From Planctopirus ephydatiae (lineage in GTDB: Bacteria > Planctomycetota > Planctomycetia > Planctomycetales > Planctomycetaceae): DNA of 64,000 nucleotides. The position numbers and the translations under genes were made by a program. Numbering within the stretch: the stretch's first letter is position 1; every line of letters starts with the position of its first letter. The notes below the pieces were generated by a model. It was not told where the DNA came from. It did not search any database and was given only the letters and a program-made list of their open reading frames with translations. The stretch lies in assembly GCF_007752345.1 (NCBI RefSeq), contig NZ_CP036299.1:1689001-1753000 (forward strand), read 5' to 3'. This document shows positions 1 to 64,000 of this stretch, piece after piece.

Positions 1-1236
1 ATCGTTGGTAACTTTGGGGCGGAACGAACCTTTGAGGTTGTAGCTGTCGGGAGTGGCTGCCACGAGGGCGACTTCTCCGGATTGATAGCGGAAAAGGATA
101 TTGCCATCCGCAGCGACAACAGCCGCTGAGCCCGAACCAGCACCTCGCTGGCGGCCACCCCAGACGATCTTGCCAGTTTTCCACTCGACACAGACCGGGA
201 AGCCATTGTTATGGCCATGGCCCATATAGACATAATCGCCCAGCATGACCATGCCGCCGTGATGGTTCTGCAGTTCATTGGCAGGTTTGTAGTAGACTTC
301 GTCGGCTGAGAACTTGGTTCCTTTTTTGTTGATCTTCAGTAGAGCAGTCCCCCCTTCGCTGTAACCTGAGGAGGCGAAAATGTAGTCGCCACTGGCAATA
401 GGTGTGGGGATGTTGGCCGTCGGATTGGCGACACGGTTGTATCCCCACAGTGGCTGGCCGTTGGTGGCACGCACACCGATGACGCCGCGGCCCACGAGTT
501 GAACATACTGCTTCACACCGCCCGCTTCGCTGACGATGATCGAAGAGTAACCTGCGCCGGAACCACCCGCTGTGCCAAAATCGGGAACTGCTGATTTCCA
601 CATGAGTTTGCCAGTGCTTTTCTGCAGGGCGATGATCATTGCACTATTGCTGCCCGGTGTGCAGAGGACTCGCTCTTCGTCCACGAGTGGGGATTCGGAG
701 AAGCCCCAGCTGGACATCATCTTGCCGCCGAACTCTTTGACGAAATCCTTGCGCCAGAGAGGCTTGCCATCGGCAGCATTCAGGCAGACGAGAGCCCCGC
801 TGGAAGCGACGGCATAGACTTTGCCATCGGAGACTGCGGGAGTCGTTCGTGAGCCTTCGTACCCATGCTTGGGGACTTCATTGATAATAGGTGTAGCCCA
901 CTTGATTTTTTTTGTGTTGAGATCGACAGCAAAGACCGACTGTGTGGAGCCTTTATTACCAGAGGTATACAGCACATCATCGACAATCGAGACACTCGCG
1001 TAGCCTGCCCCCAGACCTTCGACTTCGTAGAGCAGTTCAGGCTGCTTGGTTTCCCAGTTGGGAATGAGATCTTTATCGGTACTGATGGCATCACGATTGG
1101 GACCACGCCAACCGGGCCAGTCAGTTGTTCGTTCAGCAGCCAGAGCGAGTGGGGCAGCGATCGATAACATTGAGAAGCTCAGAGCCGATCTCCAAAGAGC
1201 TGCCCACGTGATGTTCTGCAATCGTCGTTGAATCAT
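1..1236 (-). CDS. Secreted PQQ-type beta-propeller repeat protein (C-terminus cut by window edge)
   Basis: The reading frame is open from the ATG at 1234-1236 down to base 1, giving 412 residues without a stop, so the gene continues outside the window. Residues 1-33 look like a signal peptide (basic start, hydrophobic stretch, ALA-AE cleavage region). The mature part opens with WPGWRGPNRD, an opening common in planctomycete PQQ-binding-like beta-propeller proteins. Blade-like repeats follow (VFAVDLNTKKIKW, LVCLNAADGKPLW, MIIALQKSTGKLMW, GVRATNGQPLWGY). Such proteins are exported and act as binding or scaffold proteins, and some carry PQQ. I see no way to name a substrate, and an enzymatic role is not shown. 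Confidence 0.85.
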   Translation of the reverse strand, partial: MIQRRLQNITWAALWRSALSFSMLSIAAPLALAAERTTDWPGWRGPNRDAISTDKDLIPNWETKQPELLYEVEGLGAGYASVSIVDDVLYTSGNKGSTQSVFAVDLNTKKIKWATPIINEVPKHGYEGSRTTPAVSDGKVYAVASSGALVCLNAADGKPLWRKDFVKEFGGKMMSSWGFSESPLVDEERVLCTPGSNSAMIIALQKSTGKLMWKSAVPDFGTAGGSGAGYSSIIVSEAGGVKQYVQLVGRGVIGVRATNGQPLWGYNRVANPTANIPTPIASGDYIFASSGYSEGGTALLKINKKGTKFSADEVYYKPANELQNHHGGMVMLGDYVYMGHGHNNGFPVCVEWKTGKIVWGGRQRGAGSGSAAVVAADGNILFRYQSGEVALVAATPDSYNLKGSFRPKVTND

Positions 1237-1401
1237 GTGCTTCCTCTTTTCGGAGTGGCTCGCGTGATTTTGAAATCAACCTGTGTTGATGTTGTCTTCT
1301 GTTCAACCGGCCAGATCAAGAGGCGGGTTGTTGGTTTTTATGTGAATCAGACAACTTGCACATATCGTTCACGATGCGAGTCATTCGCGATCAAGACAAG
1401 C

Positions 1402-2583
1402 TTACCAGATGGAACCCAGCCACTGTTCGAGTTCGGCTGGCGAGATCGGACGTGGATTGCCTTGCAGGCTGTTTCCTTGAGAGAGCTCGACAAGTTGTGG
1501 GATCATCTCCTGAGTGACACCAAGATCGCGCAATCGCTGGGGGATCTGGCACTGGTAGACCAGATGAGTGATCCGCTCAATCAACTGGGTTGCTGCCGAG
1601 AAGTTGGCCCTTGCTGAGAGACCTGCGGATCCGGCCATGATTTCAATTGCTGAATGGCTGGTCGAAAGGTTGTAAGCCAATGTATGAGGCAACATCACCG
1701 CACAGGCGAGACCATGGGGAACAGGGAGCATCGCTCCCAGGCCAGCCGCTACACCATGAGCAGCACCCAGACCGGAATTGGCCAGTGCCACACCAGATAG
1801 ATAAGCGGCCGAGAGCATTTTGCCGCGAGCATCGAGATTCTCGGGTTCGCACAGCAATTGCTCGAAAGCGGGGAGCCCCCAAGCAAATCCTTGCTGGGAA
1901 AGCATGAAAGTGTAGGGATTCGACCGACTGCTGATGGCACTTTCGAGGAGTTGAGTCAAGGCATCGAGCCCTGATGAAATGGTCACTTGCCGGGGCAGTG
2001 TGAGTGTCCATTCGGGGTCGAGAAAGACCGCTTGGGCGTAAAGTTCGTCGGAACGAAAGCTCTTTTTGAACCGAGTGCTGGTGGAAGATTCATTCGAAGA
2101 GATTACGGCATTGCGCGTGGCTTCGGCACCAGTTCCTGCTGTGGTCGGTAAGGCGATCCAGCGGAGTGGGGCCTGAATCAGTTTGGCACCTGCGCCGACA
2201 CCCTCCAGATAATCCTGGCAGGATTTCACTTCGTTTTGTGTCGCCAGACCACAGGCGGCTTTCACCATGTCGATGGATGAACCACCACCCACGGCGATCA
2301 CGACATCGTCCGGCCCGGCAGACAACTCTCGAAGTGAGTGGGCCAGGTTGTCGACATCATCAACCTGAGGCTCACGTGCCGGCAATTGCAGGCTGCACTC
2401 GACGGGCAGCTCTTTTTGGAAATTCTCAAGCCATTGCTGGCAGAGAGAAGATTGCCTCAAAGTCCGACTTCCGACAAAAACAATCGCTCGGCGAGCGATG
2501 GCTTTGGCGAGCGGGATGACCTCGTTTCGAACCTGGGGCCCGAACTTGACGAGTTTGGGACCATTGACGTGCCACGACTGCAT
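1402..2583 (-). CDS. Iron-type (group III) alcohol dehydrogenase family protein
   Basis: A 393-residue protein of the usual length for Fe-type alcohol dehydrogenases, NAD(P)-dependent reductases of aldehydes, ketones or maleylacetate-like substrates. The dinucleotide loop GGGSSID is at residues 99-105 and PTTAGTGAEA at about 146-155. Metal ligands expected for the family are D207, H276 and H290 (14 apart, as in FucO). The second ligand position, four residues after D207, is Gln (DALTQ) rather than His, which occurs in some subfamilies and may change metal use. The ATG at 2583 has GAGAG upstream; the open frame extends to a TTG at 2817, but that part overlaps the neighbouring gene and looks non-coding. 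The substrate is unknown. Confidence 0.88.
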   Translation of the reverse strand: MQSWHVNGPKLVKFGPQVRNEVIPLAKAIARRAIVFVGSRTLRQSSLCQQWLENFQKELPVECSLQLPAREPQVDDVDNLAHSLRELSAGPDDVVIAVGGGSSIDMVKAACGLATQNEVKSCQDYLEGVGAGAKLIQAPLRWIALPTTAGTGAEATRNAVISSNESSTSTRFKKSFRSDELYAQAVFLDPEWTLTLPRQVTISSGLDALTQLLESAISSRSNPYTFMLSQQGFAWGLPAFEQLLCEPENLDARGKMLSAAYLSGVALANSGLGAAHGVAAGLGAMLPVPHGLACAVMLPHTLAYNLSTSHSAIEIMAGSAGLSARANFSAATQLIERITHLVYQCQIPQRLRDLGVTQEMIPQLVELSQGNSLQGNPRPISPAELEQWLGSIW

Positions 2584-2639
2584 GTTGACTGCTCTCAGAA
2601 CGACAATCCAGACAAGGGATTGTACGGTTCGGGAAAGTT

Positions 2640-4058
2640 TTAGCGAGTGGCCTTCCCAGATGTGCCCGACGTCACATGGGGAGCTTCCGCAAAGTGCAAT
2701 GGCTGTGCCTGGTATTTCACCACATCGGCACCGGGATAGTAATGCTGCACAATGCCTTGAGCGGTGAGGCCTGTTTGTGCCAATCCACGAGCCCCCCACT
2801 GGCAGAAACCCACGCAATGGCCGCTCCCCTGGCCTTCGATTTCAATCTGATCGTTGGTGAGCTTCAGCGAAAACTGAGGACTGGGAAGCTCCCGAGTTCC
2901 GAGCATACGACGCAGTTCAATCGAAGATAACTGCTGGAAGTTACGACCATCAGTCAAGGTAAAGGTCGGTAAACTCCCTTTGCTATCCTGCCGCATGCGA
3001 ATGGTCATGAGAGTCGCGAGGTTCGCGGGAGGCATCGTCGAGAGGTCGGCAGACTTTCGAGAATCTGAGAGTTTCTGCAACAGATCCTGCCCGGAGATAC
3101 TGGCTTGCCAGCGGTAAAGAGGTGCGTTGCGGCACCCCTCGCAAACAACACTCTTCAGGCAAGGCGCAGTGCGTTGGGACATTGTCTGTCCATCGAGAGT
3201 TCTGCCACCGCAAACGGCTGAATAATAGCTGGTGATGATCTGCCCTTCGTAGGTTACGACCATGCCGGCAGTGCTTTGTGCGGCAGCCATCCCGGCAGCA
3301 GTTTCTCCTTTGAGGCGACGACCTTCGCGATTGATGTATTCCGCCCCGAGATACTTTTGACTGCGGGTGGAAGCGAAGACATCGAATAATGCGGAGGGGA
3401 GAGCGGTTTTGTGCCGGGCAATGGCATAGGTGCGTGCGACAATCGCTTGTGCGCAGCGGGCCTCCTGAGGAAAAGTGGCTGGCATTTCACTATCGACGAC
3501 GGTCGCCACATAAGTTTCCAGGGGAACATGATTCACGAGAGAGAACGTGGGTTTAAGTTTTAAGCCTTGTTCAGAGCCAGTGCGGTGAACTGTCATCGAG
3601 CCGCGATAGAAATGATTGTCGAAGCCCAGCAAGGCATTTCCCTGAGGAAGAATGCGGATCGCGGATGTATCGAGCAGATGCGGCCCAACTCGTAAACCCG
3701 TTGGCATGGCCTCAATCGTGGCTGCTCTCAAGAGTTGACCGTGTGCCAATGGTCGTCCGGTGATGAAATCGTGGATGATGTAAGGTGCCGCACATTCCAC
3801 AGTGGCTGAGGAGAGCAGCCCTTCGTGTAAAACAACACGAATCTGCTGCGGTTCAAAGCGGGAAGTTGTGGCAGAACCAGGGATCCCTCCGGAGGTGAAG
3901 CTACTGCGGCGAACATCGACATCGACCAGAGGCCGCAGTTCGGGCGAACGACTGCGCAATTGATGGAGGCCAGCCAGCATGACGAGAAGAAAGATGCCGG
4001 GAATGATCATCAAAACAGCGGCTGTCGAATCCTTACGATGGCGGAGCTGAGCTGGCAT
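2640..4058 (-). CDS. SpoIID/LytB-domain protein, membrane anchored
   Basis: A 472-residue protein with a hydrophobic segment at about residues 12-31 (VLMIIPGIFLLVMLAGL), so it is probably anchored with its main part outside the cytoplasm. The centre carries the SpoIID/LytB signature: VDSEMPATFPQEARCAQAIVARTYA, in which the Glu of SEMP matches the catalytic Glu of SpoIID lytic transglycosylase. Towards the end GHCVGFCQWGARGLA matches the conserved GHGVGMSQ region, with Cys in place of some usual residues. Members cut or modify peptidoglycan glycan strands stripped of stem peptides. The start at 4058 is preferred because AAGGA lies 7 bases upstream; another ATG is at 4094. It lies 56 bases upstream of the alcohol dehydrogenase gene. 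Confidence 0.85.
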   Translation of the reverse strand: MPAQLRHRKDSTAAVLMIIPGIFLLVMLAGLHQLRSRSPELRPLVDVDVRRSSFTSGGIPGSATTSRFEPQQIRVVLHEGLLSSATVECAAPYIIHDFITGRPLAHGQLLRAATIEAMPTGLRVGPHLLDTSAIRILPQGNALLGFDNHFYRGSMTVHRTGSEQGLKLKPTFSLVNHVPLETYVATVVDSEMPATFPQEARCAQAIVARTYAIARHKTALPSALFDVFASTRSQKYLGAEYINREGRRLKGETAAGMAAAQSTAGMVVTYEGQIITSYYSAVCGGRTLDGQTMSQRTAPCLKSVVCEGCRNAPLYRWQASISGQDLLQKLSDSRKSADLSTMPPANLATLMTIRMRQDSKGSLPTFTLTDGRNFQQLSSIELRRMLGTRELPSPQFSLKLTNDQIEIEGQGSGHCVGFCQWGARGLAQTGLTAQGIVQHYYPGADVVKYQAQPLHFAEAPHVTSGTSGKATR

Positions 4059-4226
4059 GACGCATCCTTGCGAGTGACCGGCAGGGCTAAACATGGACGG
4101 GACTGGCTCTGCTCAAAGAATTTATCGAGCCAAACGAGGCCAAGCCGCGGTCAAGATTAGGCGTTTTTGCACTTTTGAACCAGACAAGTTTGGTCGATGG
4201 CCAGGATGGATGATCGCTGTCTGGAT

Positions 4227-4270
4227 GCCAGATCAGCCCGCGAAGAATTGTCTTCGCGGGCTGATCTGGC
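4227..4270. terminator. Perfect 20-bp stem-loop between two minus-strand genes
   Basis: Bases 4227-4246 and 4251-4270 are exact reverse complements with a 4-base loop (attg). It lies between the stop of the TPR/alpha-CTD gene and the SpoIID gene. There is no clear T-run, so it may be a factor-independent-like terminator, an mRNA-stabilising hairpin, or a repeat element. Confidence 0.6.
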
Positions 4271-4315
4271 AAATGGTCTGGCTCTGTTCTTTCTATGAAG
4301 AGCAGGGCTCAGAAA

Positions 4316-5671
4316 TTAGTCGTTTCGAAGCTTGAGGTTGTGTTCCGTCAGCTGAGCCCGAATTTCGTTCAGTGAAGTCACCCCGAAGTTCTTGGTGGCC
4401 AGAAGTTCGTCGGCACTCTTTTGTACGAGTTCGCCAAGAGTACCAATCTGGAGCCGAGCCATACACTTGCGGGCTCGCACCGAAAGATTCAGATCCGATA
4501 CTGGACGACTGTGGAGAGCCTGCTCCTGTGGCGAAAGATCGTTGCCAATCGGGGCAAATGCCGAAGCCGGCATCCCGGCCCAAGTGGCATCGCGAGCCTT
4601 GCTTGGCTGGAGATTCTGGCCAACTTTGAGGCCGTGCTGCTGCATGAGATCGCGGATTTCCACCAGCGATGTTTCACCAAAGTTTTTACCCTGGAGAAGA
4701 TCACTTTCGCTGACGCGAGTCAGGTCGCCCAGTGAATGAATATCCATACTGGCCAGGCAATTGCGGCTGCGAACTGAAAGCTCAAAATCGGTGACTGGAC
4801 GGCTGAGCAACTGAGCCATACGGGCTTCGTTGCGAGCCATGTCGTCATCGTAATACATTTCCTGGGTGGCTTCGATATCTTTCATGTACATGCGGGCACG
4901 CACATGATTGGGGTCGAATGCCAGAATCCTGCGAAAACAGAAAGCTGCCGAGGCGTAGTTGCCACGGTCTTCGTACAGGAGGCCCAGGTTCAGCATAGCT
5001 GAAAGATGATAGGGCGGACGGGAAAGAGCCTGCTCGTACAAACGAATCGCTTCTGTGTCGTTGCCGTAGAGAGCATTCTGTTCAGCGAGGCGGAAGAGCG
5101 CCTGGCTGTGATGAGGATCCATATCGACGGCACGCTCGAAATACTCAATCGCACCGTAGGTGTCGCCTCGATCTGAGAGAATGCAGCCCATCTGATACGA
5201 GTATTCAGCGCGGCGGGCACCTTCTGTTCCGGATTGACGGACAGCTTTTTCCGCTTCATCGAGCTGACCTGCCAGCCGGATGGCACCAGCACGCTTCAGT
5301 GTGCATTCGACGGGGTCGAAACCAGCTTTTGCTGCGGCAGCGAACTTTTCAGCAGCGGCCTCGAATTGATCGAGTGCCTGCAGAACATGCCCATGGGCAT
5401 AAAGGGCCACAGGGTCGGTCGTTAAACGAGAAAGAATCTTGTCAGCAATCGCATGCTGCCCCAGCAGCCAGGCACCGATCCCGGCACGAGAGGCGGGCCC
5501 GATCTCTTCTTTGCCTGCTTCCACTTCACGGATCAGGGCTTCCAGCTCAACTCGGGTGGAAGCCACCTGGTCACCGGCAATCGCCCGGCGAAGCTGTGCC
5601 AGATCGTCAGCACTTAAGGAGTTCTTACCACTCAGAATTGCACGAACGTCAACCGCTTCCAAAGACTTCAA
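4316..5671 (-). CDS. TPR protein with two C-terminal RNA polymerase alpha-CTD-like domains
   Basis: 451 residues from an inferred TTG start at 5671 (GAGG five bases upstream). No in-frame ATG precedes the TPR region. The frame stays open to a TTG at 5761, but that extension encodes a hydrophobic stretch that would make a cytoplasmic-type protein look secreted, so I doubt it. Residues about 88-260 form around five tetratricopeptide repeats (for example EYSYQMGCILSDRGDTYGAI). Two copies of an RpoA C-terminal-like module follow at about 290-345 and 388-446, each with S-R-P-V-[ST]-D-[FL], LSVR[SA]R, a GxLxxL helix, KNFGxTSLxEIR. In RpoA this fold binds UP-element DNA and activators. A role in transcription or in protein scaffolding is inference only. 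Confidence 0.85.
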   Translation of the reverse strand: MKSLEAVDVRAILSGKNSLSADDLAQLRRAIAGDQVASTRVELEALIREVEAGKEEIGPASRAGIGAWLLGQHAIADKILSRLTTDPVALYAHGHVLQALDQFEAAAEKFAAAAKAGFDPVECTLKRAGAIRLAGQLDEAEKAVRQSGTEGARRAEYSYQMGCILSDRGDTYGAIEYFERAVDMDPHHSQALFRLAEQNALYGNDTEAIRLYEQALSRPPYHLSAMLNLGLLYEDRGNYASAAFCFRRILAFDPNHVRARMYMKDIEATQEMYYDDDMARNEARMAQLLSRPVTDFELSVRSRNCLASMDIHSLGDLTRVSESDLLQGKNFGETSLVEIRDLMQQHGLKVGQNLQPSKARDATWAGMPASAFAPIGNDLSPQEQALHSRPVSDLNLSVRARKCMARLQIGTLGELVQKSADELLATKNFGVTSLNEIRAQLTEHNLKLRND

Positions 5672-6088
5672 GGTCGCCTCGCACTTTTTCGCATGTATTA
5701 CGGCTAATGGCAGAATTACCACGAACACGAAAGAATAAACAATCCGAACTGCTGACTGCAACTCTGACCAAAGAATGCGCGATAGCCAATCAGCAACATT
5801 CGGTTGACCATTTGAGAGTTTCCTTCGCCAGAATCGCCTGGAATCAAGCTTCGATCGGGATAAACGCTAAACTGACCGGAAGAAAAGTGGTCAGGTGTAT
5901 ATATTCAGCAAACGCGCGGAATTCAAAAATCCTGTCGAAAGAAGATTGTCTTTCCTAACGTTTCTATTCTCTGGTATCTCGCACTCTTCAAAAACTCCAT
6001 TTATGGCATGGAACTTGAGTGTTTGAAATTGTTCGTGCTGTTGCTCGGCGGAAGTTTGTTCGTTCACAAAAATGGTGCGGAAAGTTTT
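5672..6088. other. Non-coding gap between divergent genes
   Basis: About 417 bases between the start of the TPR/alpha-CTD gene and the zinc-ribbon gene. It should hold the promoters for both directions, but I could not single out a convincing -35/-10 pair. Nothing else seen. Confidence 0.4.
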
Positions 6089-6283
6089 ATGAAATGTCCT
6101 CGATGTAAAACCACAGATGTTTATCGCAGCCGCTCGGCACAAGCGGGCGTGTTGTCGCTCGTGACGACCATGGCTCGCTGCCACAGATGCTGTCATCTCT
6201 TCCGAGTGGTCGCGTGGAATCATGTCCCAGACGCTCCGCCTGCCCAGGAAAATCAGCCGCTTCGGAATCGCAGAGCTGCCTGA
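6089..6283 (+). CDS. Small CPxC zinc-ribbon protein
   Basis: A 64-residue protein starting MKCPRCKTTDVYRSRS and containing a second pair CHRC, so four cysteines are placed to bind one zinc ion. Small proteins of this pattern (CPxC, RSR, then CxxC followed by F) appear familiar in planctomycetes and have no assigned function. The ATG at 6089 puts the zinc ribbon at the very start; an in-frame ATG at 6008 would add 27 residues but is less likely. The ribosome binding site is weak. It converges on clpC. Confidence 0.55.
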   Translation: MKCPRCKTTDVYRSRSAQAGVLSLVTTMARCHRCCHLFRVVAWNHVPDAPPAQENQPLRNRRAA

Positions 6284-6386
6284 AGCTTTCGAAGTTGTTG
6301 ACCTTTATTGTCGATCGCGCTTACAGCAGATCACATCGATCAGTGGTTGAGACTCCCCACTCTCATCGATCAACAACGTTCTGGAA

Positions 6387-6424
6387 ACAAAAAAGCTGCC
6401 AAGTCCAGGAACTTGACAGCTTTT
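6387..6424 (-). terminator. Rho-independent terminator of clpC
   Basis: Read on the minus strand, an AAAAGCTGTCAAGT arm pairs with ACTTGGCAGCTTTT (one mismatch) around a tcctgg loop and is followed by a run of six T. It lies 29 bases past the clpC stop. Confidence 0.85.
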
Positions 6425-6452
6425 GAAATGTCGGTTTGCCACCTTGCTGAAA

Positions 6453-9011
6453 TCAGACGGTGGCTTCACCAGTGGCGACTTCGGCGACTGCCACAGCAGC
6501 TTCTTCCGTCTCGACGCGGGATGGTTCGAACTCAAGATGCTTGAGTTCTCCCACTTCTTTGACGATGACTTCCACTCGATTACTCCCCTCAAAAGAGCCT
6601 TTGAGTAACTCTTCCGCGAGTGGATCTTCGATGTAGTTCTCGACAGCACGGCGAAGTGGGCGGGCACCGTACTCGGTAGCGTTCCCCTTCTCGACGATAA
6701 ACTCGCGGGCAGCATCACTCATCACAAGTTCAATATTCTTCTCAGCAAGTCGCTCTCGAACTTTGGAGAGTTCGATATCGACAATCGACTTGAGATGGTC
6801 TCGAGTGAGTGGCCGGAAGACAACGAGTTCATCGAGGCGGCCCAGGAATTCGGGCTTGAACTCATGCTCAATTTCGTGCATGAGCCGCTGCTTCATCCGC
6901 TCGTAACTCGAATCTTCATCCTGCTTGCCGAAGCCAAAGGTGTTCCCCTGGCTGATGACCTTGGCACCGGCATTGGTCGTCATGATGAAGATCGTATTCT
7001 TGAAATCGACCTTGCGACCAAAGCTGTCGGTCAAATGTCCTTCTTCCATAATCTGGAGCAGCATGTTGAAGACATCGGGGTGTGCCTTTTCGATTTCATC
7101 GAGCAGGACCACGGCGTAGGGCCGGCGGCGAATTTTTTCGGTGAGCTGGCCACCTTCTTCGTAACCGACATAACCGGGAGGTGCCCCGATCAAGCGGCTC
7201 ACGTTGTGCTTCTCCATGTACTCAGACATGTCGATCTGCACGAGGGCGTCCTGCTCACCGAACATGAATTCGGCCAGCGTCTTGGCGGTCAAAGTCTTAC
7301 CGACACCAGTGGGCCCTGCAAACAGGAAGACACCAATCGGTCGCTTGGGGTCTTTGAGTCCCGAGCGACTGCGGCGCACAGCCTTGGCCACCTGTTTAAT
7401 GGCTTCTTCCTGGCTGACGACCCGCTTATGAAGTTCCGCTTCCATCTGCAGCAGACGAACTGCGTCTTCACTCGAGAGACGTGTCAGTGGAATCCCAGTC
7501 ATCTTCGAGACAACTTCGGCCACGACTTCCGCATCAACGACGCCATCTGTCTCTTTGGACTTTTCACGCCACTCGCGATTCAGATTTTCTTTTTTCTTTT
7601 TGAGCTTGTCAGCCTGATCACGCAGAGCGGCTGCCTTCTCGAAATCCTGATTCGCAACGGCTTCTTCTTTCGCTTGATTGAGCCGTTCGACTTCGTCTTC
7701 GAGTTCCTTCAGATCGGGTGGACGCACCATGGATTTCAGCCGAACGCGAGCACCGGCTTCATCAATCACGTCGATAGCCTTATCGGGCAGGCAGCGCGAT
7801 GTGATGTATCGGTTGGAAAGTTCGACGGCCGAGGCCAGTGCATCGTCGGTAATCTGCACGCGATGGTGCTGCTCGTAGCGATCGCGCAGCCCCTTGAGGA
7901 TTTCGACGGTCTGAGTCGCACTGGGCGGCTCGACATCCACACGCTGGAAGCGTCGTTCCAGAGCGCCATCCTTCTCGATGTACTTGCGGTACTCATCGAG
8001 AGTCGTGGCCCCAATACACTGAAGTTCGCCACGGCTGAGCGCGGGCTTGAGCACGTTGGAAGCGTCGATCGCTCCTTCGGCACCGCCAGCACCCACCAGT
8101 GTGTGCAATTCATCGATAAAGAGAATCGTGTTCTTCGCACGCTTCACTTCATTCATGACCGCTTTAATGCGTTCTTCAAACTGACCGCGATATTTCGTCC
8201 CTGCGACCATCATGGCGAGGTCGAGAACCACAATCCGCTTGTCGCGGAGAAGTTCGGGGACAGCACCATCCACCACCATCTGGGCAAAGCCTTCGACAAT
8301 GGCGGTCTTGCCGACACCGGCTTCACCCAGCAGCACAGGGTTGTTCTTCTGACGTCGGCAAAGAATCTGGATGACGCGCTCGATTTCGTTCTCACGGCCA
8401 ATCACCGGATCGAGTTTCGATTGACGCGCGAGTTCGGTCAGATCGCGGCCAAAGCTGTCGAGTGCTGGTGTTTTGCTCTTCGAGCCTTTGCCAGAGGTCG
8501 AGCCACCCGTTGAAGAGCCTGCTCCAGCCGTCGCGGGATTGCCGCGTTCGCTGGTCCCTTCGCTGCCTTCAATGCCATGGCCCAGAAGATTCAGCACTTC
8601 TTCGCGGACATCTTCCAGCTTGAGCCCGAGATTCATGAGCACTTGAGCAGCAACACCTTCCTGCTCGCGGATGAGACCCAGCAGCAGGTGTTCGGTTCCC
8701 ACATAGTTATGGTTGAGGTTGCGCGCCTCTTCCATGGCGTACTCGATGACCTTTTTGGCACGAGGTGTCTGGGGAAGCTTCCCCATGGTGACGAGTTCGG
8801 GGCCGCTCTGGACGATCTTTTCAACTTCGAGCCGGATCTTGCGAAGATCGACATCGAGATTTTTCAGAACGTTTGCCGCAACACCCGACCCTTCCTTGAC
8901 CAAGCCGAGAAGGATGTGTTCAGTCCCGATGTATTCGTGATTGAACCGCTGAGCTTCCTGATTGGCAAGCTGCATGACTTTTCGAGCGCGATCCGTAAAA
9001 CGTTCGTACAC
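6453..9011 (-). CDS. clpC: ATP-dependent Clp protease ATP-binding subunit ClpC
   Basis: 852 residues, typical for ClpC. It is a Hsp100 AAA+ unfoldase that feeds proteins to ClpP in the cytoplasm. The double Clp-N repeat is at residues 1-145 ([11 protein letters not shown] and [11 protein letters not shown]). The first AAA+ domain has Walker A GEAGVGKT and the Walker B region [18 protein letters not shown]-type middle segment follows ([34 protein letters not shown]). The second AAA+ domain has GPTGVGKT and [16 protein letters not shown] Gly/Ser/Thr-rich linker at about 150-180 separates Clp-N from AAA1. The ATG at 9011 gives [13 protein letters not shown], the usual ClpC start. The gene is divergent from the Clp-N/ThiD2/ThiE fusion; I find no CIRCE element in the gap. 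Confidence 0.97.
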
Positions 9012-9424
9012 AGCGATTCTCCGATAGTGGAGGGTAGGTCTCCAGTGTCACGTGGCCAGAACTGGCAACCTGCAAGTCGCCTGCGAATGCAGGCTGGCAG
9101 ACAAGTTATACCTTTTTCTGCGACCACTCATAACGATTCCATTCATAATTCAGCAGTTTGCATGCCATGAATCGTGGTTGGGAGTCGTTCTGACGTGTTT
9201 TTGATTCTAGTGGTGGCCAGTGAGTCAGACAAGCTAGACCTTGCCGGTTGTTGAACGACGGAAGTGTAATGCCGATTTTGATATAAGACTGTTTTCGGCT
9301 GGGTGTGCACTGATTGCTCGGGAGAGTCTTCGCCTGGATTTGCAGAAACGATTCTCCTCCTCTGAAAAATTGTTTCGATAATTCCCGAATTCCAAATGTC
9401 CAAACCGAAGGGCTTCTGCCTGCC
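9012..9424. promoter_or_regulatory. Divergent intergenic region of clpC and the thiE fusion
   Basis: 413 bases that must carry the start signals for both genes. I looked for a CIRCE inverted repeat and a TPP-riboswitch core (CTGAGA and partner) and found neither. AT-rich -10-like words (TATAAG on the plus strand near 9285, TATAAC on the minus strand near 9110) are present but not decisive. Confidence 0.4.
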
Positions 9425-11017
9425 ATGGAACACTTTCTGACAGCCGCTGCCCTGCGTGTCATCGAAGCGGCTCGCGGTCTGACTGATGCAACGGTTATGG
9501 CGCCCGTGACGCCCGAGGTCTTTTCGCCACACGCCTCAACGGCCCGGTTAGACAGTGACCAGGTGGTGGAAGCGGCTTTGTTCTGGGCACTTCTGGAAGA
9601 AGAATCCGTCGCCCATTTGAGGATGATCGAACAGGGGCTTGAAATTGATGACCTGCGTCAACGCATGGAGCGTTTTCTCCCCAGCCTGCCATTTTCCGCC
9701 AGTGATGAGACAGATCTGCAGTCTTCGCTCTCGACCTCTTTTGACCGCATGATCCGCCAGGCCCGCCACGAAGCCCACAAAGTTTCGCGGTCGGAAGTGG
9801 GGACTGAGCATCTGCTGAGAGCACTGTTTGAAACGAATGGCTGGCTGACGGCGTGGCTCGCTCAGGAACAGATCGCACTGGCGAAACCTGTCGAGGAAAT
9901 CTCTGGGCCCGCCACTTCTGCCAGCGGGGCACCTCTTGAACACGAAGAAATTTTGTTACCGGAAACCGCACCGCCTGAGAATCTAACAGCGGTGTATCGT
10001 CTGCTCGATGCTTCCGGTAATCGAGCCCGTGAGGGATTGCGGGTCATCGAAGATGCTGTCCGCATGGTGCGAAATGATGGCTGGTTCTCTCGTGAACTCA
10101 AAGAACTCCGGCATCGGCTGACCACCGCTCTACGCATGCTCCCCGAAGAGGCTCTGCTCGCCAGTCGAGATACCCCCAATGATGTCGGCACGCAGATCAC
10201 GACGATGTCCGAAACCACGCGAGGTTCTGCCAACGATGTCATTGCGGCGGCTTTCAAACGTCTGCAGGAATCGCTGCGGTCGCTCGAAGAATACGGCAAA
10301 ATCATCAATGGTTATTTTGCTTCGCGGATCGAAGCGATTCGCTATCAGTCTTACACGCTCGAAAAGGCTGTGCGAATCGGGCAGTTCTCACAGAAAACAC
10401 TCGAAGGACGGGTGCTCTATTTATTACTGAGCGAAAAACTATGCCAGCGTCCGGTGGGTCAAACTTTGCGGGAAGCATTACGTGCCGGTGTGGGGATTGT
10501 GCAAATCCGCGAGAAATCGATGTCGGATCGCCGCCTGCTCGATCATGCCCGGCTCGTTCTGGATCTGGCCCATGAATACGATGCCCTTGTGATAATGAAT
10601 GATCGACCGGACTTGGCCGCCCTGACTCAAGCCGATGGTATCCACGTCGGGCAGGACGAACTGACCATCGCCCAGGTGCGTCAGATTACGGGGCCGAGGC
10701 CACTGGTGGGAGTATCGACACATTCTCTCCAGCAGGCAGAAGCGGCAGTGATTGAAGGGGCGAGCTATATCGGCGTGGGCCCGACCTTTCCGACGACGAC
10801 CAAAGAGTTTGCCGAGTATGCAGGGCTGGAATATGTGCGTGAAGTGGCCCGGGAGATCGCACTCCCGGCGTATGCCATTGGCGGTATCACCACTGAAAAT
10901 GCTGCCGAAGTAGTCGCCGCCGGTGCCACCCGCCTCGCCGTCTCCAGCGCCATCTGCTCAGCCAATGAACCCTACGATGCAGCACGCCATTTGATGGAGA
11001 TTTTGAATGGTGCATAG
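9425..11017 (+). CDS. thiE: Clp-N-like / ThiD2 / ThiE fusion: thiamine-phosphate synthase
   Basis: 530 residues from the ATG at 9425. Residues about 325-530 are a full thiamine-phosphate synthase, the TIM-barrel enzyme joining HMP-PP and the thiazole phosphate: IVQIREK, MNDRPDLA, DGIHVGQ, GVSTHS, YIGVGPTFPTTTK and AIGGI are all present. Residues about 188-315 match the ThiD2 domain (RLLDASGNRAREGLRVIEDA, RDTPNDVGT, KRLQESLRSLEEYGK), known fused to ThiE in several phyla. Residues 1-150 are unusual: VSRSEVGTEHLLRALF at 120-136 resembles the Clp-N repeat of ClpC, which is encoded divergently next door. The frame also allows a TTG at 9314, but no domain lies in that extension. No thiamine riboswitch is visible. 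Confidence 0.9.
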   Translation: MEHFLTAAALRVIEAARGLTDATVMAPVTPEVFSPHASTARLDSDQVVEAALFWALLEEESVAHLRMIEQGLEIDDLRQRMERFLPSLPFSASDETDLQSSLSTSFDRMIRQARHEAHKVSRSEVGTEHLLRALFETNGWLTAWLAQEQIALAKPVEEISGPATSASGAPLEHEEILLPETAPPENLTAVYRLLDASGNRAREGLRVIEDAVRMVRNDGWFSRELKELRHRLTTALRMLPEEALLASRDTPNDVGTQITTMSETTRGSANDVIAAAFKRLQESLRSLEEYGKIINGYFASRIEAIRYQSYTLEKAVRIGQFSQKTLEGRVLYLLLSEKLCQRPVGQTLREALRAGVGIVQIREKSMSDRRLLDHARLVLDLAHEYDALVIMNDRPDLAALTQADGIHVGQDELTIAQVRQITGPRPLVGVSTHSLQQAEAAVIEGASYIGVGPTFPTTTKEFAEYAGLEYVREVAREIALPAYAIGGITTENAAEVVAAGATRLAVSSAICSANEPYDAARHLMEILNGA

Positions 11018-11224
11018 GCTCGAAATTGGTCATTCTAATGGAGAGGTTCATCGCACTTGAGATGATTGCGGTGTCGCATCGCTTGATTTGTATCACTTCG
11101 ATATGACTTCATTGCGATGATCTTTGACGTGAAATGTTCTAACCCTAACAAGCCACTAGATTGAGATCGTTTCCTTTCGGAATTCGGTGGTCGAGTATCT
11201 GTTCGTCGGCAGGAGGATTTGACG

Positions 11225-11827
11225 GTGGGGATGGATTTCGTCGCCCTTATACGCTACAGCCGGTCCCGCGAGGTGGTTCGGGCGATCAACCGTCTTGAAA
11301 ACCAGACTGCCCCACTCTCCGCCGAGGTAAGGTCGCTTTGGCGGGAGTACGAATTCTTTGAGTTTGACTGGGGACGGGCGTGCTGGGTGGCGCCCGACAA
11401 CGGCCGGCAGGTAAAGCGGCCCCGCGGCCCGGATTTGTCGGTAGCTCTGCGGACGGTTGACGGCTTCTTTCTCACATTCGGTCAGGGCGTGTGCTGCGTC
11501 TATCATCCGCTCCGGTGGCGGTTTTTCCTCACCGAACCGCGATGGCAGGCCGCTATGCTCGGTGCGTGCGAGTCGCTGGCCGATCTCCTGCAGTCGCAGG
11601 ACGTGGCGGTGATGAGCGACTTTCACCCGTCGTATGCGGCGTTCTTCGATGGGGCCGGGTTCGACGTCTGTCTGTCGGCTGCTGTCGGCCAGGACGCGGA
11701 GGTTGGTACGATCCACGAATTGTATGAAGAGCCGGAACCGCACTCCTGGGATTCACACGGGTTCTGGCGGCTGCGATCTTTAGAGCCGAGTCGCTCCAAA
11801 CCAAGTGCTCGTGAACATGGGCTTTAG
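11225..11827 (+). CDS. GC-rich orphan protein, function unknown
   Basis: About 200 residues. I do not recognise the family. The protein is soluble, rich in Trp, Phe and acidic residues (SLWREYEFFEFDWGRACWVAP, FWRLRSL) and has no signal peptide or membrane segment. AGGAGG at 11211-11216 sits 8 bases before a GTG at 11225, which I prefer; an ATG at 11231 and a TTG at 11219 are alternatives. Codon use is strikingly GC-rich (many GCG, CGG, GGC, GTC) compared with the flanking genes, which suggests arrival by transfer from a higher-GC genome. It stands alone, with about 207 bases before it and 349 after it. Confidence 0.65.
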   Translation: MGMDFVALIRYSRSREVVRAINRLENQTAPLSAEVRSLWREYEFFEFDWGRACWVAPDNGRQVKRPRGPDLSVALRTVDGFFLTFGQGVCCVYHPLRWRFFLTEPRWQAAMLGACESLADLLQSQDVAVMSDFHPSYAAFFDGAGFDVCLSAAVGQDAEVGTIHELYEEPEPHSWDSHGFWRLRSLEPSRSKPSAREHGL

Positions 11828-12176
11828 GCTGTGTCATAATGCCACAAACAACAGACCCGACAGTGTGGCCCAGACGTGGCTTTGAACGTCTGAGTGACGA
11901 AGTCACAAGAAGGAATTGTGTGAAACGCGGCAATTCCGACAAAACTCAGGTGGCCCCTGTAGAAACCAGAAGGTTAACCGGGGTCACAGTGTGAATTCCC
12001 CCATAGGCGTCAGGAGTTTCGAAGTCATCACTTCAGTTGAAGTCGAATGACCACCGGAACGACACTTCCCATAGATTCATGATCACATCAACGCAAGAAT
12101 ACATTCGTCGTCGATGTTCAGCGATGAGCTGAAGTACGATTGATGGGCGGATGAGAGACTGCGGGAGGCGTGCATC
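11828..12176. other. Gap without a gene
   Basis: 349 bases between the orphan and the GDSL gene. Only the ribosome binding site GGGAGG at 12163-12168, 8 bases before the next ATG, could be recognised. Confidence 0.4.
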
Positions 12177-13397
12177 ATGAACGGGCTGGTGTACCATGTG
12201 GTGAGCGGGCAGGCCTTCTTTTCTGGGATGGCCTTGTTGCTTGCCAGCTTCGCGCTCGCACAGGCATCTCGCAAAGCCTGGAAGCGATGGTGGGGGCTTG
12301 CCTTTGTGATGGGGCTGATTCTGATCGCCGCTTCGTCGATTGCGATTCCCCTCTGGCTGCTGGTGATCGCGGGGATGGCCACACTGGTCTGGCTGTATTT
12401 ACTTATGCGGGCTGACTCATCCCGGCAGAGTGTAGCCGCCATGATGGCCGCCATCTTCTGGTTGGCTGTTGCGATCGGAGAGTTGCCGTATCTGTTGATT
12501 CCTGCACTTCAGCCTGTGGCAAATCGCGGCCTGGCGGTGATTGGAGATTCCGTCACTGCGGGGATGGGTGGTGAAGATCGATTCGAAACGTGGCCGGCGA
12601 TCATCGCCAGAAAACATCAACTGCAGGTCCAGGATCTCTCGCATGTCGGCGAGACAGCGGGGTCGGCACTCAAACGGATCCGGAATCTGGAGATTCAGGC
12701 TCCCGTCGTGATGGTCGAGATTGGGGGCAACGATATCCTCGGCTCCACCAGTTCACAGCAATTCGCAACAGATCTGGATGCGCTGCTCAACCGGCTGAGT
12801 GCACCCGGGCGGCAGATCGTGATGTTCGAATTGCCCCTGCCGCCGCTCTATCATGAATTTGGACGCGTTCAGCGAACTCTGGCACAAAAGTACCGCGTCC
12901 ATTTGATTCCACGGAGAATATTCCTATCGCTGCTCGCAGATCAGGGGGCCACACTGGATAGCATCCACCTTTCACAGGCGGGGCATCAACAGATGGCCGA
13001 AAGCGTGTGGCAACTGGTGCAGACTGCATACGTCAATGCAACCAGCGAGTCGCCAGCAGAGAAACCAGCAATGAATCACACAGAGAAATTGCCCGATGAG
13101 GATTCGAACCTCAACCAAGTGATCCAGAGTCACTCGTGCTACCATTACACCATCAGGCAGTGGCGGAGTTCGCCAAATGCGGAGTCGTCTCGTTGTCTCA
13201 AGAGTTCACTGAACTGGCAGGAAACATCCGTTGAACTTGAAGATCATCACTCCGTCGGGAGGGAGTATAGCCACGGATGGCGAACAGCTAAAGTCAAACT
13301 GGGCGATTTTCTTGTTCAGGCTGGGCCGAATCTCGGGGATCGAATTTCATCTGCCCGGTCGTCCACGACGCTCCTGATGGAACCTCGATCGAGCTGA
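12177..13397 (+). CDS. Membrane-anchored GDSL/SGNH-type hydrolase, with a C-terminal extension running antisense through tRNA-Gln
   Basis: 406 residues. The first 110 contain about four hydrophobic segments. An SGNH hydrolase domain follows: block I VIGDSVTAGMGG near residue 120 (nucleophile Ser), block III VEIGGNDIL near 183, and block V DSIHLSQAGH near 260 with the Asp and His. Such enzymes remove acyl or acetyl groups from lipids or sugars; the substrate is not evident. The domain ends near residue 290 (QLVQTAYVNA). The last ~100 residues have no hydrolase features and are read through the complement of the tRNA gene (PDEDSNLN...SCYHYTIRQ is the typical look of a translated tRNA). An earlier stop has probably been lost, or a sequencing or frameshift event hides it. 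Confidence 0.75.
   Translation: MNGLVYHVVSGQAFFSGMALLLASFALAQASRKAWKRWWGLAFVMGLILIAASSIAIPLWLLVIAGMATLVWLYLLMRADSSRQSVAAMMAAIFWLAVAIGELPYLLIPALQPVANRGLAVIGDSVTAGMGGEDRFETWPAIIARKHQLQVQDLSHVGETAGSALKRIRNLEIQAPVVMVEIGGNDILGSTSSQQFATDLDALLNRLSAPGRQIVMFELPLPPLYHEFGRVQRTLAQKYRVHLIPRRIFLSLLADQGATLDSIHLSQAGHQQMAESVWQLVQTAYVNATSESPAEKPAMNHTEKLPDEDSNLNQVIQSHSCYHYTIRQWRSSPNAESSRCLKSSLNWQETSVELEDHHSVGREYSHGWRTAKVKLGDFLVQAGPNLGDRISSARSSTTLLMEPRSS
13089..13159 (-). tRNA. tRNA-Gln (anticodon CTG)
   Basis: On the minus strand the 7-bp acceptor stem TGCCTGA pairs with TCGGGCA (one T-G pair). The anticodon arm is AGTGA/TCACT with loop CTCTGGA, giving anticodon CTG, which reads CAG. The T arm TGAGG/CCTCA has loop TTCGAAT. 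The length is about 71 nt and CCA is not encoded. Confidence 0.93.
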
Positions 13398-13964
13398 AAA
13401 TCAGATCTTGAATTCTGAAATGACAGTTGTCCTCAGAAATTCGGGCGAGAGATTGTCAAAATGACAAGATTCTTCGTGAGTTCCGCGGGTCGGCATCGAT
13501 CTTTCACAAGTCATTGGTCGTCTCATTCGCTGGAAAATCGATGTTCGATGAGAACCACTGGAGCAAAGTGGGAGTACGGGTGGATTTCTCCCCAGATTTT
13601 CAGGGTTGAGAAGATCAACCAGCCGGGATTTCTCATTCTGATCTCTCGCTGCGGATTTCGAAGCCGGCTGAGGTTTTGAAAAAAATACACGACAATCCGG
13701 CAAACGTTGCAAGTTTTTCAATAAGAAATGTCAAAGCGGGTAGGCTGGGTGGTATTTGTTGTCAGCTTTGCAACGAATCAAGTTTTGGCACGGGTTCTGC
13801 TTAAGTAATTCTTTCGCTGCGGGCTGTGGGGACGGCTTGCAACACGAACGGTAGAGACAGGCCACGAATCGCTGAGACCAACGGCTCAGCAAAGTCTTCG
13901 GACGAATTCGAGTGCCATGGGAAAGAGGGACGATCAGCGGCTTCGGGCCAATGATCGGAAATCG

Positions 13965-14003
13965 CAAGGCCGTCGTCAGCCAGGGGGGCTCACGACGGCC
14001 TTG
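13965..14003 (+). terminator. Stem-loop with T-rich tail inside a gene-poor stretch
   Basis: CAAGGCCGTCGT at 13965-13976 pairs exactly with 13992-14003 around a 15-base loop, and ATGTTTTCT follows on the plus strand. It would end a plus-strand transcript, although the nearest plus-strand gene stops about 570 bases earlier. Confidence 0.5.
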
Positions 14004-14082
14004 ATGTTTTCTATGACAGGTTTTTGTCAGGAAGAGCTGACAAGTTTCGTGGGAAACGACAGATCTGCGTTAGTTGCAAAAA

Positions 14083-14112
14083 CATGCTTGCCCAGAGCTG
14101 CAAGCATGGCAC
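14083..14112 (+). repeat. Dispersed 30-nt hairpin repeat, copy 1
   Basis: CATGCTTGC and GCAAGCATG arms around an 8-base centre, followed by GCAC. The same unit recurs at 45377 and 59075, always outside genes. Confidence 0.75.
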
Positions 14113-14159
14113 GCGACACACTTCTGGAGAAAACCTGTCAGCGGATTGAACTCTCTCGG

Positions 14160-15881
14160 TTAAGGATTCGAGTTTCCGGGAGAGATCTGCACACCATTGG
14201 AACTGGCGTCACTCGCCGCATTGGGATTGCCGGCGGTATCTCCCTGGGGTTGCTTTAACCGAACCAGAAGGCACTGTTCGGTCTTGTCTTTGCCAAGATG
14301 AACCAGAGCCGGTGCTTCGTCTTTGGTCAGATTGTAAAGTCCGGTTTCGTATACCGTGTTGGTGTCAGAACCGACGGTAAACGCCACCTTTTGGGTCTGC
14401 ATATCGACAGCACCAGAAATGGGGAGCGTTTTGTTCGTGCTGGAATCGACCCAGTTTCCTCGGATGATACCCGCCTTGTTCACAGCCAGTTGAACTGAAG
14501 TTGTCGAATTGGTCTGCCCACTCATCGAGAGCAGAAAGACACCCAGAGGAAGCCAATCGCCCTGATTTGTGACTGGGAGTTGATTCCCTGTATTTGCCAG
14601 GTTCGTGGCCTGATTGTAGTAATCCGCCGAGGTTCCCATGTCCTGATTATTCACATAGACCTGCCCACCCTGGTAGACAACGTTGTTGCCATAATCGTAG
14701 TAGACGGGGGGCACACCGTAAAACCCGCAATATGGAGCTGCCAGGCCCCAGGTGGCAGTATTCCATGCGGTACCAGCAGCCCAACCTGCGGCAGCCCAAG
14801 CTCCTGGATGATTCCCGTACCAGCCAGAGCCGTAATAGTTGTAGTTATTGAAGTTATTGCGGCATCCATAGGCCGTGGTATATCGACCAGTGGCCGACAT
14901 GGGGGTATAGCCCGAGGCAAAGCGACCTGCAGCAACACCGTTGGGCCCTGCAACAACCCCGCGACCGGCTACGGCCCCATCGGGTCCGCGAACTTCTTCG
15001 CCAGCTGCCACTCGGCCATTTGGGCCCACTGCGGCTCCACGTGCGGCTTCAGTACCACCGGGACCCCGGACTGCTCCCCCTGCAGCTACGCCACCATTGG
15101 GGCCGACGGCAATGCCCTGGCCCGCTGCACCACCATTGGCACCTTCAACACCTCGGCCAGCGACCATTCCGCCGTTGGCTCCCTCGACTGCTCCACGGCC
15201 ATATGTATTACCACCCGGCCCGGTCACTGTGGTGCCACTCGCCGTTGTTCCACGAGGACCTTCATATGACCCATGATTGACATCAGCATTGCTGCCAAAA
15301 CCGCCAGAGGAACTCAGTCCATGCATTCCGTCATCGGAAGGAAGTCCGAGGAAACTGTTCAGTGAGCTGCGGCTCGGGGCATTCCCATAGTTACCGAGAT
15401 CACCTCGATTGAAGGAATCACCACCGAAGTTACTACGGTCGAAGCTGCCACCACCAAGACCCTGGCTACCAAAGTTGCCGCGATCAAAGCTACCGCCGCC
15501 AAGACCTTGGCCGCCCATGTTGCTACGATCACCTCCACTACCACCGAAGTTCTGGCCGCCCATTCCGCCACGGTCAAAGCCACCGCTTCCGCCGAAGCTT
15601 CCTCCGCCACCTGATCCGCTCCGGTCAAAGCCACCACCGCCGCCGAAGCTACCGCCCCCACCACCAAAACTTCCACCTCCGCGGTCAAATCCACCGCCCC
15701 CAAAACTGCCACCACCACCGCCACGGTCAAATCCACCGCCACCGCCACCGCCACCGCCAAACCCCCCGCCACCGCGGGATCCACCACCACCGCCGCCACC
15801 AAAGCCACGAGCGTGGCATTCATCCGCGACCGTCGCGCCGACTAAGGCTGCGACGAGACAAACCCAACTGTATCGAATCAT
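14160..15881 (-). CDS. Secreted glycine-rich repeat protein
   Basis: 573 residues. Residues 1-25 form a signal peptide (MIRYSWVCLVAALVGATVADECHA). Residues about 26-165 are almost only Gly, Ser, Phe, Asp, Arg in FGGGG and FDRGG repeats. Residues about 205-320 hold a second repeat type, GPNG.VAAG..VRGPGG..A.RGA. A Tyr/Asn/Trp-rich zone follows (CRNNFNNYNYYGSGWYG), and a compact domain with hydrophobic beta-strand pattern ends the protein (PLGVFLLSMSGQTNSTTSVQLAVNKAGIIRGNWVD). Similar proteins are common in planctomycetes and are thought to sit at the cell surface; a function is not known. Low complexity makes length changes by slippage likely. Confidence 0.8.
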   Translation of the reverse strand: MIRYSWVCLVAALVGATVADECHARGFGGGGGGGSRGGGGFGGGGGGGGGFDRGGGGGSFGGGGFDRGGGSFGGGGGSFGGGGGFDRSGSGGGGSFGGSGGFDRGGMGGQNFGGSGGDRSNMGGQGLGGGSFDRGNFGSQGLGGGSFDRSNFGGDSFNRGDLGNYGNAPSRSSLNSFLGLPSDDGMHGLSSSGGFGSNADVNHGSYEGPRGTTASGTTVTGPGGNTYGRGAVEGANGGMVAGRGVEGANGGAAGQGIAVGPNGGVAAGGAVRGPGGTEAARGAAVGPNGRVAAGEEVRGPDGAVAGRGVVAGPNGVAAGRFASGYTPMSATGRYTTAYGCRNNFNNYNYYGSGWYGNHPGAWAAAGWAAGTAWNTATWGLAAPYCGFYGVPPVYYDYGNNVVYQGGQVYVNNQDMGTSADYYNQATNLANTGNQLPVTNQGDWLPLGVFLLSMSGQTNSTTSVQLAVNKAGIIRGNWVDSSTNKTLPISGAVDMQTQKVAFTVGSDTNTVYETGLYNLTKDEAPALVHLGKDKTEQCLLVRLKQPQGDTAGNPNAASDASSNGVQISPGNSNP

Positions 15882-15963
15882 GTTAAGTTCCTTGAATCAG
15901 GCCTTTTGCCTGGAGATAAGCTATCGGTACTATTCAGATCTGGTTCAAAAGTCACTCGAATGT

Positions 15964-16929
15964 CTATTTGCCTGGAGCAGGCTGACGCTTGAGGATGATT
16001 TCCGGCGTATCTGCCAAGGGAACGTCGCCAATGCGGCGTTCAATCGATTTCCAGCTTTGGGCCTGATCATCGATGCGTGTTAAGACATTGACGGCAAAGG
16101 TTGGCGTCCCTTCGACGGTCAGCCCTCGAATAGCCGCTGCCCAGCCATTGGGCTGCGATGTCCAGATACCAATTGCGACCGATCCATCGGAACCGAAATT
16201 CCAGCTTTGAATCTGCTCGGTTAATGGGCTGTAACCAATAATCTGAATACCGGAAGTGACCGAACGATCGGGATGGGTCACGGTGTAGGTTCGCTTCAGG
16301 AAACTGCGACCGGCTGCCCACTCGAAGACAGATTCACTGACCGAACCATGTTCTTCGGCCACCCACTTGCCGACGAGCCAATCCAGATCGGCTAGTTGAC
16401 GCCTGGCTGCGGGATTGGCGGTTGGAAGATCCCGCACGCTCGCCATTTTCCAGGATCCACCTTCTTTGACGTGGATTGCTGTGTAGCGAGAAAAGGCGGG
16501 AGCTCCAGGAATCGATGGGGAAAGCATGCTGCGACCATCTTCAATGGCCGTCTGGTCGCTGAGCAGTCGCAAGGAATCGATCTGCACCTTGATCTGCATC
16601 TTGGGATGTGAGGCCAGGAAGGTCTGATACAGCTCTTCGATCTTTAATCGCCCCACCGTCACCTGGCCGCTCTCATCGACATATTCGCCTTCTTTGGCCC
16701 AGAGTTGTGCAATCCCTTTGGCATCGGCCTTGTTGAAGGCCTCGACAAAGGCTGCTGATGTCTGGCGAATGGCAGCAAGTTCAGGATTTTCGGGAGCCGC
16801 CTGAACGGCGGCAGCTGGCTTGGCTGTCGTGGCTGCGGGGACACGAACTGGCGTGGGAGACTGGGCATCAGCCACGATTGCGCCCATCCCGCATAGAAGA
16901 CTGAGACCGAAGAAGAATTGACGAGGCAT
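15964..16929 (-). CDS. Secreted SnoaL-like (DUF4440 / SgcJ-EcaC type) protein
   Basis: About 321 residues. A signal peptide is present at the start (MPRQFFFGLSLLCGMGAIVADA). After an Ala/Pro-rich linker comes a SnoaL-like cone domain at about 45-165: LAAIRQTSAAFVEAFNKADAKGIAQLWAKEGEYVDESG is the typical opening of DUF4440 proteins. The last ~150 residues (LDWLVGKWVAEEHGSVSESVFEWAAGRSFLKRTYTV) resemble a lipocalin-like DUF1579-type domain. The biochemical role is unknown. The ATG at 16929 has AAGGG 6 bases upstream; an ATG at 16953 would add eight residues. Confidence 0.75.
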   Translation of the reverse strand: MPRQFFFGLSLLCGMGAIVADAQSPTPVRVPAATTAKPAAAVQAAPENPELAAIRQTSAAFVEAFNKADAKGIAQLWAKEGEYVDESGQVTVGRLKIEELYQTFLASHPKMQIKVQIDSLRLLSDQTAIEDGRSMLSPSIPGAPAFSRYTAIHVKEGGSWKMASVRDLPTANPAARRQLADLDWLVGKWVAEEHGSVSESVFEWAAGRSFLKRTYTVTHPDRSVTSGIQIIGYSPLTEQIQSWNFGSDGSVAIGIWTSQPNGWAAAIRGLTVEGTPTFAVNVLTRIDDQAQSWKSIERRIGDVPLADTPEIILKRQPAPGK

Positions 16930-17348
16930 AACGACCCTTGTGTTAAACGACATGAGATCCCGGGTGATTTTTTAGAACGTTGTGTCGATTTCTGTTCTTT
17001 GGCCCGAGCAGGGAACTGAGCCTGTTGAACATTTCGAATATAGCTCTATTCAGAAGCATCGATAAGTGATTTTTCGTTCAATAAGCAAAGAATGTCTTTC
17101 AAAGTCTACTTGTCCAGAGTTCAAAAAAGGAATGAATTTCTCTGAACAGTTTGTTCGGGCTCACCTGCACGTCGACGGTTGGTTGAGTTCAAGCTAAAAC
17201 CTAGCTCGTGTTTTGCGATACCAGTGAAGCGGCCGGCCGGGAATGTGAGCATTAACAGCGAATTTCCTGCATGATCGGCAGAATTGGTAGCAATTCGGAG
17301 TGAATTGAACTTTCCAGTCATGCATCACTCTTCAAGGAGCTTTCCGCG
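16930..17348. other. Gap between divergent genes
   Basis: About 419 bases between the SnoaL-like gene and the EamA gene. The only clear element is AAGGAG at 17334-17339 in front of the TTG start at 17349. Confidence 0.4.
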
Positions 17349-18254
17349 TTGTCTCGCTCTCAGCAACTGACTGCAACCACCTTTTCGCTGACAATGCTGA
17401 CAGTTTTTCTGTGGGCGGGAAATCCAGTAGCGACGAGTTTTTCGACAGATGTGCTCCCTCCTGTCGCAGTTTCGGGCATTCGTTTTTTATTAGCCACGAT
17501 CTTTATGCTGGGGTGGTGCGCACTTGAAAGAGCCCCACTGGCACTCAAGAGCGGACAATTTCGCCCAGTGCTCATCGCGGGAACGCTGCTGGCACTGCAG
17601 ATCTGGACGTTTACTCTCGGCGTTGCCTGGTCGAGTTCGAGCCACTCATCGCTGCTGATTAACAGCTACGTTTTCTTCGTGGTGGTCTGCGATCATTTTG
17701 TCACTCGCCAGTATCGCCTGGGCTACTTTGCCTGGGGCGGCTTCTGGCTCGCAATGGCAGGAGTCACGGGGTTGATCCTTTCAATCGAAACCAGCGAACC
17801 AAAACAAAAGGATCTGCCGACACTGGCTGGCGATCTGGTGACTCTCTTCAGTGCCTTCCTGTTTGCGGCAAAATTGCTCTACTCGAAGCAGGCACTCAAA
17901 GTGATTGGTTCAACGCAACTTATCTTCTGGCACGATGTGGTCGCCGTTGTGCTGTTTGCCCTGCTCAGCTTCAGCACAGAGCATGTCGAATGGCACAAAA
18001 TCTCGACATCAGGCTGGTTGGCTCTGGTTTACCAAGGCTTTCTGGTGGGAGGGCTCTGTTTTGGATTACAGACATGGCTGCTCAAATGGCACTCGGCATC
18101 GCAGATTGCGATCTTCAGCTTTCTTACCCCGCTCATGGGGATTGCACTCGCCTCAATGCTGAGAGGCGATCAACTGACCCCGGCAATGGGGATTGCCGGC
18201 GCCTGTATTGCCATAGGGATTGTGTTCGTTCAACTGGATCAGAAATCGAGTTGA
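17349..18254 (+). CDS. EamA/DMT-superfamily transporter
   Basis: 301 residues with about ten hydrophobic segments arranged as two EamA halves (first half FLWAGNPVATSF, second half FSFLTPLMGIALASMLRGDQLTPAMGIAGACIAIGIVFVQL). Members export amino acids, nucleosides or related metabolites across the inner membrane; the substrate cannot be told. The start is TTG with AAGGAG 9 bases upstream, and no ATG lies at a sensible place before the first membrane segment. It is convergent with ispG. Confidence 0.88.
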   Translation: MSRSQQLTATTFSLTMLTVFLWAGNPVATSFSTDVLPPVAVSGIRFLLATIFMLGWCALERAPLALKSGQFRPVLIAGTLLALQIWTFTLGVAWSSSSHSSLLINSYVFFVVVCDHFVTRQYRLGYFAWGGFWLAMAGVTGLILSIETSEPKQKDLPTLAGDLVTLFSAFLFAAKLLYSKQALKVIGSTQLIFWHDVVAVVLFALLSFSTEHVEWHKISTSGWLALVYQGFLVGGLCFGLQTWLLKWHSASQIAIFSFLTPLMGIALASMLRGDQLTPAMGIAGACIAIGIVFVQLDQKSS

Positions 18255-18343
18255 CGCGATTCGGCTCGATTCAGTTGAGCATACCTGAGCTGAATGTTGG
18301 AGCAATCATGTTGCTGGACTGATCGTAGCGCATGACTAAACGA

Positions 18344-19501
18344 TCAGGCAGACGTTGTCGCTGATCCACTTTTTTCTGCAATCACCAGATCGAGTTCCTG
18401 TTTTAGCCTGGGCAGAATCTCATCGTACTTGAAGTGGCCCAACTCAACAGGGCCCTTCTTGAGATTCACATGATTTGGTCCGCACCACAGGCCCAGATCT
18501 GCATCATCGGTCTCACCCGGCCCGTTGACCCGGCAACCCATCACAGCAATCGTGATTTTATGGTCTTTCGCGTAGGCCGTCATCTCCTTGACCTGCTGAG
18601 CCAGATCAATGAACGCCTCATTCTCGACACGGGAACAACTGGGACAACTGATGATGTTCAACGTATCGAGGCCAAAATCGACGAATGAACGCACACGCCC
18701 TGCCGCAATATCGGCCAGAATCTTGCGGCCCGCTTCGATCTCTTCGTGCTTGCGATTGTTCGGCACTGTGAGCGAAACGCGAATCGTGTCGCCGATCCCC
18801 TGGCTGATCAACTGCTCAAAGGCAATGCGCGTCTTGATAATACCATCCGGCGGCAGACCTGCTTCCGTCACACCGAGATGCAGAGGAATATCGGGCCGCT
18901 GTAATGCGAATCGTTTGTTGACTTCGATGACATTCTTCGGATCGGAATCTTTGATCGAAACCACGTACCGCGTGAAACCAATCGAATCGAGATACTCGCA
19001 GTGTTCGAAAGCACTGGCCAGCAGTGGCCCGTTTTCGTCCCCGCCGTAATCATCGACCTTCTTGGCAGGATCGACCGAGCCACAATTGACACCCACTCGC
19101 AGGGCGCAGTCGTGATCTTTCGCCACCTGTGCAATGTAAGCGACCTTTTCCTGCCAGGGTTTGGATCGCTCGTGATGATACAAATGCCCCGGGTTGTAGC
19201 GGATCTTATCGACGTATGGAGCCACCTGTTCTGCCAGTCGATAATTCTCCTGAAGGTCCACGGAAAGATTCGCCGTAACCTGACTGCGAATCTCTTTCAA
19301 AGCTGCGGCATCTTTAGAACTGTCGACGGCGATACGAATCACATCCGCACCCGCTTTTTCCAGGTCGAGCACCTGTGCGACTGTGGCGTCGATATCCTGG
19401 GTATGCGTCGCCGTCATGCTCTGTACGGCAATCGGGTGGCCACCACCAATCGTACGATTGCCCACTCGGACGGCACGTGTCGGATTACGACGCAATTCCA
19501 T
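18344..19501 (-). CDS. ispG: 4-hydroxy-3-methylbut-2-enyl-diphosphate synthase IspG
   Basis: 385 residues. The enzyme catalyses the next-to-last step of the MEP isoprenoid pathway, reducing MEcPP to HMBPP with a [4Fe-4S] cluster. The barrel domain starts [31 protein letters not shown]. Cluster ligands are C286 and C289 (SCPSCSR) and C323 ([10 protein letters not shown]), with the conserved Glu at 330. This is the compact two-domain form. The ATG start is supported by alignment of the N-terminus with the family. It lies downstream of the cystathionine gene, about 105 bases away, with a hairpin between. Confidence 0.96.
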
Positions 19502-19556
19502 GACCTGTTCCTGCTGATCGACAACTCACGTAAACCACAGCAAATGTACTCATATT

Positions 19557-19584
19557 GATGCTGCGGCCAGTTGACCGCAGCATC
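19557..19584 (-). terminator. Stem-loop downstream of the cystathionine synthase/lyase gene
   Basis: GATGCTGCGG and CCGCAGCATC form a perfect 10-bp stem around an 8-base loop, 22 bases after the stop codon. No strong T-run follows. Confidence 0.5.
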
Positions 19585-19605
19585 AGTCACCCCTTTAACG
19601 GTCGA

Positions 19606-20754
19606 TTACTGACTGACTGCTGAAAGACCAGCAGCCAGATCGGTGATGAGATCATCGGGATGCTCGATACCAACAGAAAGCCGCAAAGTGTTCTCGGTGA
19701 TGCCCGCAGTCCGTCGGTCTTCTTTGGACATCGACGAGTGAGTCATCGTATCCGGGTAATCAATCAGCGATTCGACACCACCTAACGATTCCGCCAGTTG
19801 GAAGATCTTCAGCTTGGAGAGGAATTTCTCGACGGCGGGCCGCCCCCCCTTGAGTTCAAAGCTTACCATCGCACCAAAACCAAATTGCTGCTTTTTGGCG
19901 AGTTCATGACCGGGATGAGTTGGTAAACCGGGATAGTAAACCTTCTCGACACCGGGATGCTCATTCAGAAAGCGAGCAACGGCATCCGCACCACGCTGAT
20001 GAGCTTCCATGCGCGGGCCCAAGGTTTTCACCCCGCGCAAGACCAGCCAGGCATCGAATGGTGAACAAGCCAGACCCATGGCATTCACGATATAACTGAT
20101 TCGTTCGGCATGCTGCTGATGCTTGCAGATGACGGCACCACCCACCACATCACTATGGCCATTGAGGTACTTGGTGGTCGAATGCATGACGACATCCACA
20201 CCATGATCGAGAGGGCGCTGAAAGTAGGGCGACAAGAAGGTGTTGTCGGCCATCGTGATCAGCTGATGCTTCTTTGCAATCGCCACAATGGCATTCAGAT
20301 CGACGATATTCAGTAGCGGGTTCGAAGGTGTTTCAATCCAGATCGCTTTCGTGTTGCTCTTGATAGCCGCTTCGACCTGAGTCGGTTGCCCCATGTCGAC
20401 AAACGAAAAGTCGATTCCTTGATCTCGCAACACCTTGTCGAAGAGTCGATAAGTGCCGCCGTAAATGTCGTGCCCGGTAATCACATGATCGCCAGGGGAA
20501 ACCAATTGCAGGGCGGCCACAATCGCCGACATTCCCGTGCATGTCGCCCGGCAATCAATGCCTCCTTCGAGAGCCGCCAGATTTTCTTCGAGAGCTTTCC
20601 GAGTCGGATTGCCGCTCCGCGTGTAATCAAAACCTCGATGAGAATCGAGATTATCCCAGCGGAAGGTCGATGTGGGATAGATCGGTGTCGTGGCACTCAA
20701 GTAGGTGGCATCTTTGTCGACGCCCGTATGAACACAGCGGGTTTCAAACTTCAC
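19606..20754 (-). CDS. Cystathionine gamma-synthase/lyase family PLP enzyme
   Basis: 382 residues, Cys/Met-metabolism PLP-enzyme family. The cofactor lysine is K195 in HSTTKYLNGHSD. Other family blocks are present: YPTSTFRW, YTRSGNPTRKALEENLAALEGG, ETPSNPLLNIVDL and ADNTFLSPYFQRPLDHGVDVVMHS. Enzymes of this type either build cystathionine from an activated homoserine and cysteine (MetB) or break it (MetC, cystathionine gamma-lyase); sequence alone does not decide. No SAM riboswitch or S-box core is seen upstream. Confidence 0.92.
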   Translation of the reverse strand: MKFETRCVHTGVDKDATYLSATTPIYPTSTFRWDNLDSHRGFDYTRSGNPTRKALEENLAALEGGIDCRATCTGMSAIVAALQLVSPGDHVITGHDIYGGTYRLFDKVLRDQGIDFSFVDMGQPTQVEAAIKSNTKAIWIETPSNPLLNIVDLNAIVAIAKKHQLITMADNTFLSPYFQRPLDHGVDVVMHSTTKYLNGHSDVVGGAVICKHQQHAERISYIVNAMGLACSPFDAWLVLRGVKTLGPRMEAHQRGADAVARFLNEHPGVEKVYYPGLPTHPGHELAKKQQFGFGAMVSFELKGGRPAVEKFLSKLKIFQLAESLGGVESLIDYPDTMTHSSMSKEDRRTAGITENTLRLSVGIEHPDDLITDLAAGLSAVSQ

Positions 20755-21012
20755 GTTCAGGCTTCCTCGGATCGATTGCCGAATTCTGGCAGGACTGGTC
20801 TTCTGGCTGCATCGTCTCGATACAAACTTGGGGACTTACTGGCCCCATCGTTCCGAAATCTGCTGCAAGAAAACATCTTCAGCGGATTCTACCGAGACTT
20901 GCGGAGAATGGCACTCAAACCACGACCAAACTGAACTCAATGACTTTGCCCATCGACCAGCATGAGCGACTTTTGATTGATCCAGAAGCAGGTTCAACGA
21001 TCGGCTGATGGA

Positions 21013-21624
21013 TTATTTTCGATCGGCAGGAGTCGCACAGTCCGAATCTTCGCGGGTCGAGCATTCCTGACCAAAGGCCAGCCTTAACTGTTGATCAGGC
21101 TCGGGTTCCCGAAACTCCTTAAACAAAAGGCTCGGCTGGATGTCGTGATTTCTCTGATACTTATTGCTGGCGTACTCGGTAATTTCTCCCTCCAGTTGAT
21201 GGTAGAAAATCTGGCAGATCGGGACACCGGCATAAATGCGAATGGGATGGATCGCGAACATTTCGAGTGTCCAGTATCCGCAGAATCCCACATCGCCAAA
21301 GCCTGCCGTCACATGGACAAACAATCCCAGTCTTCCGACCGAAGACCGGCCTTCGAGCATGGGCACGAAGTTGTGCGTCTCCGTGTATTCGATGGTCCGC
21401 CCCAGGTAGAGCTGTCCCGGTTGAAGCACAAGTCCTTCCGGGGGAATGACATGCCGGCGGTAACGATTGGGCCGCTGCATATCGAGGACGATTTCCTCGT
21501 AGACCAGTAACTCATCATGCAATCTCAAATTGTAGCTGTTCGGGTTGAGCAGACGCTCTTCGAACGGATTGATGACGAGATTTCGACCCAGTTGCGAACG
21601 AATTTCATTCCCGGTGAGAATCAT
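21013..21624 (-). CDS. dcd: dCTP deaminase
   Basis: 203 residues, normal for Dcd, which deaminates dCTP to dUTP on the way to dTTP. The trimeric dUTPase-like fold is visible in LNPNSYNLRL near the start, MLEGRSSVGRLGLFVHVTAGFGDVGFCGYWTLEM in the middle (with the catalytic Glu in LEM), and GVPICQIFYHQLEG after it. Whether it is also a dUTPase (the bifunctional type) cannot be told. The C-terminal ~25 residues (QQLRLAFGQECSTREDSD) look unconserved. Confidence 0.94.
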   Translation of the reverse strand: MILTGNEIRSQLGRNLVINPFEERLLNPNSYNLRLHDELLVYEEIVLDMQRPNRYRRHVIPPEGLVLQPGQLYLGRTIEYTETHNFVPMLEGRSSVGRLGLFVHVTAGFGDVGFCGYWTLEMFAIHPIRIYAGVPICQIFYHQLEGEITEYASNKYQRNHDIQPSLLFKEFREPEPDQQLRLAFGQECSTREDSDCATPADRK

Positions 21625-21763
21625 CGGTCGCCTGTTCCCTGTTGTCCTGGTTGGCTCGAAGAGACCTCTCGAATGGCATCTCTGGGCCTTCGGGGAGGTC
21701 TCCTCTCTGAGAGTTGGTCATGGCGAGATTAGTTAGCCAGCGGCCCATGTGCAACAGGCGAGG

Positions 21764-22624
21764 TCAGCGCCCGTTACGATTCTGGGGTTTTGCGATATTT
21801 TTCTTGCTCTTTGGAGCCAATGGTGCGGTGGTCGCGGTCGCCTTGCGAGTGCCTTTCAAAGGTGTGCCTTTGGTCATCGTTTTCTTGACTCGAGTGGGCT
21901 TTTTCAAGGGGCGAGTTTCCTGAGGTTCTGCAGAATCGTCGAGCACGGAAGTCGGCATTTCCAGTTCAGGCAAACCCACACGACGACAGTCTGCCAGTAA
22001 TGGGCAACGTGTGCATTGCGGCCGCCTGGCAATGCAGATCTGTCGACCATGATGAATCAGGCGGTGGGAGAGCATGATCCACTCGTGTTGTGGAACAATG
22101 GCCATCAGTTCGCGTTCAATCGTTTCGGCATTATTGCCTTTGGCTAGCCCTAACAAACGACTGATTCGCTGCACATGAGTATCGACGACCACACCACTTG
22201 GTACGCCGTGAAATGTCCCGAGGAGAACATTGGCGGTTTTTCTTCCCACTCCCGGCAGCGCGACCAGCTCTTCCAGTGTTTGTGGAATCTCTCCCTGATG
22301 CTTTTCCACGACGGCCTGGGCCATACCAATCAGATTGGCCGCTTTATTGCGGAAGAAACCGGTTGATTTCACAATGGCTTCGACATCTTCCTGCCGGGCT
22401 TTGGCCAGGTGAGCGGGCGTTGGATACACCTTGAATAACCCAGGCGTGACCATATTCACACGCTCATCGGTACACTGCGCACTGAGAATTGTGGCTGCCA
22501 GCAGTTCATACGGCGAGGTATGTTCGAGAGCACATTCAACATCCGGATACGTGCGTTCAAGCTGAGCCAGAATCCGTCCGGTTCTGTCGATGAGAGCTTG
22601 CTTCGATTCCCGACCTTTGGCCAT
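21764..22624 (-). CDS. nth: Endonuclease III (DNA glycosylase/AP lyase)
   Basis: 286 residues. It removes oxidised pyrimidines and cuts the abasic site in base excision repair. The helix-hairpin-helix is LPGVGRKTA at residues 123-131, with catalytic K129 and D148 (VVDTH). The [4Fe-4S] cluster motif C-x6-C-x2-C-x5-C is exact at C197, C204, C207 and C213. The tail after about residue 230 is an extra Lys/Thr/Pro-rich extension ([36 protein letters not shown]) missing from ordinary Nth proteins; it probably helps DNA binding. Confidence 0.96.
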
Positions 22625-22704
22625 ATCGCATCCTCTTCCAAGGCAGTTGATTTTCTGATCTGCTCTGTTTTCGAATTCTATGATCGATGGGAAGAATCCA
22701 CGCC

Positions 22705-24015
22705 TTAAATCAAAGATCTGGCTTTGACTTCCAGATAGCGGGAAATGAGCTGGCTGGTCAATGTCTCAGGCGTCGCTTCGATGGCGAACAAACCCATCGC
22801 AGTCAGGTCACGCAGTGTTTTGCGGTGTCCCTGCAGCAGATCGGCAGCAGCGGCAATTTCAAAAGCCTGCTGATCTGTCTGGGGCACACTATCAGCCTGT
22901 TTCACAAGACTCTCCGGCGAAAGAAAAGCGCAGATCACCAGATGAGGCGAGCGCAAGCGGCGAAACTGCCGGGCCATCTGCTCCAGATGGACATCATCGA
23001 GGGCATAGGTGAGCACCACGACCAAGGCCCGCTTGCGATACCGACGACGCAATTCATCGACCATGAGCTGATAATCTGTCGATGTGTATTCCGGCTCGAT
23101 ATCGTAAATGTTACGAATGAGCGTATCGATGCTTCGCAGCCCACGAACGGGCGGGATCGATGCCTGTACTTTGGATGAACAAGCCAGCAGCCCGACATGA
23201 TCCCCCTGCCTCAGAGCTGTGTAGGCTAGTAGTAAGGCGGAGTTCAGAGCACGATCAAAATGTGTGGCGACTCCTTCGGCATGGCACATCGATCGTCCAC
23301 TGTCGAGGACTAATACGATCGTCTGATTTTTCTCGATCGTATATTCGCGGGCAATCAACGACTCCTGCCGTGCCGAGGCCTTCCAGTCGATTGAACGAAA
23401 TTCATCTTCACGGCGATACTCGCGGAGCCGGTCAAAGGCCGAGCCTTTGCCGTGCAACCGGGTCATGCGGACTCCACTTTCAGCCAGGCGGTTTTGCCGG
23501 GCCAGCAATTCGACTCCCCGAATGGCCTGCACATCCGGATAAACCTTGGTGGTCATTGGTAGAGGGATCAACCAGTGCAATTGCCAGAATCCCCAGGGGG
23601 ATCGTGCCCGCCAGTGAATCGATTGAAAGGTGACATTTCCACGCCGGGCGGGTGTGAAGTGATATGCCAGCTTCAGCCAACGACCAGGTACCAGAGGCAC
23701 AACAGCCGGTAGGCCATCAAACGTTCCCGGATGAGGAGGTTCATCATGCAATTCGGCCTGCCAGCTGGATCTTCCTTTCCAGCGATATTCAATCGTGATC
23801 GGGTTACGGGCTCCGACACTGAGCACGCGTCCTACTTTTCGATTGACGTCCATCTGGGAAAGTGCCGGGCATCGAAGCCAATCGATGATTGCCAGCATAA
23901 TGACAAAAACTGTAGCGCCAGTTCCCACAGCTGCCCAGGAAGAACTAAAGCATGCCGGGATGTACAGCAGCCCGGCTGCAAGTACACTCAATAGCAATTG
24001 AAGCCGGGGTGTCAT
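22705..24015 (-). CDS. DUF58-domain protein
   Basis: 436 residues. Two hydrophobic segments lie at about residues 5-45 and the rest is predicted to be outside the membrane or membrane-associated. The DUF58 signature is at about 200-220 ([27 protein letters not shown]), followed by a von Willebrand A-like fold with MIDAS-type LDSGRSM. Proteins of this type pair with MoxR ATPases and are thought to help insert metals or mature extracellular complexes. The gene overlaps the MoxR gene by 4 bases (24012-24015), so the two are translationally coupled. Confidence 0.92.
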
Positions 24016-24971
24016 GCCTTCGGTGCCTCGGTGGTTTCGAGAAGATCACCCAGGACGACCTCAATTGTGGAGCCTTCAATTTCCGCTTCGGGTTCCAGGC
24101 GAATGCGATGCCTGAGAATCCAGGGCACGAGCTGTTTAATATCGTCGGGCACAACGAAGGTTCTTCCCAGGCAGGCAGCTAAGGCCCGGGAGGCGACCAG
24201 CAACCCGACACTGGAACGCGGGCTGGCACCAATCTCGATGGCGGGATGTTCGCGAGTGGCGGTGACGATCCGCACGATGTAATCAATGATCGAAGGCTCG
24301 ACGACGATTTCCCGCACGGAAGCCTGCAGGCGGAGAATGCCCTCATCGTCGAGGACACTCTGGACATCTGACGTATGGATCCGCCGAGGGTCACGTCCTT
24401 CGTTATAGGCATTGAGAATGCCGGCTTCCTGTGCGAATGTGGGGTAGGTCACCAGCATTTTGAAGAGGAAGCGATCCAACTGAGCTTCGGGAAGAGGGTA
24501 GGTTCCTTCCTGTTCAATGGGATTTTGAGTTGCCAGCGTGATAAACGGCCTTGGTAAAGGCATCGTTTGGCCATCGACAGTGACCTGACATTCCTGCATG
24601 GCTTCGAGCAAAGACGCCTGTGTCTTTGCGGGAGCCCGATTGATTTCATCTGCCAGGAGCAGATTGGCGAAGACCGGCCCTTCACTGAAGTGAAACCGTC
24701 GCTCCTGCAGGTTGTAGACCGAATGCCCTGTCACATCCGAGGGCATCAGATCGGGAGTGAACTGAATTCTCGAATACCGGCACTTCAAAACCCGGCTGAT
24801 CGTCGTAGCAAGTAACGTCTTTCCCAGGCCGGGCGGCCCTTCAATCAGAACATGGCCTTCCGCCAGCAGCGCCACAAAGACCGCTTCGATCAGTTCCTCC
24901 TGACCCACGACCACCTTGCCTACTTCACGGCGTACGGCACGATAAGCCTCTTCGACCTCGACGACCGACAT
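24012..24971 (-). CDS. MoxR-family AAA+ ATPase
   Basis: 319 residues, typical MoxR size. Walker A GPPGLGKT and Walker B LLLADEINRAPAK are present, as is the family segment EGTYPLPEAQLDRFLF with the arginine finger. MoxR proteins act as chaperones with VWA-domain partners; here the partner is the overlapping DUF58 gene. The transglutaminase and membrane VWA genes found in many such operons are not in this window. The ATG at 24971 has GAGAGG upstream. Confidence 0.94.
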   Translation of the reverse strand: MSVVEVEEAYRAVRREVGKVVVGQEELIEAVFVALLAEGHVLIEGPPGLGKTLLATTISRVLKCRYSRIQFTPDLMPSDVTGHSVYNLQERRFHFSEGPVFANLLLADEINRAPAKTQASLLEAMQECQVTVDGQTMPLPRPFITLATQNPIEQEGTYPLPEAQLDRFLFKMLVTYPTFAQEAGILNAYNEGRDPRRIHTSDVQSVLDDEGILRLQASVREIVVEPSIIDYIVRIVTATREHPAIEIGASPRSSVGLLVASRALAACLGRTFVVPDDIKQLVPWILRHRIRLEPEAEIEGSTIEVVLGDLLETTEAPKA

Positions 24972-25367
24972 GGAACCTCTCTTCTAAAACTTTGGTCACT
25001 GTTTTCGTGAGATCATACGCTAGAGGCCAGGGTGGTAACACTTAGAAAAAATTCTGTTGGAAGCATCGATCGTCTTGAAGAGACCAATCCTGAGATCCCT
25101 TCGTCACAGATATTGATCCTTTCTGGCGAATGTCGAAGTACGAATCGTCGATCCTGAACCCGCGACGCAACTTCCCTTGAAACACTGTGCCTTCCGCCGG
25201 AAACATTCCAGCCAGATATCCCATCCTGCCTATTTGCTGTTAAAGCCATCTTGAGATGAATGCGGATCTCTGTAACACTCCGATGCAAGCACTCGGGGTC
25301 GCCAACTTCTGCATGCAAGTGGTGGACCTCTGGATCAATGGAGTGATTGAACAGTGCAGGGGGCATC
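24972..25367. other. Gap between divergent genes
   Basis: 396 bases between moxR and the small membrane protein. I see only AGGGGG six bases before the ATG at 25368. Confidence 0.4.
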
Positions 25368-25727
25368 ATGTTACGCGGTCTGATTCTAATACTCTTTGGC
25401 GGCACTTTAGGTGCGTCTGCCATGTGGGGTGCGTTTAATTTTCATCTGGTCTGGACGGAAGATCGCCTGCTGATTGTGCAGCGAAGTGCTCCCAGCCTGA
25501 AGGATACTGTTGCCGACGTGCGTGCCTGGGGCCGGAGTGAATGGCTCAAACATCCGCATCTGACCCGTTCGATGATGGGGGCAGGACATAAGAAAGTCAT
25601 TGAAAAATCACTGCGAAACGAAGCGGGTGATTTTGTGGATCATGCGTTCTCGAATGTCTCCCAGGGAATGACCGGGAAACCCGTCAATTCGAGTGCCAAC
25701 ATGCTCTCGGCGACACCCGGGCTCTAG
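25368..25727 (+). CDS. Small membrane-anchored protein, unknown function
   Basis: 119 residues. The first 30 (MLRGLILILFGGTLGASAMWGAFNFHLVW) make one membrane segment; the rest is soluble and charged (APSLKDTVADVRAWGRSEWLKHP). I do not recognise the family. The ATG at 25368 has AGGGGG 6 bases upstream. It is about 200 bases before the kinase gene and in the same direction, so co-expression is possible. Confidence 0.65.
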   Translation: MLRGLILILFGGTLGASAMWGAFNFHLVWTEDRLLIVQRSAPSLKDTVADVRAWGRSEWLKHPHLTRSMMGAGHKKVIEKSLRNEAGDFVDHAFSNVSQGMTGKPVNSSANMLSATPGL

Positions 25728-25924
25728 TTTGAAGTTCCCTGCTGCTGGTCAGGCCTATTCTCTCCACCACAGATTCTGCTCACGACCAAAAATGTGTCCG
25801 ATCCGATTGATCAAACGATTTTCTGGCGATGGCGGAGTCTTTCTTCGTGACTGTCACACCGATGCAGAATTCAGCCTCTGAACCATTTGAAAAGCTGCAG
25901 TTGCCAACCAACTCTGGAGTGACC

Positions 25925-27739
25925 ATGAAATGGTCGGCAACATCTCAGCTGATCAGTCAACTCAAAGAGGGGACATTGCCACTCCGCGATTGGATCTTGA
26001 ATGGCACTGCCAGAATTGCCAAGAGCGGGCCGCATCGAGTCGTCTATCGAGTCACTTTGAATGACCGTGCGGTGTACATCAAGCAGTACCTGACGAGTGA
26101 TCACAAGTCGAAACTGCGGACCTGGCTTTCGGGTACGAAAGCGGCGCGAGAGCTTTCTGTCCTCCGGGCCATGCAGGCGGCCAATCTCCCGGTTCCATTA
26201 CCACTGGGGATCGGTGAGCCAGTGGCGTCTCGTTCCCGACCAGTCGAGACAGAAGCAGAAAATTCGACAACCACTGAGCTGAATTTACCATTTCTCGATG
26301 ATCCGCAGAGCAGCTTTCTGGTCTTGGAAGCGATTGAGCCCACCATGTCGCTGGCCAATCTGATGCTGCGTTTCAGCGATGTCATGCAGTTCGACAAACT
26401 CGGCATTCGAGGTCGGCAGCATCTTTGCGTGACTGTGGCTCGCATGGTTGCGAGGCTTCACAAAAGCGGATTTGTGCATCGCGATCTACAGGCAGAAAAC
26501 CTGCTGATTGCTCCGGTTCAAAGCCATGGCCCGATGCGGATGTGGTGGGTCGATTTGAGTGATATCCGCCAGAAGTGGCTGAAGGTTTCTTCCCATCAGA
26601 TCATGCTCAATCTGGCGATGCTGCGGCATTCTTTGCATCGTCATCTTTCGAGTGCTGATCAGCTTCGATTTCTCGCGGCTTATCTGACGGAACTTTCTAA
26701 TCCTCAAACAACTGCCGCTGGAGAGATCTCCGATGCTCAGTCTGCTGATCCTGCTGCTGTCGGTGATCCTGTCGATTTTCTGATTCCTGCACAGCGTAAA
26801 AAGCTGACAGAATTATCCCTGCCCCACAGCCTGCAGATCTCAAAGCCAAAGCTTAAAAACTGGATTGTGCAACTGAAGCAGGTGACTCAAAGCTACTCGA
26901 TCCAGGCCTGGAAGAAGGCGGATCGCAAGTGGCGACGAGGAAACCGCCGCCTGCATATCGCTCAAGTGGGCGCACGCTCCGGCCGCTGTGTCGCGGGCAT
27001 GGATGCTCAGCTACTGCAGCATCTTACCAGCAAGCCGTCTCAACTCTTTTCACCTCCTTATCTGGTGCAATCGACCGAAGGGGCAGCTTTACAAAAAACG
27101 GCGATCATTCAGCTTCCCGTTTCTGGTTCGGTGATGCAGGCCGAACTTGTGGCTCGCCCTCTGGTTCGAGATGCTCATGATTCCTGGGCGCGTCGGTCCT
27201 GGGAAAATGCCTATGCCTTGATGAGGCGGGGATTCTCGACACCGGGGCCACTGCTTTATGTAGAGACTGAGATGGAGCAGTATCTCGCCCGGGCTCATCA
27301 CAATAAGCAAAAGACGATCGCGGACTGGATCAGTGATCAGGGGCGGCTCTCGTTCCTGCCACAATCTGATGAAGTTCAGGTGGCCCATCGAGTGCTGGAT
27401 ACACTCGCTAAGCTGTTTCTGTATGGTTTTAAGCCGGAAATCACCGATCTGGAGCAGTTTTTCGTCATCAAGTTGAATGGCCGCGTGTTGATTGCTCTGG
27501 CTGATCCTTCGCGGTTTGAGCAGCGAGAATCGGTGTCTTTCAAGCAGATGGCCGCCTCGCTGCGTGAACTTCACGACGCGACCATCGTGATGACCAATCT
27601 GCGGACATCCACCTGTGCCCGCTGGCTCAAACGGGTGGCGTGTCAGCTTCATCCACTCACGTGGCGCATGCTCATGAGTGAAATCGTTAAGCAACGTCGA
27701 GACCGTATCGAAAATTATCGAAAGTGGCATGCCGCATGA
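25925..27739 (+). CDS. Tandem lipopolysaccharide-kinase-like (WaaP/Kdo-kinase type) protein, second domain degenerate
   Basis: 604 residues. The first half is a WaaP-like kinase: GPHRVVYRVTLNDRAVYIKQYL puts the ATP lysine at K53, VHRDLQAENLLI near 183-194 is the catalytic loop, and WWVDLSDIR near 207 takes the DFG place. WaaP-type kinases phosphorylate lipid A core sugars at the inner membrane. The second half (about 330-604) has the same layout (ELVARPLVRDAHDSW, LYGFKPEITDLEQFFVIKLNGRVLIALADPSRF) but lacks the His-Arg-Asp loop and looks like a pseudokinase. GGAGT before the ATG at 25925 favours that start; ATGs at 25829 and 25862 are alternatives. The stop overlaps the next start (27736-27739). 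Confidence 0.8.
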   Translation: MKWSATSQLISQLKEGTLPLRDWILNGTARIAKSGPHRVVYRVTLNDRAVYIKQYLTSDHKSKLRTWLSGTKAARELSVLRAMQAANLPVPLPLGIGEPVASRSRPVETEAENSTTTELNLPFLDDPQSSFLVLEAIEPTMSLANLMLRFSDVMQFDKLGIRGRQHLCVTVARMVARLHKSGFVHRDLQAENLLIAPVQSHGPMRMWWVDLSDIRQKWLKVSSHQIMLNLAMLRHSLHRHLSSADQLRFLAAYLTELSNPQTTAAGEISDAQSADPAAVGDPVDFLIPAQRKKLTELSLPHSLQISKPKLKNWIVQLKQVTQSYSIQAWKKADRKWRRGNRRLHIAQVGARSGRCVAGMDAQLLQHLTSKPSQLFSPPYLVQSTEGAALQKTAIIQLPVSGSVMQAELVARPLVRDAHDSWARRSWENAYALMRRGFSTPGPLLYVETEMEQYLARAHHNKQKTIADWISDQGRLSFLPQSDEVQVAHRVLDTLAKLFLYGFKPEITDLEQFFVIKLNGRVLIALADPSRFEQRESVSFKQMAASLRELHDATIVMTNLRTSTCARWLKRVACQLHPLTWRMLMSEIVKQRRDRIENYRKWHAA

Positions 27740-28713
27740 AGCGGGTAGGCAGCGGACTGCATATCCTGAGGATGGTCAACCTCACTTCACTGGTGAACCG
27801 AGTGCCGTTGCGCGAGTGTGGTTTTCATTTTCTGCGATCTATCGATAACTTCCACACGTGTTTACTTGCCGGCTACCTGATGCTGGTCATGGTGGTCTGT
27901 TCCGGTTGCCAGACACAACCGAAGTACACGGGCCTGCCCCGAAAAACCTCCATCAAGAACGATGGGTTGAAGGTGCTTTCCGATGTCAAGCTGGCCAAAG
28001 ATCATGAACTGCTGGTTGACCTCGAAAACCTGAGAGATGAGATCGCGACTGAGTTGAATCTTCCGCCACAAAAACAGCAGGTGGTGGTTTACCTCTTTGG
28101 CTCCGAAGAGCGTTATCGCGATTACATGCGTTCTGCCTTTCCACAGTTGCCACCCCGACGCGCTTATTTTGTGGGTTCGAATAAAGAGTTGGCGGTCTAT
28201 ACCTTCTGGGGAGAACGTGTGCAGGAAGATCTCCGGCATGAATACACGCATGGGATCCTGCATGCCACGCTCAAAGATGTACCTCTGTGGCTTGATGAAG
28301 GTCTTGCCGAGTACTTTGAGTTGGCTGGAAAACCCGGACAGATCAATCCGGAGTATGCTTCGCGTCTCTCCCAGGCGATTGCCAGTGGCTGGGAACCGGA
28401 CATGGCTCGTCTTGAAAGACTCGAAAGCGTGGGGCAGATGCAGCGGAGTGATTATCAGGAAGCCTGGGCCTGGGTTCACTTTATGATGCATGATGGCGAC
28501 GATTCGCGAGCCGTCCTTTTGGGTTATTTGAAGACGCTGCAGACCCAGAGGAATGCCGGAAGTCTCGTGGCCCGGCTGCAAGAAGACATCCCGTCGTTCA
28601 ATGTCCGGTTTGCCAGTTACGTGGCGACCATCCGCATGCCGGGTGAAGTTCAGCAGGCCTCAGGAAAACGACCTGTGATTCAACATGTCCTTGGCCAGCA
28701 GCCCGAAGAGTAA
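27736..28713 (+). CDS. Zinc metalloprotease-like lipoprotein (DUF1570 type)
   Basis: 325 residues from the ATG that overlaps the kinase stop. A late hydrophobic segment at 42-57 ends in a lipobox-like CSGC, so Cys58 may be lipidated; the long N-terminal stretch before it is odd, and a later start is possible. The zinc motif HEYTH is at 168-172, with the third ligand E188 in WLDEGLAEYFE, the arrangement of gluzincin peptidases (MA clan). The protein should face the periplasm. Coupling to the kinase suggests joint work on the envelope, but the substrate is unknown. Confidence 0.82.
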   Translation: MKRVGSGLHILRMVNLTSLVNRVPLRECGFHFLRSIDNFHTCLLAGYLMLVMVVCSGCQTQPKYTGLPRKTSIKNDGLKVLSDVKLAKDHELLVDLENLRDEIATELNLPPQKQQVVVYLFGSEERYRDYMRSAFPQLPPRRAYFVGSNKELAVYTFWGERVQEDLRHEYTHGILHATLKDVPLWLDEGLAEYFELAGKPGQINPEYASRLSQAIASGWEPDMARLERLESVGQMQRSDYQEAWAWVHFMMHDGDDSRAVLLGYLKTLQTQRNAGSLVARLQEDIPSFNVRFASYVATIRMPGEVQQASGKRPVIQHVLGQQPEE

Positions 28714-28900
28714 TCGCGGCGTGAAAACCTGCTGATTTTCAGAGTTCAGGCGAACATTCGCTCCATACAACGTCTCGAGCGGCGAGCAAAGTCGGGGAGC
28801 CAGATGCAAGGCATGCTGATTGCAGTGAACTGCTACTAGTGAGATTGTGAATTCCACACTCTCCAAGGCGTGAGCAGTTTCTCGATGGAAAGTTTCAGGC

Positions 28901-30178
28901 ATGCCCGGTCGCAGATGTTTCGATGTCTCTTTTCTGAGCACTCAAGTTCAGTTTTCCAGCAGGCGGTGCGGTGTTCATCTGCTTCGAAAAATCGGGATGG
29001 TGTTCTGTGCGATAGCGATCGGCGGAGTTTTGCTGACTGATCTGAAGGCGAAGGAAGCTGAAAAAACTCTTTCTCGACTGACCGATGCTGAACAGAAGAT
29101 TCTTGATCAAAGCCCGTTCTTTCGCCAAGTTCAACATCACTTTGGCGAGTGGGATTTGAACCGGAATCAGGAACTCTCTACCGAAGAAATCGAGTTGGCT
29201 CTGCACAACGCCAACATCCGGGGTGCACAAGCTGCAGCGGTCACGTCCCTGCGGAGAGCTGCTCGCGGCGACAAGGAACTGGCGCCCCTTTCACTCGACA
29301 AGATCGGCAGAGGTGTCGTTACGAAGCCAACTGCTCAACCGGCGCCTCCCAAGTATCAGTCGATGTTTGAGGCGGCTCTCAAAAAGATCGAAACAACAAA
29401 ACGCGATCTGTTTGCTGATGGCCCACCCCAACTCGAATCGATCAGCCAGGGACGTCTGGGGGACTGCTTCCTGCTCGTCAGTATGGGAACCTGTGCCTGC
29501 TGCGATCCTGATCGACTGATGAAGATGATGCAGCCACAACCCGATGGAAAAATCCTCGTCACGCTGGGCAATGGCCGTCAATTGACCATTGAAGCACCCA
29601 CTGATGGAGAAGTGGCCATTGGTGCGACATCTCGGAACACGGGTTGCTGGACGAATACTTATGAGAAGGCTGTCGGTACCGTCATGCTGGAACGCGCCAG
29701 CAAGAAAGGCACCCGACACGTCACTCCACTCAGTCTGATTGGTGTCGGTGGCACACCGAGTGTTCCTCTTGAAATCCTCACTGGCCACAAAGTGCGCAAG
29801 CACAGTTGCCAGCCATATCGAGAAGCCAAAGATGAGTCAGGCCGCAGCACAGCCGACCTTTCGGCTCTGCGTGAAGATTTGAAGCGGGCCTTTACCGAAA
29901 AGCGACTGGTGGTGGGTGGTTGTGGCCCCAAAGGTTCGCAAACACTCGTCAAAGGGATTTACTACAATCATTCGTATGGTGTCCTCGAATATGACGAAGT
30001 GACGGACACGGTTCTTTTCTGGAATCCCTTTGGTCACAAATACACCCCCAAAGGACCCGATGGACTTGAGAACGGCTACACCACGACGAATGGAAAGTTC
30101 CGCGTCCCATTGAATGAAGCTGTCATGTGGTTCGGCTCCTTCAGCATTGAGACAACCGAAGCGGCACCCGAGATGTGA
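28901..30178 (+). CDS. Calpain-like cysteine protease with EF-hand, secreted or membrane-anchored
   Basis: 425 residues. The catalytic set of peptidase family C2 is readable: oxyanion Q183 and Cys189 in ISQGRLGDCF, His357 in NHSYGVLEYD and Asn375 in FWNPFG. A hydrophobic segment at 31-47 may anchor or export it. An EF-hand-like loop, DLNRNQELSTEEIE, sits at 85-98, so calcium may control activity. Calpain-type proteases occur in scattered bacteria, and planctomycetes have several; substrates are unknown. The start is uncertain: ATG 28901 or ATG 28997. Confidence 0.85.
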   Translation: MPGRRCFDVSFLSTQVQFSSRRCGVHLLRKIGMVFCAIAIGGVLLTDLKAKEAEKTLSRLTDAEQKILDQSPFFRQVQHHFGEWDLNRNQELSTEEIELALHNANIRGAQAAAVTSLRRAARGDKELAPLSLDKIGRGVVTKPTAQPAPPKYQSMFEAALKKIETTKRDLFADGPPQLESISQGRLGDCFLLVSMGTCACCDPDRLMKMMQPQPDGKILVTLGNGRQLTIEAPTDGEVAIGATSRNTGCWTNTYEKAVGTVMLERASKKGTRHVTPLSLIGVGGTPSVPLEILTGHKVRKHSCQPYREAKDESGRSTADLSALREDLKRAFTEKRLVVGGCGPKGSQTLVKGIYYNHSYGVLEYDEVTDTVLFWNPFGHKYTPKGPDGLENGYTTTNGKFRVPLNEAVMWFGSFSIETTEAAPEM

Positions 30179-30197
30179 TTGTTCAACATGTGCACGA

Positions 30198-30220
30198 AAT
30201 CATCGGCAAGAACGATGATT
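30198..30220 (+). terminator. Small stem-loop after the calpain gene
   Basis: AATCATCG and CGATGATT pair around a 7-base loop 20 bases after the stop. The T-run is weak. Confidence 0.4.
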
Positions 30221-30281
30221 GATCGGGGTAAATCTTTTGGCAGGTGATCGACTTATGTCGGCATAACAGTTAGTCAGTGAG

Positions 30282-30941
30282 CTATTTTTTAGGCTCTTCC
30301 GGGGCCGGAGTGGTTGGTGGAGTCTTGAGATCCTTGATGATTTTCAGCTCAGGCCTGCTGACTTGAAGCTCTTGAAGATCAGCATCGGAGACTTCTGTCT
30401 GCCACAGATAGAGCCTTTGTAATTTCGGAAGTTTTGCTAACCCCTTCACCCCGGCACCTGTCACCTTTGTCCCGTAGAGATTCAGATACTCGAGCTTTTC
30501 GAGTCCAGACAGATGGGCCAGTCCGGCATCAGTGATCGCCGTCTTTTCCAGATGAAGTTTCACCAGGTTTTTGAGCGTACCGACATGCACGAGACCGGCA
30601 TCGGTAATTTTGGTTCCACGGAGATTCAGAATCGCCACTTCGGGTAAACCTGGGAGTAATGCCAACTGCTCATCGGTGACGGGTTGATCTGAGAGGTGAA
30701 AACTGACATCCAGCCGGGCATCCGTCTGAGCGAGAGCCAGTACCTGGCCCCCTTTCGACTTCACCTGAGCGATCACCTGCTTCTGAGCCTCTGTGAAGGT
30801 GACTGGCTTTGCGGTTGCCGCAGGAGTTCCATCATTCCCAATGGAGATGAAAGGGTTGGACCAGATAGCCGTGGTCAATAGACTCAGGAATCCAATACGA
30901 GCGACCACCGCAAGGCTTCGAACTTCAGGACGTTTAGCCAT
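30282..30941 (-). CDS. Leucine-rich repeat protein, secreted
   Basis: 219 residues from an ATG with GGAG 7 bases upstream; the open frame to 31088 lacks support. A signal-like hydrophobic stretch is at 12-30 (VVARIGFLSLLTTAIWS). About four leucine-rich repeats of 24 residues follow, in the bacterial form LxxLxxLxLxxTxITDAGLxHL (for example LKNLVKLHLEKTAITDAGLAHL). The protein ends in a Pro/Glu/Lys-rich tail. Such repeats make binding surfaces; the partner is unknown. Confidence 0.82.
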   Translation of the reverse strand: MAKRPEVRSLAVVARIGFLSLLTTAIWSNPFISIGNDGTPAATAKPVTFTEAQKQVIAQVKSKGGQVLALAQTDARLDVSFHLSDQPVTDEQLALLPGLPEVAILNLRGTKITDAGLVHVGTLKNLVKLHLEKTAITDAGLAHLSGLEKLEYLNLYGTKVTGAGVKGLAKLPKLQRLYLWQTEVSDADLQELQVSRPELKIIKDLKTPPTTPAPEEPKK

Positions 30942-31092
30942 CGTGAACTCCGCAATCATCGTCAAGGTGTCAATTCTAGAAGTCGTCAGAGAAATACGAC
31001 AGTTCTTTGACCTCGTGAATTTATCAGCGGACTGCTGGTGATTCCAGAAGTCTCTTCTCGCGGTGTTGAATTTCTGTGAATGGTCCATGCAT

Positions 31093-31127
31093 TAAAAAAG
31101 GAAGGCAACTCTCAAGAGCTGCCTTCC
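31093..31127 (-). terminator. Rho-independent terminator of sucB
   Basis: GGAAGGCA at 31100-31107 pairs with TGCCTTCC at 31120-31127, with inner CTCT/AGAG pairing. On the minus strand a run of six T follows. Confidence 0.88.
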
Positions 31128-31183
31128 TGTCACTAATGGCTGGGCGAGGTCATCTGACGACCGCGTTGAAACTCAAGCGGAAA

Positions 31184-32437
31184 TTAAACTTCGAGCATCA
31201 GCCGGAGTGGCGACTCGACACATTCCTTAATTCGCTTGAGGAAGCTGACGGCTTCTTTGCCGTCGACAATCCGATGATCATAAGTGAGTGCAACGTACAT
31301 CATGGGACGAGCCACAATTTGCCCGTTGACCACCATGGCTCGTTCCTGAATCGAGTGCATCCCGAGGACACCGCTCTGTGGGGGATTGACAATCGGTGTG
31401 GAAAGCAATGAGCCATAAACGCCACCGTTGGAGATGGTGAAAGTCCCGCCTTCGAGATCTTGGGGCTTCAGAGAATTTTCCATGGCTCGTTTGGCGAGTT
31501 TGTTGATCGACATTTCGATCTCGGCAAAGGAGAGCTTTTCGGCACTGCGAATGACAGGAACGACAAGCCCTTTACCGCCACCGACGGCGATGCCCATATC
31601 GACATAATCGTGCATGACGATATCGCCACCCTGAATCTCGGCATTGATCGCTGGGTAAGCGAGCAGAGCATTGATGGTGGCCTTCACGAAGAACGACATG
31701 AAGCCCAGCTTGATGCCGTATTTCTCGACGAATTTGTCCTGGTATTCTTTGCGCAGAGCCATGGCTGCGGACATATCAATTTCATTGAAAGTCGTCAGCA
31801 ACGCCGCATTGTGCTGCGCTTCGACGAGTCGTTGGGCAATACGTTTGCGAATGGTGGTGAGTGGCTGGCGACGCACCACCCTTTCACCGGCGGGTGCAGT
31901 GGTAGTCGTGACAATTGTGGATGGTGTAGTTGCAGGTGCTGGCTTAGGAGCAGCAGGTGCTGGGGCGGGCGCAGGGGTGCTGCTGTGCCGCAGGACATCT
32001 TCTTTAAGCAGGCGACCACCGGGGCCACTGGCAGTGACATCGGCAGCAGAGAGACCTTTTTCGGCCAGTGCCCGGGCTGCGGCTGGCATCACAATCGTTT
32101 CACTGGTTGTTGCCGACGGAGCAGAACCGGCGCCATTGGTGGCAGGTGGGGTGCTGGGGGAAGCGGCTGGAGGAGCAGCAGGTGCGCTAACGACAGCACC
32201 GGCATCGGCCAGTCGCGCGACAACTGCCCCAACGGCGACCGTTTCGCCAGGCTGAGCCAGGATTTCCTGAAGTACACCACCATGAGTGGCCACAATGGGG
32301 AGAGTCGATTTTTCACTTTCGACCTCGACCAGTTCATCATCGGGCGAAATTGCTTCACCCACTTTTTTGAACCACTGACCAATGACGACTTCCACAATGG
32401 AGTCGCCGAAACTGGGAACCTTCACTTCGACCGGCAT
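31184..32437 (-). CDS. sucB: Dihydrolipoamide succinyltransferase (E2 of 2-oxoglutarate dehydrogenase)
   Basis: 417 residues. Domains in order: lipoyl domain at 1-75 with the lipoylated Lys43 in VESEKSTLP, an Ala/Pro/Ser-rich linker, the E1/E3-binding domain at about 112-148 ([29 protein letters not shown]), a second Ala/Pro linker, and the acyltransferase domain. Its catalytic His388 and Asp392 lie in TYDHRIVDG. It moves the succinyl group from E1 to CoA in the citric acid cycle. It follows sucA in the same direction with about 200 bases between. Confidence 0.96.
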
Positions 32438-32638
32438 GACAGCCTCTTGCCTTCCCTCTTGAATATAGATCGATCCAGATTTGAATTGGGCCTAAGTCAG
32501 CTCAACTCGCATCCGTTAAGTTATTGCCTGACAAAACTGGATATCATCTATTGCGAACACGATTTCAACTCGAAACGAAAAACAGGCATGACAAGCTGAT
32601 CATGTTCAGTCTCGCCATGCCTGGCTTATCAATCGATT

Positions 32639-35617
32639 TTATTGGCCAAACGCTTCGGAAAGAACTCGTTCCTGCTCAATCTCATGACTCTTCTTGGAAC
32701 CGGTGGCAGGGCTGGCCGATGCGGGCCGGCTGACACAACGCAACTGATGTTGCGATAAGACGTTGAGCCCCCATTGAGCCAGAATGAATCGCCAGGCGCC
32801 CATGTTCTCTGGCTCTTCCTGCACCCACGTCACCGGAGTGTTTGGAGCGTAGCGGCTCAGTTGCTGCTGAAGCTCGGCTGTGGGCAGAGGATAAAGCTGT
32901 TCGACACGAATAATGGCTACTTCCGAGCGGCCAAGTTCTTGCCGGCGCTGGGCGAGTTCGTGATAGATTTTGCCCGTACACATGAGAATCCGCTGGACTG
33001 CGGAATCAGGCCTCGTGGTGAGGACATCCGGGTAGATTCTCTGGAACGATCCATTCGCCAGATCGTCGAGTGTGGCGGTGACCTGAGGCGAGCGGAGGTA
33101 ATACTTGGGAGTCATCACGACGAGTGGCTTGCGCCAATGTCTCAAAACCTGCCGGCGCAGCATGTGGAACATCTGAGCGGCCGTGGTCGGGTAGCAGACC
33201 TGAATGTTGTCTTCGGCACAGGCTTCGAGGAATCGTTCGAGGCGAGCACTGGAGTGTTCGGGGCCGGCCCCTTCAAAGCCATGCGGCAAGAGCATGGTCA
33301 GACCGCTGTAACGGTTCCATTTGTCTTCTGCACTGGTGATGAACTGATCGATGATCACTTGAGCCACATTGACGAAGTCGCCGAACTGGGCTTCCCAGAT
33401 GGTTAACCCATCGGGACAGTCGAGGCTGAAACCATAATCAAAGCCCAACACGCCTGTTTCTGAAAGTGCGCTGTTGTAGACCTGGAAACGAGCCTGTTCG
33501 ACTGTCAGATGCTGCAGTGGAACGTACTTAGCACCCGTTTCGATATCGTGAACCACGGCGTGGCGGTGAGCAAAGGTGCCTCGTTCGCAATCCTGCCCAT
33601 GTAAACGCACAGGATGCTTTTCTGTCAGCAATGAAGCGTAAGCCAGGATTTCGGCAGCACCCCAGTCCACAGGCTTTTCGCCGCGGGAAATGGCTCGTCT
33701 TTGGTCGAGAATATTTTGAATTTTGGGATGGGGTTTGAAACCATCGGGCAGATGCGTCTGGATTTCCAGAAGCTGCTTGAGCCGATCGACTGGAACACCT
33801 GTCGGGACATCGTGGGCAATGTCTTCATTGCCACCACGATAGGTTTTCCAAAGCTGGTTTGGCTGTTCCCAGCGATGCTGGTAATCAGAGGCTGTCGCGA
33901 CCTGATACTCGGATTCGAGCTGACTCTTGTGCTGCGAGACGAGTTCGTCCGCTTCCTGCTGAGTGACACCTCCCAGTTTGGTGAGGTGATTGGAGTAAGT
34001 GACACGCATGGGCTGGCGGCGGTCAATCGCTTTATACATGCCCGGGTTGGTGAAGCGGGGTTCATCCTGTTCGTTGTGACCACGCAAACGATAGCAGTAC
34101 ATGTCGATGACGACATCTCGCTGGAATTCACAGCGGAAATCCATGGCGAGTTCAACCACTTGAGCGACCGCTTCGGGATCTTCACCATTTACATGGAAGA
34201 TCGGGATCTGCAGCATTTTCGCGACATCGGTGGCATAGGCTGTCGAACGCCCCTGATGCGGCGGTGTGGTAAAGCCAATCTGGTTGTTGACAATCACATG
34301 CACAGTGCCCCCTGTGCGGGTGGATTCGAGCTCACTGAGGTTGAGCATTTCCTGAGTGATGCCTTCTCCGGCAAAGGCTGCATCACCATGAATCAGCAGT
34401 GCCATCGATTTGCGGCGTTCGACATCTTGCCGACGATCCTGCTTGGCCCGGACGCGGCCCAGTGCCACGGTATTGACAAACTCGAGGTGGCTGGGGTTAA
34501 AGCAGAGCGAGAGGTGGACTTTCTTGCCATCGGCAGTGGTGTAATCGTTGCTATAACCGAGGTGATATTTGACGTCGCCACGGCCCAGGTGCATCTGGGG
34601 GTCGAGATCGGCAAATTCACGGAAGATCGCCCGGGCCGGTTTGCCCATAATGCTGGCCAGGACATTCAGGCGGCCACGATGCGCCATACCGAGAATGATT
34701 TCTTCGACGCCCTGGGAGGCGGATTTGTTAATAGCCAGTTCGAGCAGCGGAATGAGCGTTTCGCCCCCTTCCAGTGAGAAACTCTTGGCGCCCTGGAACT
34801 TCCTGAGGATGAAGTCTTCAAAGACGACAGCGTCGCTCAAACGCTTAAGAATTCTTTTTTGTTGATCAGCAGTCAGAGAAATGCGGTTTTCGCTGCTCTC
34901 CATCCGATCCTGCAGCCACTCGCGCACCTTGACGTTATCGATGTGCATGAACTGTGCACCAATCGACCGGCAATAGGTATTTCGCAGCCACTGCAGAATT
35001 TCACGGAGTGTCCGAACGTTGGGCCCGCTGGAACTGACTGTTGAAAACTGGCGGTCAAGATCGCTGGGGCTGAAATCGCAGGAAGAGGGGTCGAGTTCCG
35101 GGACTGGCTCGCGCGGCTGACCCAGCGGATCAATTATAGCCGCGTAGTGACCCATGGCCCTGTAGTTGCGGATCAGGCGATCGACCCGCTCCTGCAAAAT
35201 GGCAGCTTCGAGTTCCACCGGTGAGACGACATTCGAGTCGCCCATGGTGGGTGGACGGAAGAACTGAGCCTCCTGATGAGGAGCCTGGCGGGCAACCTCG
35301 GCAATCTGGCGGAAGTATTCGCGCCAGGCAACATCCACTTTCTCAGGAGATTTCACATACTCCTGATAGAGCGATTCGACATACGAGGGGCTGGAACTGG
35401 CCACGTTTTCGAGTTCGCGAGCCAGTTCATCTGTCGTCAGATGTGCCTGGTGCGAACCATTTGTGCTGTCAGGAGTTGGAGACGATATCTGCCGAGTGCT
35501 GGCAGTTGGGGAAGCGGACATAAAATTGGGGCTGTTCGCAGAAGGTAGAGTCGAGTTTTCGGGGGCAACAGGACGTGCGGGGCGGGAGGTAGCCATCAGC
35601 GTGTCAGAGGGACTCAT
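32639..35617 (-). CDS. sucA: 2-oxoglutarate dehydrogenase E1 component
   Basis: About 992 residues. It decarboxylates 2-oxoglutarate with thiamine diphosphate. After a Ser/Thr/Pro-rich start comes the usual N-terminal element SYVESLYQEYVKSPEKVDVAWREYF. GMAHRGRLNVLASI and the ThDP/Mg motif GDAAFAGEGITQEMLN...VNNQIGFTT are intact. The transketolase C-terminal block ends in the SucA-type WVQEEPENMGAW. The ATG at 35617 is preferred; a TTG at 35689 and an ATG at 35596 are other options. No lpd or sucCD lies nearby. Confidence 0.96.
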   Translation of the reverse strand: MSPSDTLMATSRPARPVAPENSTLPSANSPNFMSASPTASTRQISSPTPDSTNGSHQAHLTTDELARELENVASSSPSYVESLYQEYVKSPEKVDVAWREYFRQIAEVARQAPHQEAQFFRPPTMGDSNVVSPVELEAAILQERVDRLIRNYRAMGHYAAIIDPLGQPREPVPELDPSSCDFSPSDLDRQFSTVSSSGPNVRTLREILQWLRNTYCRSIGAQFMHIDNVKVREWLQDRMESSENRISLTADQQKRILKRLSDAVVFEDFILRKFQGAKSFSLEGGETLIPLLELAINKSASQGVEEIILGMAHRGRLNVLASIMGKPARAIFREFADLDPQMHLGRGDVKYHLGYSNDYTTADGKKVHLSLCFNPSHLEFVNTVALGRVRAKQDRRQDVERRKSMALLIHGDAAFAGEGITQEMLNLSELESTRTGGTVHVIVNNQIGFTTPPHQGRSTAYATDVAKMLQIPIFHVNGEDPEAVAQVVELAMDFRCEFQRDVVIDMYCYRLRGHNEQDEPRFTNPGMYKAIDRRQPMRVTYSNHLTKLGGVTQQEADELVSQHKSQLESEYQVATASDYQHRWEQPNQLWKTYRGGNEDIAHDVPTGVPVDRLKQLLEIQTHLPDGFKPHPKIQNILDQRRAISRGEKPVDWGAAEILAYASLLTEKHPVRLHGQDCERGTFAHRHAVVHDIETGAKYVPLQHLTVEQARFQVYNSALSETGVLGFDYGFSLDCPDGLTIWEAQFGDFVNVAQVIIDQFITSAEDKWNRYSGLTMLLPHGFEGAGPEHSSARLERFLEACAEDNIQVCYPTTAAQMFHMLRRQVLRHWRKPLVVMTPKYYLRSPQVTATLDDLANGSFQRIYPDVLTTRPDSAVQRILMCTGKIYHELAQRRQELGRSEVAIIRVEQLYPLPTAELQQQLSRYAPNTPVTWVQEEPENMGAWRFILAQWGLNVLSQHQLRCVSRPASASPATGSKKSHEIEQERVLSEAFGQ

Positions 35618-36281
35618 CTCGGTCACTTCAAGGGAGAACCCGGCTCGCCGGCAGTCTGGTGGAAAGCCCCGGGCGATGCTTTCCACCAAAATGATCCACC
35701 CGCCACGGGAGGATCGAGTTCTGGCGAGGTTATCTGTTAAACCGTAGCAGAATTACCAATTTTGCAACACAGGAAGTCGGGCAGAAGTTGGAAATCAGGG
35801 AAAAGTCATTTGTGATCTTGAATCAAAACCTGTGCTTCAATCCCAAATCGATTTTGCGGCAACCTGATGTTCTGCTTATTTGCTGAGTCTAGGTCGCTGG
35901 TCTCATCGAGTATTGGCAGAGCTCCTCATCAAAAGTCGTGATTTTGCACAAATGAGACTTATTAAGTAGTGATCGCTGTGTAGTGCGAAGAGGATCAATC
36001 GGATGGCGCAAAAGATGTCCGATTTGCACAAGTTCTCCGGGAAAACTTCCTTTTCCGCCAGTTGATAACCATTGATGATGCCAATGGAAAGTTAATCGAT
36101 CATCCAGGGCAACAAATTCTGGTGAGCCGTGGAATGTGCACAAACTGAGAAAACAGGTGCAATCTTACGTCTGCACACTTATCATCACCTCATTATATCA
36201 TCAAGTGATGAATTCTAGCTCGCGTCAGGGCCGTTCGAGCGTGAGGGGGAAGATCGTCAATTCTTGCGAAAGTCACTGGCT
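35618..36281. other. 664-base gap between divergent genes
   Basis: No believable gene. It is AT-richer than its surroundings and contains a short TCATCA-AG-TGATGA inverted repeat near 36199-36212, not far upstream of the metallo-beta-lactamase gene, which could be an operator. Confidence 0.4.
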
Positions 36282-37382
36282 ATGAATGGCTTGCGAATGG
36301 TTGAACAACGGATTTTTCGTGTTCTGGCGACAGTGCTGGCGATGGCTGCCTTGTTGTGGCTGCCCTGGAGCAATGTGTTGGCTGATGAGAAAAATGGCGA
36401 ACTCGAAATCTATTTCATTGATGTTGAGGGGGGGGCCGCCACGTTGCTGGTGACACCCGCAGGGGAATCGATTCTCATCGATTCGGGCTATCCTGATTAT
36501 GGCGGCCGGGATCTGAATCGCATTGTGCGCGTGGTGAAAGAGGTCGCTGGTCGATCTCGAATCGACAAAGCGATTGTCTCTCACTGGCATCTGGATCATT
36601 ACGGCAATCATGCGGCACTCGTCAGCAAAGTTCCCGTCACGGCCTTTTATGACCGGGGAATTCCGGAAGATCTTCCGGAAGACAAAGGGTTTCCCGAGCG
36701 AATTGCCATGTACCGAGCTGCCACACAGAACAAGTCGACAGCCCTTTCCCCCGGAGACAAACTGCCACTGAAAAATGCTGAATCAGGTCAAGGTGCTCCA
36801 CAAATCACAGCCGAAGTGATCACATCGAGTGGAAAAACCATTCCGAATGTGGGGCCCGCCAATCCGTTTGCCAGTGAGCACGTCGCGAAACCTGAGGACA
36901 CTTCTGACAATGCCCGCAGTTTGAGTCTGCTCTTCAAACTGGGGGATTTCGCCTTTTTGACATGTGGTGACCTGACGTGGAACACCGAACATCGGTTGAT
37001 GTCGCCTCATAACCCGATTGGTCAGGTCGATCTGTTTATGGTGACTCACCATGGCCTTGATGTCAGTAACAATCCTGTACTGGTCAAAGCGATTGAGCCG
37101 GTCGCCACTGTCACCTGCAACGGTCCCACCAAAGGGGGCATGCTCCCGGTTCTGAAAACACTTGGGACGATCCCGACTCTCAAGGCTCAGTTTCAGTTGC
37201 ATCGGAACATCAAGCTGGGAGATGACGTCCAGCCACCACCGCACCGGATTGCCAATTCCAGTGATACTGCTGAGTGCAAAGGGCATTACATCAAGGCGTC
37301 GGTCTCTCCAGACGGCAAGCAATTTCGTATTCAGGTCGAAGGCCAGCAGCCGGAAATGTTTGAGACCCTCCTGCGCAAATAA
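36282..37382 (+). CDS. Secreted metallo-beta-lactamase-fold hydrolase (ComEC-hydrolase like)
   Basis: About 366 residues. The start (MNGLRMVEQRIFRVLATVLAMAALLWLPWSNVLADE) is a signal peptide. The metal motif HxHxDH is HWHLDH at 101-106, preceded by ILIDSGYPDYGG, and GD in LTCGDLTW and HHGLDVSNNP supply further ligands. This spacing resembles the soluble hydrolase part of ComEC/Rec2 and phosphodiesterase-type members more than true beta-lactamases. Substrate unknown. Starts at TTG 36264 or ATG 36297 are possible. Confidence 0.84.
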   Translation: MNGLRMVEQRIFRVLATVLAMAALLWLPWSNVLADEKNGELEIYFIDVEGGAATLLVTPAGESILIDSGYPDYGGRDLNRIVRVVKEVAGRSRIDKAIVSHWHLDHYGNHAALVSKVPVTAFYDRGIPEDLPEDKGFPERIAMYRAATQNKSTALSPGDKLPLKNAESGQGAPQITAEVITSSGKTIPNVGPANPFASEHVAKPEDTSDNARSLSLLFKLGDFAFLTCGDLTWNTEHRLMSPHNPIGQVDLFMVTHHGLDVSNNPVLVKAIEPVATVTCNGPTKGGMLPVLKTLGTIPTLKAQFQLHRNIKLGDDVQPPPHRIANSSDTAECKGHYIKASVSPDGKQFRIQVEGQQPEMFETLLRK

Positions 37383-37705
37383 GTTCTTCCGTGTTGATGC
37401 AAGCGACAATGTTAGGATCGAAGCACAGTTTGGTTGGAAGCTGGCCAAGCTCCATTTTCGCTCATCATAGGTGAACGTACACAATGTTAATTTAACAGCT
37501 AAATACCAAGGTTCGTTGCATAAGGCAAGTTTGTTAGTGGATTTTTATCCACATCAAGCCTGGCGATTCGACATCTGTGGCATCAGCTTTCAGTAAAGTC
37601 TCTGGAGATTGAAAAAACGATTTGACGCTGGCTGTTCATGTGACAGATTTCCGATAGGTAAAGTTTTTACCTCAATCGTTTCGTTCTGCTGTGAGGTTTC
37701 TGCCA
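37383..37705. other. Gap without a gene
   Basis: 323 bases, AT-rich towards its end, upstream of the PilZ gene. Probably its promoter; no motif was certain. Confidence 0.35.
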
Positions 37706-38122
37706 ATGAGCGCTTATGCTTCAACCACCACTGACCGCCAGGCTCGGACGTGGGAACGCATGATGAAGTGGCTGGAACGCATGGCTGAACGCGACCAGCA
37801 ACTGTATGGCGCCGTTCGCCAGTTTGAGCGAAAAAGTTTTCATGCCAACGTGATTGTCTGTGTGTTGACTCCGGATGATCCCATTGCCGGCCCGAATCAT
37901 CCTTCGGCTCGCACGGCTGTCGCTTTTAATATTTCGCAAGGTGGCGTGGGTTTGATCTCTTCGGAAGCCTTCGACAGCTCATCCCTGCAGATTGGCTTGC
38001 GACTTCCTGATGGTAATTATCGCTGGAAAGAAGGCCGCGTCGTGCGTGTCCGCGAGATTCCTGGTGAATCATTTGTCGAATATGGCGTTTCTTTCCGGAA
38101 AACTACCGAATCTGCCAGCTGA
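37706..38122 (+). CDS. PilZ-domain protein (putative cyclic-di-GMP binder)
   Basis: 138 residues. PilZ consensus is present: RxxxR at 38-42 (RQFER) and NxSxxG at 75-80 (NISQGG), the two parts that hold cyclic-di-GMP. An N-terminal helix rich in Met, Arg and Glu precedes the domain. No output domain is fused, so it probably acts through a partner protein. GAGG lies about 9 bases before the ATG at 37706. It is convergent with the Hsp70-like gene. Confidence 0.82.
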   Translation: MSAYASTTTDRQARTWERMMKWLERMAERDQQLYGAVRQFERKSFHANVIVCVLTPDDPIAGPNHPSARTAVAFNISQGGVGLISSEAFDSSSLQIGLRLPDGNYRWKEGRVVRVREIPGESFVEYGVSFRKTTESAS

Positions 38123-38189
38123 TAATGTGACTTGGTGATTATGGCCGGGTAGTGATAACGGCGACGCGTCAAGCTGCCTCTGCTTCTGT

Positions 38190-41075
38190 TCAGGACATCA
38201 GTGACAAACCTGGGGGGAGTTGGTCTCCCAGCAGTTGGCCAGCCGATTCCTGGGTGAATTCTCCACCTTCTGTCACCAGTTTCGCGAGATCTTCCGTCTC
38301 CGGGTGTTGATTCAGCCACTGCACGACTTCCTCTCGAAGTGCCTGGGGAAGATCGCGATAGCGGTCGTGCGTTCGTCTGGCGATTTGCGCCAGCGAAAGT
38401 CCCACGAGACCAATCGGCCCGCCACAGGTCATCAACGCCGCCAGCATCGATTCGACCCGTTCGGGACTCAGAACATGATCGAGAGAGCCATAGACCGGGG
38501 TTCTCTGGCCAAACCGGCCCAGCGACCAGATGGCGGCATCCATCGTGATAGGTGAGTTTTTCTGCTGCAGTGAGAGTTCTGCCAGGCCCGCCAATTCACT
38601 TCGAGTGGCCTTCGAAAGTTCTTCAAAAGCACCGAACATCCGCATCATCTCTGAGACTTCATGAGAAGTTGGCCCCGATTTATTAGCAGATTTCCGGTGA
38701 TCCAAACCTCGTTTGAGAGCCGTTTTCACCAAAGAAAGATATGGAGCTGCAATGGCCTGCTGAATGCCGGCATTCAATCCTCCGGAAATTCTCCGCCAGA
38801 GAACCAGCACTTCAGCTCGAACCTGAGGGTCCGCATGAGTGAGTTTGCCACTGATGGTTTTCCAGGTTTCGGCAACTCTCCAGTCGTCAATGGCGACGCC
38901 ATACCCTGGTCGCAGGCAGAACCCGACAAGGTTGAGCCACCGGGCCTCATGTGCCGCAGACCGGCTGCGCTGGGCAGCCACATCCATGAGTGTTGTCCAG
39001 AGTGACCTGAGCAGAACTGGCGACCACGAATCACGGGGCGCTTCGAGGGTTTCAGAAAGTCTGGGCATCAACTCACGGGGAAGCAGGGGTTCGTCAGCAG
39101 GCCGGAATGTGTTTTCTATCAATTTCATGGCCTGTTGCTGCAGTTGATCTTCGAACACTCCGGCCTGTTCACCCTGACCTTGATGTGCGGCCAGCTCGGT
39201 ATGGGTGGCACTGCGGACGTCAACCGCCAGATTCCATGATCTGGTTCCATCACATTCTCGACAGCTCAAATCGAGAGTACCTAGTTCCGTCAAACGGGCA
39301 GAAAGCTGGGCGGGAATCCGTCTGGCCTCTGTTTCCCGGCGGCTTTTCAAGACGGTACGAATGGGTGGCAGGGGAGTGAGTTGTTCCCGATCAATTGGGA
39401 TAAGTGTCCCGGCCCGATCGGTAAGTCGTGTGCTCGAGCACCACAAAGGAAACTCGACGGGTTGTGAGAGCAACAGCCAGAATCGCTGATCCTGCAAATC
39501 AACTTCGGCACCGGGTTCAATACCGGCTGGTAATACGCAGAGAGCTTCGTTGGTTTTCCCACCGAGCTGCAGATAGTAGCTGCGTGCCAGACCTGCGACG
39601 ATCTTGACTCCCAGTCCTCGTTTGACCATCCCAAAATAAGCGGCTCCACGAGCAACCGCCAGATCGAGCCGGCCGTGATCGAGTTCCTGGATTTTTTCGG
39701 TGGTTTGCGAGCTTGATGAATCCTGGCAAAACCAATGGCGCAATGTGTGCAGAACGCGGTGCTTTAAAAGAGTCGATTCGAACACCCCGCCATTGAAGAG
39801 AATCAGATCCGGGCAGGCGGGATCAGCACTCACGCTGGTCTGCTGAGGTTGTGTGGTGTTCGCTCGCTGCTCGAGTTCGCTCAATGTGGCGCGGTGCTGT
39901 TCGAGAAACTGGGCCAGATATCTGGTGATGGCCGCATCGGGGGCGTAAGCCAGACCAAATTCTCGAAAGCCCATGGGGTGCGCAGCGGGGCGATCTTTCA
40001 GTTCACAAACAGGGAAGAAACCATCGACCAGGCAAGTCTGGATTTCTTCGCGGGTGACTTCGTATTGCCTGCTTGAAGAAAGGAGTTTCGAGCCACTGCC
40101 CGCGAGAACCACCTTGGCAGATTCCGGGGGATTCGGGCCGAGTAACGTTTCTTTGAGGACACGGCATTTGCGAATTAAGGAAGAGAATTCGCGATGGGAA
40201 AGCCTATCTTCGAGGTTGTATTTCTGCTCGACAAAATGGGCCAGTGCCAGGTCGAGATTATCCCCACCAAGGATCAGGTGCTGACCAACTGCCACCCGAT
40301 GGAACTCACACAGGCCATCAGTTCGTTTCTGAACTCGAATCAATGTGAAGTCCGTTGTTCCTCCACCCACATCGATGACCAGAATTTTCTGTCCCGGTTG
40401 GACGCGGCTTTCCCAATCCGTTCGATGACGCTCAATCCACGCATAAAAAGCGGCTTGCGGCTCTTCGATAAATGTCACACGGGGTAAGCCGGCTTCACGA
40501 GCCGCTTTGATGGTGAGTTCGCGTGCGATCTCATCAAATGAAGCGGGCAGGGTAATGACGATCTGCTGATCAGCCAGAGGATATTCGGGCCATTGAGTCT
40601 CCCAGGCCAGTCGGTAATGTTCCAGATACCTGCTGCTGGCTATCACTGGCGAAAGCTTGTGAAGATCGTCGTCACCTTGCCACGGAAGGATGGCAGCTGT
40701 TCGATCAACGGCATGATGGCAGAGCCAACTCTTGGCTGAGGAAATGAGACGCTGCGGATTCAGACCTCCTTGCTCGCGGGCAAGAACACCGACCGCAGAC
40801 AGCTGAGGCCGATCACCTGGGGGTTGTGACCAGGGGAGCTTCAGATCGGCGGCAGCCAGTTCGCCAGCGGCAAATTCATAATGAAACGAAGGTAACGTTT
40901 CCCGCTTCTCGATGACTCCCGGGGCCACCAGTTGTGGAGTTGCCAGGATCTGCACTGTCTCTGGTGAGGCCTGGGTATCGATGAATGCCAAGGCGCAATT
41001 CGTTGTACCCAGGTCAATGCCGACAACAAATCGGGATCCGGTTGCAGATGGAGAAGCTGGCGATAGCGTCGTCAC
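38190..41075 (-). CDS. Large Hsp70-family (DnaK-related) protein
   Basis: About 961 residues. The N-terminal half is an actin-fold ATPase: phosphate-1 loop VVGIDLGTTNCALAFID, phosphate-2 ILVIDVGGGTTDFTLI, and adenosine motif LILFNGGVFESTLLKHRVL. The rest is much longer than DnaK and has no clear EEVD-like end; it contains an Ala/Leu-rich helical part, consistent with the ~900-residue Hsp70-like family often annotated as molecular chaperone. No dnaJ or grpE is close. The start is unsure: GTG 41075 or TTG 41093; an ATG at 41100 is out of frame. Confidence 0.85.
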   Translation of the reverse strand: MTTLSPASPSATGSRFVVGIDLGTTNCALAFIDTQASPETVQILATPQLVAPGVIEKRETLPSFHYEFAAGELAAADLKLPWSQPPGDRPQLSAVGVLAREQGGLNPQRLISSAKSWLCHHAVDRTAAILPWQGDDDLHKLSPVIASSRYLEHYRLAWETQWPEYPLADQQIVITLPASFDEIARELTIKAAREAGLPRVTFIEEPQAAFYAWIERHRTDWESRVQPGQKILVIDVGGGTTDFTLIRVQKRTDGLCEFHRVAVGQHLILGGDNLDLALAHFVEQKYNLEDRLSHREFSSLIRKCRVLKETLLGPNPPESAKVVLAGSGSKLLSSSRQYEVTREEIQTCLVDGFFPVCELKDRPAAHPMGFREFGLAYAPDAAITRYLAQFLEQHRATLSELEQRANTTQPQQTSVSADPACPDLILFNGGVFESTLLKHRVLHTLRHWFCQDSSSSQTTEKIQELDHGRLDLAVARGAAYFGMVKRGLGVKIVAGLARSYYLQLGGKTNEALCVLPAGIEPGAEVDLQDQRFWLLLSQPVEFPLWCSSTRLTDRAGTLIPIDREQLTPLPPIRTVLKSRRETEARRIPAQLSARLTELGTLDLSCRECDGTRSWNLAVDVRSATHTELAAHQGQGEQAGVFEDQLQQQAMKLIENTFRPADEPLLPRELMPRLSETLEAPRDSWSPVLLRSLWTTLMDVAAQRSRSAAHEARWLNLVGFCLRPGYGVAIDDWRVAETWKTISGKLTHADPQVRAEVLVLWRRISGGLNAGIQQAIAAPYLSLVKTALKRGLDHRKSANKSGPTSHEVSEMMRMFGAFEELSKATRSELAGLAELSLQQKNSPITMDAAIWSLGRFGQRTPVYGSLDHVLSPERVESMLAALMTCGGPIGLVGLSLAQIARRTHDRYRDLPQALREEVVQWLNQHPETEDLAKLVTEGGEFTQESAGQLLGDQLPPGLSLMS

Positions 41076-41386
41076 GGAGTGGCTTTCTCTCAACAGTCAT
41101 ACTGTCAGGCAGCGGGTGTGTCAGGCATCTCTCAATACAGCGAGAATTGCCCATGGCGAATTTAGATGAACAGGGTTTTGCCTGAAGGGGCTGTCTTTCA
41201 TTTCATCGCTGTTGCATTTCGAACCGCGCAGGTGTTCAATACTCAACAGATAAACAATTGCTGGTGAATTAAAGTTTGCCAGCTTTGAGTTAGATTTCAT
41301 GAAACCGTGCCTGTCTGTTCTCCAATTTGCCGGTGGCAACACTCCTCACGCTCAACTGATGGACTCTTATTCCGAAAGGGTGCTTG
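41076..41386. other. Gap between divergent genes
   Basis: 311 bases between the Hsp70-like gene and the DUF1080-ThuA gene. Only AAAGGG, 6 bases before the ATG at 41387, was recognised. Confidence 0.35.
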
Positions 41387-43063
41387 ATGCACAGACTTTT
41401 ACAGTTTCTTATGGCTCAAAAGCCAATGATGACGCCCGCCATCTCGGCCTGGGCCTGTTTTTTCTGGCTGGCGAGCGTCTCGTTGTGTGTAGTGAGCTCA
41501 GGAAGTGAGCTTCAGGCCGAAGACAAGGCGGATGAAGCAGGATTTGTTTCGATTTTCGACGGAAAAACTCTCGAAGGATGGGATGGGAATCCGGAATTCT
41601 GGAGCGTGCAGGATGGTGCCATTACCGGCATCACGACTGCTGAGAAGCCTACCAAGGGAAACACTTTCATCATCTGGCGCGGTGGCGAGACGGCCGACTT
41701 CGAACTCCGACTCGATTACAAAATTCAAGGTGGAAACAGTGGTATTCAGTACCGCAGCTTTGAAGTGAAGGATCAGCCCTGGGTCATCGGTGGGTATCAG
41801 GCCGATTTTGAAGCTGGAAACACTTACAGCGGTATTAATTACGGTGAACGTTTCCGCGGGATTTTAGCTCTTCGAGGTCAGAAAACTGTCATTGGCGAGA
41901 ACCATAAGCCGGTCGTTAAAGAACAGTTTGCCGAAGGTGCAGCACTGCAAAGTGCCATCAAGAAAGATGACTGGAATTCGTATCGGATTGTGGCCCGGGG
42001 TTTTCAGTTTGATCATTACATCAACGACACGTTGATGAGCTCTGTGATTGATGAAGATCTGAAAGATCGCCGTGCCAAGGGGCTTCTGGCTTTGCAATTG
42101 CATGCCGGGCCACCCATGAAGGTGCAATTCAAGAATATCCGCTTGAAAACACTCGACGCTGCTGCCGACAAAGTTTCCAGCAGCAAAGAACCGGCCAAGA
42201 AGAAAGTCCTGCTTCTGGCGGGAAATCGCAGCCATGGTTTTGGTGCTCATGACCATACCGCTGGTTGCACATTGCTGGCTCGCCTGCTCAATGAGAGTGG
42301 CTTGCCGATTGAAGCCACTATGCATTCGCTGCAAACGCAGGGTTGGCCATCACCTGAGGTGCTGTCTGCGGCCGACTCCATTGTGATCTATGCCGACGGC
42401 GGGGGCGGTCACCCCTTCAATAACCATCTCGATGAATTGCAGAAACTGGTCGATCGAGGGACGGGGATTGTCTGCATTCACTACGGAGTTGAAACCGTTG
42501 CCGGCAAGCCCGGGCAGGCTTTTCTGGATTGGACTGGTGGCTACTTCGAGCCTCACTGGTCAGTCAATCCTCACTGGACAGCGGATTACAAGGCTTTCCC
42601 AGCGCATCCGATTACTTCAGGGGTCAAGCCATTTCGAATTAACGACGAGTGGTACTACCACATGAGATTTCGCGAAGGGATGGAAGGGGTCACACCAATT
42701 CTGACCGATCTCCCCGGCCCTGAGACACTCAAGCGACCTGACGGTCCTCACAGTGGTAACCCGGCAGTTCGTGAAGCGATTGCCAAAGGTGAGCCACAGC
42801 ATATGGCGTGGGCTCATCAACGGGCGAATGGTGCTCGCGGGTTTGGATGCAGCGGTGGGCACGTTCACTGGAACTGGGGACATCCCGAGTTTCGCCGACT
42901 GTTCCTGAATGGGATTGCCTGGACCGCCCAGGTCGATGTTCCCACAGGTGGCGTCCCGATTGGTCAGGTCGGCGTGGAAGAGTTACTGGTCGGTCATGAT
43001 GAGCCGATTCCAGAAAACTTCAACAAAGCTCGTGTTGAAGCCATGCTGAAAGAATGGAATTGA
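41387..43063 (+). CDS. Secreted DUF1080 (3-keto-disaccharide hydrolase) / ThuA-like fusion
   Basis: 558 residues. A signal peptide covers about the first 45 (WACFFWLASVSLCVVSSGSELQAED). DUF1080 spans about 50-250: GFVSIFDGKTLEGWDG, ITTAEKPTKGNTFIIWRGG, NSGIQYRSF, WNSYRIVARG. This concanavalin-like fold is linked to hydrolysis of 3-keto-glycosides or to sugar binding. The second half (about 265-510) is a ThuA-like class-I amidotransferase fold: KKVLLLAGNRSHGFGAHDHTAGC, IVIYADGGGGHPF, GIVCIHYGVE. Planctomycetes use many such proteins for outside-the-cell polysaccharide breakdown; the substrate is not known. Confidence 0.92.
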   Translation: MHRLLQFLMAQKPMMTPAISAWACFFWLASVSLCVVSSGSELQAEDKADEAGFVSIFDGKTLEGWDGNPEFWSVQDGAITGITTAEKPTKGNTFIIWRGGETADFELRLDYKIQGGNSGIQYRSFEVKDQPWVIGGYQADFEAGNTYSGINYGERFRGILALRGQKTVIGENHKPVVKEQFAEGAALQSAIKKDDWNSYRIVARGFQFDHYINDTLMSSVIDEDLKDRRAKGLLALQLHAGPPMKVQFKNIRLKTLDAAADKVSSSKEPAKKKVLLLAGNRSHGFGAHDHTAGCTLLARLLNESGLPIEATMHSLQTQGWPSPEVLSAADSIVIYADGGGGHPFNNHLDELQKLVDRGTGIVCIHYGVETVAGKPGQAFLDWTGGYFEPHWSVNPHWTADYKAFPAHPITSGVKPFRINDEWYYHMRFREGMEGVTPILTDLPGPETLKRPDGPHSGNPAVREAIAKGEPQHMAWAHQRANGARGFGCSGGHVHWNWGHPEFRRLFLNGIAWTAQVDVPTGGVPIGQVGVEELLVGHDEPIPENFNKARVEAMLKEWN

Positions 43064-43075
43064 TCGATTTTACTG

Positions 43076-43114
43076 GTCTTGCCAGCGATTCCTCGCTGGC
43101 AAGACTGCTGCTTT
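43076..43114 (+). terminator. Terminator of the DUF1080-ThuA gene
   Basis: GTCTTGCCAGCG at 43076-43087 pairs perfectly with CGCTGGCAAGAC at 43094-43105 around ATTCCT; TGCTGCTTTT follows. Confidence 0.8.
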
Positions 43115-43482
43115 TGGTTGGTCGATGAACGACTGAGATTTCTATTTTTCTATACACTTGCGGCATGATCTTCGGATTGCCTGTTTCTATCGACATCACG
43201 ACTTCATATTGAAACTTTTCGGTTCTCGATATTCATCGCTGGCTGGCTCTGATTCCGTCGGCCTGGATGCTGACGAACATTTCTTCGATTCGACGTCCTG
43301 TCTCACTTCTCTGTTCTGATATTTAACTATTCTGAAACTGGTCAGTTTGCTTCTTCCCGGAAGCAGCAAACTCCTTCTTCCCATCGGCTGGCTGATGCAC
43401 ACTTGCTGCCAGCACATCAACTGGAAAAGGGTTTGCAGGTCTTGAACTGACTCCAGCATTCGCTGATACGAAAGTCTGACTC
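43115..43482. other. Gap without a gene
   Basis: About 370 bases upstream of the MarR gene. No gene seen; it should contain the MarR promoter and operator, but no palindrome stood out. Confidence 0.35.
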
Positions 43483-43956
43483 ATGAATACTTTCCAGAAA
43501 CTCCTCGGAAAGCGTAAGCCGTTCACAGATCCGGCGGAAGAAGCGGCTTTGACCTTACTTCGAACGGCGGATCGACTCGAATACCGCTGCGGACAACTCT
43601 TTCGAGAGCATGGTCTGACAAATTCTCAATTCAATGTGCTGCGGATTCTACGTGGTGAAGGTGAACCTTTGCCCAGCCTGGAGATTGGCCGCCGCATGCT
43701 GCAGCCGGTTCCTGCCATGACAGGATTAATTGACCGTTTGCAAAAACTGGGTCTGGTTGATCGCCAGAAGATCCCGATGGATCGACGTCAGATTCTGGTG
43801 GGCCTCACTGAACAAGGTCGAGAGCTGATCTCTCAATTGGATGAACCTTTGCGCAAGCTGATTTCCGAAATGTTCAGTAATCTCGATGAAGAGGGGCTGA
43901 AGCAGTTAACTCACCTGCTGGAAAAAACTCGCCAGCAGGTCGAACCCGACGCGTAA
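43483..43956 (+). CDS. MarR-family transcriptional regulator
   Basis: 157 residues, usual MarR size. The winged helix-turn-helix is at about 45-110: LTNSQFNVLRILRGEGEPLPSLEIGRRMLQPVPAMTGLIDRLQKLGLVDRQKIPMDRRQILVGLTEQG, with the wing DRRQILVGLT. Members dimerise and repress nearby genes, releasing DNA on binding phenolic ligands or on oxidation. The adjacent pirin and DoxX genes in the same direction are the likely targets. Confidence 0.92.
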   Translation: MNTFQKLLGKRKPFTDPAEEAALTLLRTADRLEYRCGQLFREHGLTNSQFNVLRILRGEGEPLPSLEIGRRMLQPVPAMTGLIDRLQKLGLVDRQKIPMDRRQILVGLTEQGRELISQLDEPLRKLISEMFSNLDEEGLKQLTHLLEKTRQQVEPDA

Positions 43957-44064
43957 GGTCCTGCTGAAACGCCAGTAATACATGACATGTAATCTATCGA
44001 CTGGTCATGCTGACATTGCTTGGCCAGTGGATTGTCACTGTCTGTCTGGTTAAGGCGTTACATC

Positions 44065-44763
44065 ATGAAGCAAGTTCGTCGAGCCGAGGATCGTGGTTAT
44101 TTTGATCATGGCTGGTTGAAGACGGCCCATACGTTCTCATTCGGCCATTATTTCGATCCTTCCTGGAATGGCTTTCATACACTTCGGGTCATCAACGAAG
44201 ATGTGGTGGCACCAGGCCAGGGGTTTGGGATGCATGGCCACAAAGATATGGAGATCGTCACCATTGTGCTCGAGGGTGAACTGGAGCATCAAGACAGTCT
44301 GGGCAATGGCGAAGTGCTCCGAACAGGCGAATTGCAGAGAATGACGGCTGGCAGCGGCATTCGTCACAGCGAATTCAACCCCAGTTCGACTCAACCCACA
44401 CATCTGTACCAGATCTGGCTGTTTCCTGAGGCAAAAGATCTCACACCAGGTTATGAGCAGAAGCCATTTCCACGTGAAGAACAGTGGAATCAATGGCGTT
44501 TGGTGGCTTCATGCGATGGCCGCGATGGCTCTTTAACCATACAGCAACGGGCGAATCTGTGGCTGACGGATCTTTCAGCAGGTCAATCACTGCGAAAAGA
44601 CCTTTCGACTTCTCACAAAGGCTGGTTACAAATCCTGCAGGGGCAATTCCTGATCGATGGCCACGAGGTGCAGGCAGGGGATGCTCTTTATTGGAGTGAC
44701 GAGGATCGCCTGGATGTGGTGGCCAGAGCCGATGGTCAATTACTGCTCTTTGAACTTGAATAA
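44065..44763 (+). CDS. Pirin-family protein
   Basis: 232 residues. The bicupin pirin fold has its metal ligands at H57, H59, H101 and E103 (GMHGHKDMEIVTIV and SGIRHSEFN), the same positions as in human pirin and E. coli YhhW. YhhW acts as a quercetin dioxygenase in vitro; a redox-sensing role is known elsewhere. The C-terminal cupin is present (LQILQGQFLIDGHEVQAGDALYW). Located between marR and doxX, it fits a stress- or quinone-response group. Confidence 0.94.
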   Translation: MKQVRRAEDRGYFDHGWLKTAHTFSFGHYFDPSWNGFHTLRVINEDVVAPGQGFGMHGHKDMEIVTIVLEGELEHQDSLGNGEVLRTGELQRMTAGSGIRHSEFNPSSTQPTHLYQIWLFPEAKDLTPGYEQKPFPREEQWNQWRLVASCDGRDGSLTIQQRANLWLTDLSAGQSLRKDLSTSHKGWLQILQGQFLIDGHEVQAGDALYWSDEDRLDVVARADGQLLLFELE

Positions 44764-44893
44764 TCTCGTATTCCAGTTCACAGGCAGTCATCCGCTACGG
44801 CCGGATTCTCCTCACGACGCTTCCAGAATTCTGAGACCATCGCGTCTCTGTCAGAGTCGCTCACAACAAACGAACTGTAGAAAGTGTGTTCCT

Positions 44894-45316
44894 ATGTTTC
44901 AGTCCCTCCTTTCCATCACGGGGCGAGCCGCCCTCGTTGCGATTTTCCTGATGAGTGCCGTGGGGAATAAAATCCCGAACTATTCCAAAGTGGCAGCTTA
45001 CATGGCGAGCGAAGGTGTTCCCGCACCACAGATCCTTTTAGGTGGAGCAATTGCCTTTTTGATTGTCGGGGGTGCGTTGGTTCTGGTTGGATACAAAGCC
45101 AGGCTGGGCGCTACTCTGCTGCTGATTTTTCTGATTTTCGCGACGTACTTCTTTCATGATTTCTGGACGGTTAGAGATCTCGCCGCCAAGGAATTTCAAA
45201 TGATTCAGTTCTTAAAGAACCTCTCGCTGGCGGGAGCGATGCTCTTCATCATCGCCAATGGCCCGGGAGCAGGAAGCCTGGAATCGGTCTTTTCCAAGCG
45301 TTCGGGCAAGAAATGA
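44894..45316 (+). CDS. DoxX-family membrane protein
   Basis: 140 residues with four hydrophobic segments (GRAALVAIFLMSAVGNKI, ILLGGAIAFLIVGGALVLVG, LGATLLLIFLIFATYFFHDFW, LSLAGAMLFIIANGPG), which is the DoxX layout. Such proteins are linked to oxidative stress or to quinone and sulfur chemistry in membranes. The ATG at 44894 gives the family N-terminus; the longer frame back to 44657 overlaps pirin and looks spurious. Confidence 0.88.
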   Translation: MFQSLLSITGRAALVAIFLMSAVGNKIPNYSKVAAYMASEGVPAPQILLGGAIAFLIVGGALVLVGYKARLGATLLLIFLIFATYFFHDFWTVRDLAAKEFQMIQFLKNLSLAGAMLFIIANGPGAGSLESVFSKRSGKK

Positions 45317-45376
45317 ACCAGACCCAACTCTTTGAGCCCATTCCACGAATCAATGGTTCGTGGCGAGTCGAACAAG

Positions 45377-45406
45377 CATGCTTGCTCCGAGCCGCAAGCA
45401 TGGCAC
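45377..45406 (+). repeat. Dispersed 30-nt hairpin repeat, copy 2
   Basis: CATGCTTGC...GCAAGCATGGCAC, same unit as at 14083 and 59075 with a few changed centre bases. It lies 60 bases past doxX. Confidence 0.75.
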
Positions 45407-45503
45407 ACCATACCGCCTTTGCGTTAAATCTTAACGTCAGGCCAGAAGATGTGAGCTGACCTCGAAGCGGGGTTAGCTCATTTGCTTTGAGTAGAAATGC
45501 AAT

Positions 45504-46313
45504 TCAAGCTTCGCCATCGAGATCTTTTACTGATTCTGGCCAATAACCGGCCCACTCGGCTGGGAATGGTGCATTGATCGTCACTTCATCAAATCGAATG
45601 GGATGAGGGACGATGATCCGGCTCGCATGCAAGGCGATCCGCTCTGATCCCCTCGGTTGTGCTGTGAGATTCGTCTTCGACTGCTCTTCAATCGTTCGTG
45701 CCGTTGTATCTCCAGCCTGTGGAATTTGATACTCCTGATCCCCCACGACCGGACAACCCATCGCTGCCATCTGCGCACGAATCTGATGCATCCGGCCGGT
45801 CTGGAGTTCAATTTCTAACAGGCTGCGACCTGCCACAGTACCGAGAAGCCGGTAATCTAGAATTGCAGATTTGCTCCCCGGTGTGCTTTCTGCCACGACC
45901 TGGCTATGGGCGGCCTGAGGATCCTTCAGCAAATAATGAGTCAGTCGTTCCGTCGTCTGTGGAGGCACTCCTTCCACCACTGCTGTATATGTTTTTTTGA
46001 CTCGACGATCACGAAAGACCTCGGCCAGCCTGGCGGCGGCTTTCGAATTTCGAGCAAAGAGCATCACACCAGAGACTGGTCGATCCAGTCGATGCGGGAT
46101 CCCCAGATAGACATTCCCTGGCTTGGCATACTTCTCCCGAATCCAGTTTTTGACCCAGTTCTCAAGCGTGGGCAGCCCCTGGGGAACTCCTTGAGTTAAC
46201 AGCCCTGCCGGTTTCCAGATGGCCAGGAGAGGACCATCTTCTAAGAGGATTTGAGGTTCGAGACTCCAGGTAGGCTCGATCATCAGGTGCGTAGGCAGAA
46301 CATTCGGGGACAT
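45504..46313 (-). CDS. RluA-family RNA pseudouridine synthase
   Basis: 269 residues. The catalytic Asp77 lies in PHRLDRPVSGVMLF, with the following block KTYTAVVEG. It isomerises uridine to pseudouridine in rRNA or tRNA; which site cannot be told. It lacks an S4 domain. Its ATG overlaps the stop of the preceding gene by one base (TGATG at 46311-46315), so translation is likely coupled even though the neighbour is a secreted protein. Confidence 0.92.
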   Translation of the reverse strand: MSPNVLPTHLMIEPTWSLEPQILLEDGPLLAIWKPAGLLTQGVPQGLPTLENWVKNWIREKYAKPGNVYLGIPHRLDRPVSGVMLFARNSKAAARLAEVFRDRRVKKTYTAVVEGVPPQTTERLTHYLLKDPQAAHSQVVAESTPGSKSAILDYRLLGTVAGRSLLEIELQTGRMHQIRAQMAAMGCPVVGDQEYQIPQAGDTTARTIEEQSKTNLTAQPRGSERIALHASRIIVPHPIRFDEVTINAPFPAEWAGYWPESVKDLDGEA

Positions 46314-48532
46314 CAGTTTTGAGCCAGCGGTTCAAGTTCAGCAACAGAAAGTGGAGTCTCTCCACGTTGCCACTGGTTGTAACCAATTTCCTCACGAAAG
46401 CGACTGAATCCACCACCAGGGCCGGTGATGGCCGAAAGTATGCCGTACTTTTTCGCTGAAAAGGCGAGTTCGCTCTTCTCGGAGAGATCCCACTCCTGCG
46501 TGTTCAAACTATGGACTGAAGTACCTGGCTTACGGGAATTGAGGAAAGCAATGGTCAGTTTGGAGGGGTCCACTTCGCCACCGTTAAAGAATTTGCTGAA
46601 GCTGGGTGGGTCTTTCACAATGACGACCGGCTTCCCTTTGAATCCCACCCATTTGGAAACATTGTAAACGTTGTTACGTCCTGTCCATTGGCGTCCGTTC
46701 GAGCTTCCATCAGCTCCTAGAAACGACATGCCCAGCGAATCGCACTTGAAGACATCGTGGAGTGCTTTCACACTGAGTTCGCCGCTGAATTTCTCTGCGA
46801 CAAAGCCATCGATCGTATGCACAGCACTGGCATAAATACCGATTGAAAGCTCTTTTTGACCAGAGATTTCAAATCCTTTCGTGGCGAAAATCACGCTGTT
46901 ATCGATTGTTACCTTCTGGTTATCTGCGACATCGAGTTGCATGGCTGTCGCACTGGTGGCCAGCAACGAATTTTTCACAACGATGCCAGCGCTCCCTTTG
47001 GAACTGATCGCCACCACTCCGCGTTTGGTTCCTTCAGAGAGGGCGCAGTTAAGTAATCGCAACTGCCCGCCATTCACCTGGAGAATCTTCCATGGAATCG
47101 GAGAGGATCCTGACGGTGGATCCATCTGCAAGCGAAGTCCTTCGAGTGTGACGACACCACCATCGATGGTGAACAGGGCACGGGCAATCTCATCTTTCTC
47201 AGGTCGATATCTCAGGCCATTGCTGTCATATCCCACGCCATACTCAAGCACGGGTGTGTAACCGAAGCCTGCTGTGATCGTGAGATCCTGCTTGAACAGA
47301 TCGTTCTGGCAGCGATAGGGGCCATTCCCATCAATACGAATGACTTCTCCAGGCTTGGCAGCGGCCACTGCTTCCTGCAGGGAAGAAAAGCGTGGTAAGC
47401 CTTCGCGTCCCGGCAGACAAAACGCTTGTTCGGGCTCCCCTTCCAGCAATCGCGAAATATCGCTGCCGAGATTAGCCTTTCTTAAAAATAAAACTGCAAA
47501 GGCGGTATCAGCCGGGCTTTCCTTGGAATCTGGCCACGAACCATCCGGCTTCTGAGCCTTCAAGAGTGCTGTAGCCCCTTGATCAAACCACTTCACATCT
47601 CCGAGGCGTTCCAACCCCAGCAGCACACCCAGACGTTCAATGGACCACATGAAATAGCGGGCCGATCCGGGACTCATCCCTTTGGCGTAGTAGCCAACTT
47701 GAGTAAATCCTTTTGCATAGACAGGATCTTGCAGTAACGTGGCTTTTTCGGCGCCTTTCGCGGTTGATGAATTGCGGGTGGCTGCATTCTTCTGAAGTTC
47801 TTCGCGAATCTTGGTGGCTCGTGCGACAGTCAGGCAGAATAAACCTGCTGATGTCATCGCCCCTGTACTATCTGTTTTCGTTCCCTTGGGGTTGTAAGGC
47901 CAGCCACCGTCTTCATTTTGCGAATCGACAAATCGTGCAGCGACCAGTTGCATCGCTTCATCGATCGGTACGCCGTACCGCGAACAGACCCACAGCCCCA
48001 GCACACCAAACTGAGTGCAACTGTTATCTCCCATGCCAGCTTTTCGCTTAGGAGCACGGGCCGTCGACGAAAGCGAAGTGGCATCGACGGTAGGGCAGGT
48101 ATACGTCCACCCGCCGCTTTCCAGCTGGCCAGCGAGTAATCGGGCGCCAATCGTACGAATCAAAGCCTTGTCGGCACGATCACCAACGCGTGCCAGGAGC
48201 AGTGCTGCCAGCGTGAGGTCGTACGTCTGTTTCAGTTCGCCATCAATTCCACGACGAACGCTTTTGTAGCCTTTGTCAACGACCGGGTCATACAACGGCA
48301 CTCCATTTTCAATGAGTGCGAGGGTACACAAAGCCGTAATTCCAACCTGGTGTCCTTCATAAACCCAGCTTCCATCGGCCTCCTGCTTCGACTTGAGGTA
48401 CTCCAGGCCCTTCAGTCGCCCTGCTTCAATGGCCGCGGGGTCGGCGGCGAAAATGACGGACGAATGCGCCAAACTCTGTACGAAGGCAGCCAGCCCGATA
48501 CCCACAATCCACAGGCGTAAAGATCGGCTCAT
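46313..48532 (-). CDS. Secreted alpha/alpha-toroid (squalene-cyclase-like repeats) plus beta-helix-like protein
   Basis: 739 residues. A signal peptide is at 1-30 (LRLWIVGIGLAAFVQSLAHSSVIFAAD). Residues about 35-370 carry prenyltransferase/squalene-oxidase repeats of the terpenoid-cyclase fold: GLEYLKSKQEADGSW, LLAGQLESGGWTY, FVDSQNEDGGWPY, ALLKAQKPDGSWPD. The catalytic DXDD acid motif of real cyclases is not seen. Residues about 400-700 look like a right-handed beta-helix (GGVVTLEGLRLQM, GGQLRLLNCALSEG, AGIVVKNSLLA, VTIDNSVIFA). The start at 48532 has AAGGGAG 7 bases upstream. It follows the polysaccharide genes in the same direction. Confidence 0.85.
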   Translation of the reverse strand: MSRSLRLWIVGIGLAAFVQSLAHSSVIFAADPAAIEAGRLKGLEYLKSKQEADGSWVYEGHQVGITALCTLALIENGVPLYDPVVDKGYKSVRRGIDGELKQTYDLTLAALLLARVGDRADKALIRTIGARLLAGQLESGGWTYTCPTVDATSLSSTARAPKRKAGMGDNSCTQFGVLGLWVCSRYGVPIDEAMQLVAARFVDSQNEDGGWPYNPKGTKTDSTGAMTSAGLFCLTVARATKIREELQKNAATRNSSTAKGAEKATLLQDPVYAKGFTQVGYYAKGMSPGSARYFMWSIERLGVLLGLERLGDVKWFDQGATALLKAQKPDGSWPDSKESPADTAFAVLFLRKANLGSDISRLLEGEPEQAFCLPGREGLPRFSSLQEAVAAAKPGEVIRIDGNGPYRCQNDLFKQDLTITAGFGYTPVLEYGVGYDSNGLRYRPEKDEIARALFTIDGGVVTLEGLRLQMDPPSGSSPIPWKILQVNGGQLRLLNCALSEGTKRGVVAISSKGSAGIVVKNSLLATSATAMQLDVADNQKVTIDNSVIFATKGFEISGQKELSIGIYASAVHTIDGFVAEKFSGELSVKALHDVFKCDSLGMSFLGADGSSNGRQWTGRNNVYNVSKWVGFKGKPVVIVKDPPSFSKFFNGGEVDPSKLTIAFLNSRKPGTSVHSLNTQEWDLSEKSELAFSAKKYGILSAITGPGGGFSRFREEIGYNQWQRGETPLSVAELEPLAQN

Positions 48533-48641
48533 TTGCCACTCCCTTTGCTCAAGCAAACGCATCAATAAGTTTTGATAATTTATTGAGTGTACAGCGAGCA
48601 CCGGAGCAAGCAATGGGAGTTCAGCCAAAAGCCCGGCAATT

Positions 48642-49232
48642 TCACGCAGCTCGACGACCAACTGGTTCGTCGGCCTGACGCACTCCTTCTCGCCTTAACA
48701 CCTTGATGGCGGTCATCCACAGAATCTGCAGATCAAACCACAAAGAATGCTTCAAGGCATACTCGGCATCTAAAGCGACTTTCTCGGGAATCGATAACTC
48801 ATCGCGACCGTTGATCTGTGCCCAGCCAGTCAGGCCAGGCCGCAAAAGATGAACGCGCTCCGCTGTCCGTGCCGCCACGAGGTCATCCTGATTGAAGAGT
48901 GCTGGACGCGGGCCGACAAAACTCATATCACCTCGCAGAATCGACCACAATTGCGGCAGCTCATCGAGACTCGTCTTGCGAAGAAAGTGACCGACCGGCG
49001 TGATCCATGAACGTGAGTCCGTCAATAAATGAGTTGCGACGACCGGCGTATCGATTCGCATCGAGCGAAACTTCGGCATCGGGAAAATTTCGTTGTTCTG
49101 GCCCACACGATTCGACCAGTAAAGTGCCGGCCCACGCGATGTCAGTCGCACCACACAGGCAATCGCCATCATGAGCGGCAGCAGCACAATTCCTGCTGAT
49201 AAAGCCAGCACAACGTCAAATGCACGCTTCAC
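48642..49232 (-). CDS. Small phosphoglycosyl transferase (PglC-type sugar transferase)
   Basis: 196 residues, the compact monotopic form. One hydrophobic segment is at 5-28 ([26 protein letters not shown]), followed by [34 protein letters not shown] (the catalytic Asp-Glu pair) and [17 protein letters not shown]. The enzyme places the first sugar phosphate on undecaprenyl phosphate at the inner face of the membrane. It is near the end of the polysaccharide gene run. Confidence 0.94.
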
Positions 49233-49275
49233 CTGAAAACCTCAATCTCGCAGACGATCCTCATGGCCAACGGCT

Positions 49276-50292
49276 CTAAGCCGCCCGTTGACAATGTCTC
49301 GCCGATTCAAGCGTTTCGATCAAGTTCAGTTCGCCAGCCGCATCCCGCCAGCCATCGACCAGGGAAACTGCGGGAGCCATCCCCAGTTCCCGCCAAAGTG
49401 CCGACCCATCCACCGCCACATCTTCGCACATCCGCTCAATTTGAGCCGGGCCAATAGAGGAATTCTTTCCAATCAATCCCAGTCCCCGCTCCAACAGAGT
49501 GGCCGCACCCATTGCGGCCCATTTGGGGATATGCACAATCCTTGGTCTCTTCTGGATTGCTTTGGAAATTGATTCAGCGATTTCGTTCAACGAGTAAGGT
49601 GATGGATCGCAAAGATTCATCGCCTTGTCGGAAATCTTGGTTCGACTCGCACAGGCGATACTCGCCCTCGCGACATCAACAGCGTGAATGAGTGTTTGTC
49701 GATTGGTGCCGTCGCCAACGATCGGGATGACACCTCGCTGTGCCAACCGCAGATATCGCCCGTAATTCCCTTTCAATCCTCTCCCATAAACAGGTGCTAG
49801 GCGGAGCACATCAGTACCGGGGAAGGACAACGCGATCTTTTCAGATGCCAATTTACTTTCTGCATACCAGTTTGTTGGATTCGGCGGGGTTGCTTCGTTG
49901 AGAAGCCCATTACCAAAAGAACCGACATAGACATTGATTGTACTATAAACAATTGTGCGGTCGACACCCGCCTCCAAAGCGGCTTGGCAGACCGACCGCG
50001 TCCCTTCGACGTTGGTTTCCCAATAGAGCCGCTTCATGTCGGCGGTCGGGTTGTTGATGTGCAGCAAAGCCGCCAGATGAAAGACGCAATCGACGTCTCT
50101 CATGGCCTCAGCGAGTTTCGCTTTGTCGTTGATGTCACCAACGACGAAGTCTTGGCACAGGCTGATCTTCGGTCGATTTCGGCCGTAACCGCGCACTGAT
50201 ATTCCTAGCTGCCTAAGCGCCTCGATCAACGCCTGGCCAACAGCACCAGTTGCTCCTGTCACAAGAGCGATTGAGTGAGAATTAGATATCAT
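49276..50292 (-). CDS. NAD-dependent sugar epimerase/dehydratase (extended SDR)
   Basis: 338 residues. The Rossmann motif TGATGAVG is at 13-20; the SDR active site has STINVY followed by YAESK (Tyr and Lys). The pairing with the phosphoglycosyl transferase downstream is common for enzymes that make the first sugar (for example 4-keto reductases and 4-epimerases of UDP-GlcNAc derivatives); the exact reaction is inference. It overlaps the glycosyltransferase gene by 4 bases (50289-50292). Confidence 0.9.
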   Translation of the reverse strand: MISNSHSIALVTGATGAVGQALIEALRQLGISVRGYGRNRPKISLCQDFVVGDINDKAKLAEAMRDVDCVFHLAALLHINNPTADMKRLYWETNVEGTRSVCQAALEAGVDRTIVYSTINVYVGSFGNGLLNEATPPNPTNWYAESKLASEKIALSFPGTDVLRLAPVYGRGLKGNYGRYLRLAQRGVIPIVGDGTNRQTLIHAVDVARASIACASRTKISDKAMNLCDPSPYSLNEIAESISKAIQKRPRIVHIPKWAAMGAATLLERGLGLIGKNSSIGPAQIERMCEDVAVDGSALWRELGMAPAVSLVDGWRDAAGELNLIETLESARHCQRAA

Positions 50293-51512
50293 GCCGCTAT
50301 TTGCCCCGAATCGGATTGCGTTGGTCCCGGCTTTAGTGAAATCCCCTTCTCAATAAGAAGGCGACAAAACAACCGATAGAGTTCCGTCCAGATTCGCTCG
50401 GGATCATAATCTCGCTTCGCACGAGCGCGAGCTGCCTGGCCATGCTTTTCACGTAGAAAGGGATCATCGATATAGGCACCAATCGCCTGAGCCAGCGCCG
50501 GAACATTGCCCAGGGGAACCACAGTGCCTGTCTCGCCATCCAGAATTGCATCCACGGTACCAGTCGCTGCATAGCCAACCGTTGGAATACCAGCACAAGC
50601 AGCCTCCAGAGGGACATTAGGAAATCCCTCCCGGAATGAAGGCAAAACCAAAATCTGAAAATGTGGGTAGTAGAGCGAAGTATCAGTTACAAAATCCGTG
50701 ACCACGACTCGCGAATCATTTTCAATAGCCTGCCGAACGAAAGGGGACACAGGATCGCCATCCTCAAATCCGCCGACCAGTAGTAAACGGCATTTCTGTT
50801 CACGCTCGTTGATCCGACAAAAGGCCGCGTAAAGATCTTCAACACCTTTATCCTTGGTCAGACGTCCGACAAATCCAATCCAGGGTAGCGAGCGTTCGCT
50901 CTGTGGTTCAGGTGTAACTTGCTTTACTTTTTCAGTATCCGGAAAGGCAAACCGTTCAAACTCGACACCGCTTGACGTTCCATCTCCAAGAACAACCAAC
51001 TGATTTGCAGTCGCCAAGCCATATCTGATCACCGCATTCTTGAGACTTTCTCCGACACACCAACAGACTGTCGATGCGCTAATGGCAAGTCTCTCGCAGG
51101 CCCACGTCAACCAGCGCTTCGGCCCACGACAAGTCTCCATTCTTAAACCAAATTGAGCATAAACACGAGCAGGAACACGGCACATGAATGCGGCCACGCT
51201 CCCCAGAAAACCCGCCTTGGGAGTGGCGCAAAGCACCATTTCTGGAGCAAGTTCACGCAAAACCGATCTCAGCTTAAAGAGTGAGATCAAATCCCGCCAA
51301 GGCGAAATCTCCCGATCAAAATCAAGAGCATGAAAACTTCCGCCCTCGTGCTCAACAAGTTCTCTGGCTGCTTCATCCTCAGGAGCAACAACAGAAACGC
51401 TCCAACCCCGATTCGCAAATGATCGAATACAGCCGCGAAAACAAGTTTTAACACTTTGGGGAGTGGTGACAATGATCGCAATATCGCAATGAAGATCACG
51501 ACCATGCTTCAT
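50289..51512 (-). CDS. Glycosyltransferase, GT-B fold (GT4-like)
   Basis: 407 residues. The C-terminal half has WIGFVGRLTKDKGVEDLYAAF, LLLVGG, and the EX7E donor-binding motif in SFREGFPNVPLEAACAGIPTVGYAATGTVDAI. The N-terminal half is the acceptor domain. The sugar and linkage cannot be read from sequence. The ATG at 51512 has AAGGAAT upstream. The gene is 63 bases after the next glycosyltransferase. Confidence 0.93.
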   Translation of the reverse strand: MKHGRDLHCDIAIIVTTPQSVKTCFRGCIRSFANRGWSVSVVAPEDEAARELVEHEGGSFHALDFDREISPWRDLISLFKLRSVLRELAPEMVLCATPKAGFLGSVAAFMCRVPARVYAQFGLRMETCRGPKRWLTWACERLAISASTVCWCVGESLKNAVIRYGLATANQLVVLGDGTSSGVEFERFAFPDTEKVKQVTPEPQSERSLPWIGFVGRLTKDKGVEDLYAAFCRINEREQKCRLLLVGGFEDGDPVSPFVRQAIENDSRVVVTDFVTDTSLYYPHFQILVLPSFREGFPNVPLEAACAGIPTVGYAATGTVDAILDGETGTVVPLGNVPALAQAIGAYIDDPFLREKHGQAARARAKRDYDPERIWTELYRLFCRLLIEKGISLKPGPTQSDSGQIAA

Positions 51513-51575
51513 TTAGAATTCCTTACTCAGCGAAGCTATATGAAAAATATTATAACTAAACAAGAGTCAATTGTT

Positions 51576-52745
51576 TCATGCCGCTCGAGAACGTTCCTCG
51601 CCCGCTTCCGCATGACAACCGCAGAGTGATTGCCAAAGCCTCAGATGCCTCCCGGCGACCTCGTTCATGTCGAATGAACTCGCTATTCTAGTCCTAGCCT
51701 CATTACCCATCGCACGGAGTTGCCCAGAGGAGAGTGACAGCAACTGGTTCATCTCACGAACGAGCGAGTCGACATCCCCTTTGGGCACGACTCTCCCGGC
51801 GCTTCCTACGACATAAGCGGCACCTCCGGTGTCACTGACAATACACGGAACGCCGCTGGCCATGGATTCTGCAACGGCATTGGGAAATCCTTCATTCATC
51901 TTCGACATCAATACACCAATATCAAGACTGGCATGCAATCTTGCCATGTCGTGTCGAAGTCCCATGACGTGAAATCTATCCATACATTCGGACGCGTTGG
52001 GCAATTTGCTGATCTCATTCCGAGCTAAATCTGTCCCCTCCCCGCAAAGAAGAAAATGCACATCAGAATGCCTTCCACAAACCTGCGCTGCTGCATTGAG
52101 AAAAGATTCATGGTCTTTCGCGGGATCCCAGCGAGCGAACATACCTACGAGTCTCGACGACATAGGAATTCCGAGTTCGGCTCGAACCGAATCCCGATCT
52201 CCACGATTTGGTTTGAAGACTGACAGATGATATCCGTTGGGAATCACCAACATCTTCTCACAATGATACCCGATCTCCGTATGAGCTGCTTGAACAGCAG
52301 GTGAATTACAGACAATCTTCGATGGCACATACTTAGATAGGTGAGCGCAAAGTGAGCGCACCACACCTGATGTACGCCCCACAAGATCAACCGTCGCACT
52401 TGTCCGAAGATTCCATACCACAGGGATTTGACCAATAGTCGCAATCTGGAGAAATGCAGCAAGAAGATCGGCCTGATACATCCAGGTGACAATTAGATGT
52501 GGGCGGATTTGCCGGCATTTGTTGATTGCACGGATGGCACCACCCAGCGAAGCAGAGCCGCGAGTCAAATTGAGTGAGAAGACCTCTCGTGAACTACGTA
52601 CATATTCTTTATCCATTGGCCCGGGTGGCAACAGCGTAATAACGTAATTGTCGATACCCTTTGCGGCGGAGAACTCCAAAAGTCCAGCCAATGCCCGCTC
52701 GGTTCCGCCGACATGACTGCTGTTGATGATATGCAGGATTTTCAC
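51576..52745 (-). CDS. Glycosyltransferase, GT-B fold (GT4-like)
   Basis: 389 residues from a GTG whose bases overlap the stop of the gene before it (52742-52745). The opening MKILHIINSSHVGGTERALAGLL is typical of GT4 acceptor domains. VGMFARWDPAKDHESFLNAAA and MSKMNEGFPNAVAESMASGVPCIVSDTGGAAYVVG (EX7E) mark the donor half. It adds a hexose-type sugar to the lipid-linked repeat unit; identity unknown. Confidence 0.93.
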   Translation of the reverse strand: MKILHIINSSHVGGTERALAGLLEFSAAKGIDNYVITLLPPGPMDKEYVRSSREVFSLNLTRGSASLGGAIRAINKCRQIRPHLIVTWMYQADLLAAFLQIATIGQIPVVWNLRTSATVDLVGRTSGVVRSLCAHLSKYVPSKIVCNSPAVQAAHTEIGYHCEKMLVIPNGYHLSVFKPNRGDRDSVRAELGIPMSSRLVGMFARWDPAKDHESFLNAAAQVCGRHSDVHFLLCGEGTDLARNEISKLPNASECMDRFHVMGLRHDMARLHASLDIGVLMSKMNEGFPNAVAESMASGVPCIVSDTGGAAYVVGSAGRVVPKGDVDSLVREMNQLLSLSSGQLRAMGNEARTRIASSFDMNEVAGRHLRLWQSLCGCHAEAGEERSRAA

Positions 52746-53890
52746 TGCCCCTCCCCTCTTTTCGCTTCCCCGCTATCTGGAATCGCTATTCCCATCAAAG
52801 CCAGATACTGCCTAACGACATTCGGAGCATCAAAAAACTGCCTCGTAATCTCTACGCTCTTCGTCGAAAGAGGTTTAAACCATTCGTCACTCCACTCTTC
52901 AAGATGATCTACGATGCGCTCCTGAAGCGAGACCTTGGTTAAAAGTTCTTCAACGCCACCCGGAATTCTAAGGGAAACAAAAGGGCAACCGCATGCGATG
53001 GCTTCGACCAGCACGTTCGGCATGTTCTCATACTCGGAGGAGAGGACGAACAGATCCGCATGGGCCATCCACCGCCACGGATTGCTGTCGAAGCCCACAA
53101 ACTGAACATGTTCATCAAGTTGCAACTCCCGCACAAGCGTGGTCAATGGGCCGCGCTCTGCTCCATCTCCAACGATAGCTAGCTGGCTTCCTGGGGCTTT
53201 TTCCAGCAGCTTCGGAAATGCCGCGACCACCCGATTGAACGCCTTTACCTTCGCGAGTCGTCCGACAACCACAATTCTTCTTGCGTCTGGAAATTCTTTC
53301 GAGCGTCGGGGAAAAGGGTCTTCGGAACTATCGACTCGATGGCGAATCGTATCAAAGGATACCGGATTGTAAATTGTAGAAATCCGCGTCGGAGCCACCC
53401 TGCCATATTTAACAATACCACTTTTGGATCCGTTGGACTCACATATGACATTGTCAAGCTGCGGATAGCCAATTCGCACCAACAGTTTCAGGAAAAACTG
53501 CTTGCTTGCGGGAAAACTCGAATCGCGGCCTTCTTTAGAAAAAACGGCGTCGAGAAGACTTGTTTCCCTTGCTACGACTCGCACACTCCGTGGAAACAAG
53601 CACCTGGCGGCGCCAACCAGCGCATTGACATGAGTTCCTACAGTCAAAATGACATCCGGTCTCCAACGCCAGACCTCTAGTAACATTTTGGGAAATGCAC
53701 TTAACGCGCGTGACGATCTAAAATCAACCAGTCGCACCGACGGGGATACTTCATCCTTCAAGCCGCCAGAAGCGTCGCCAGTGACAAGTGTTGTGTTGAC
53801 TCCCACCGTCGACAGGGCGTTGGCGAGATTGCATATGACCCTTTCCGCACCTCCAACGTCAAGATTGGCCACACAACAAAAAACACGCAT
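52742..53890 (-). CDS. Glycosyltransferase, GT-B fold (GT4-like)
   Basis: 382 residues from the ATG at 53890 with GGAAG five bases upstream; the frame stays open to 53920. It begins MRVFCCVANLDVGGAERVICNLANALSTVG. IVVVGRLAKVKAFNRVVAAFPKLL and LSSEYENMPNVLVEAIACGCPFVSLRIPGGVEELL (EX7E) are the donor part. It is similar in plan to the two glycosyltransferases downstream but not a simple duplicate. Confidence 0.93.
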   Translation of the reverse strand: MRVFCCVANLDVGGAERVICNLANALSTVGVNTTLVTGDASGGLKDEVSPSVRLVDFRSSRALSAFPKMLLEVWRWRPDVILTVGTHVNALVGAARCLFPRSVRVVARETSLLDAVFSKEGRDSSFPASKQFFLKLLVRIGYPQLDNVICESNGSKSGIVKYGRVAPTRISTIYNPVSFDTIRHRVDSSEDPFPRRSKEFPDARRIVVVGRLAKVKAFNRVVAAFPKLLEKAPGSQLAIVGDGAERGPLTTLVRELQLDEHVQFVGFDSNPWRWMAHADLFVLSSEYENMPNVLVEAIACGCPFVSLRIPGGVEELLTKVSLQERIVDHLEEWSDEWFKPLSTKSVEITRQFFDAPNVVRQYLALMGIAIPDSGEAKRGEGQ

Positions 53891-54003
53891 GATTCTTCCG
53901 CCCGAATACAAGTTCCACAAAAACTAAATTACTGCCGTATCATTGAGAAGCCCGTCGCAGTCGATCGATGAGCTACCTAACCAGCCTTGAGAAATCTGAC
54001 GCC

Positions 54004-55332
54004 TCATCTCATCGGAGAAGGCCCCGCGATCTCTCGCAACATCGAATCCATACCTCTCTGGCGAGCTAGGCCCTGGCGGTTTGACGTCATAGCCATGGAA
54101 ACCAAGCCGCAAGCCAGTCCAATAATCAGAATGCGCTTTTCTATCGTTATCTGAAAACCAATGTCGTTACGATGAAAATAGAATGCCCAATAGGCCGCCA
54201 TCACCATCAGGACGACCCTCCCCCTGGCTCCGCTTTTTAAGGCTGCTGATTGCACCAGTGCGAGCACACCATTAAAAAGCACGACAAAAAGTAAAAGACC
54301 AATCCATCCAAATGAAGCGTATACCTGCGCCCAGCAATTACCTGCCATACCATAGCGTACATCGGGAAACAGCGCAGGCTGATAACAACTATTGAAAGTT
54401 TCGCCACCACCGGCCACTACGTTTCCGAAAGGCAGGAGATTGACTATGATCTGACCGATGTAGTGACTAGGGTCCACTACGAAGTCACGTGCAAGCACTT
54501 CGTTAAGAATGACTTGTGTAACAAACGGTTCACTCTCCGAGACAGAGGTAGCATAAGTGTTCCACTCTCCGAGCAGTCGAAGTGCGGCCTCGTAGTCACC
54601 CGTCTTTACAAAGTATTGAATGCTTTTGTAGACAAACACCGTCATGCCCAAGAAAAGCCCTGCGATGACGCGACCAGGATTGTCCAACACGATTCGAACC
54701 GGTGTTGCATTACTCATCTGAACAAGAAAAGTCGCCATTATAGCGATCGCGAATTCTGATCGGGAGCCAAAATACATGCTGAGAAGCAACATGATCACCC
54801 CGACAATGATTCCATTTCGGTGACCGGTCAATACAGCTGCTGGCAGCAACAATACGATAGTCGACGACCATAGTAGAAACCACCTGTCGATACTTGCGAG
54901 GAAATCGTCTTTTTCCGCAGTCACAAGGTTGCTCCCACACGACCAGACGACCATTGCGAGACCAACACACGATATCACCATCAGTGTGGAAACGAACGTC
55001 GCCTCGGGCCTTTGATCCCGAGACAGTCCTGCGGGAAAGGGCTTTACGGGTACTTTTGCCTTGGGATATGTGTGATCCCATATCCACGCTGAAGCCCAGA
55101 TCGAAGCGACAATTAACGTCATAACAATATGAGTCTTGGCGTCGAGTGAAATTGTACGTTTGGTTCCGAGCGCTTCATAAAAGAATGAAGGATCATTAGT
55201 ATAACCAAATGTTCCCGGTAGAAAATAAATGAAGGCGGCGGCAAATGCCAACGTGTAGACGTCTGGCCGACGACGGCTCGCACCGAACCATACGCTCCCA
55301 GCTATCAGCACTAGTAAAAACACCGCATGCAT
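54004..55332 (-). CDS. Wzy-like oligosaccharide repeat-unit polymerase
   Basis: 442 residues with ten or more hydrophobic segments and two larger loops outside the membrane, one near residues 255-335 (TGDYEAALRLLGEWNTYATSVSESEPF...). This plan, and the position between a flippase and glycosyltransferases, fits an O-antigen/EPS polymerase that joins repeat units in the periplasm. Wzy proteins share little sequence, so this is mostly from topology and context. Confidence 0.75.
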   Translation of the reverse strand: MHAVFLLVLIAGSVWFGASRRRPDVYTLAFAAAFIYFLPGTFGYTNDPSFFYEALGTKRTISLDAKTHIVMTLIVASIWASAWIWDHTYPKAKVPVKPFPAGLSRDQRPEATFVSTLMVISCVGLAMVVWSCGSNLVTAEKDDFLASIDRWFLLWSSTIVLLLPAAVLTGHRNGIIVGVIMLLLSMYFGSRSEFAIAIMATFLVQMSNATPVRIVLDNPGRVIAGLFLGMTVFVYKSIQYFVKTGDYEAALRLLGEWNTYATSVSESEPFVTQVILNEVLARDFVVDPSHYIGQIIVNLLPFGNVVAGGGETFNSCYQPALFPDVRYGMAGNCWAQVYASFGWIGLLLFVVLFNGVLALVQSAALKSGARGRVVLMVMAAYWAFYFHRNDIGFQITIEKRILIIGLACGLVSMAMTSNRQGLARQRGMDSMLREIAGPSPMR

Positions 55333-55524
55333 TCGAGAGTACTCACGTTAGCGCATTATCATTGCGGTCACACCACAGTTCGTACTCAACCTCAACGATT
55401 CGAGTACCTGCCATATTGGAGTCGCAGATCAAGTTCATGCTGGCATGTGTATCTTTCGGATCCTGGTTGCTCCTCCATACCCAGTCGCAACTCATAATGT
55501 TTACTCGCAATTATTCAAGAAGCT

Positions 55525-56898
55525 TCAGGCTGCCAAGCTGGGATTGCTTCTTCGGATAGATTCAGACTGCATGGATGTGGCTGGTAGGCAGAAGGCGATC
55601 TGGATTGCAAGGACCACACCCGCTGCCAACAACGAGAGGGAGCTTGAAATCGCGACTCCGGTCAAGCCCATCCAGGATGCTAGTACTGGTGCGGTGATCG
55701 CGCATGTTGCAATCCCACAGATTCTTGCAGCGGCAATGTTTTTCCGGAGAGGGATTGCCATGGCTGCTCGCTCATTTGCCATGTAGAAGCAATATGTCGC
55801 AAGTTGTGTAGAACTGGCAAGTTGCGTCGAAACCATCGATTCAAAATCGTTTTCAGACATTTCCGCAAGACCGAAAGTCGATCGGAACAGGAAACTTCCG
55901 ACGAGACCGAAGAAAGCGAAACCTAACAATCCCACGCCTAAGGTTGTGGCAGAGTAGCGATACCATAAACGTCTGAACCTCGACCACTTTTGATCTGTTG
56001 AGAGCCAAGTCAAATCGGCAAGATAGAGTCGATCGTATAGGGGCACGAGGAGCGATACTGCGGCAAGTGGCCACCGCGTCGCGTAAGCAAGTAACACTAG
56101 CGCGTTGGATGAGACACTATTTGCGGCAGCTTGTTCTACAAGTGGCATTACTCCCATGACCAATGCCCCCGCCACCAGAGGTAAGGATTTCCATGCAACG
56201 CTGCCATCCGACGCCGCGCAACTGTCCCCTTCCAGTTTGATGCTGTTAGCTGGAGAGCGGAAGGTAGTCAGAAGTAAGATGGCAAGTTCGACTGTAGCGC
56301 CAATTGAATACAGAGCGGCGAGTATGTACACCGTGTGAATCGTTGTCGCAGAGAGACAAGCGATGATTATCATGGGTGTGATTGCTGAAGTGACCATATG
56401 CAGTCGATGACGACCCTGTGTGGCCTGCAATGTTCCAAGGATCGCGACAAGTCCACTCAAAGCTGGCCAGGGAAGAGTCAGCAGCGCGAGATTGTAGATC
56501 TGGGCTTTTGCGGATTGTGGAAGACCTGGCCAGAGAAATTCCGCTGTCAGTACGACGAAGAAGAGAGCAATTAGGCTCACGACGCTTAGGAGCAGGGTTG
56601 CTTCCCGGAGATGTTTTTTCAGCTCTACCTTTGCCGCAAAGTCTCCATGCTTCTGTCGCACGCGCTCGTGGCTTGTTGCCAGTGTGAATCCATACGATCT
56701 ACCTATGGCGCTGATGACCAGATTCCATATTGGCAACAGTGCATAAAACGAATTGATATCAGTCGTTACACCGAATGTCGCGGCGATGAGAATTTCACGG
56801 AAAAGCCCTATTCCGCGTGCAAAGATGCTAAGTGACAAGGACTCAATACAGGCCGCGGCCAGGATTCCAAATCTTCCTACAAGTGACATTGTCCGCAT
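55525..56898 (-). CDS. Wzx/MurJ-like lipid-linked oligosaccharide flippase (MOP superfamily)
   Basis: About 457 residues with 12-14 hydrophobic segments. The N-terminal part LSLSIFARGIGLFREILIAATFGVTTDINSFYALLPIWNLVISAIG resembles MurJ/Wzx (FLREVLIAAxFG...D.F..A). It should move the undecaprenyl-linked repeat unit across the inner membrane. Starts at ATG 56898, ATG 56889 or GTG 56931 are possible. Confidence 0.83.
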   Translation of the reverse strand: MRTMSLVGRFGILAAACIESLSLSIFARGIGLFREILIAATFGVTTDINSFYALLPIWNLVISAIGRSYGFTLATSHERVRQKHGDFAAKVELKKHLREATLLLSVVSLIALFFVVLTAEFLWPGLPQSAKAQIYNLALLTLPWPALSGLVAILGTLQATQGRHRLHMVTSAITPMIIIACLSATTIHTVYILAALYSIGATVELAILLLTTFRSPANSIKLEGDSCAASDGSVAWKSLPLVAGALVMGVMPLVEQAAANSVSSNALVLLAYATRWPLAAVSLLVPLYDRLYLADLTWLSTDQKWSRFRRLWYRYSATTLGVGLLGFAFFGLVGSFLFRSTFGLAEMSENDFESMVSTQLASSTQLATYCFYMANERAAMAIPLRKNIAAARICGIATCAITAPVLASWMGLTGVAISSSLSLLAAGVVLAIQIAFCLPATSMQSESIRRSNPSLAA

Positions 56899-56948
56899 GC
56901 CCCCCCACAATCCCGCATGTGACACAGCCACATGTGCAAAATCTCGAA

Positions 56949-57827
56949 TCAGGCGGCTTTAATGGCCGTGCCATTTGCAGCGTCGCCAAGGTAGGTTCCG
57001 ATGACTTGGTAGCTGATGTAAGGACGAGGGTCGTTTAATCGAAGGCTTATGGAAAAACCCATGCCCGCCAAGATCGTCCGGATCTCATCGAAGGTGCGAG
57101 CCGCCTCGTCACCACCTTGTTCAGCAAGAAAATCATGACACGAGACTACCATATGCTTTGTGCGTGAAAGCACAGAAGCAGCGCGTTTGAGTGCCGGCAG
57201 TTCAGCACCTTCAATGTTGATTTTCATGAAGGAGATTTCGTCGATACCCAAGGAGCCCATGAGTTTATCAAGCGTGGTTCCCGGCACAGAAAACCCACCC
57301 TCGCCACTATTAATTGCGTTTGACTTGTTCTCGGAGAGATCCGAGATTTGGACACTCTCATCACTATCGTGTATGGCAACGTGGATTGGAAAGACATTCG
57401 AGAGACCGTTAAGCCTGCATGTCTCTTCGAGGCATTTGTAGGTCGCCGGGTGGGCCTCGATGGCGATTACCCTTCCCGTTGGTCCGACCAACTTTGAAAG
57501 AGTGAGAGCGTTGTCTCCAACACTCGCGCCGAGATCAACAATCATGTCACCTTGACGAGGCTGATAGTGAGTCAGCCAATGGTCTCTTGTGGCGGCATCG
57601 CAGACGCTGGGAACCGAACACAACTGCGGCTTCAGATCAACTATGACATTCCGATCCTCCCAGTGCTGCCATCTACCTTGCTTTCGGTAGATAAGGATGA
57701 ACTTCTTGTGTCTCAATGTCGCGCGCATTGAAGCCAAGAAGGCCAACAAAAAATGCCCACCTGGAAAAGTAGCGATCAGATCTATACTGCGGCGTACACT
57801 CGATTTGACGTTTTCAACAAGACTCAT
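56949..57827 (-). CDS. FkbM-family methyltransferase
   Basis: 292 residues. SAM-binding VDLGASVGDNALTLSKL starts near residue 97, followed by VIAIEAHPATYKCLEE and ISFMKINIEGAELPALKRA, all FkbM features. It probably methylates a sugar hydroxyl of the polysaccharide. It is the first gene of the polysaccharide run; the adjoining gene upstream (cysteine-desulfurase family) is unrelated in function. Confidence 0.92.
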   Translation of the reverse strand: MSLVENVKSSVRRSIDLIATFPGGHFLLAFLASMRATLRHKKFILIYRKQGRWQHWEDRNVIVDLKPQLCSVPSVCDAATRDHWLTHYQPRQGDMIVDLGASVGDNALTLSKLVGPTGRVIAIEAHPATYKCLEETCRLNGLSNVFPIHVAIHDSDESVQISDLSENKSNAINSGEGGFSVPGTTLDKLMGSLGIDEISFMKINIEGAELPALKRAASVLSRTKHMVVSCHDFLAEQGGDEAARTFDEIRTILAGMGFSISLRLNDPRPYISYQVIGTYLGDAANGTAIKAA

Positions 57828-57890
57828 GGGGTATCTACTTCAGGGGCCGTGGGATATCGCGCCAAAAGAGATCAACAGCTTGGAAAGCTG

Positions 57891-58979
57891 TTAGCACTCG
57901 CCACTCACGCGCAGAGTGCCGCCGGTGTTTAGGGTGCCTAGCCATTGGTGGCAGAGGGGGGCACAGTGTAGGCCGGGGCGGGCTTCCATGCTGTATTCCT
58001 GTTCAAAAATGATCGCCAAATCGTGCGGCGAGAATCCTTCCGCCGTCACGCTTAAAATGTTCACACTCGGACTGTCCGGCAAAATTAGCCGAATTCCCGG
58101 AAATGTGGAAAGAGCAATTTGCCAGCCCGAACGAGAAAATTGCTCGCGCTCTTGAATTTCCTGCAAGGATTGCCCGGCTAACCAATCCAGGGCGGCGGAA
58201 AGTCCGGCGATGCCCGGGAGATTCTGATTGCCGGCCTCGAACCTGGCGGGCCCTGCCGTGGGTGGGGCGAGATCTTCGCTGGCGAGGCCTGTGCCGCCCA
58301 GTCGCCAGGGGGAAATTTCTTCATCAAGGCCCGCTCGAATGTAGAGCAGGCCGGTGCCGAGAGGGCCCTTCAAGCCTTTGTGCCCTGCCATGGCAAGGAT
58401 ATCGACAGGCTGGGAAGACATGTCCAGCGGGAGAATCCCGGCTGTCTGCGCGGCATCCACAAGGTAGAGAGCACCAGCTTCCCGGCAGATGGTGCCCAGA
58501 TCGTCGATGGGCTGGATAACGCCGGTGACGTTGCTGGCGTGGGTGGTGATGACGAGCCGGGTGTGGGGCCTGAGGGCAGCGCGGAGATCGGTGGGTTCAA
58601 TCCAGCCTTGAGGGTTGGGAGTGAGCAGGGTCTGGGTGATGCCGAGGGTTTGTTCGAGCCAGGCGAGGGGGCGGAGGACGGAATTGTGCTCGAGCAGGGT
58701 GGTGACGACATGGTCGCCGGGCTTCAGCAAGCCGCGAATGGCCAGATTGAGGCTATCGGTGCAGTTGAGGGTGAAGACAAAGCGATCGGGGGGGGCATTG
58801 AAGAACCGCCCGACTTTGAGACGGCATTGATCGATGATCGCTTGAGCTTCGAGAGCGGAGCGGTAGGTGCCTCGGCCGGCTGCAGCCCCGCACTCGGTGA
58901 GGTACTTGAGCATGGCTTCGGCGACACCGGGGGCTTTGGGGAAGCTGGTCGCGGCGTTGTCGCAGTAGAGTCGGGGCAT
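57891..58979 (-). CDS. Cysteine-desulfurase-family class-V aminotransferase
   Basis: 362 residues from the ATG at 58979 giving MPRLYCDNAATSFPKAPGV, the standard opening; the open frame reaches 59264, but that part crosses a repeat and a terminator. PLP lysine K201 in AGHKGLKGPLGTG, D174 in VDAAQTAG, and a Cys in RPGLHCAPLCH near the end are present. This matches the subgroup of SufS-like enzymes of about 370-380 residues. It would supply sulfur, but no suf or isc partner is near, so another use is possible. Confidence 0.9.
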   Translation of the reverse strand: MPRLYCDNAATSFPKAPGVAEAMLKYLTECGAAAGRGTYRSALEAQAIIDQCRLKVGRFFNAPPDRFVFTLNCTDSLNLAIRGLLKPGDHVVTTLLEHNSVLRPLAWLEQTLGITQTLLTPNPQGWIEPTDLRAALRPHTRLVITTHASNVTGVIQPIDDLGTICREAGALYLVDAAQTAGILPLDMSSQPVDILAMAGHKGLKGPLGTGLLYIRAGLDEEISPWRLGGTGLASEDLAPPTAGPARFEAGNQNLPGIAGLSAALDWLAGQSLQEIQEREQFSRSGWQIALSTFPGIRLILPDSPSVNILSVTAEGFSPHDLAIIFEQEYSMEARPGLHCAPLCHQWLGTLNTGGTLRVSGEC

Positions 58980-59074
58980 GGGAGAGTTGTGTTTGATGTT
59001 TGTGGGTTGATGGTTGGAAGTTGGTGGTTTGTGAAAGCCTTGTTTGAGGGATGGCTGAGGTTTGTATTCCGGGG

Positions 59075-59104
59075 CATGCTTGCCCAGTGCTGCAAGCATG
59101 GCAC
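59075..59104 (+). repeat. Dispersed 30-nt hairpin repeat, copy 3
   Basis: CATGCTTGC...GCAAGCATGGCAC, nearly the same as the copy at 14083 (the centre differs by a base). Confidence 0.75.
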
Positions 59105-59139
59105 GAAGCCGAACATCAAATGCCAGATACCACCTCTGT

Positions 59140-59180
59140 AAAATAGAAAACGCCGCAGTCACTGGCCAGTGACTGCGGCG
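59140..59180 (-). terminator. Terminator of the secretin gene, perfect palindrome
   Basis: 59151-59180 is a perfect 15-bp inverted repeat with no loop bases. On the minus strand it is followed by TTTTCTATTTT. It lies about 130 bases past the secretin stop. Confidence 0.88.
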
Positions 59181-59312
59181 GGCGAGGATTTGCGACGGAT
59201 CCTCGTCAGGTGGTGATTTTGACTTCCTGCGTCCTGAGCGACGTGGATCGGAGTTCTTTGTCACTCAGGTCAGGAATCGAATCGGGAGTACCTGGTTTTC
59301 ACTTGTGCGGGG

Positions 59313-62300
59313 TTAGTCGATTTCGACGCCCAGCAGCTCTTCTTCTTCTTCCTGGATCACGATGCGAGGCGTCACCATCAGCATGAGACTCTCGGTTTCG
59401 CGGCCCACGCCGGAGTTCTTGAACAAGCGGCTGACGTAAGGAATCTTGTTGAGGATGGGGACACCGGCCATGTTGCGTCCTTCGCGGAGTCGCTTCACGC
59501 CACCCAGAAGGACGGTTCCACCATCGGGCACACTCACGGTGGTGAGAACAGTCACCTGTTCAACCACGGGGAGCTGAACCACCTGGGCAGGCTGCTGAAC
59601 CTGACCGTTCTGGTTGTTGCCACCCTGGTTGTTACCTCCCTGGTTGACCTGGCCCATGGTGACCCGGCTGGCCTGATTGGCAATCGGGGCAGAGCCACCA
59701 AAGCCACCGATACCGCCGAAACCTGCCTGTGCTTGCCCTTGGCCGCCCCCAGCCTGGACACCACCGAAGGCCTGCCCGCCACCACCACCGCCTGCCTGGG
59801 CCTGGTTACCAGTGACACCACTGGCTGTCGAGAAGGTCTGGACATCGGTGATGCTGGTAAAGTTGGGGATGATTGTCAGTCGGACGTAGCGGCGGTCGGC
59901 AGAGATCACGGCGGTGACCGTCAGGCTCACACCTTCGGGGAACTGCTGAATCTGTGGAGTCTGGATGGCAGCACCGACACCGACTGTGGTGTTGTAACCA
60001 GTGACGAAGAAGCGGTTGACTGTATCGGAGACGGTGGCTGTCTGGCCGTTGAACAATGTCAACTTGGGGGCAAACAGCAGGTTGCTGCGGCTATCGCCTT
60101 GAGCGGCCTGGATGAAGAAGAACGCTTCGAGGTCACTCAGGATGGCCAGACCGGTGGTAAGACCGGCGGTGGGGTCAAATCCACCAAAGTCAGGCACACC
60201 GATATCGAACGATCCTTGACGGAAGGGGATATCGAGGTCGGGTGTGAAGCTGTTCTGGCTGCCCAGACCAACAATTGTGCCACCCTTCTGATAGCTGCTA
60301 CGCTGTGTCGTATTGCGTGTGGGCTGTGTACCGAACAGACCTGCACCTTGCTGCGCCTGCTGACCTTGCTGACCTTGAGTTCCGGTTGCACCTGTCGTGC
60401 CCGCAGTATTCGCTGATGTAGTTCCTTGTGTGGGCAACTGCACGGCACCGAATGGTGGCAATGGCAGGCCCTGGTTGTCGGTTTCCGGACCACCGACTGT
60501 CGAGTTGACGTTGAAGTCGAAATCGACACCGATGCGTTCGAAGAAGGTATCGCTGACAGTCACGAAGCGAACTTCCACCGTGACCTGAAGATCCTGCAAC
60601 CGACGGAGCTGCTTGAGCAGATCGGTGATTTCTTCATGGACGGCCTGGGTCTGGCGGATGACGAGCGAGAGAGTGGTTTCGAATCGCTGAATCGATGCCG
60701 GTCCACCGACCTGTTCCCAGCTATCGGGAGCGATGGTGCGGGTGATCAGTTCGATCAGTGTGTCGTAATCGGTGCTCTGAGTCGGTTGCTGAGGAGCACG
60801 TGGATTGCTACCGACCTGATTCAGGCCGCCAGCGACGTTTGGTGCCACCTGAGCCATGGACTGGCCACCCATGCCGCCCATCCCGGCGGGGACAGACATC
60901 ATGCTGCCGGCTGCCTGGTTGAGGCTGCCGTTGCGAGGATCGACATTGTTCATGCCGACACCCACACCTGTGGCGAAGTTGGGAATAGGAACCACGAGGT
61001 CGGCGACTGGGTAGGTCACAGCAATCATCTGCCCCTGCTGACGCAGACGACTGGTGATTTTGAGGACATCGTCCTGGATCATGTAAGCGAGGTTGAAGCG
61101 TTCGAGAATCAGGTTCAGCACGCTCTTCAGAGGAATGCCATCGACATCGATGCTGACGAGAGCGTCGGTCGTGGCTCCTTCTTCTTCGACACCGCGAGGA
61201 TCGATCACAATGTTGATATCCGTCATGGCGGAGATCTTCTTGATGACTTCACCCAGGGGGACGTCGTCTTCATGGAGGGAGACAGCCCGGTTCAGGCTTT
61301 CCTGGATCTTGAGTTCGGCATCGGTTCGCTTGCGGTTATCGGTCCCGAATTTCGAACGACGAGCTGACAGATCCTTCCAGTTTTCCGGGTAGGCCACTGG
61401 GTTTTCATCACCCACGTTGACGAGCATGGCCTGCTCGACATCGTTGAACATTTTCCAGTGAGATTCGTCTTTCCGATCTTTGAGCTGAGCGTTGATCTCG
61501 TTGCGGCGAGCATAGCGAGACTTGTAGATCAAAGTTTCGGAAGTGGGTTCACTGGGGTTGAGTTCTTTAGCCTTCTTGGCAACGACTTCGGCTTCGGCGA
61601 ATCGCTTCTGCTTGAAGAGTTCGTTGAATTCTTCGACCAGCTTGGCGTATTCCTGCTCGATGCGAATCTTGGTTTCTGTGGAACCCTTGATTCGAGCGAG
61701 CACTTCTTCATTGTGACGCTTCTGATCAAGGTTTGGCTTACGCTGCTCAATTTCGTTGGTGAGCGAAACGCGAGTCTTGCCCAGAGAGGACTGCAGTTGA
61801 GCCATTGATTCTGGCGAAAGCTCGGAGCTTTCGATGGTGGCCAACTGGCGATCGATCATCTGCAGAGCGGTTTCTGGATCTTTCTCGCGAAGCTGCTCGG
61901 CCTTGAAGATGGTGCTCAAAGTTTCCGTGCGAAGACGATCAAACTGAAGCGACCTGGCCTTGGCGGCATCGTCAATCACGCCACCTTCGGTCAAAGCGGG
62001 GCCACTTTCGGTCTGATGGTTCACCATCTGAACATCTCGGCCACCCTTAGGTGCGAGTTCCCGCATGTAATCCCGCAATCGCTGAGCACGGAAGCGATCA
62101 AGCTTCTGGCCAGATTCGTAAGCCTGGCTGAATGCCTGGTAGGCTGCTTCGCGATTGCCACGATTGAGTTCGAACATGCCACGGTTGTAGAGATCGATCG
62201 CGGAGAGTCCCTGAGCGGCAGCGATCGGAGCTGGCGCCTGGGAGTCATCTTCCCAGGGGGATGCTGCAGGAGCCTGATCAGCTCGTGCCAGATCGACTGC

Positions 62301-63995
62301 AGCCGACTTGGTTTCACCGGCTGGCACTGTGGCACCGGCTGGTTGAACCTTGGTGCGGCTGGCCATCATGGTGGCGGATTCCGCTTCGATATCGGCCAGA
62401 ACAGCATCAGGAGTGTCAGCAAAGACTTCGTAAGCGATGTTCATCGCTTCTGCTTTGGTGGCCAGAGCGCGAGCCTTCTCAACCTGACCAGCAGCCAGTG
62501 CATTTCGAGCCTGCTTCAGCAGTTCGGAAGCTTCTGTGCGGGCCTTGATGACGGCGGGGTCATGATCGGCGACTGCAGCACCACTGGCGGCGTTGTTGCC
62601 CCGTGTGGCCATACGAGCGGCATCGGCAATCACGATTTCTGGACGATCTTCGAAGAGCTGGTAAGTCACTTTGCTGGCACTGGCCAGCTTTTCAGCTTCC
62701 ATAGCCTTACGGCGAGCCTCTTCAATCAGTCCACCCTTCAAGGCCGAACGAGCTTCGACCAGCAACTGGGTGACCTGTGCTTTGGCAGCGTTTTCGGCGT
62801 TGGATTTGGGGGCATCCTGGGCAGCAGAAGCCTGAGCGATCTTCGCTGCAGACTGGCTGCGAGTTTCAATTTCGGAAAGAATCAGTTCGGGGCGATCATC
62901 GAAGAGCTTGTAGGAAGCACCCAGTTTCTGAGCTTCGATGGCTTTGGCTTTGGCAACAGAATACTGTCCGGCCAGCATCGCTTCGCGAGCTTCGAGAATC
63001 AGGGCTGTGGCTCGCTGACTGGCCTCTTCTTCCGGACGCTGCTCGGAAGCCATGGTTACTGTGGGCTTGGTCGCTGCCCCAGTCACGGTGGTGGTTCCCT
63101 GCTTACGATCCAGATCGGCAATCACCAGTTCGGGGCGATCATCAAAGAGACCATAGCTGACTTTCAGCTCCATGGCTGAAAGAGCTTTCTTGCGGGCGGC
63201 ATCGTAATCACCGGTCCGAATATCGTTACGGGCTGAAGTGACCAGTGCCTCGGCCTGAGCCTTGGCGGAACTGCCTGTCAGTCCTTTCACGCCAGGTGAA
63301 GAGGCTTCTTCTTCAGCAGTCAGACTGGCCCAATCGGGAGTCTGGCCTGAGGTGAGTTGAATTTCGCTCTTAGGAGCAGGAGTTGACGGTTCGGCCCAAG
63401 CCATCTGATCGGCTTTGGCAGATGTTCCATCCTGCAACATGGCCAGAAATTCACCGGGCGAAACTTCACCCTTGGAGAATTTGAGGCGAGCCTCGCGAGA
63501 GATCTGGAAAGCCTGGGTTGCCAGAGTGGTCGCATCCTTCGTGCGCCCCTGCTGTGCAGCCACTTTGGCCTGCGACATCAGACGCTCGACACGAGTCTTG
63601 GCTGCCTCATCGACACCAGCCGGGAGACTGGAGCCTTCGGGCGACTGAGACCGGATCGAACTCTGGTCTTCCAGAGTGGACCTGCTGGCCACTGGCGAAC
63701 CCGATGTTCGCTGGCGGGCCCGGCTCAGGTACTCGGCAGCGACCTGACGTTCAGCCAGGTTGAGTTCGCTGTGGTTGACACTGCTGGAGAGAAGGAGCGG
63801 AATCGCTTCTTCGTACCGGCCACGCAGGTAGAGCTCTTTGCCCCGCTTGAAAGCGTCTCGGGCAGCAATCGCCTGCTGTTCTGTCCGCGGGGCATTCCCG
63901 GCAGACAATGTCCTTGTTGTGGTCGCAAGATTTGTCAGCCAGAGTGCAGCGGCGACCAAACTGCTGCACGCGATCAAACCAATGACCCTACCCAA
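59313..63995 (-). CDS. Giant secretin-domain protein with N-terminal tandem repeats
   Basis: 1560 residues from a TTG at 63995; the true start may lie past the window edge. A signal peptide-like stretch opens it (MGRVIGLIACSSLVAAALWLTNLAT). A short TPR-like piece follows at 40-95, then a degenerate repeat at 131-187 and four clear repeats at about 243-298, 325-378, 402-460 and 482-539. These share [KQR]A..L...AR.A...G....AR.KA..AE.L...Y.LFDDRPE.V.ADI. More TPR-like and coiled-coil parts come next. A secretin N-domain lies near 905-980 (DVPLGEVIKKISAMTDINIVIDPRG...). The C-terminal secretin domain ends PDGGTVLLGGVKRLREGRNMAGVPILNKIPYVSRLFKN. It should form a ring pore in the outer membrane for type II-like export or pili. 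Confidence 0.85.
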   Translation of the reverse strand: MGRVIGLIACSSLVAAALWLTNLATTTRTLSAGNAPRTEQQAIAARDAFKRGKELYLRGRYEEAIPLLLSSSVNHSELNLAERQVAAEYLSRARQRTSGSPVASRSTLEDQSSIRSQSPEGSSLPAGVDEAAKTRVERLMSQAKVAAQQGRTKDATTLATQAFQISREARLKFSKGEVSPGEFLAMLQDGTSAKADQMAWAEPSTPAPKSEIQLTSGQTPDWASLTAEEEASSPGVKGLTGSSAKAQAEALVTSARNDIRTGDYDAARKKALSAMELKVSYGLFDDRPELVIADLDRKQGTTTVTGAATKPTVTMASEQRPEEEASQRATALILEAREAMLAGQYSVAKAKAIEAQKLGASYKLFDDRPELILSEIETRSQSAAKIAQASAAQDAPKSNAENAAKAQVTQLLVEARSALKGGLIEEARRKAMEAEKLASASKVTYQLFEDRPEIVIADAARMATRGNNAASGAAVADHDPAVIKARTEASELLKQARNALAAGQVEKARALATKAEAMNIAYEVFADTPDAVLADIEAESATMMASRTKVQPAGATVPAGETKSAAVDLARADQAPAASPWEDDSQAPAPIAAAQGLSAIDLYNRGMFELNRGNREAAYQAFSQAYESGQKLDRFRAQRLRDYMRELAPKGGRDVQMVNHQTESGPALTEGGVIDDAAKARSLQFDRLRTETLSTIFKAEQLREKDPETALQMIDRQLATIESSELSPESMAQLQSSLGKTRVSLTNEIEQRKPNLDQKRHNEEVLARIKGSTETKIRIEQEYAKLVEEFNELFKQKRFAEAEVVAKKAKELNPSEPTSETLIYKSRYARRNEINAQLKDRKDESHWKMFNDVEQAMLVNVGDENPVAYPENWKDLSARRSKFGTDNRKRTDAELKIQESLNRAVSLHEDDVPLGEVIKKISAMTDINIVIDPRGVEEEGATTDALVSIDVDGIPLKSVLNLILERFNLAYMIQDDVLKITSRLRQQGQMIAVTYPVADLVVPIPNFATGVGVGMNNVDPRNGSLNQAAGSMMSVPAGMGGMGGQSMAQVAPNVAGGLNQVGSNPRAPQQPTQSTDYDTLIELITRTIAPDSWEQVGGPASIQRFETTLSLVIRQTQAVHEEITDLLKQLRRLQDLQVTVEVRFVTVSDTFFERIGVDFDFNVNSTVGGPETDNQGLPLPPFGAVQLPTQGTTSANTAGTTGATGTQGQQGQQAQQGAGLFGTQPTRNTTQRSSYQKGGTIVGLGSQNSFTPDLDIPFRQGSFDIGVPDFGGFDPTAGLTTGLAILSDLEAFFFIQAAQGDSRSNLLFAPKLTLFNGQTATVSDTVNRFFVTGYNTTVGVGAAIQTPQIQQFPEGVSLTVTAVISADRRYVRLTIIPNFTSITDVQTFSTASGVTGNQAQAGGGGGGQAFGGVQAGGGQGQAQAGFGGIGGFGGSAPIANQASRVTMGQVNQGGNNQGGNNQNGQVQQPAQVVQLPVVEQVTVLTTVSVPDGGTVLLGGVKRLREGRNMAGVPILNKIPYVSRLFKNSGVGRETESLMLMVTPRIVIQEEEEELLGVEID

Positions 63996-64000
63996 GGTAG

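Follow-up and report, generated by a model that had tools for sequence, protein, structure and literature searches.

The N-terminal 160 residues of a thiamine-biosynthetic protein of Planctopirus ephydatiae are a complete two-repeat Clp/Hsp100 N domain, and by family the polypeptide as a whole is predicted to be a bifunctional HMP-P kinase/thiamine-phosphate synthase that carries this domain in front of its enzyme core. Both parts are of known kinds, and their combination is new as far as the literature was searched: no description of a Clp_N-thiamine enzyme fusion was found in the portion of the CC-licensed PubMed Central literature that our searches covered, and the arrangement may already be visible in domain databases. 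Clp_N domains, which are drug targets, control entry to bacterial unfoldases. The fusion is widespread, selected and naturally lost in close relatives, and it offers a ready comparison for the role of Clp_N without an ATPase; the same comparison bears on a possible tie between coenzyme synthesis and protein quality control. The presence of the N domain on the last assembly enzyme of vitamin B1 suggests an unstudied form of handling or control of a bottleneck enzyme.

The fusion gene and its N domain

The window, by which is meant the whole stretch of 64,000 nucleotides that was analysed, contains the fusion gene and a divergent clpC with the following features.

9425 to 11017, forward strand: Clp_N-ThiD2-ThiE fusion gene, 530 amino acids from an ATG, matching NCBIfam PRK02615
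9425 to 9904, forward strand: Hsp100-type N domain (double Clp_N repeat), residues 1-160, from hhalign, the AF2 model, Foldseek and VIA
9434 to 9682, forward strand: repeat 1, Clp_N-like, about residues 4-86 (approximate limits), with T6 and the conserved R11 and E60
9731 to 9889, forward strand: repeat 2, Clp_N-like, about residues 103-155 (approximate limits), with GTEHLL at 126-131
9908 to 9964, forward strand: flexible linker, residues 162-180, pLDDT below 50 in the full-length model
9998 to 10366, forward strand: ThiD2 (HMP-P kinase) domain, residues 192-314, PF17792 at 8.5e-39
10415 to 10954, forward strand: ThiE (thiamine phosphate synthase) domain, residues 331-510, PF02581 (TMP-TENI) at 1.1e-57
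6453 to 9011, reverse strand: clpC, the divergent neighbour, 852 amino acids, with its own Clp_N repeats at 8580-8738 and 8811-8966
9012 to 9424, no strand: intergenic region of 413 bp between the divergent clpC and the fusion gene

Assignment of the enzyme core is straightforward. The ThiD2 domain scores 133.2 bits with PF17792 (cut-off 23.5), TIGR00693 identifies a ThiE thiamine phosphate synthase at 186.4 (cut-off 145.1), and the thiamine phosphate synthase model PRK02615 covers residues 185-528 with 369.6 bits (cut-off 335) and is matched by all 38 members of alignment A2 (E <= 1e-5). A longer frame could begin at a TTG at 9314; by eye, the alignment places the start of most relatives near the 9425 position. 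The linker residues 162-180 are modelled at pLDDT below 50, so the N domain is probably held to the enzyme by a flexible tether. Where an Hsp100/Clp ATPase would have its AAA+ modules this protein has ThiD2 and ThiE, which places it outside that class of ATPases.

The first-pass annotation had proposed a Clp-N-like domain on ThiD2-ThiE from a motif within residues 123-135 (SEVGTEHLLRALF), and comparison of residues 1-160 with Clp-N (PF02861) does return a match. Within the whole protein PF02861 scores 18.8 bits, under its cut-off of 20.7, and automatic annotation could therefore miss the domain here; on residues 1-185 alone the score is 22.4 bits, above the cut-off, so that this region qualifies as a Clp_N member. 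The weakness of this single-sequence match is settled by profile methods, which are clear. An hhalign comparison of the N-terminal regions of the fusion proteins (the N-extensions) with 31 ClpC N domains, which come from the same genomes and make a template profile low in diversity, gave a probability of 97.1, E 6.9e-11 and a score of 65.9, against 8.5 with the profile reversed and at most 17.8 in 100 column shuffles. Taken singly, 40 of 41 N-termini, that of the window included, match PF02861 at E <= 0.01 (best 2.1e-14), and the proposed identity of the domain is thus borne out. Fifty-two aligned N-termini display the Clp_N pattern in two repeats. In a phmmer search of the PDB, ClpC N domains came top and ClpA N domains followed (best E 5.2e-5). 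Of 392 genomes of the phylum, 390 contain matches to a profile built from N-extensions alone, and most of the matches listed sit in frames of Clp-ATPase length; the profile gives the window's own ClpC 58.9 bits.

Structure prediction agrees with this identification. The AlphaFold (AF2) model of the N domain (pLDDT 82.9) consists of helical repeats, and the two tandem repeats are predicted to have the Hsp100 N-domain fold. Among the best 50 rows of a Foldseek search of the PDB, 44 are titled Clp/Hsp100 chains and the other six are malarial chains, which we take to be Hsp100; the Foldseek E-values are all at least 6.8e-3, and the weight is carried by the uniformity of these best 50 rows, the VIA Z-scores and the sequence profiles. 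VIA Z runs from 14.3 to 11.2 across the best 50 rows, a range to be read knowing that helical folds may reach Z 13 by chance. The top match is to an integrative ClpC model (Z 14.3, 130 residues, 3.4 A), and a ClpB N-domain crystal structure (Z 13.6) and a ClpC N domain with bound phosphoarginine (Z 12.9) are also matched.

Affinities of the N domain among Hsp100 proteins

The N-extensions appear to be nearer to ClpB than to ClpC, a lean and not a proof. A ClpB profile outscores a ClpC profile for 72 of 78 N-extensions (median 32.8 against 17.8 bits) and hhalign scores are 129.6 with ClpB and 103.2 with ClpC, but these comparisons are partly confounded by the greater diversity of the ClpB profile (Neff 3.1 against 1.9). 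Plain median identities to ClpB and ClpC are nearly equal at 22% and 21%. It is for these two reasons that the nearness to ClpB is treated as a lean. In a tree of 71 of the 127 domains (all 13 ClpB and roughly half of the N-extensions and of the ClpC, made by a quick method and with long branches) the N-extensions fall on one side of a branch with support of 91, apart from ClpC (100) and from ClpB (86).

Residues were counted in 76 distinct N-extensions, 28 ClpC and 13 ClpB domains, which remained when identical sequences among 78, 36 and 13 rows had been merged; a few near-duplicates, one gene under two identifiers, may persist among the 76. PMC12583610 places E32 and E106 of ClpC in two phosphoarginine (pArg) pockets and describes R9 and K85 as anchoring residues. 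E32, of pocket pArg2, is glutamate in all 28 ClpC and in 6 of 76 N-extensions; R9 is kept in none of the 76, and the K85 position is lysine in three and arginine in 17. In pocket pArg1, the T7 position is threonine or serine in all 76 (T6 in the window's protein), and the E106 position is glutamate in 57 and another residue in 19 (E128 in the window's protein). Judged by E32, E106, R9 and K85 taken together, the N-extensions do not belong to a ClpC-specific class of N domains. The kept threonine and glutamate were considered as a sign of phosphoarginine recognition and rejected, because the same threonine and the glutamate of STEHLL are kept equally by ClpB, in 13 of 13 N domains. These ClpB residues were equated with T7 and E109 of E. 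coli ClpB by position, not through an alignment to the E. coli protein. T7 and E109 had earlier been proposed as substrate contacts, and they lie far from the substrate in the structure of PMC6546751.

The most distinctive mark of the N-extensions is the pair R11 and E60, which hints at, and only hints at, a specific role. Both residues occur together in 71 of 76 distinct N-extensions (73 of 78 before merging of identical sequences), as against 0 of 28 ClpC and 0 of 13 ClpB. Position 11 is lysine in 26 of 28 ClpC and position 60 is glutamate in 7 of 13 ClpB; ClpC has a glutamate one column from position 60, so that the comparison at E60 depends partly on gap placement. R11 and E60 may form a salt bridge or a contact surface. 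Median pairwise identity among N-extensions is 24%, against 97% among ClpC N domains, a set that is taxonomically narrower. Because the N domain diverges so fast, a strongly conserved partner surface on it is unlikely.

Distribution, history and genomic setting

A match to the fusion protein was found in 157 of 170 genomes of the window's own family. The 130 of these 157 that were examined further (the other 27 are mostly weaker matches) comprise 112 genomes with the N domain and 18 without it, and so the expectation that the N-terminal part would be kept in relatives holds for most of the family and fails for the remainder. The carriers match the N-domain profile at E 2.6e-59 to 7.1e-13; 41 of the sequences scored (the A1 rows) went into building that profile and match by construction. 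Eighty named loci, which partly overlap the own-family genomes and from which L021 had been dropped as a duplicate of L051, divide into 24 with the domain, 45 without and 11 that were not assignable by rule, none of the 11 matching the domain profile. Carriers include Singulisphaera acidiphila and records titled Isosphaeraceae, Gemmataceae, Pirellulales and Planctomycetaceae, while records titled cyanobacteria, Gastranaerophilales, Phycisphaerae, Psychrilyobacter/Ilyobacter and others have either the enzyme in its plain form or nothing that matches the domain profile. One carrier of the fusion is a record titled Candidatus Kuenenia stuttgartiensis (L109, CAMAWN010000190.1), but phylogenetically it groups with a genome from the window's own family; its title is probably wrong.

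On a ThiD2-ThiE tree (FastTree, 200 rows of which 191 are different) the state of the domain changes nine times, compared with a mean of 53.8 when states are shuffled, and at least four changes are forced by well-supported branches. The outgroup rows are without the N domain, as is a near sister group of the window's genus (the g51 genomes). Since the outgroups are without the domain, the simplest reading is a single gain near the base of the Planctomycetia and several subsequent losses. Selection on the domain was assessed in 12 pairs of relatives, all of which gave a dN/dS of 0.12-0.36 for the N domain; the enzyme core gave 0.03-0.11 in the 11 pairs where it was computable, and constraint on the N domain is looser by a factor of 1.3 to 6.4 (median about 3). 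On the strength of these ratios the N domain is judged, from coding sequence, to be real, translated and under purifying selection. Since close relatives, 18 of the 130 genomes, have the enzyme without it, the domain is judged dispensable and not needed for catalysis. Synonymous divergence was lower in the N domain (9425-9904 and its counterparts in relatives) than in the core in 9 of 12 pairs, for example pS 0.048 against 0.246 between the window and L036.

The fusion's ThiE is the only TMP-TENI match in the P. ephydatiae genome, and no ThiD-type kinase was found there at the Pfam cut-off, the two weak matches scoring 20.3 and 19.8 against 27 bits. ThiC and ThiG are present. With one ThiE and no ThiD above cut-off, the fusion is probably the sole enzyme joining the two thiamine branches in this genome. 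According to PMC12345177, the ThiD2 family phosphorylates HMP-P, not HMP. The genome also has a PF00217 kinase, which we infer to be McsB-type. A link between McsB and the N domain was considered and set aside as uninformative, because PF00217, with matches in 158 of 170 family genomes, is near universal and occurs in genera without the domain as well. ClpS was not found in the window's own genome.

The fusion gene starts 413 bases from the oppositely oriented clpC, as the first-pass annotation had stated. The gap holds one weak promoter-like site (mean of 0.4 in shuffles) and no terminator-like site was found in it. The same annotation had asked whether the three-part order and the divergence from clpC persist in relatives. 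Of the 130 own-family genomes, 57 have a head-to-head clpC, always upstream and opposite where found, as do 9 of the 80 named loci, these nine including records titled Pirellulales and Pirellulaceae. This divergence therefore persists in part, and it does so without the N domain also: clpC is divergent in 52 of 94 testable genomes with the domain and in 5 of 18 without it, or in 38 of 80 and 3 of 16 when the count is limited to stretches that extend 3.5 kb or more upstream. The ThiD2-ThiE tree provides three independent pairs on supported branches for this contrast. The adjacency is real, and it is unusable as evidence for the role of the N domain because it also occurs without the domain and only three independent contrasts are available.

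Other features of the neighbourhood were noted. A cluster of neighbours from 57 loci holds clpC, with the ATPase motif in 49 members. Inspection by eye of the 25 largest neighbour clusters listed brought out no thi operon partner, and several of the largest look, again by eye, like antisense shadow frames. Among RNA families searched for in the 64-kb window only a tRNA reached its gathering score. Near clpC, a TPR protein at 4316-5761 (reverse strand) ends in two domains of the RNA polymerase alpha-CTD type (PF03118, 8.8e-41, two stretches), an occurrence of alpha-CTD outside RNA polymerase, and a SpoIID-domain protein lies at 2640-4094 (reverse strand; PF08486, 4.3e-22). A GDSL-type hydrolase frame at 12177-13397 (forward strand) crosses a tRNA gene on the opposite strand (13089-13159, reverse strand); since the frame runs through the tRNA gene, its end is probably not the real end of the protein. 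At 14160-15881 (reverse strand) there is a glycine-rich repetitive protein of 573 amino acids, without a Pfam match at E <= 0.01.

Possible roles of the N domain

The reading that we tentatively prefer, at less than even confidence, is that the N domain is a tethered protein-docking module of ClpB/Hsp100 type that tunes the sole thiamine-phosphate synthase. Such a domain would still fold as a ClpB/Hsp100 N domain does and possibly still have the face that binds peptides. What it docks would be a protein partner, a peptide left exposed or the core of the same enzyme, and R11 and E60, which are conserved, may be part of the docking surface. Docking could in this way set how much of the enzyme there is, how soluble it is or how active, the enzyme being the one thiamine-phosphate synthase that the genome was found to have. 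Homology and fold shared with Hsp100 proteins, the flexible tether, purifying selection, the branch that sets the N-extensions apart from ClpB and ClpC, the distribution on the ThiD2-ThiE tree, the largely kept T6 and E128 positions, the R11/E60 pair and the single ThiE, with ThiC and ThiG present and no ThiD above cut-off, are all in favour of such a module. Against it are the fast divergence of the domain, the softness of the R11/E60 mark, its dispensability, the replacement of the E128 glutamate in 19 of 76 N-extensions, and the distal position of T7 and E109 in the structure of PMC6546751. There is precedent for action without an AAA module of its own in ClpT1, which binds Hsp100s (PMC4243950), and in ClpC2, which binds its own promoter as well as a peptide antibiotic (PMC10030653). 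A more committed form, in which an Hsp100 docking domain with R11/E60 as a new surface puts the enzyme into the Clp/ClpB network as client, competitor or adaptor, seems to us rather unlikely.

The suggestion, made when the fusion was first noticed, that the domain ties the enzyme to the ClpC machine found no support in the comparisons made here: the domain is not especially ClpC-like, the contact residues are mostly lost and the adjacency to clpC occurs without the domain too. More broadly, the N domain could serve to bring the enzyme to, or to compete with, ClpC/ClpP, ClpB or their adaptors (through McsB-made phosphoarginine), and thereby couple thiamine synthesis to proteostasis. That it is a genuine Clp_N domain, that clpC is divergent in 57 of 130 genomes and a PF00217 (McsB-type) kinase present in 158 of 170, that the pArg1 determinants are mostly kept (T7 position T/S in 76 of 76, E106 in 57 of 76), and that ClpT1 offers a precedent (PMC4243950) would all fit. 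Yet the threonine and glutamate are also found in 13 of 13 ClpB and so are not diagnostic of phosphoarginine binding, E32 (6 of 76), R9 (0 of 76) and K85 (lysine in 3, arginine in 17) are largely gone, adjacency and kinase both occur in genomes without the domain, and scores are nearer to ClpB in 72 of 78, which leaves this coupling doubtful. Rapid divergence around a conserved hydrophobic core, repeated loss on the tree and the flexible linker would suit a passive module, that is, a folded spacer or an aid to solubility or oligomerisation with no specific partner, retained because the protein would be slightly less stable without it. We regard this as unlikely in view of a dN/dS of 0.12-0.36 and the retention of R11 and E60 in 71 of 76 N-extensions despite a median identity of 24%, though an internal salt bridge would also fit the latter. 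An account of origin only, in which the start of the neighbouring clpC (its 5' end) was duplicated in inverted orientation to give the Clp_N domain and the fusion is a by-product of local rearrangement, draws on the head-to-head order in 57 of 130 genomes. A ClpC-derived origin is nevertheless unsupported by the domain tree, where the N-extensions stand outside the ClpC group, and by profile scores nearer to ClpB; four carriers (L115, L122, L124 and L184, titled Gemmataceae, Isosphaeraceae or Singulisphaera) have no clpC in the stretch examined, and the sequences have diverged too far for their source to be located firmly. We hold this account to be very improbable. Least probable of all is that the domain is a sponge for, or sensor of, some small molecule or peptide directed against the N domains of Hsp100 proteins, in the manner of mycobacterial ClpC2, a cyclomarin A sponge (PMC10030653); the fold of ClpC2 is matched (8ad9, Z 12.5), but there is no evident reason for a thiamine enzyme to carry such a domain.

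Several known systems can be compared with the fusion. The fusion shares with the N domains of ClpB and ClpC (PF02861) a double helical repeat, an initial threonine in helix 1 and (G/S)TEHLL in repeat 2; it differs in that their N domains are followed by AAA+ modules, in having mostly lost E32, R9 and K85 of ClpC, and in R11 with E60, a combination absent from the 41 distinct ClpB and ClpC domains compared. Residues 185-528 resemble the plain ThiD2-ThiE enzyme (PRK02615) closely enough to exceed the curated cut-off, whereas the plain form, of about 345 amino acids and found in Cyanobacteria, Phycisphaerae, Melainabacteria and others, has no N domain. ClpT1 of plastids has a Clp_N-like fold. 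It is a small accessory protein that interacts with Hsp100s (PMC4243950), but it is stand-alone and acts on the plastid Clp protease and ClpC2/ClpD. As in the fusion, a flexible linker joins the N domain of ClpB to the next domain (PMC6546751). The fold is also that of mycobacterial ClpC2 (VIA Z 12.5), which is partially homologous to ClpC1 and is a sponge or sensor and a repressor of its own gene (PMC10030653); ClpC2 is not fused to an enzyme. The double Clp-N domain of plant SMXL proteins is also comparable, a SMAX1 complex being among the fold matches (9kkx, Z 11.4). In SMXL proteins a Clp-N domain is used outside a working unfoldase, the ATPase part being degenerate; they differ from the fusion in being regulators of hormone signalling. 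Within the phylum of the window, locus L205, which is resembled by a frame at a contig end in L201, has a frame of 270 amino acids with a ClpC-like double Clp_N domain and without a Walker A motif.
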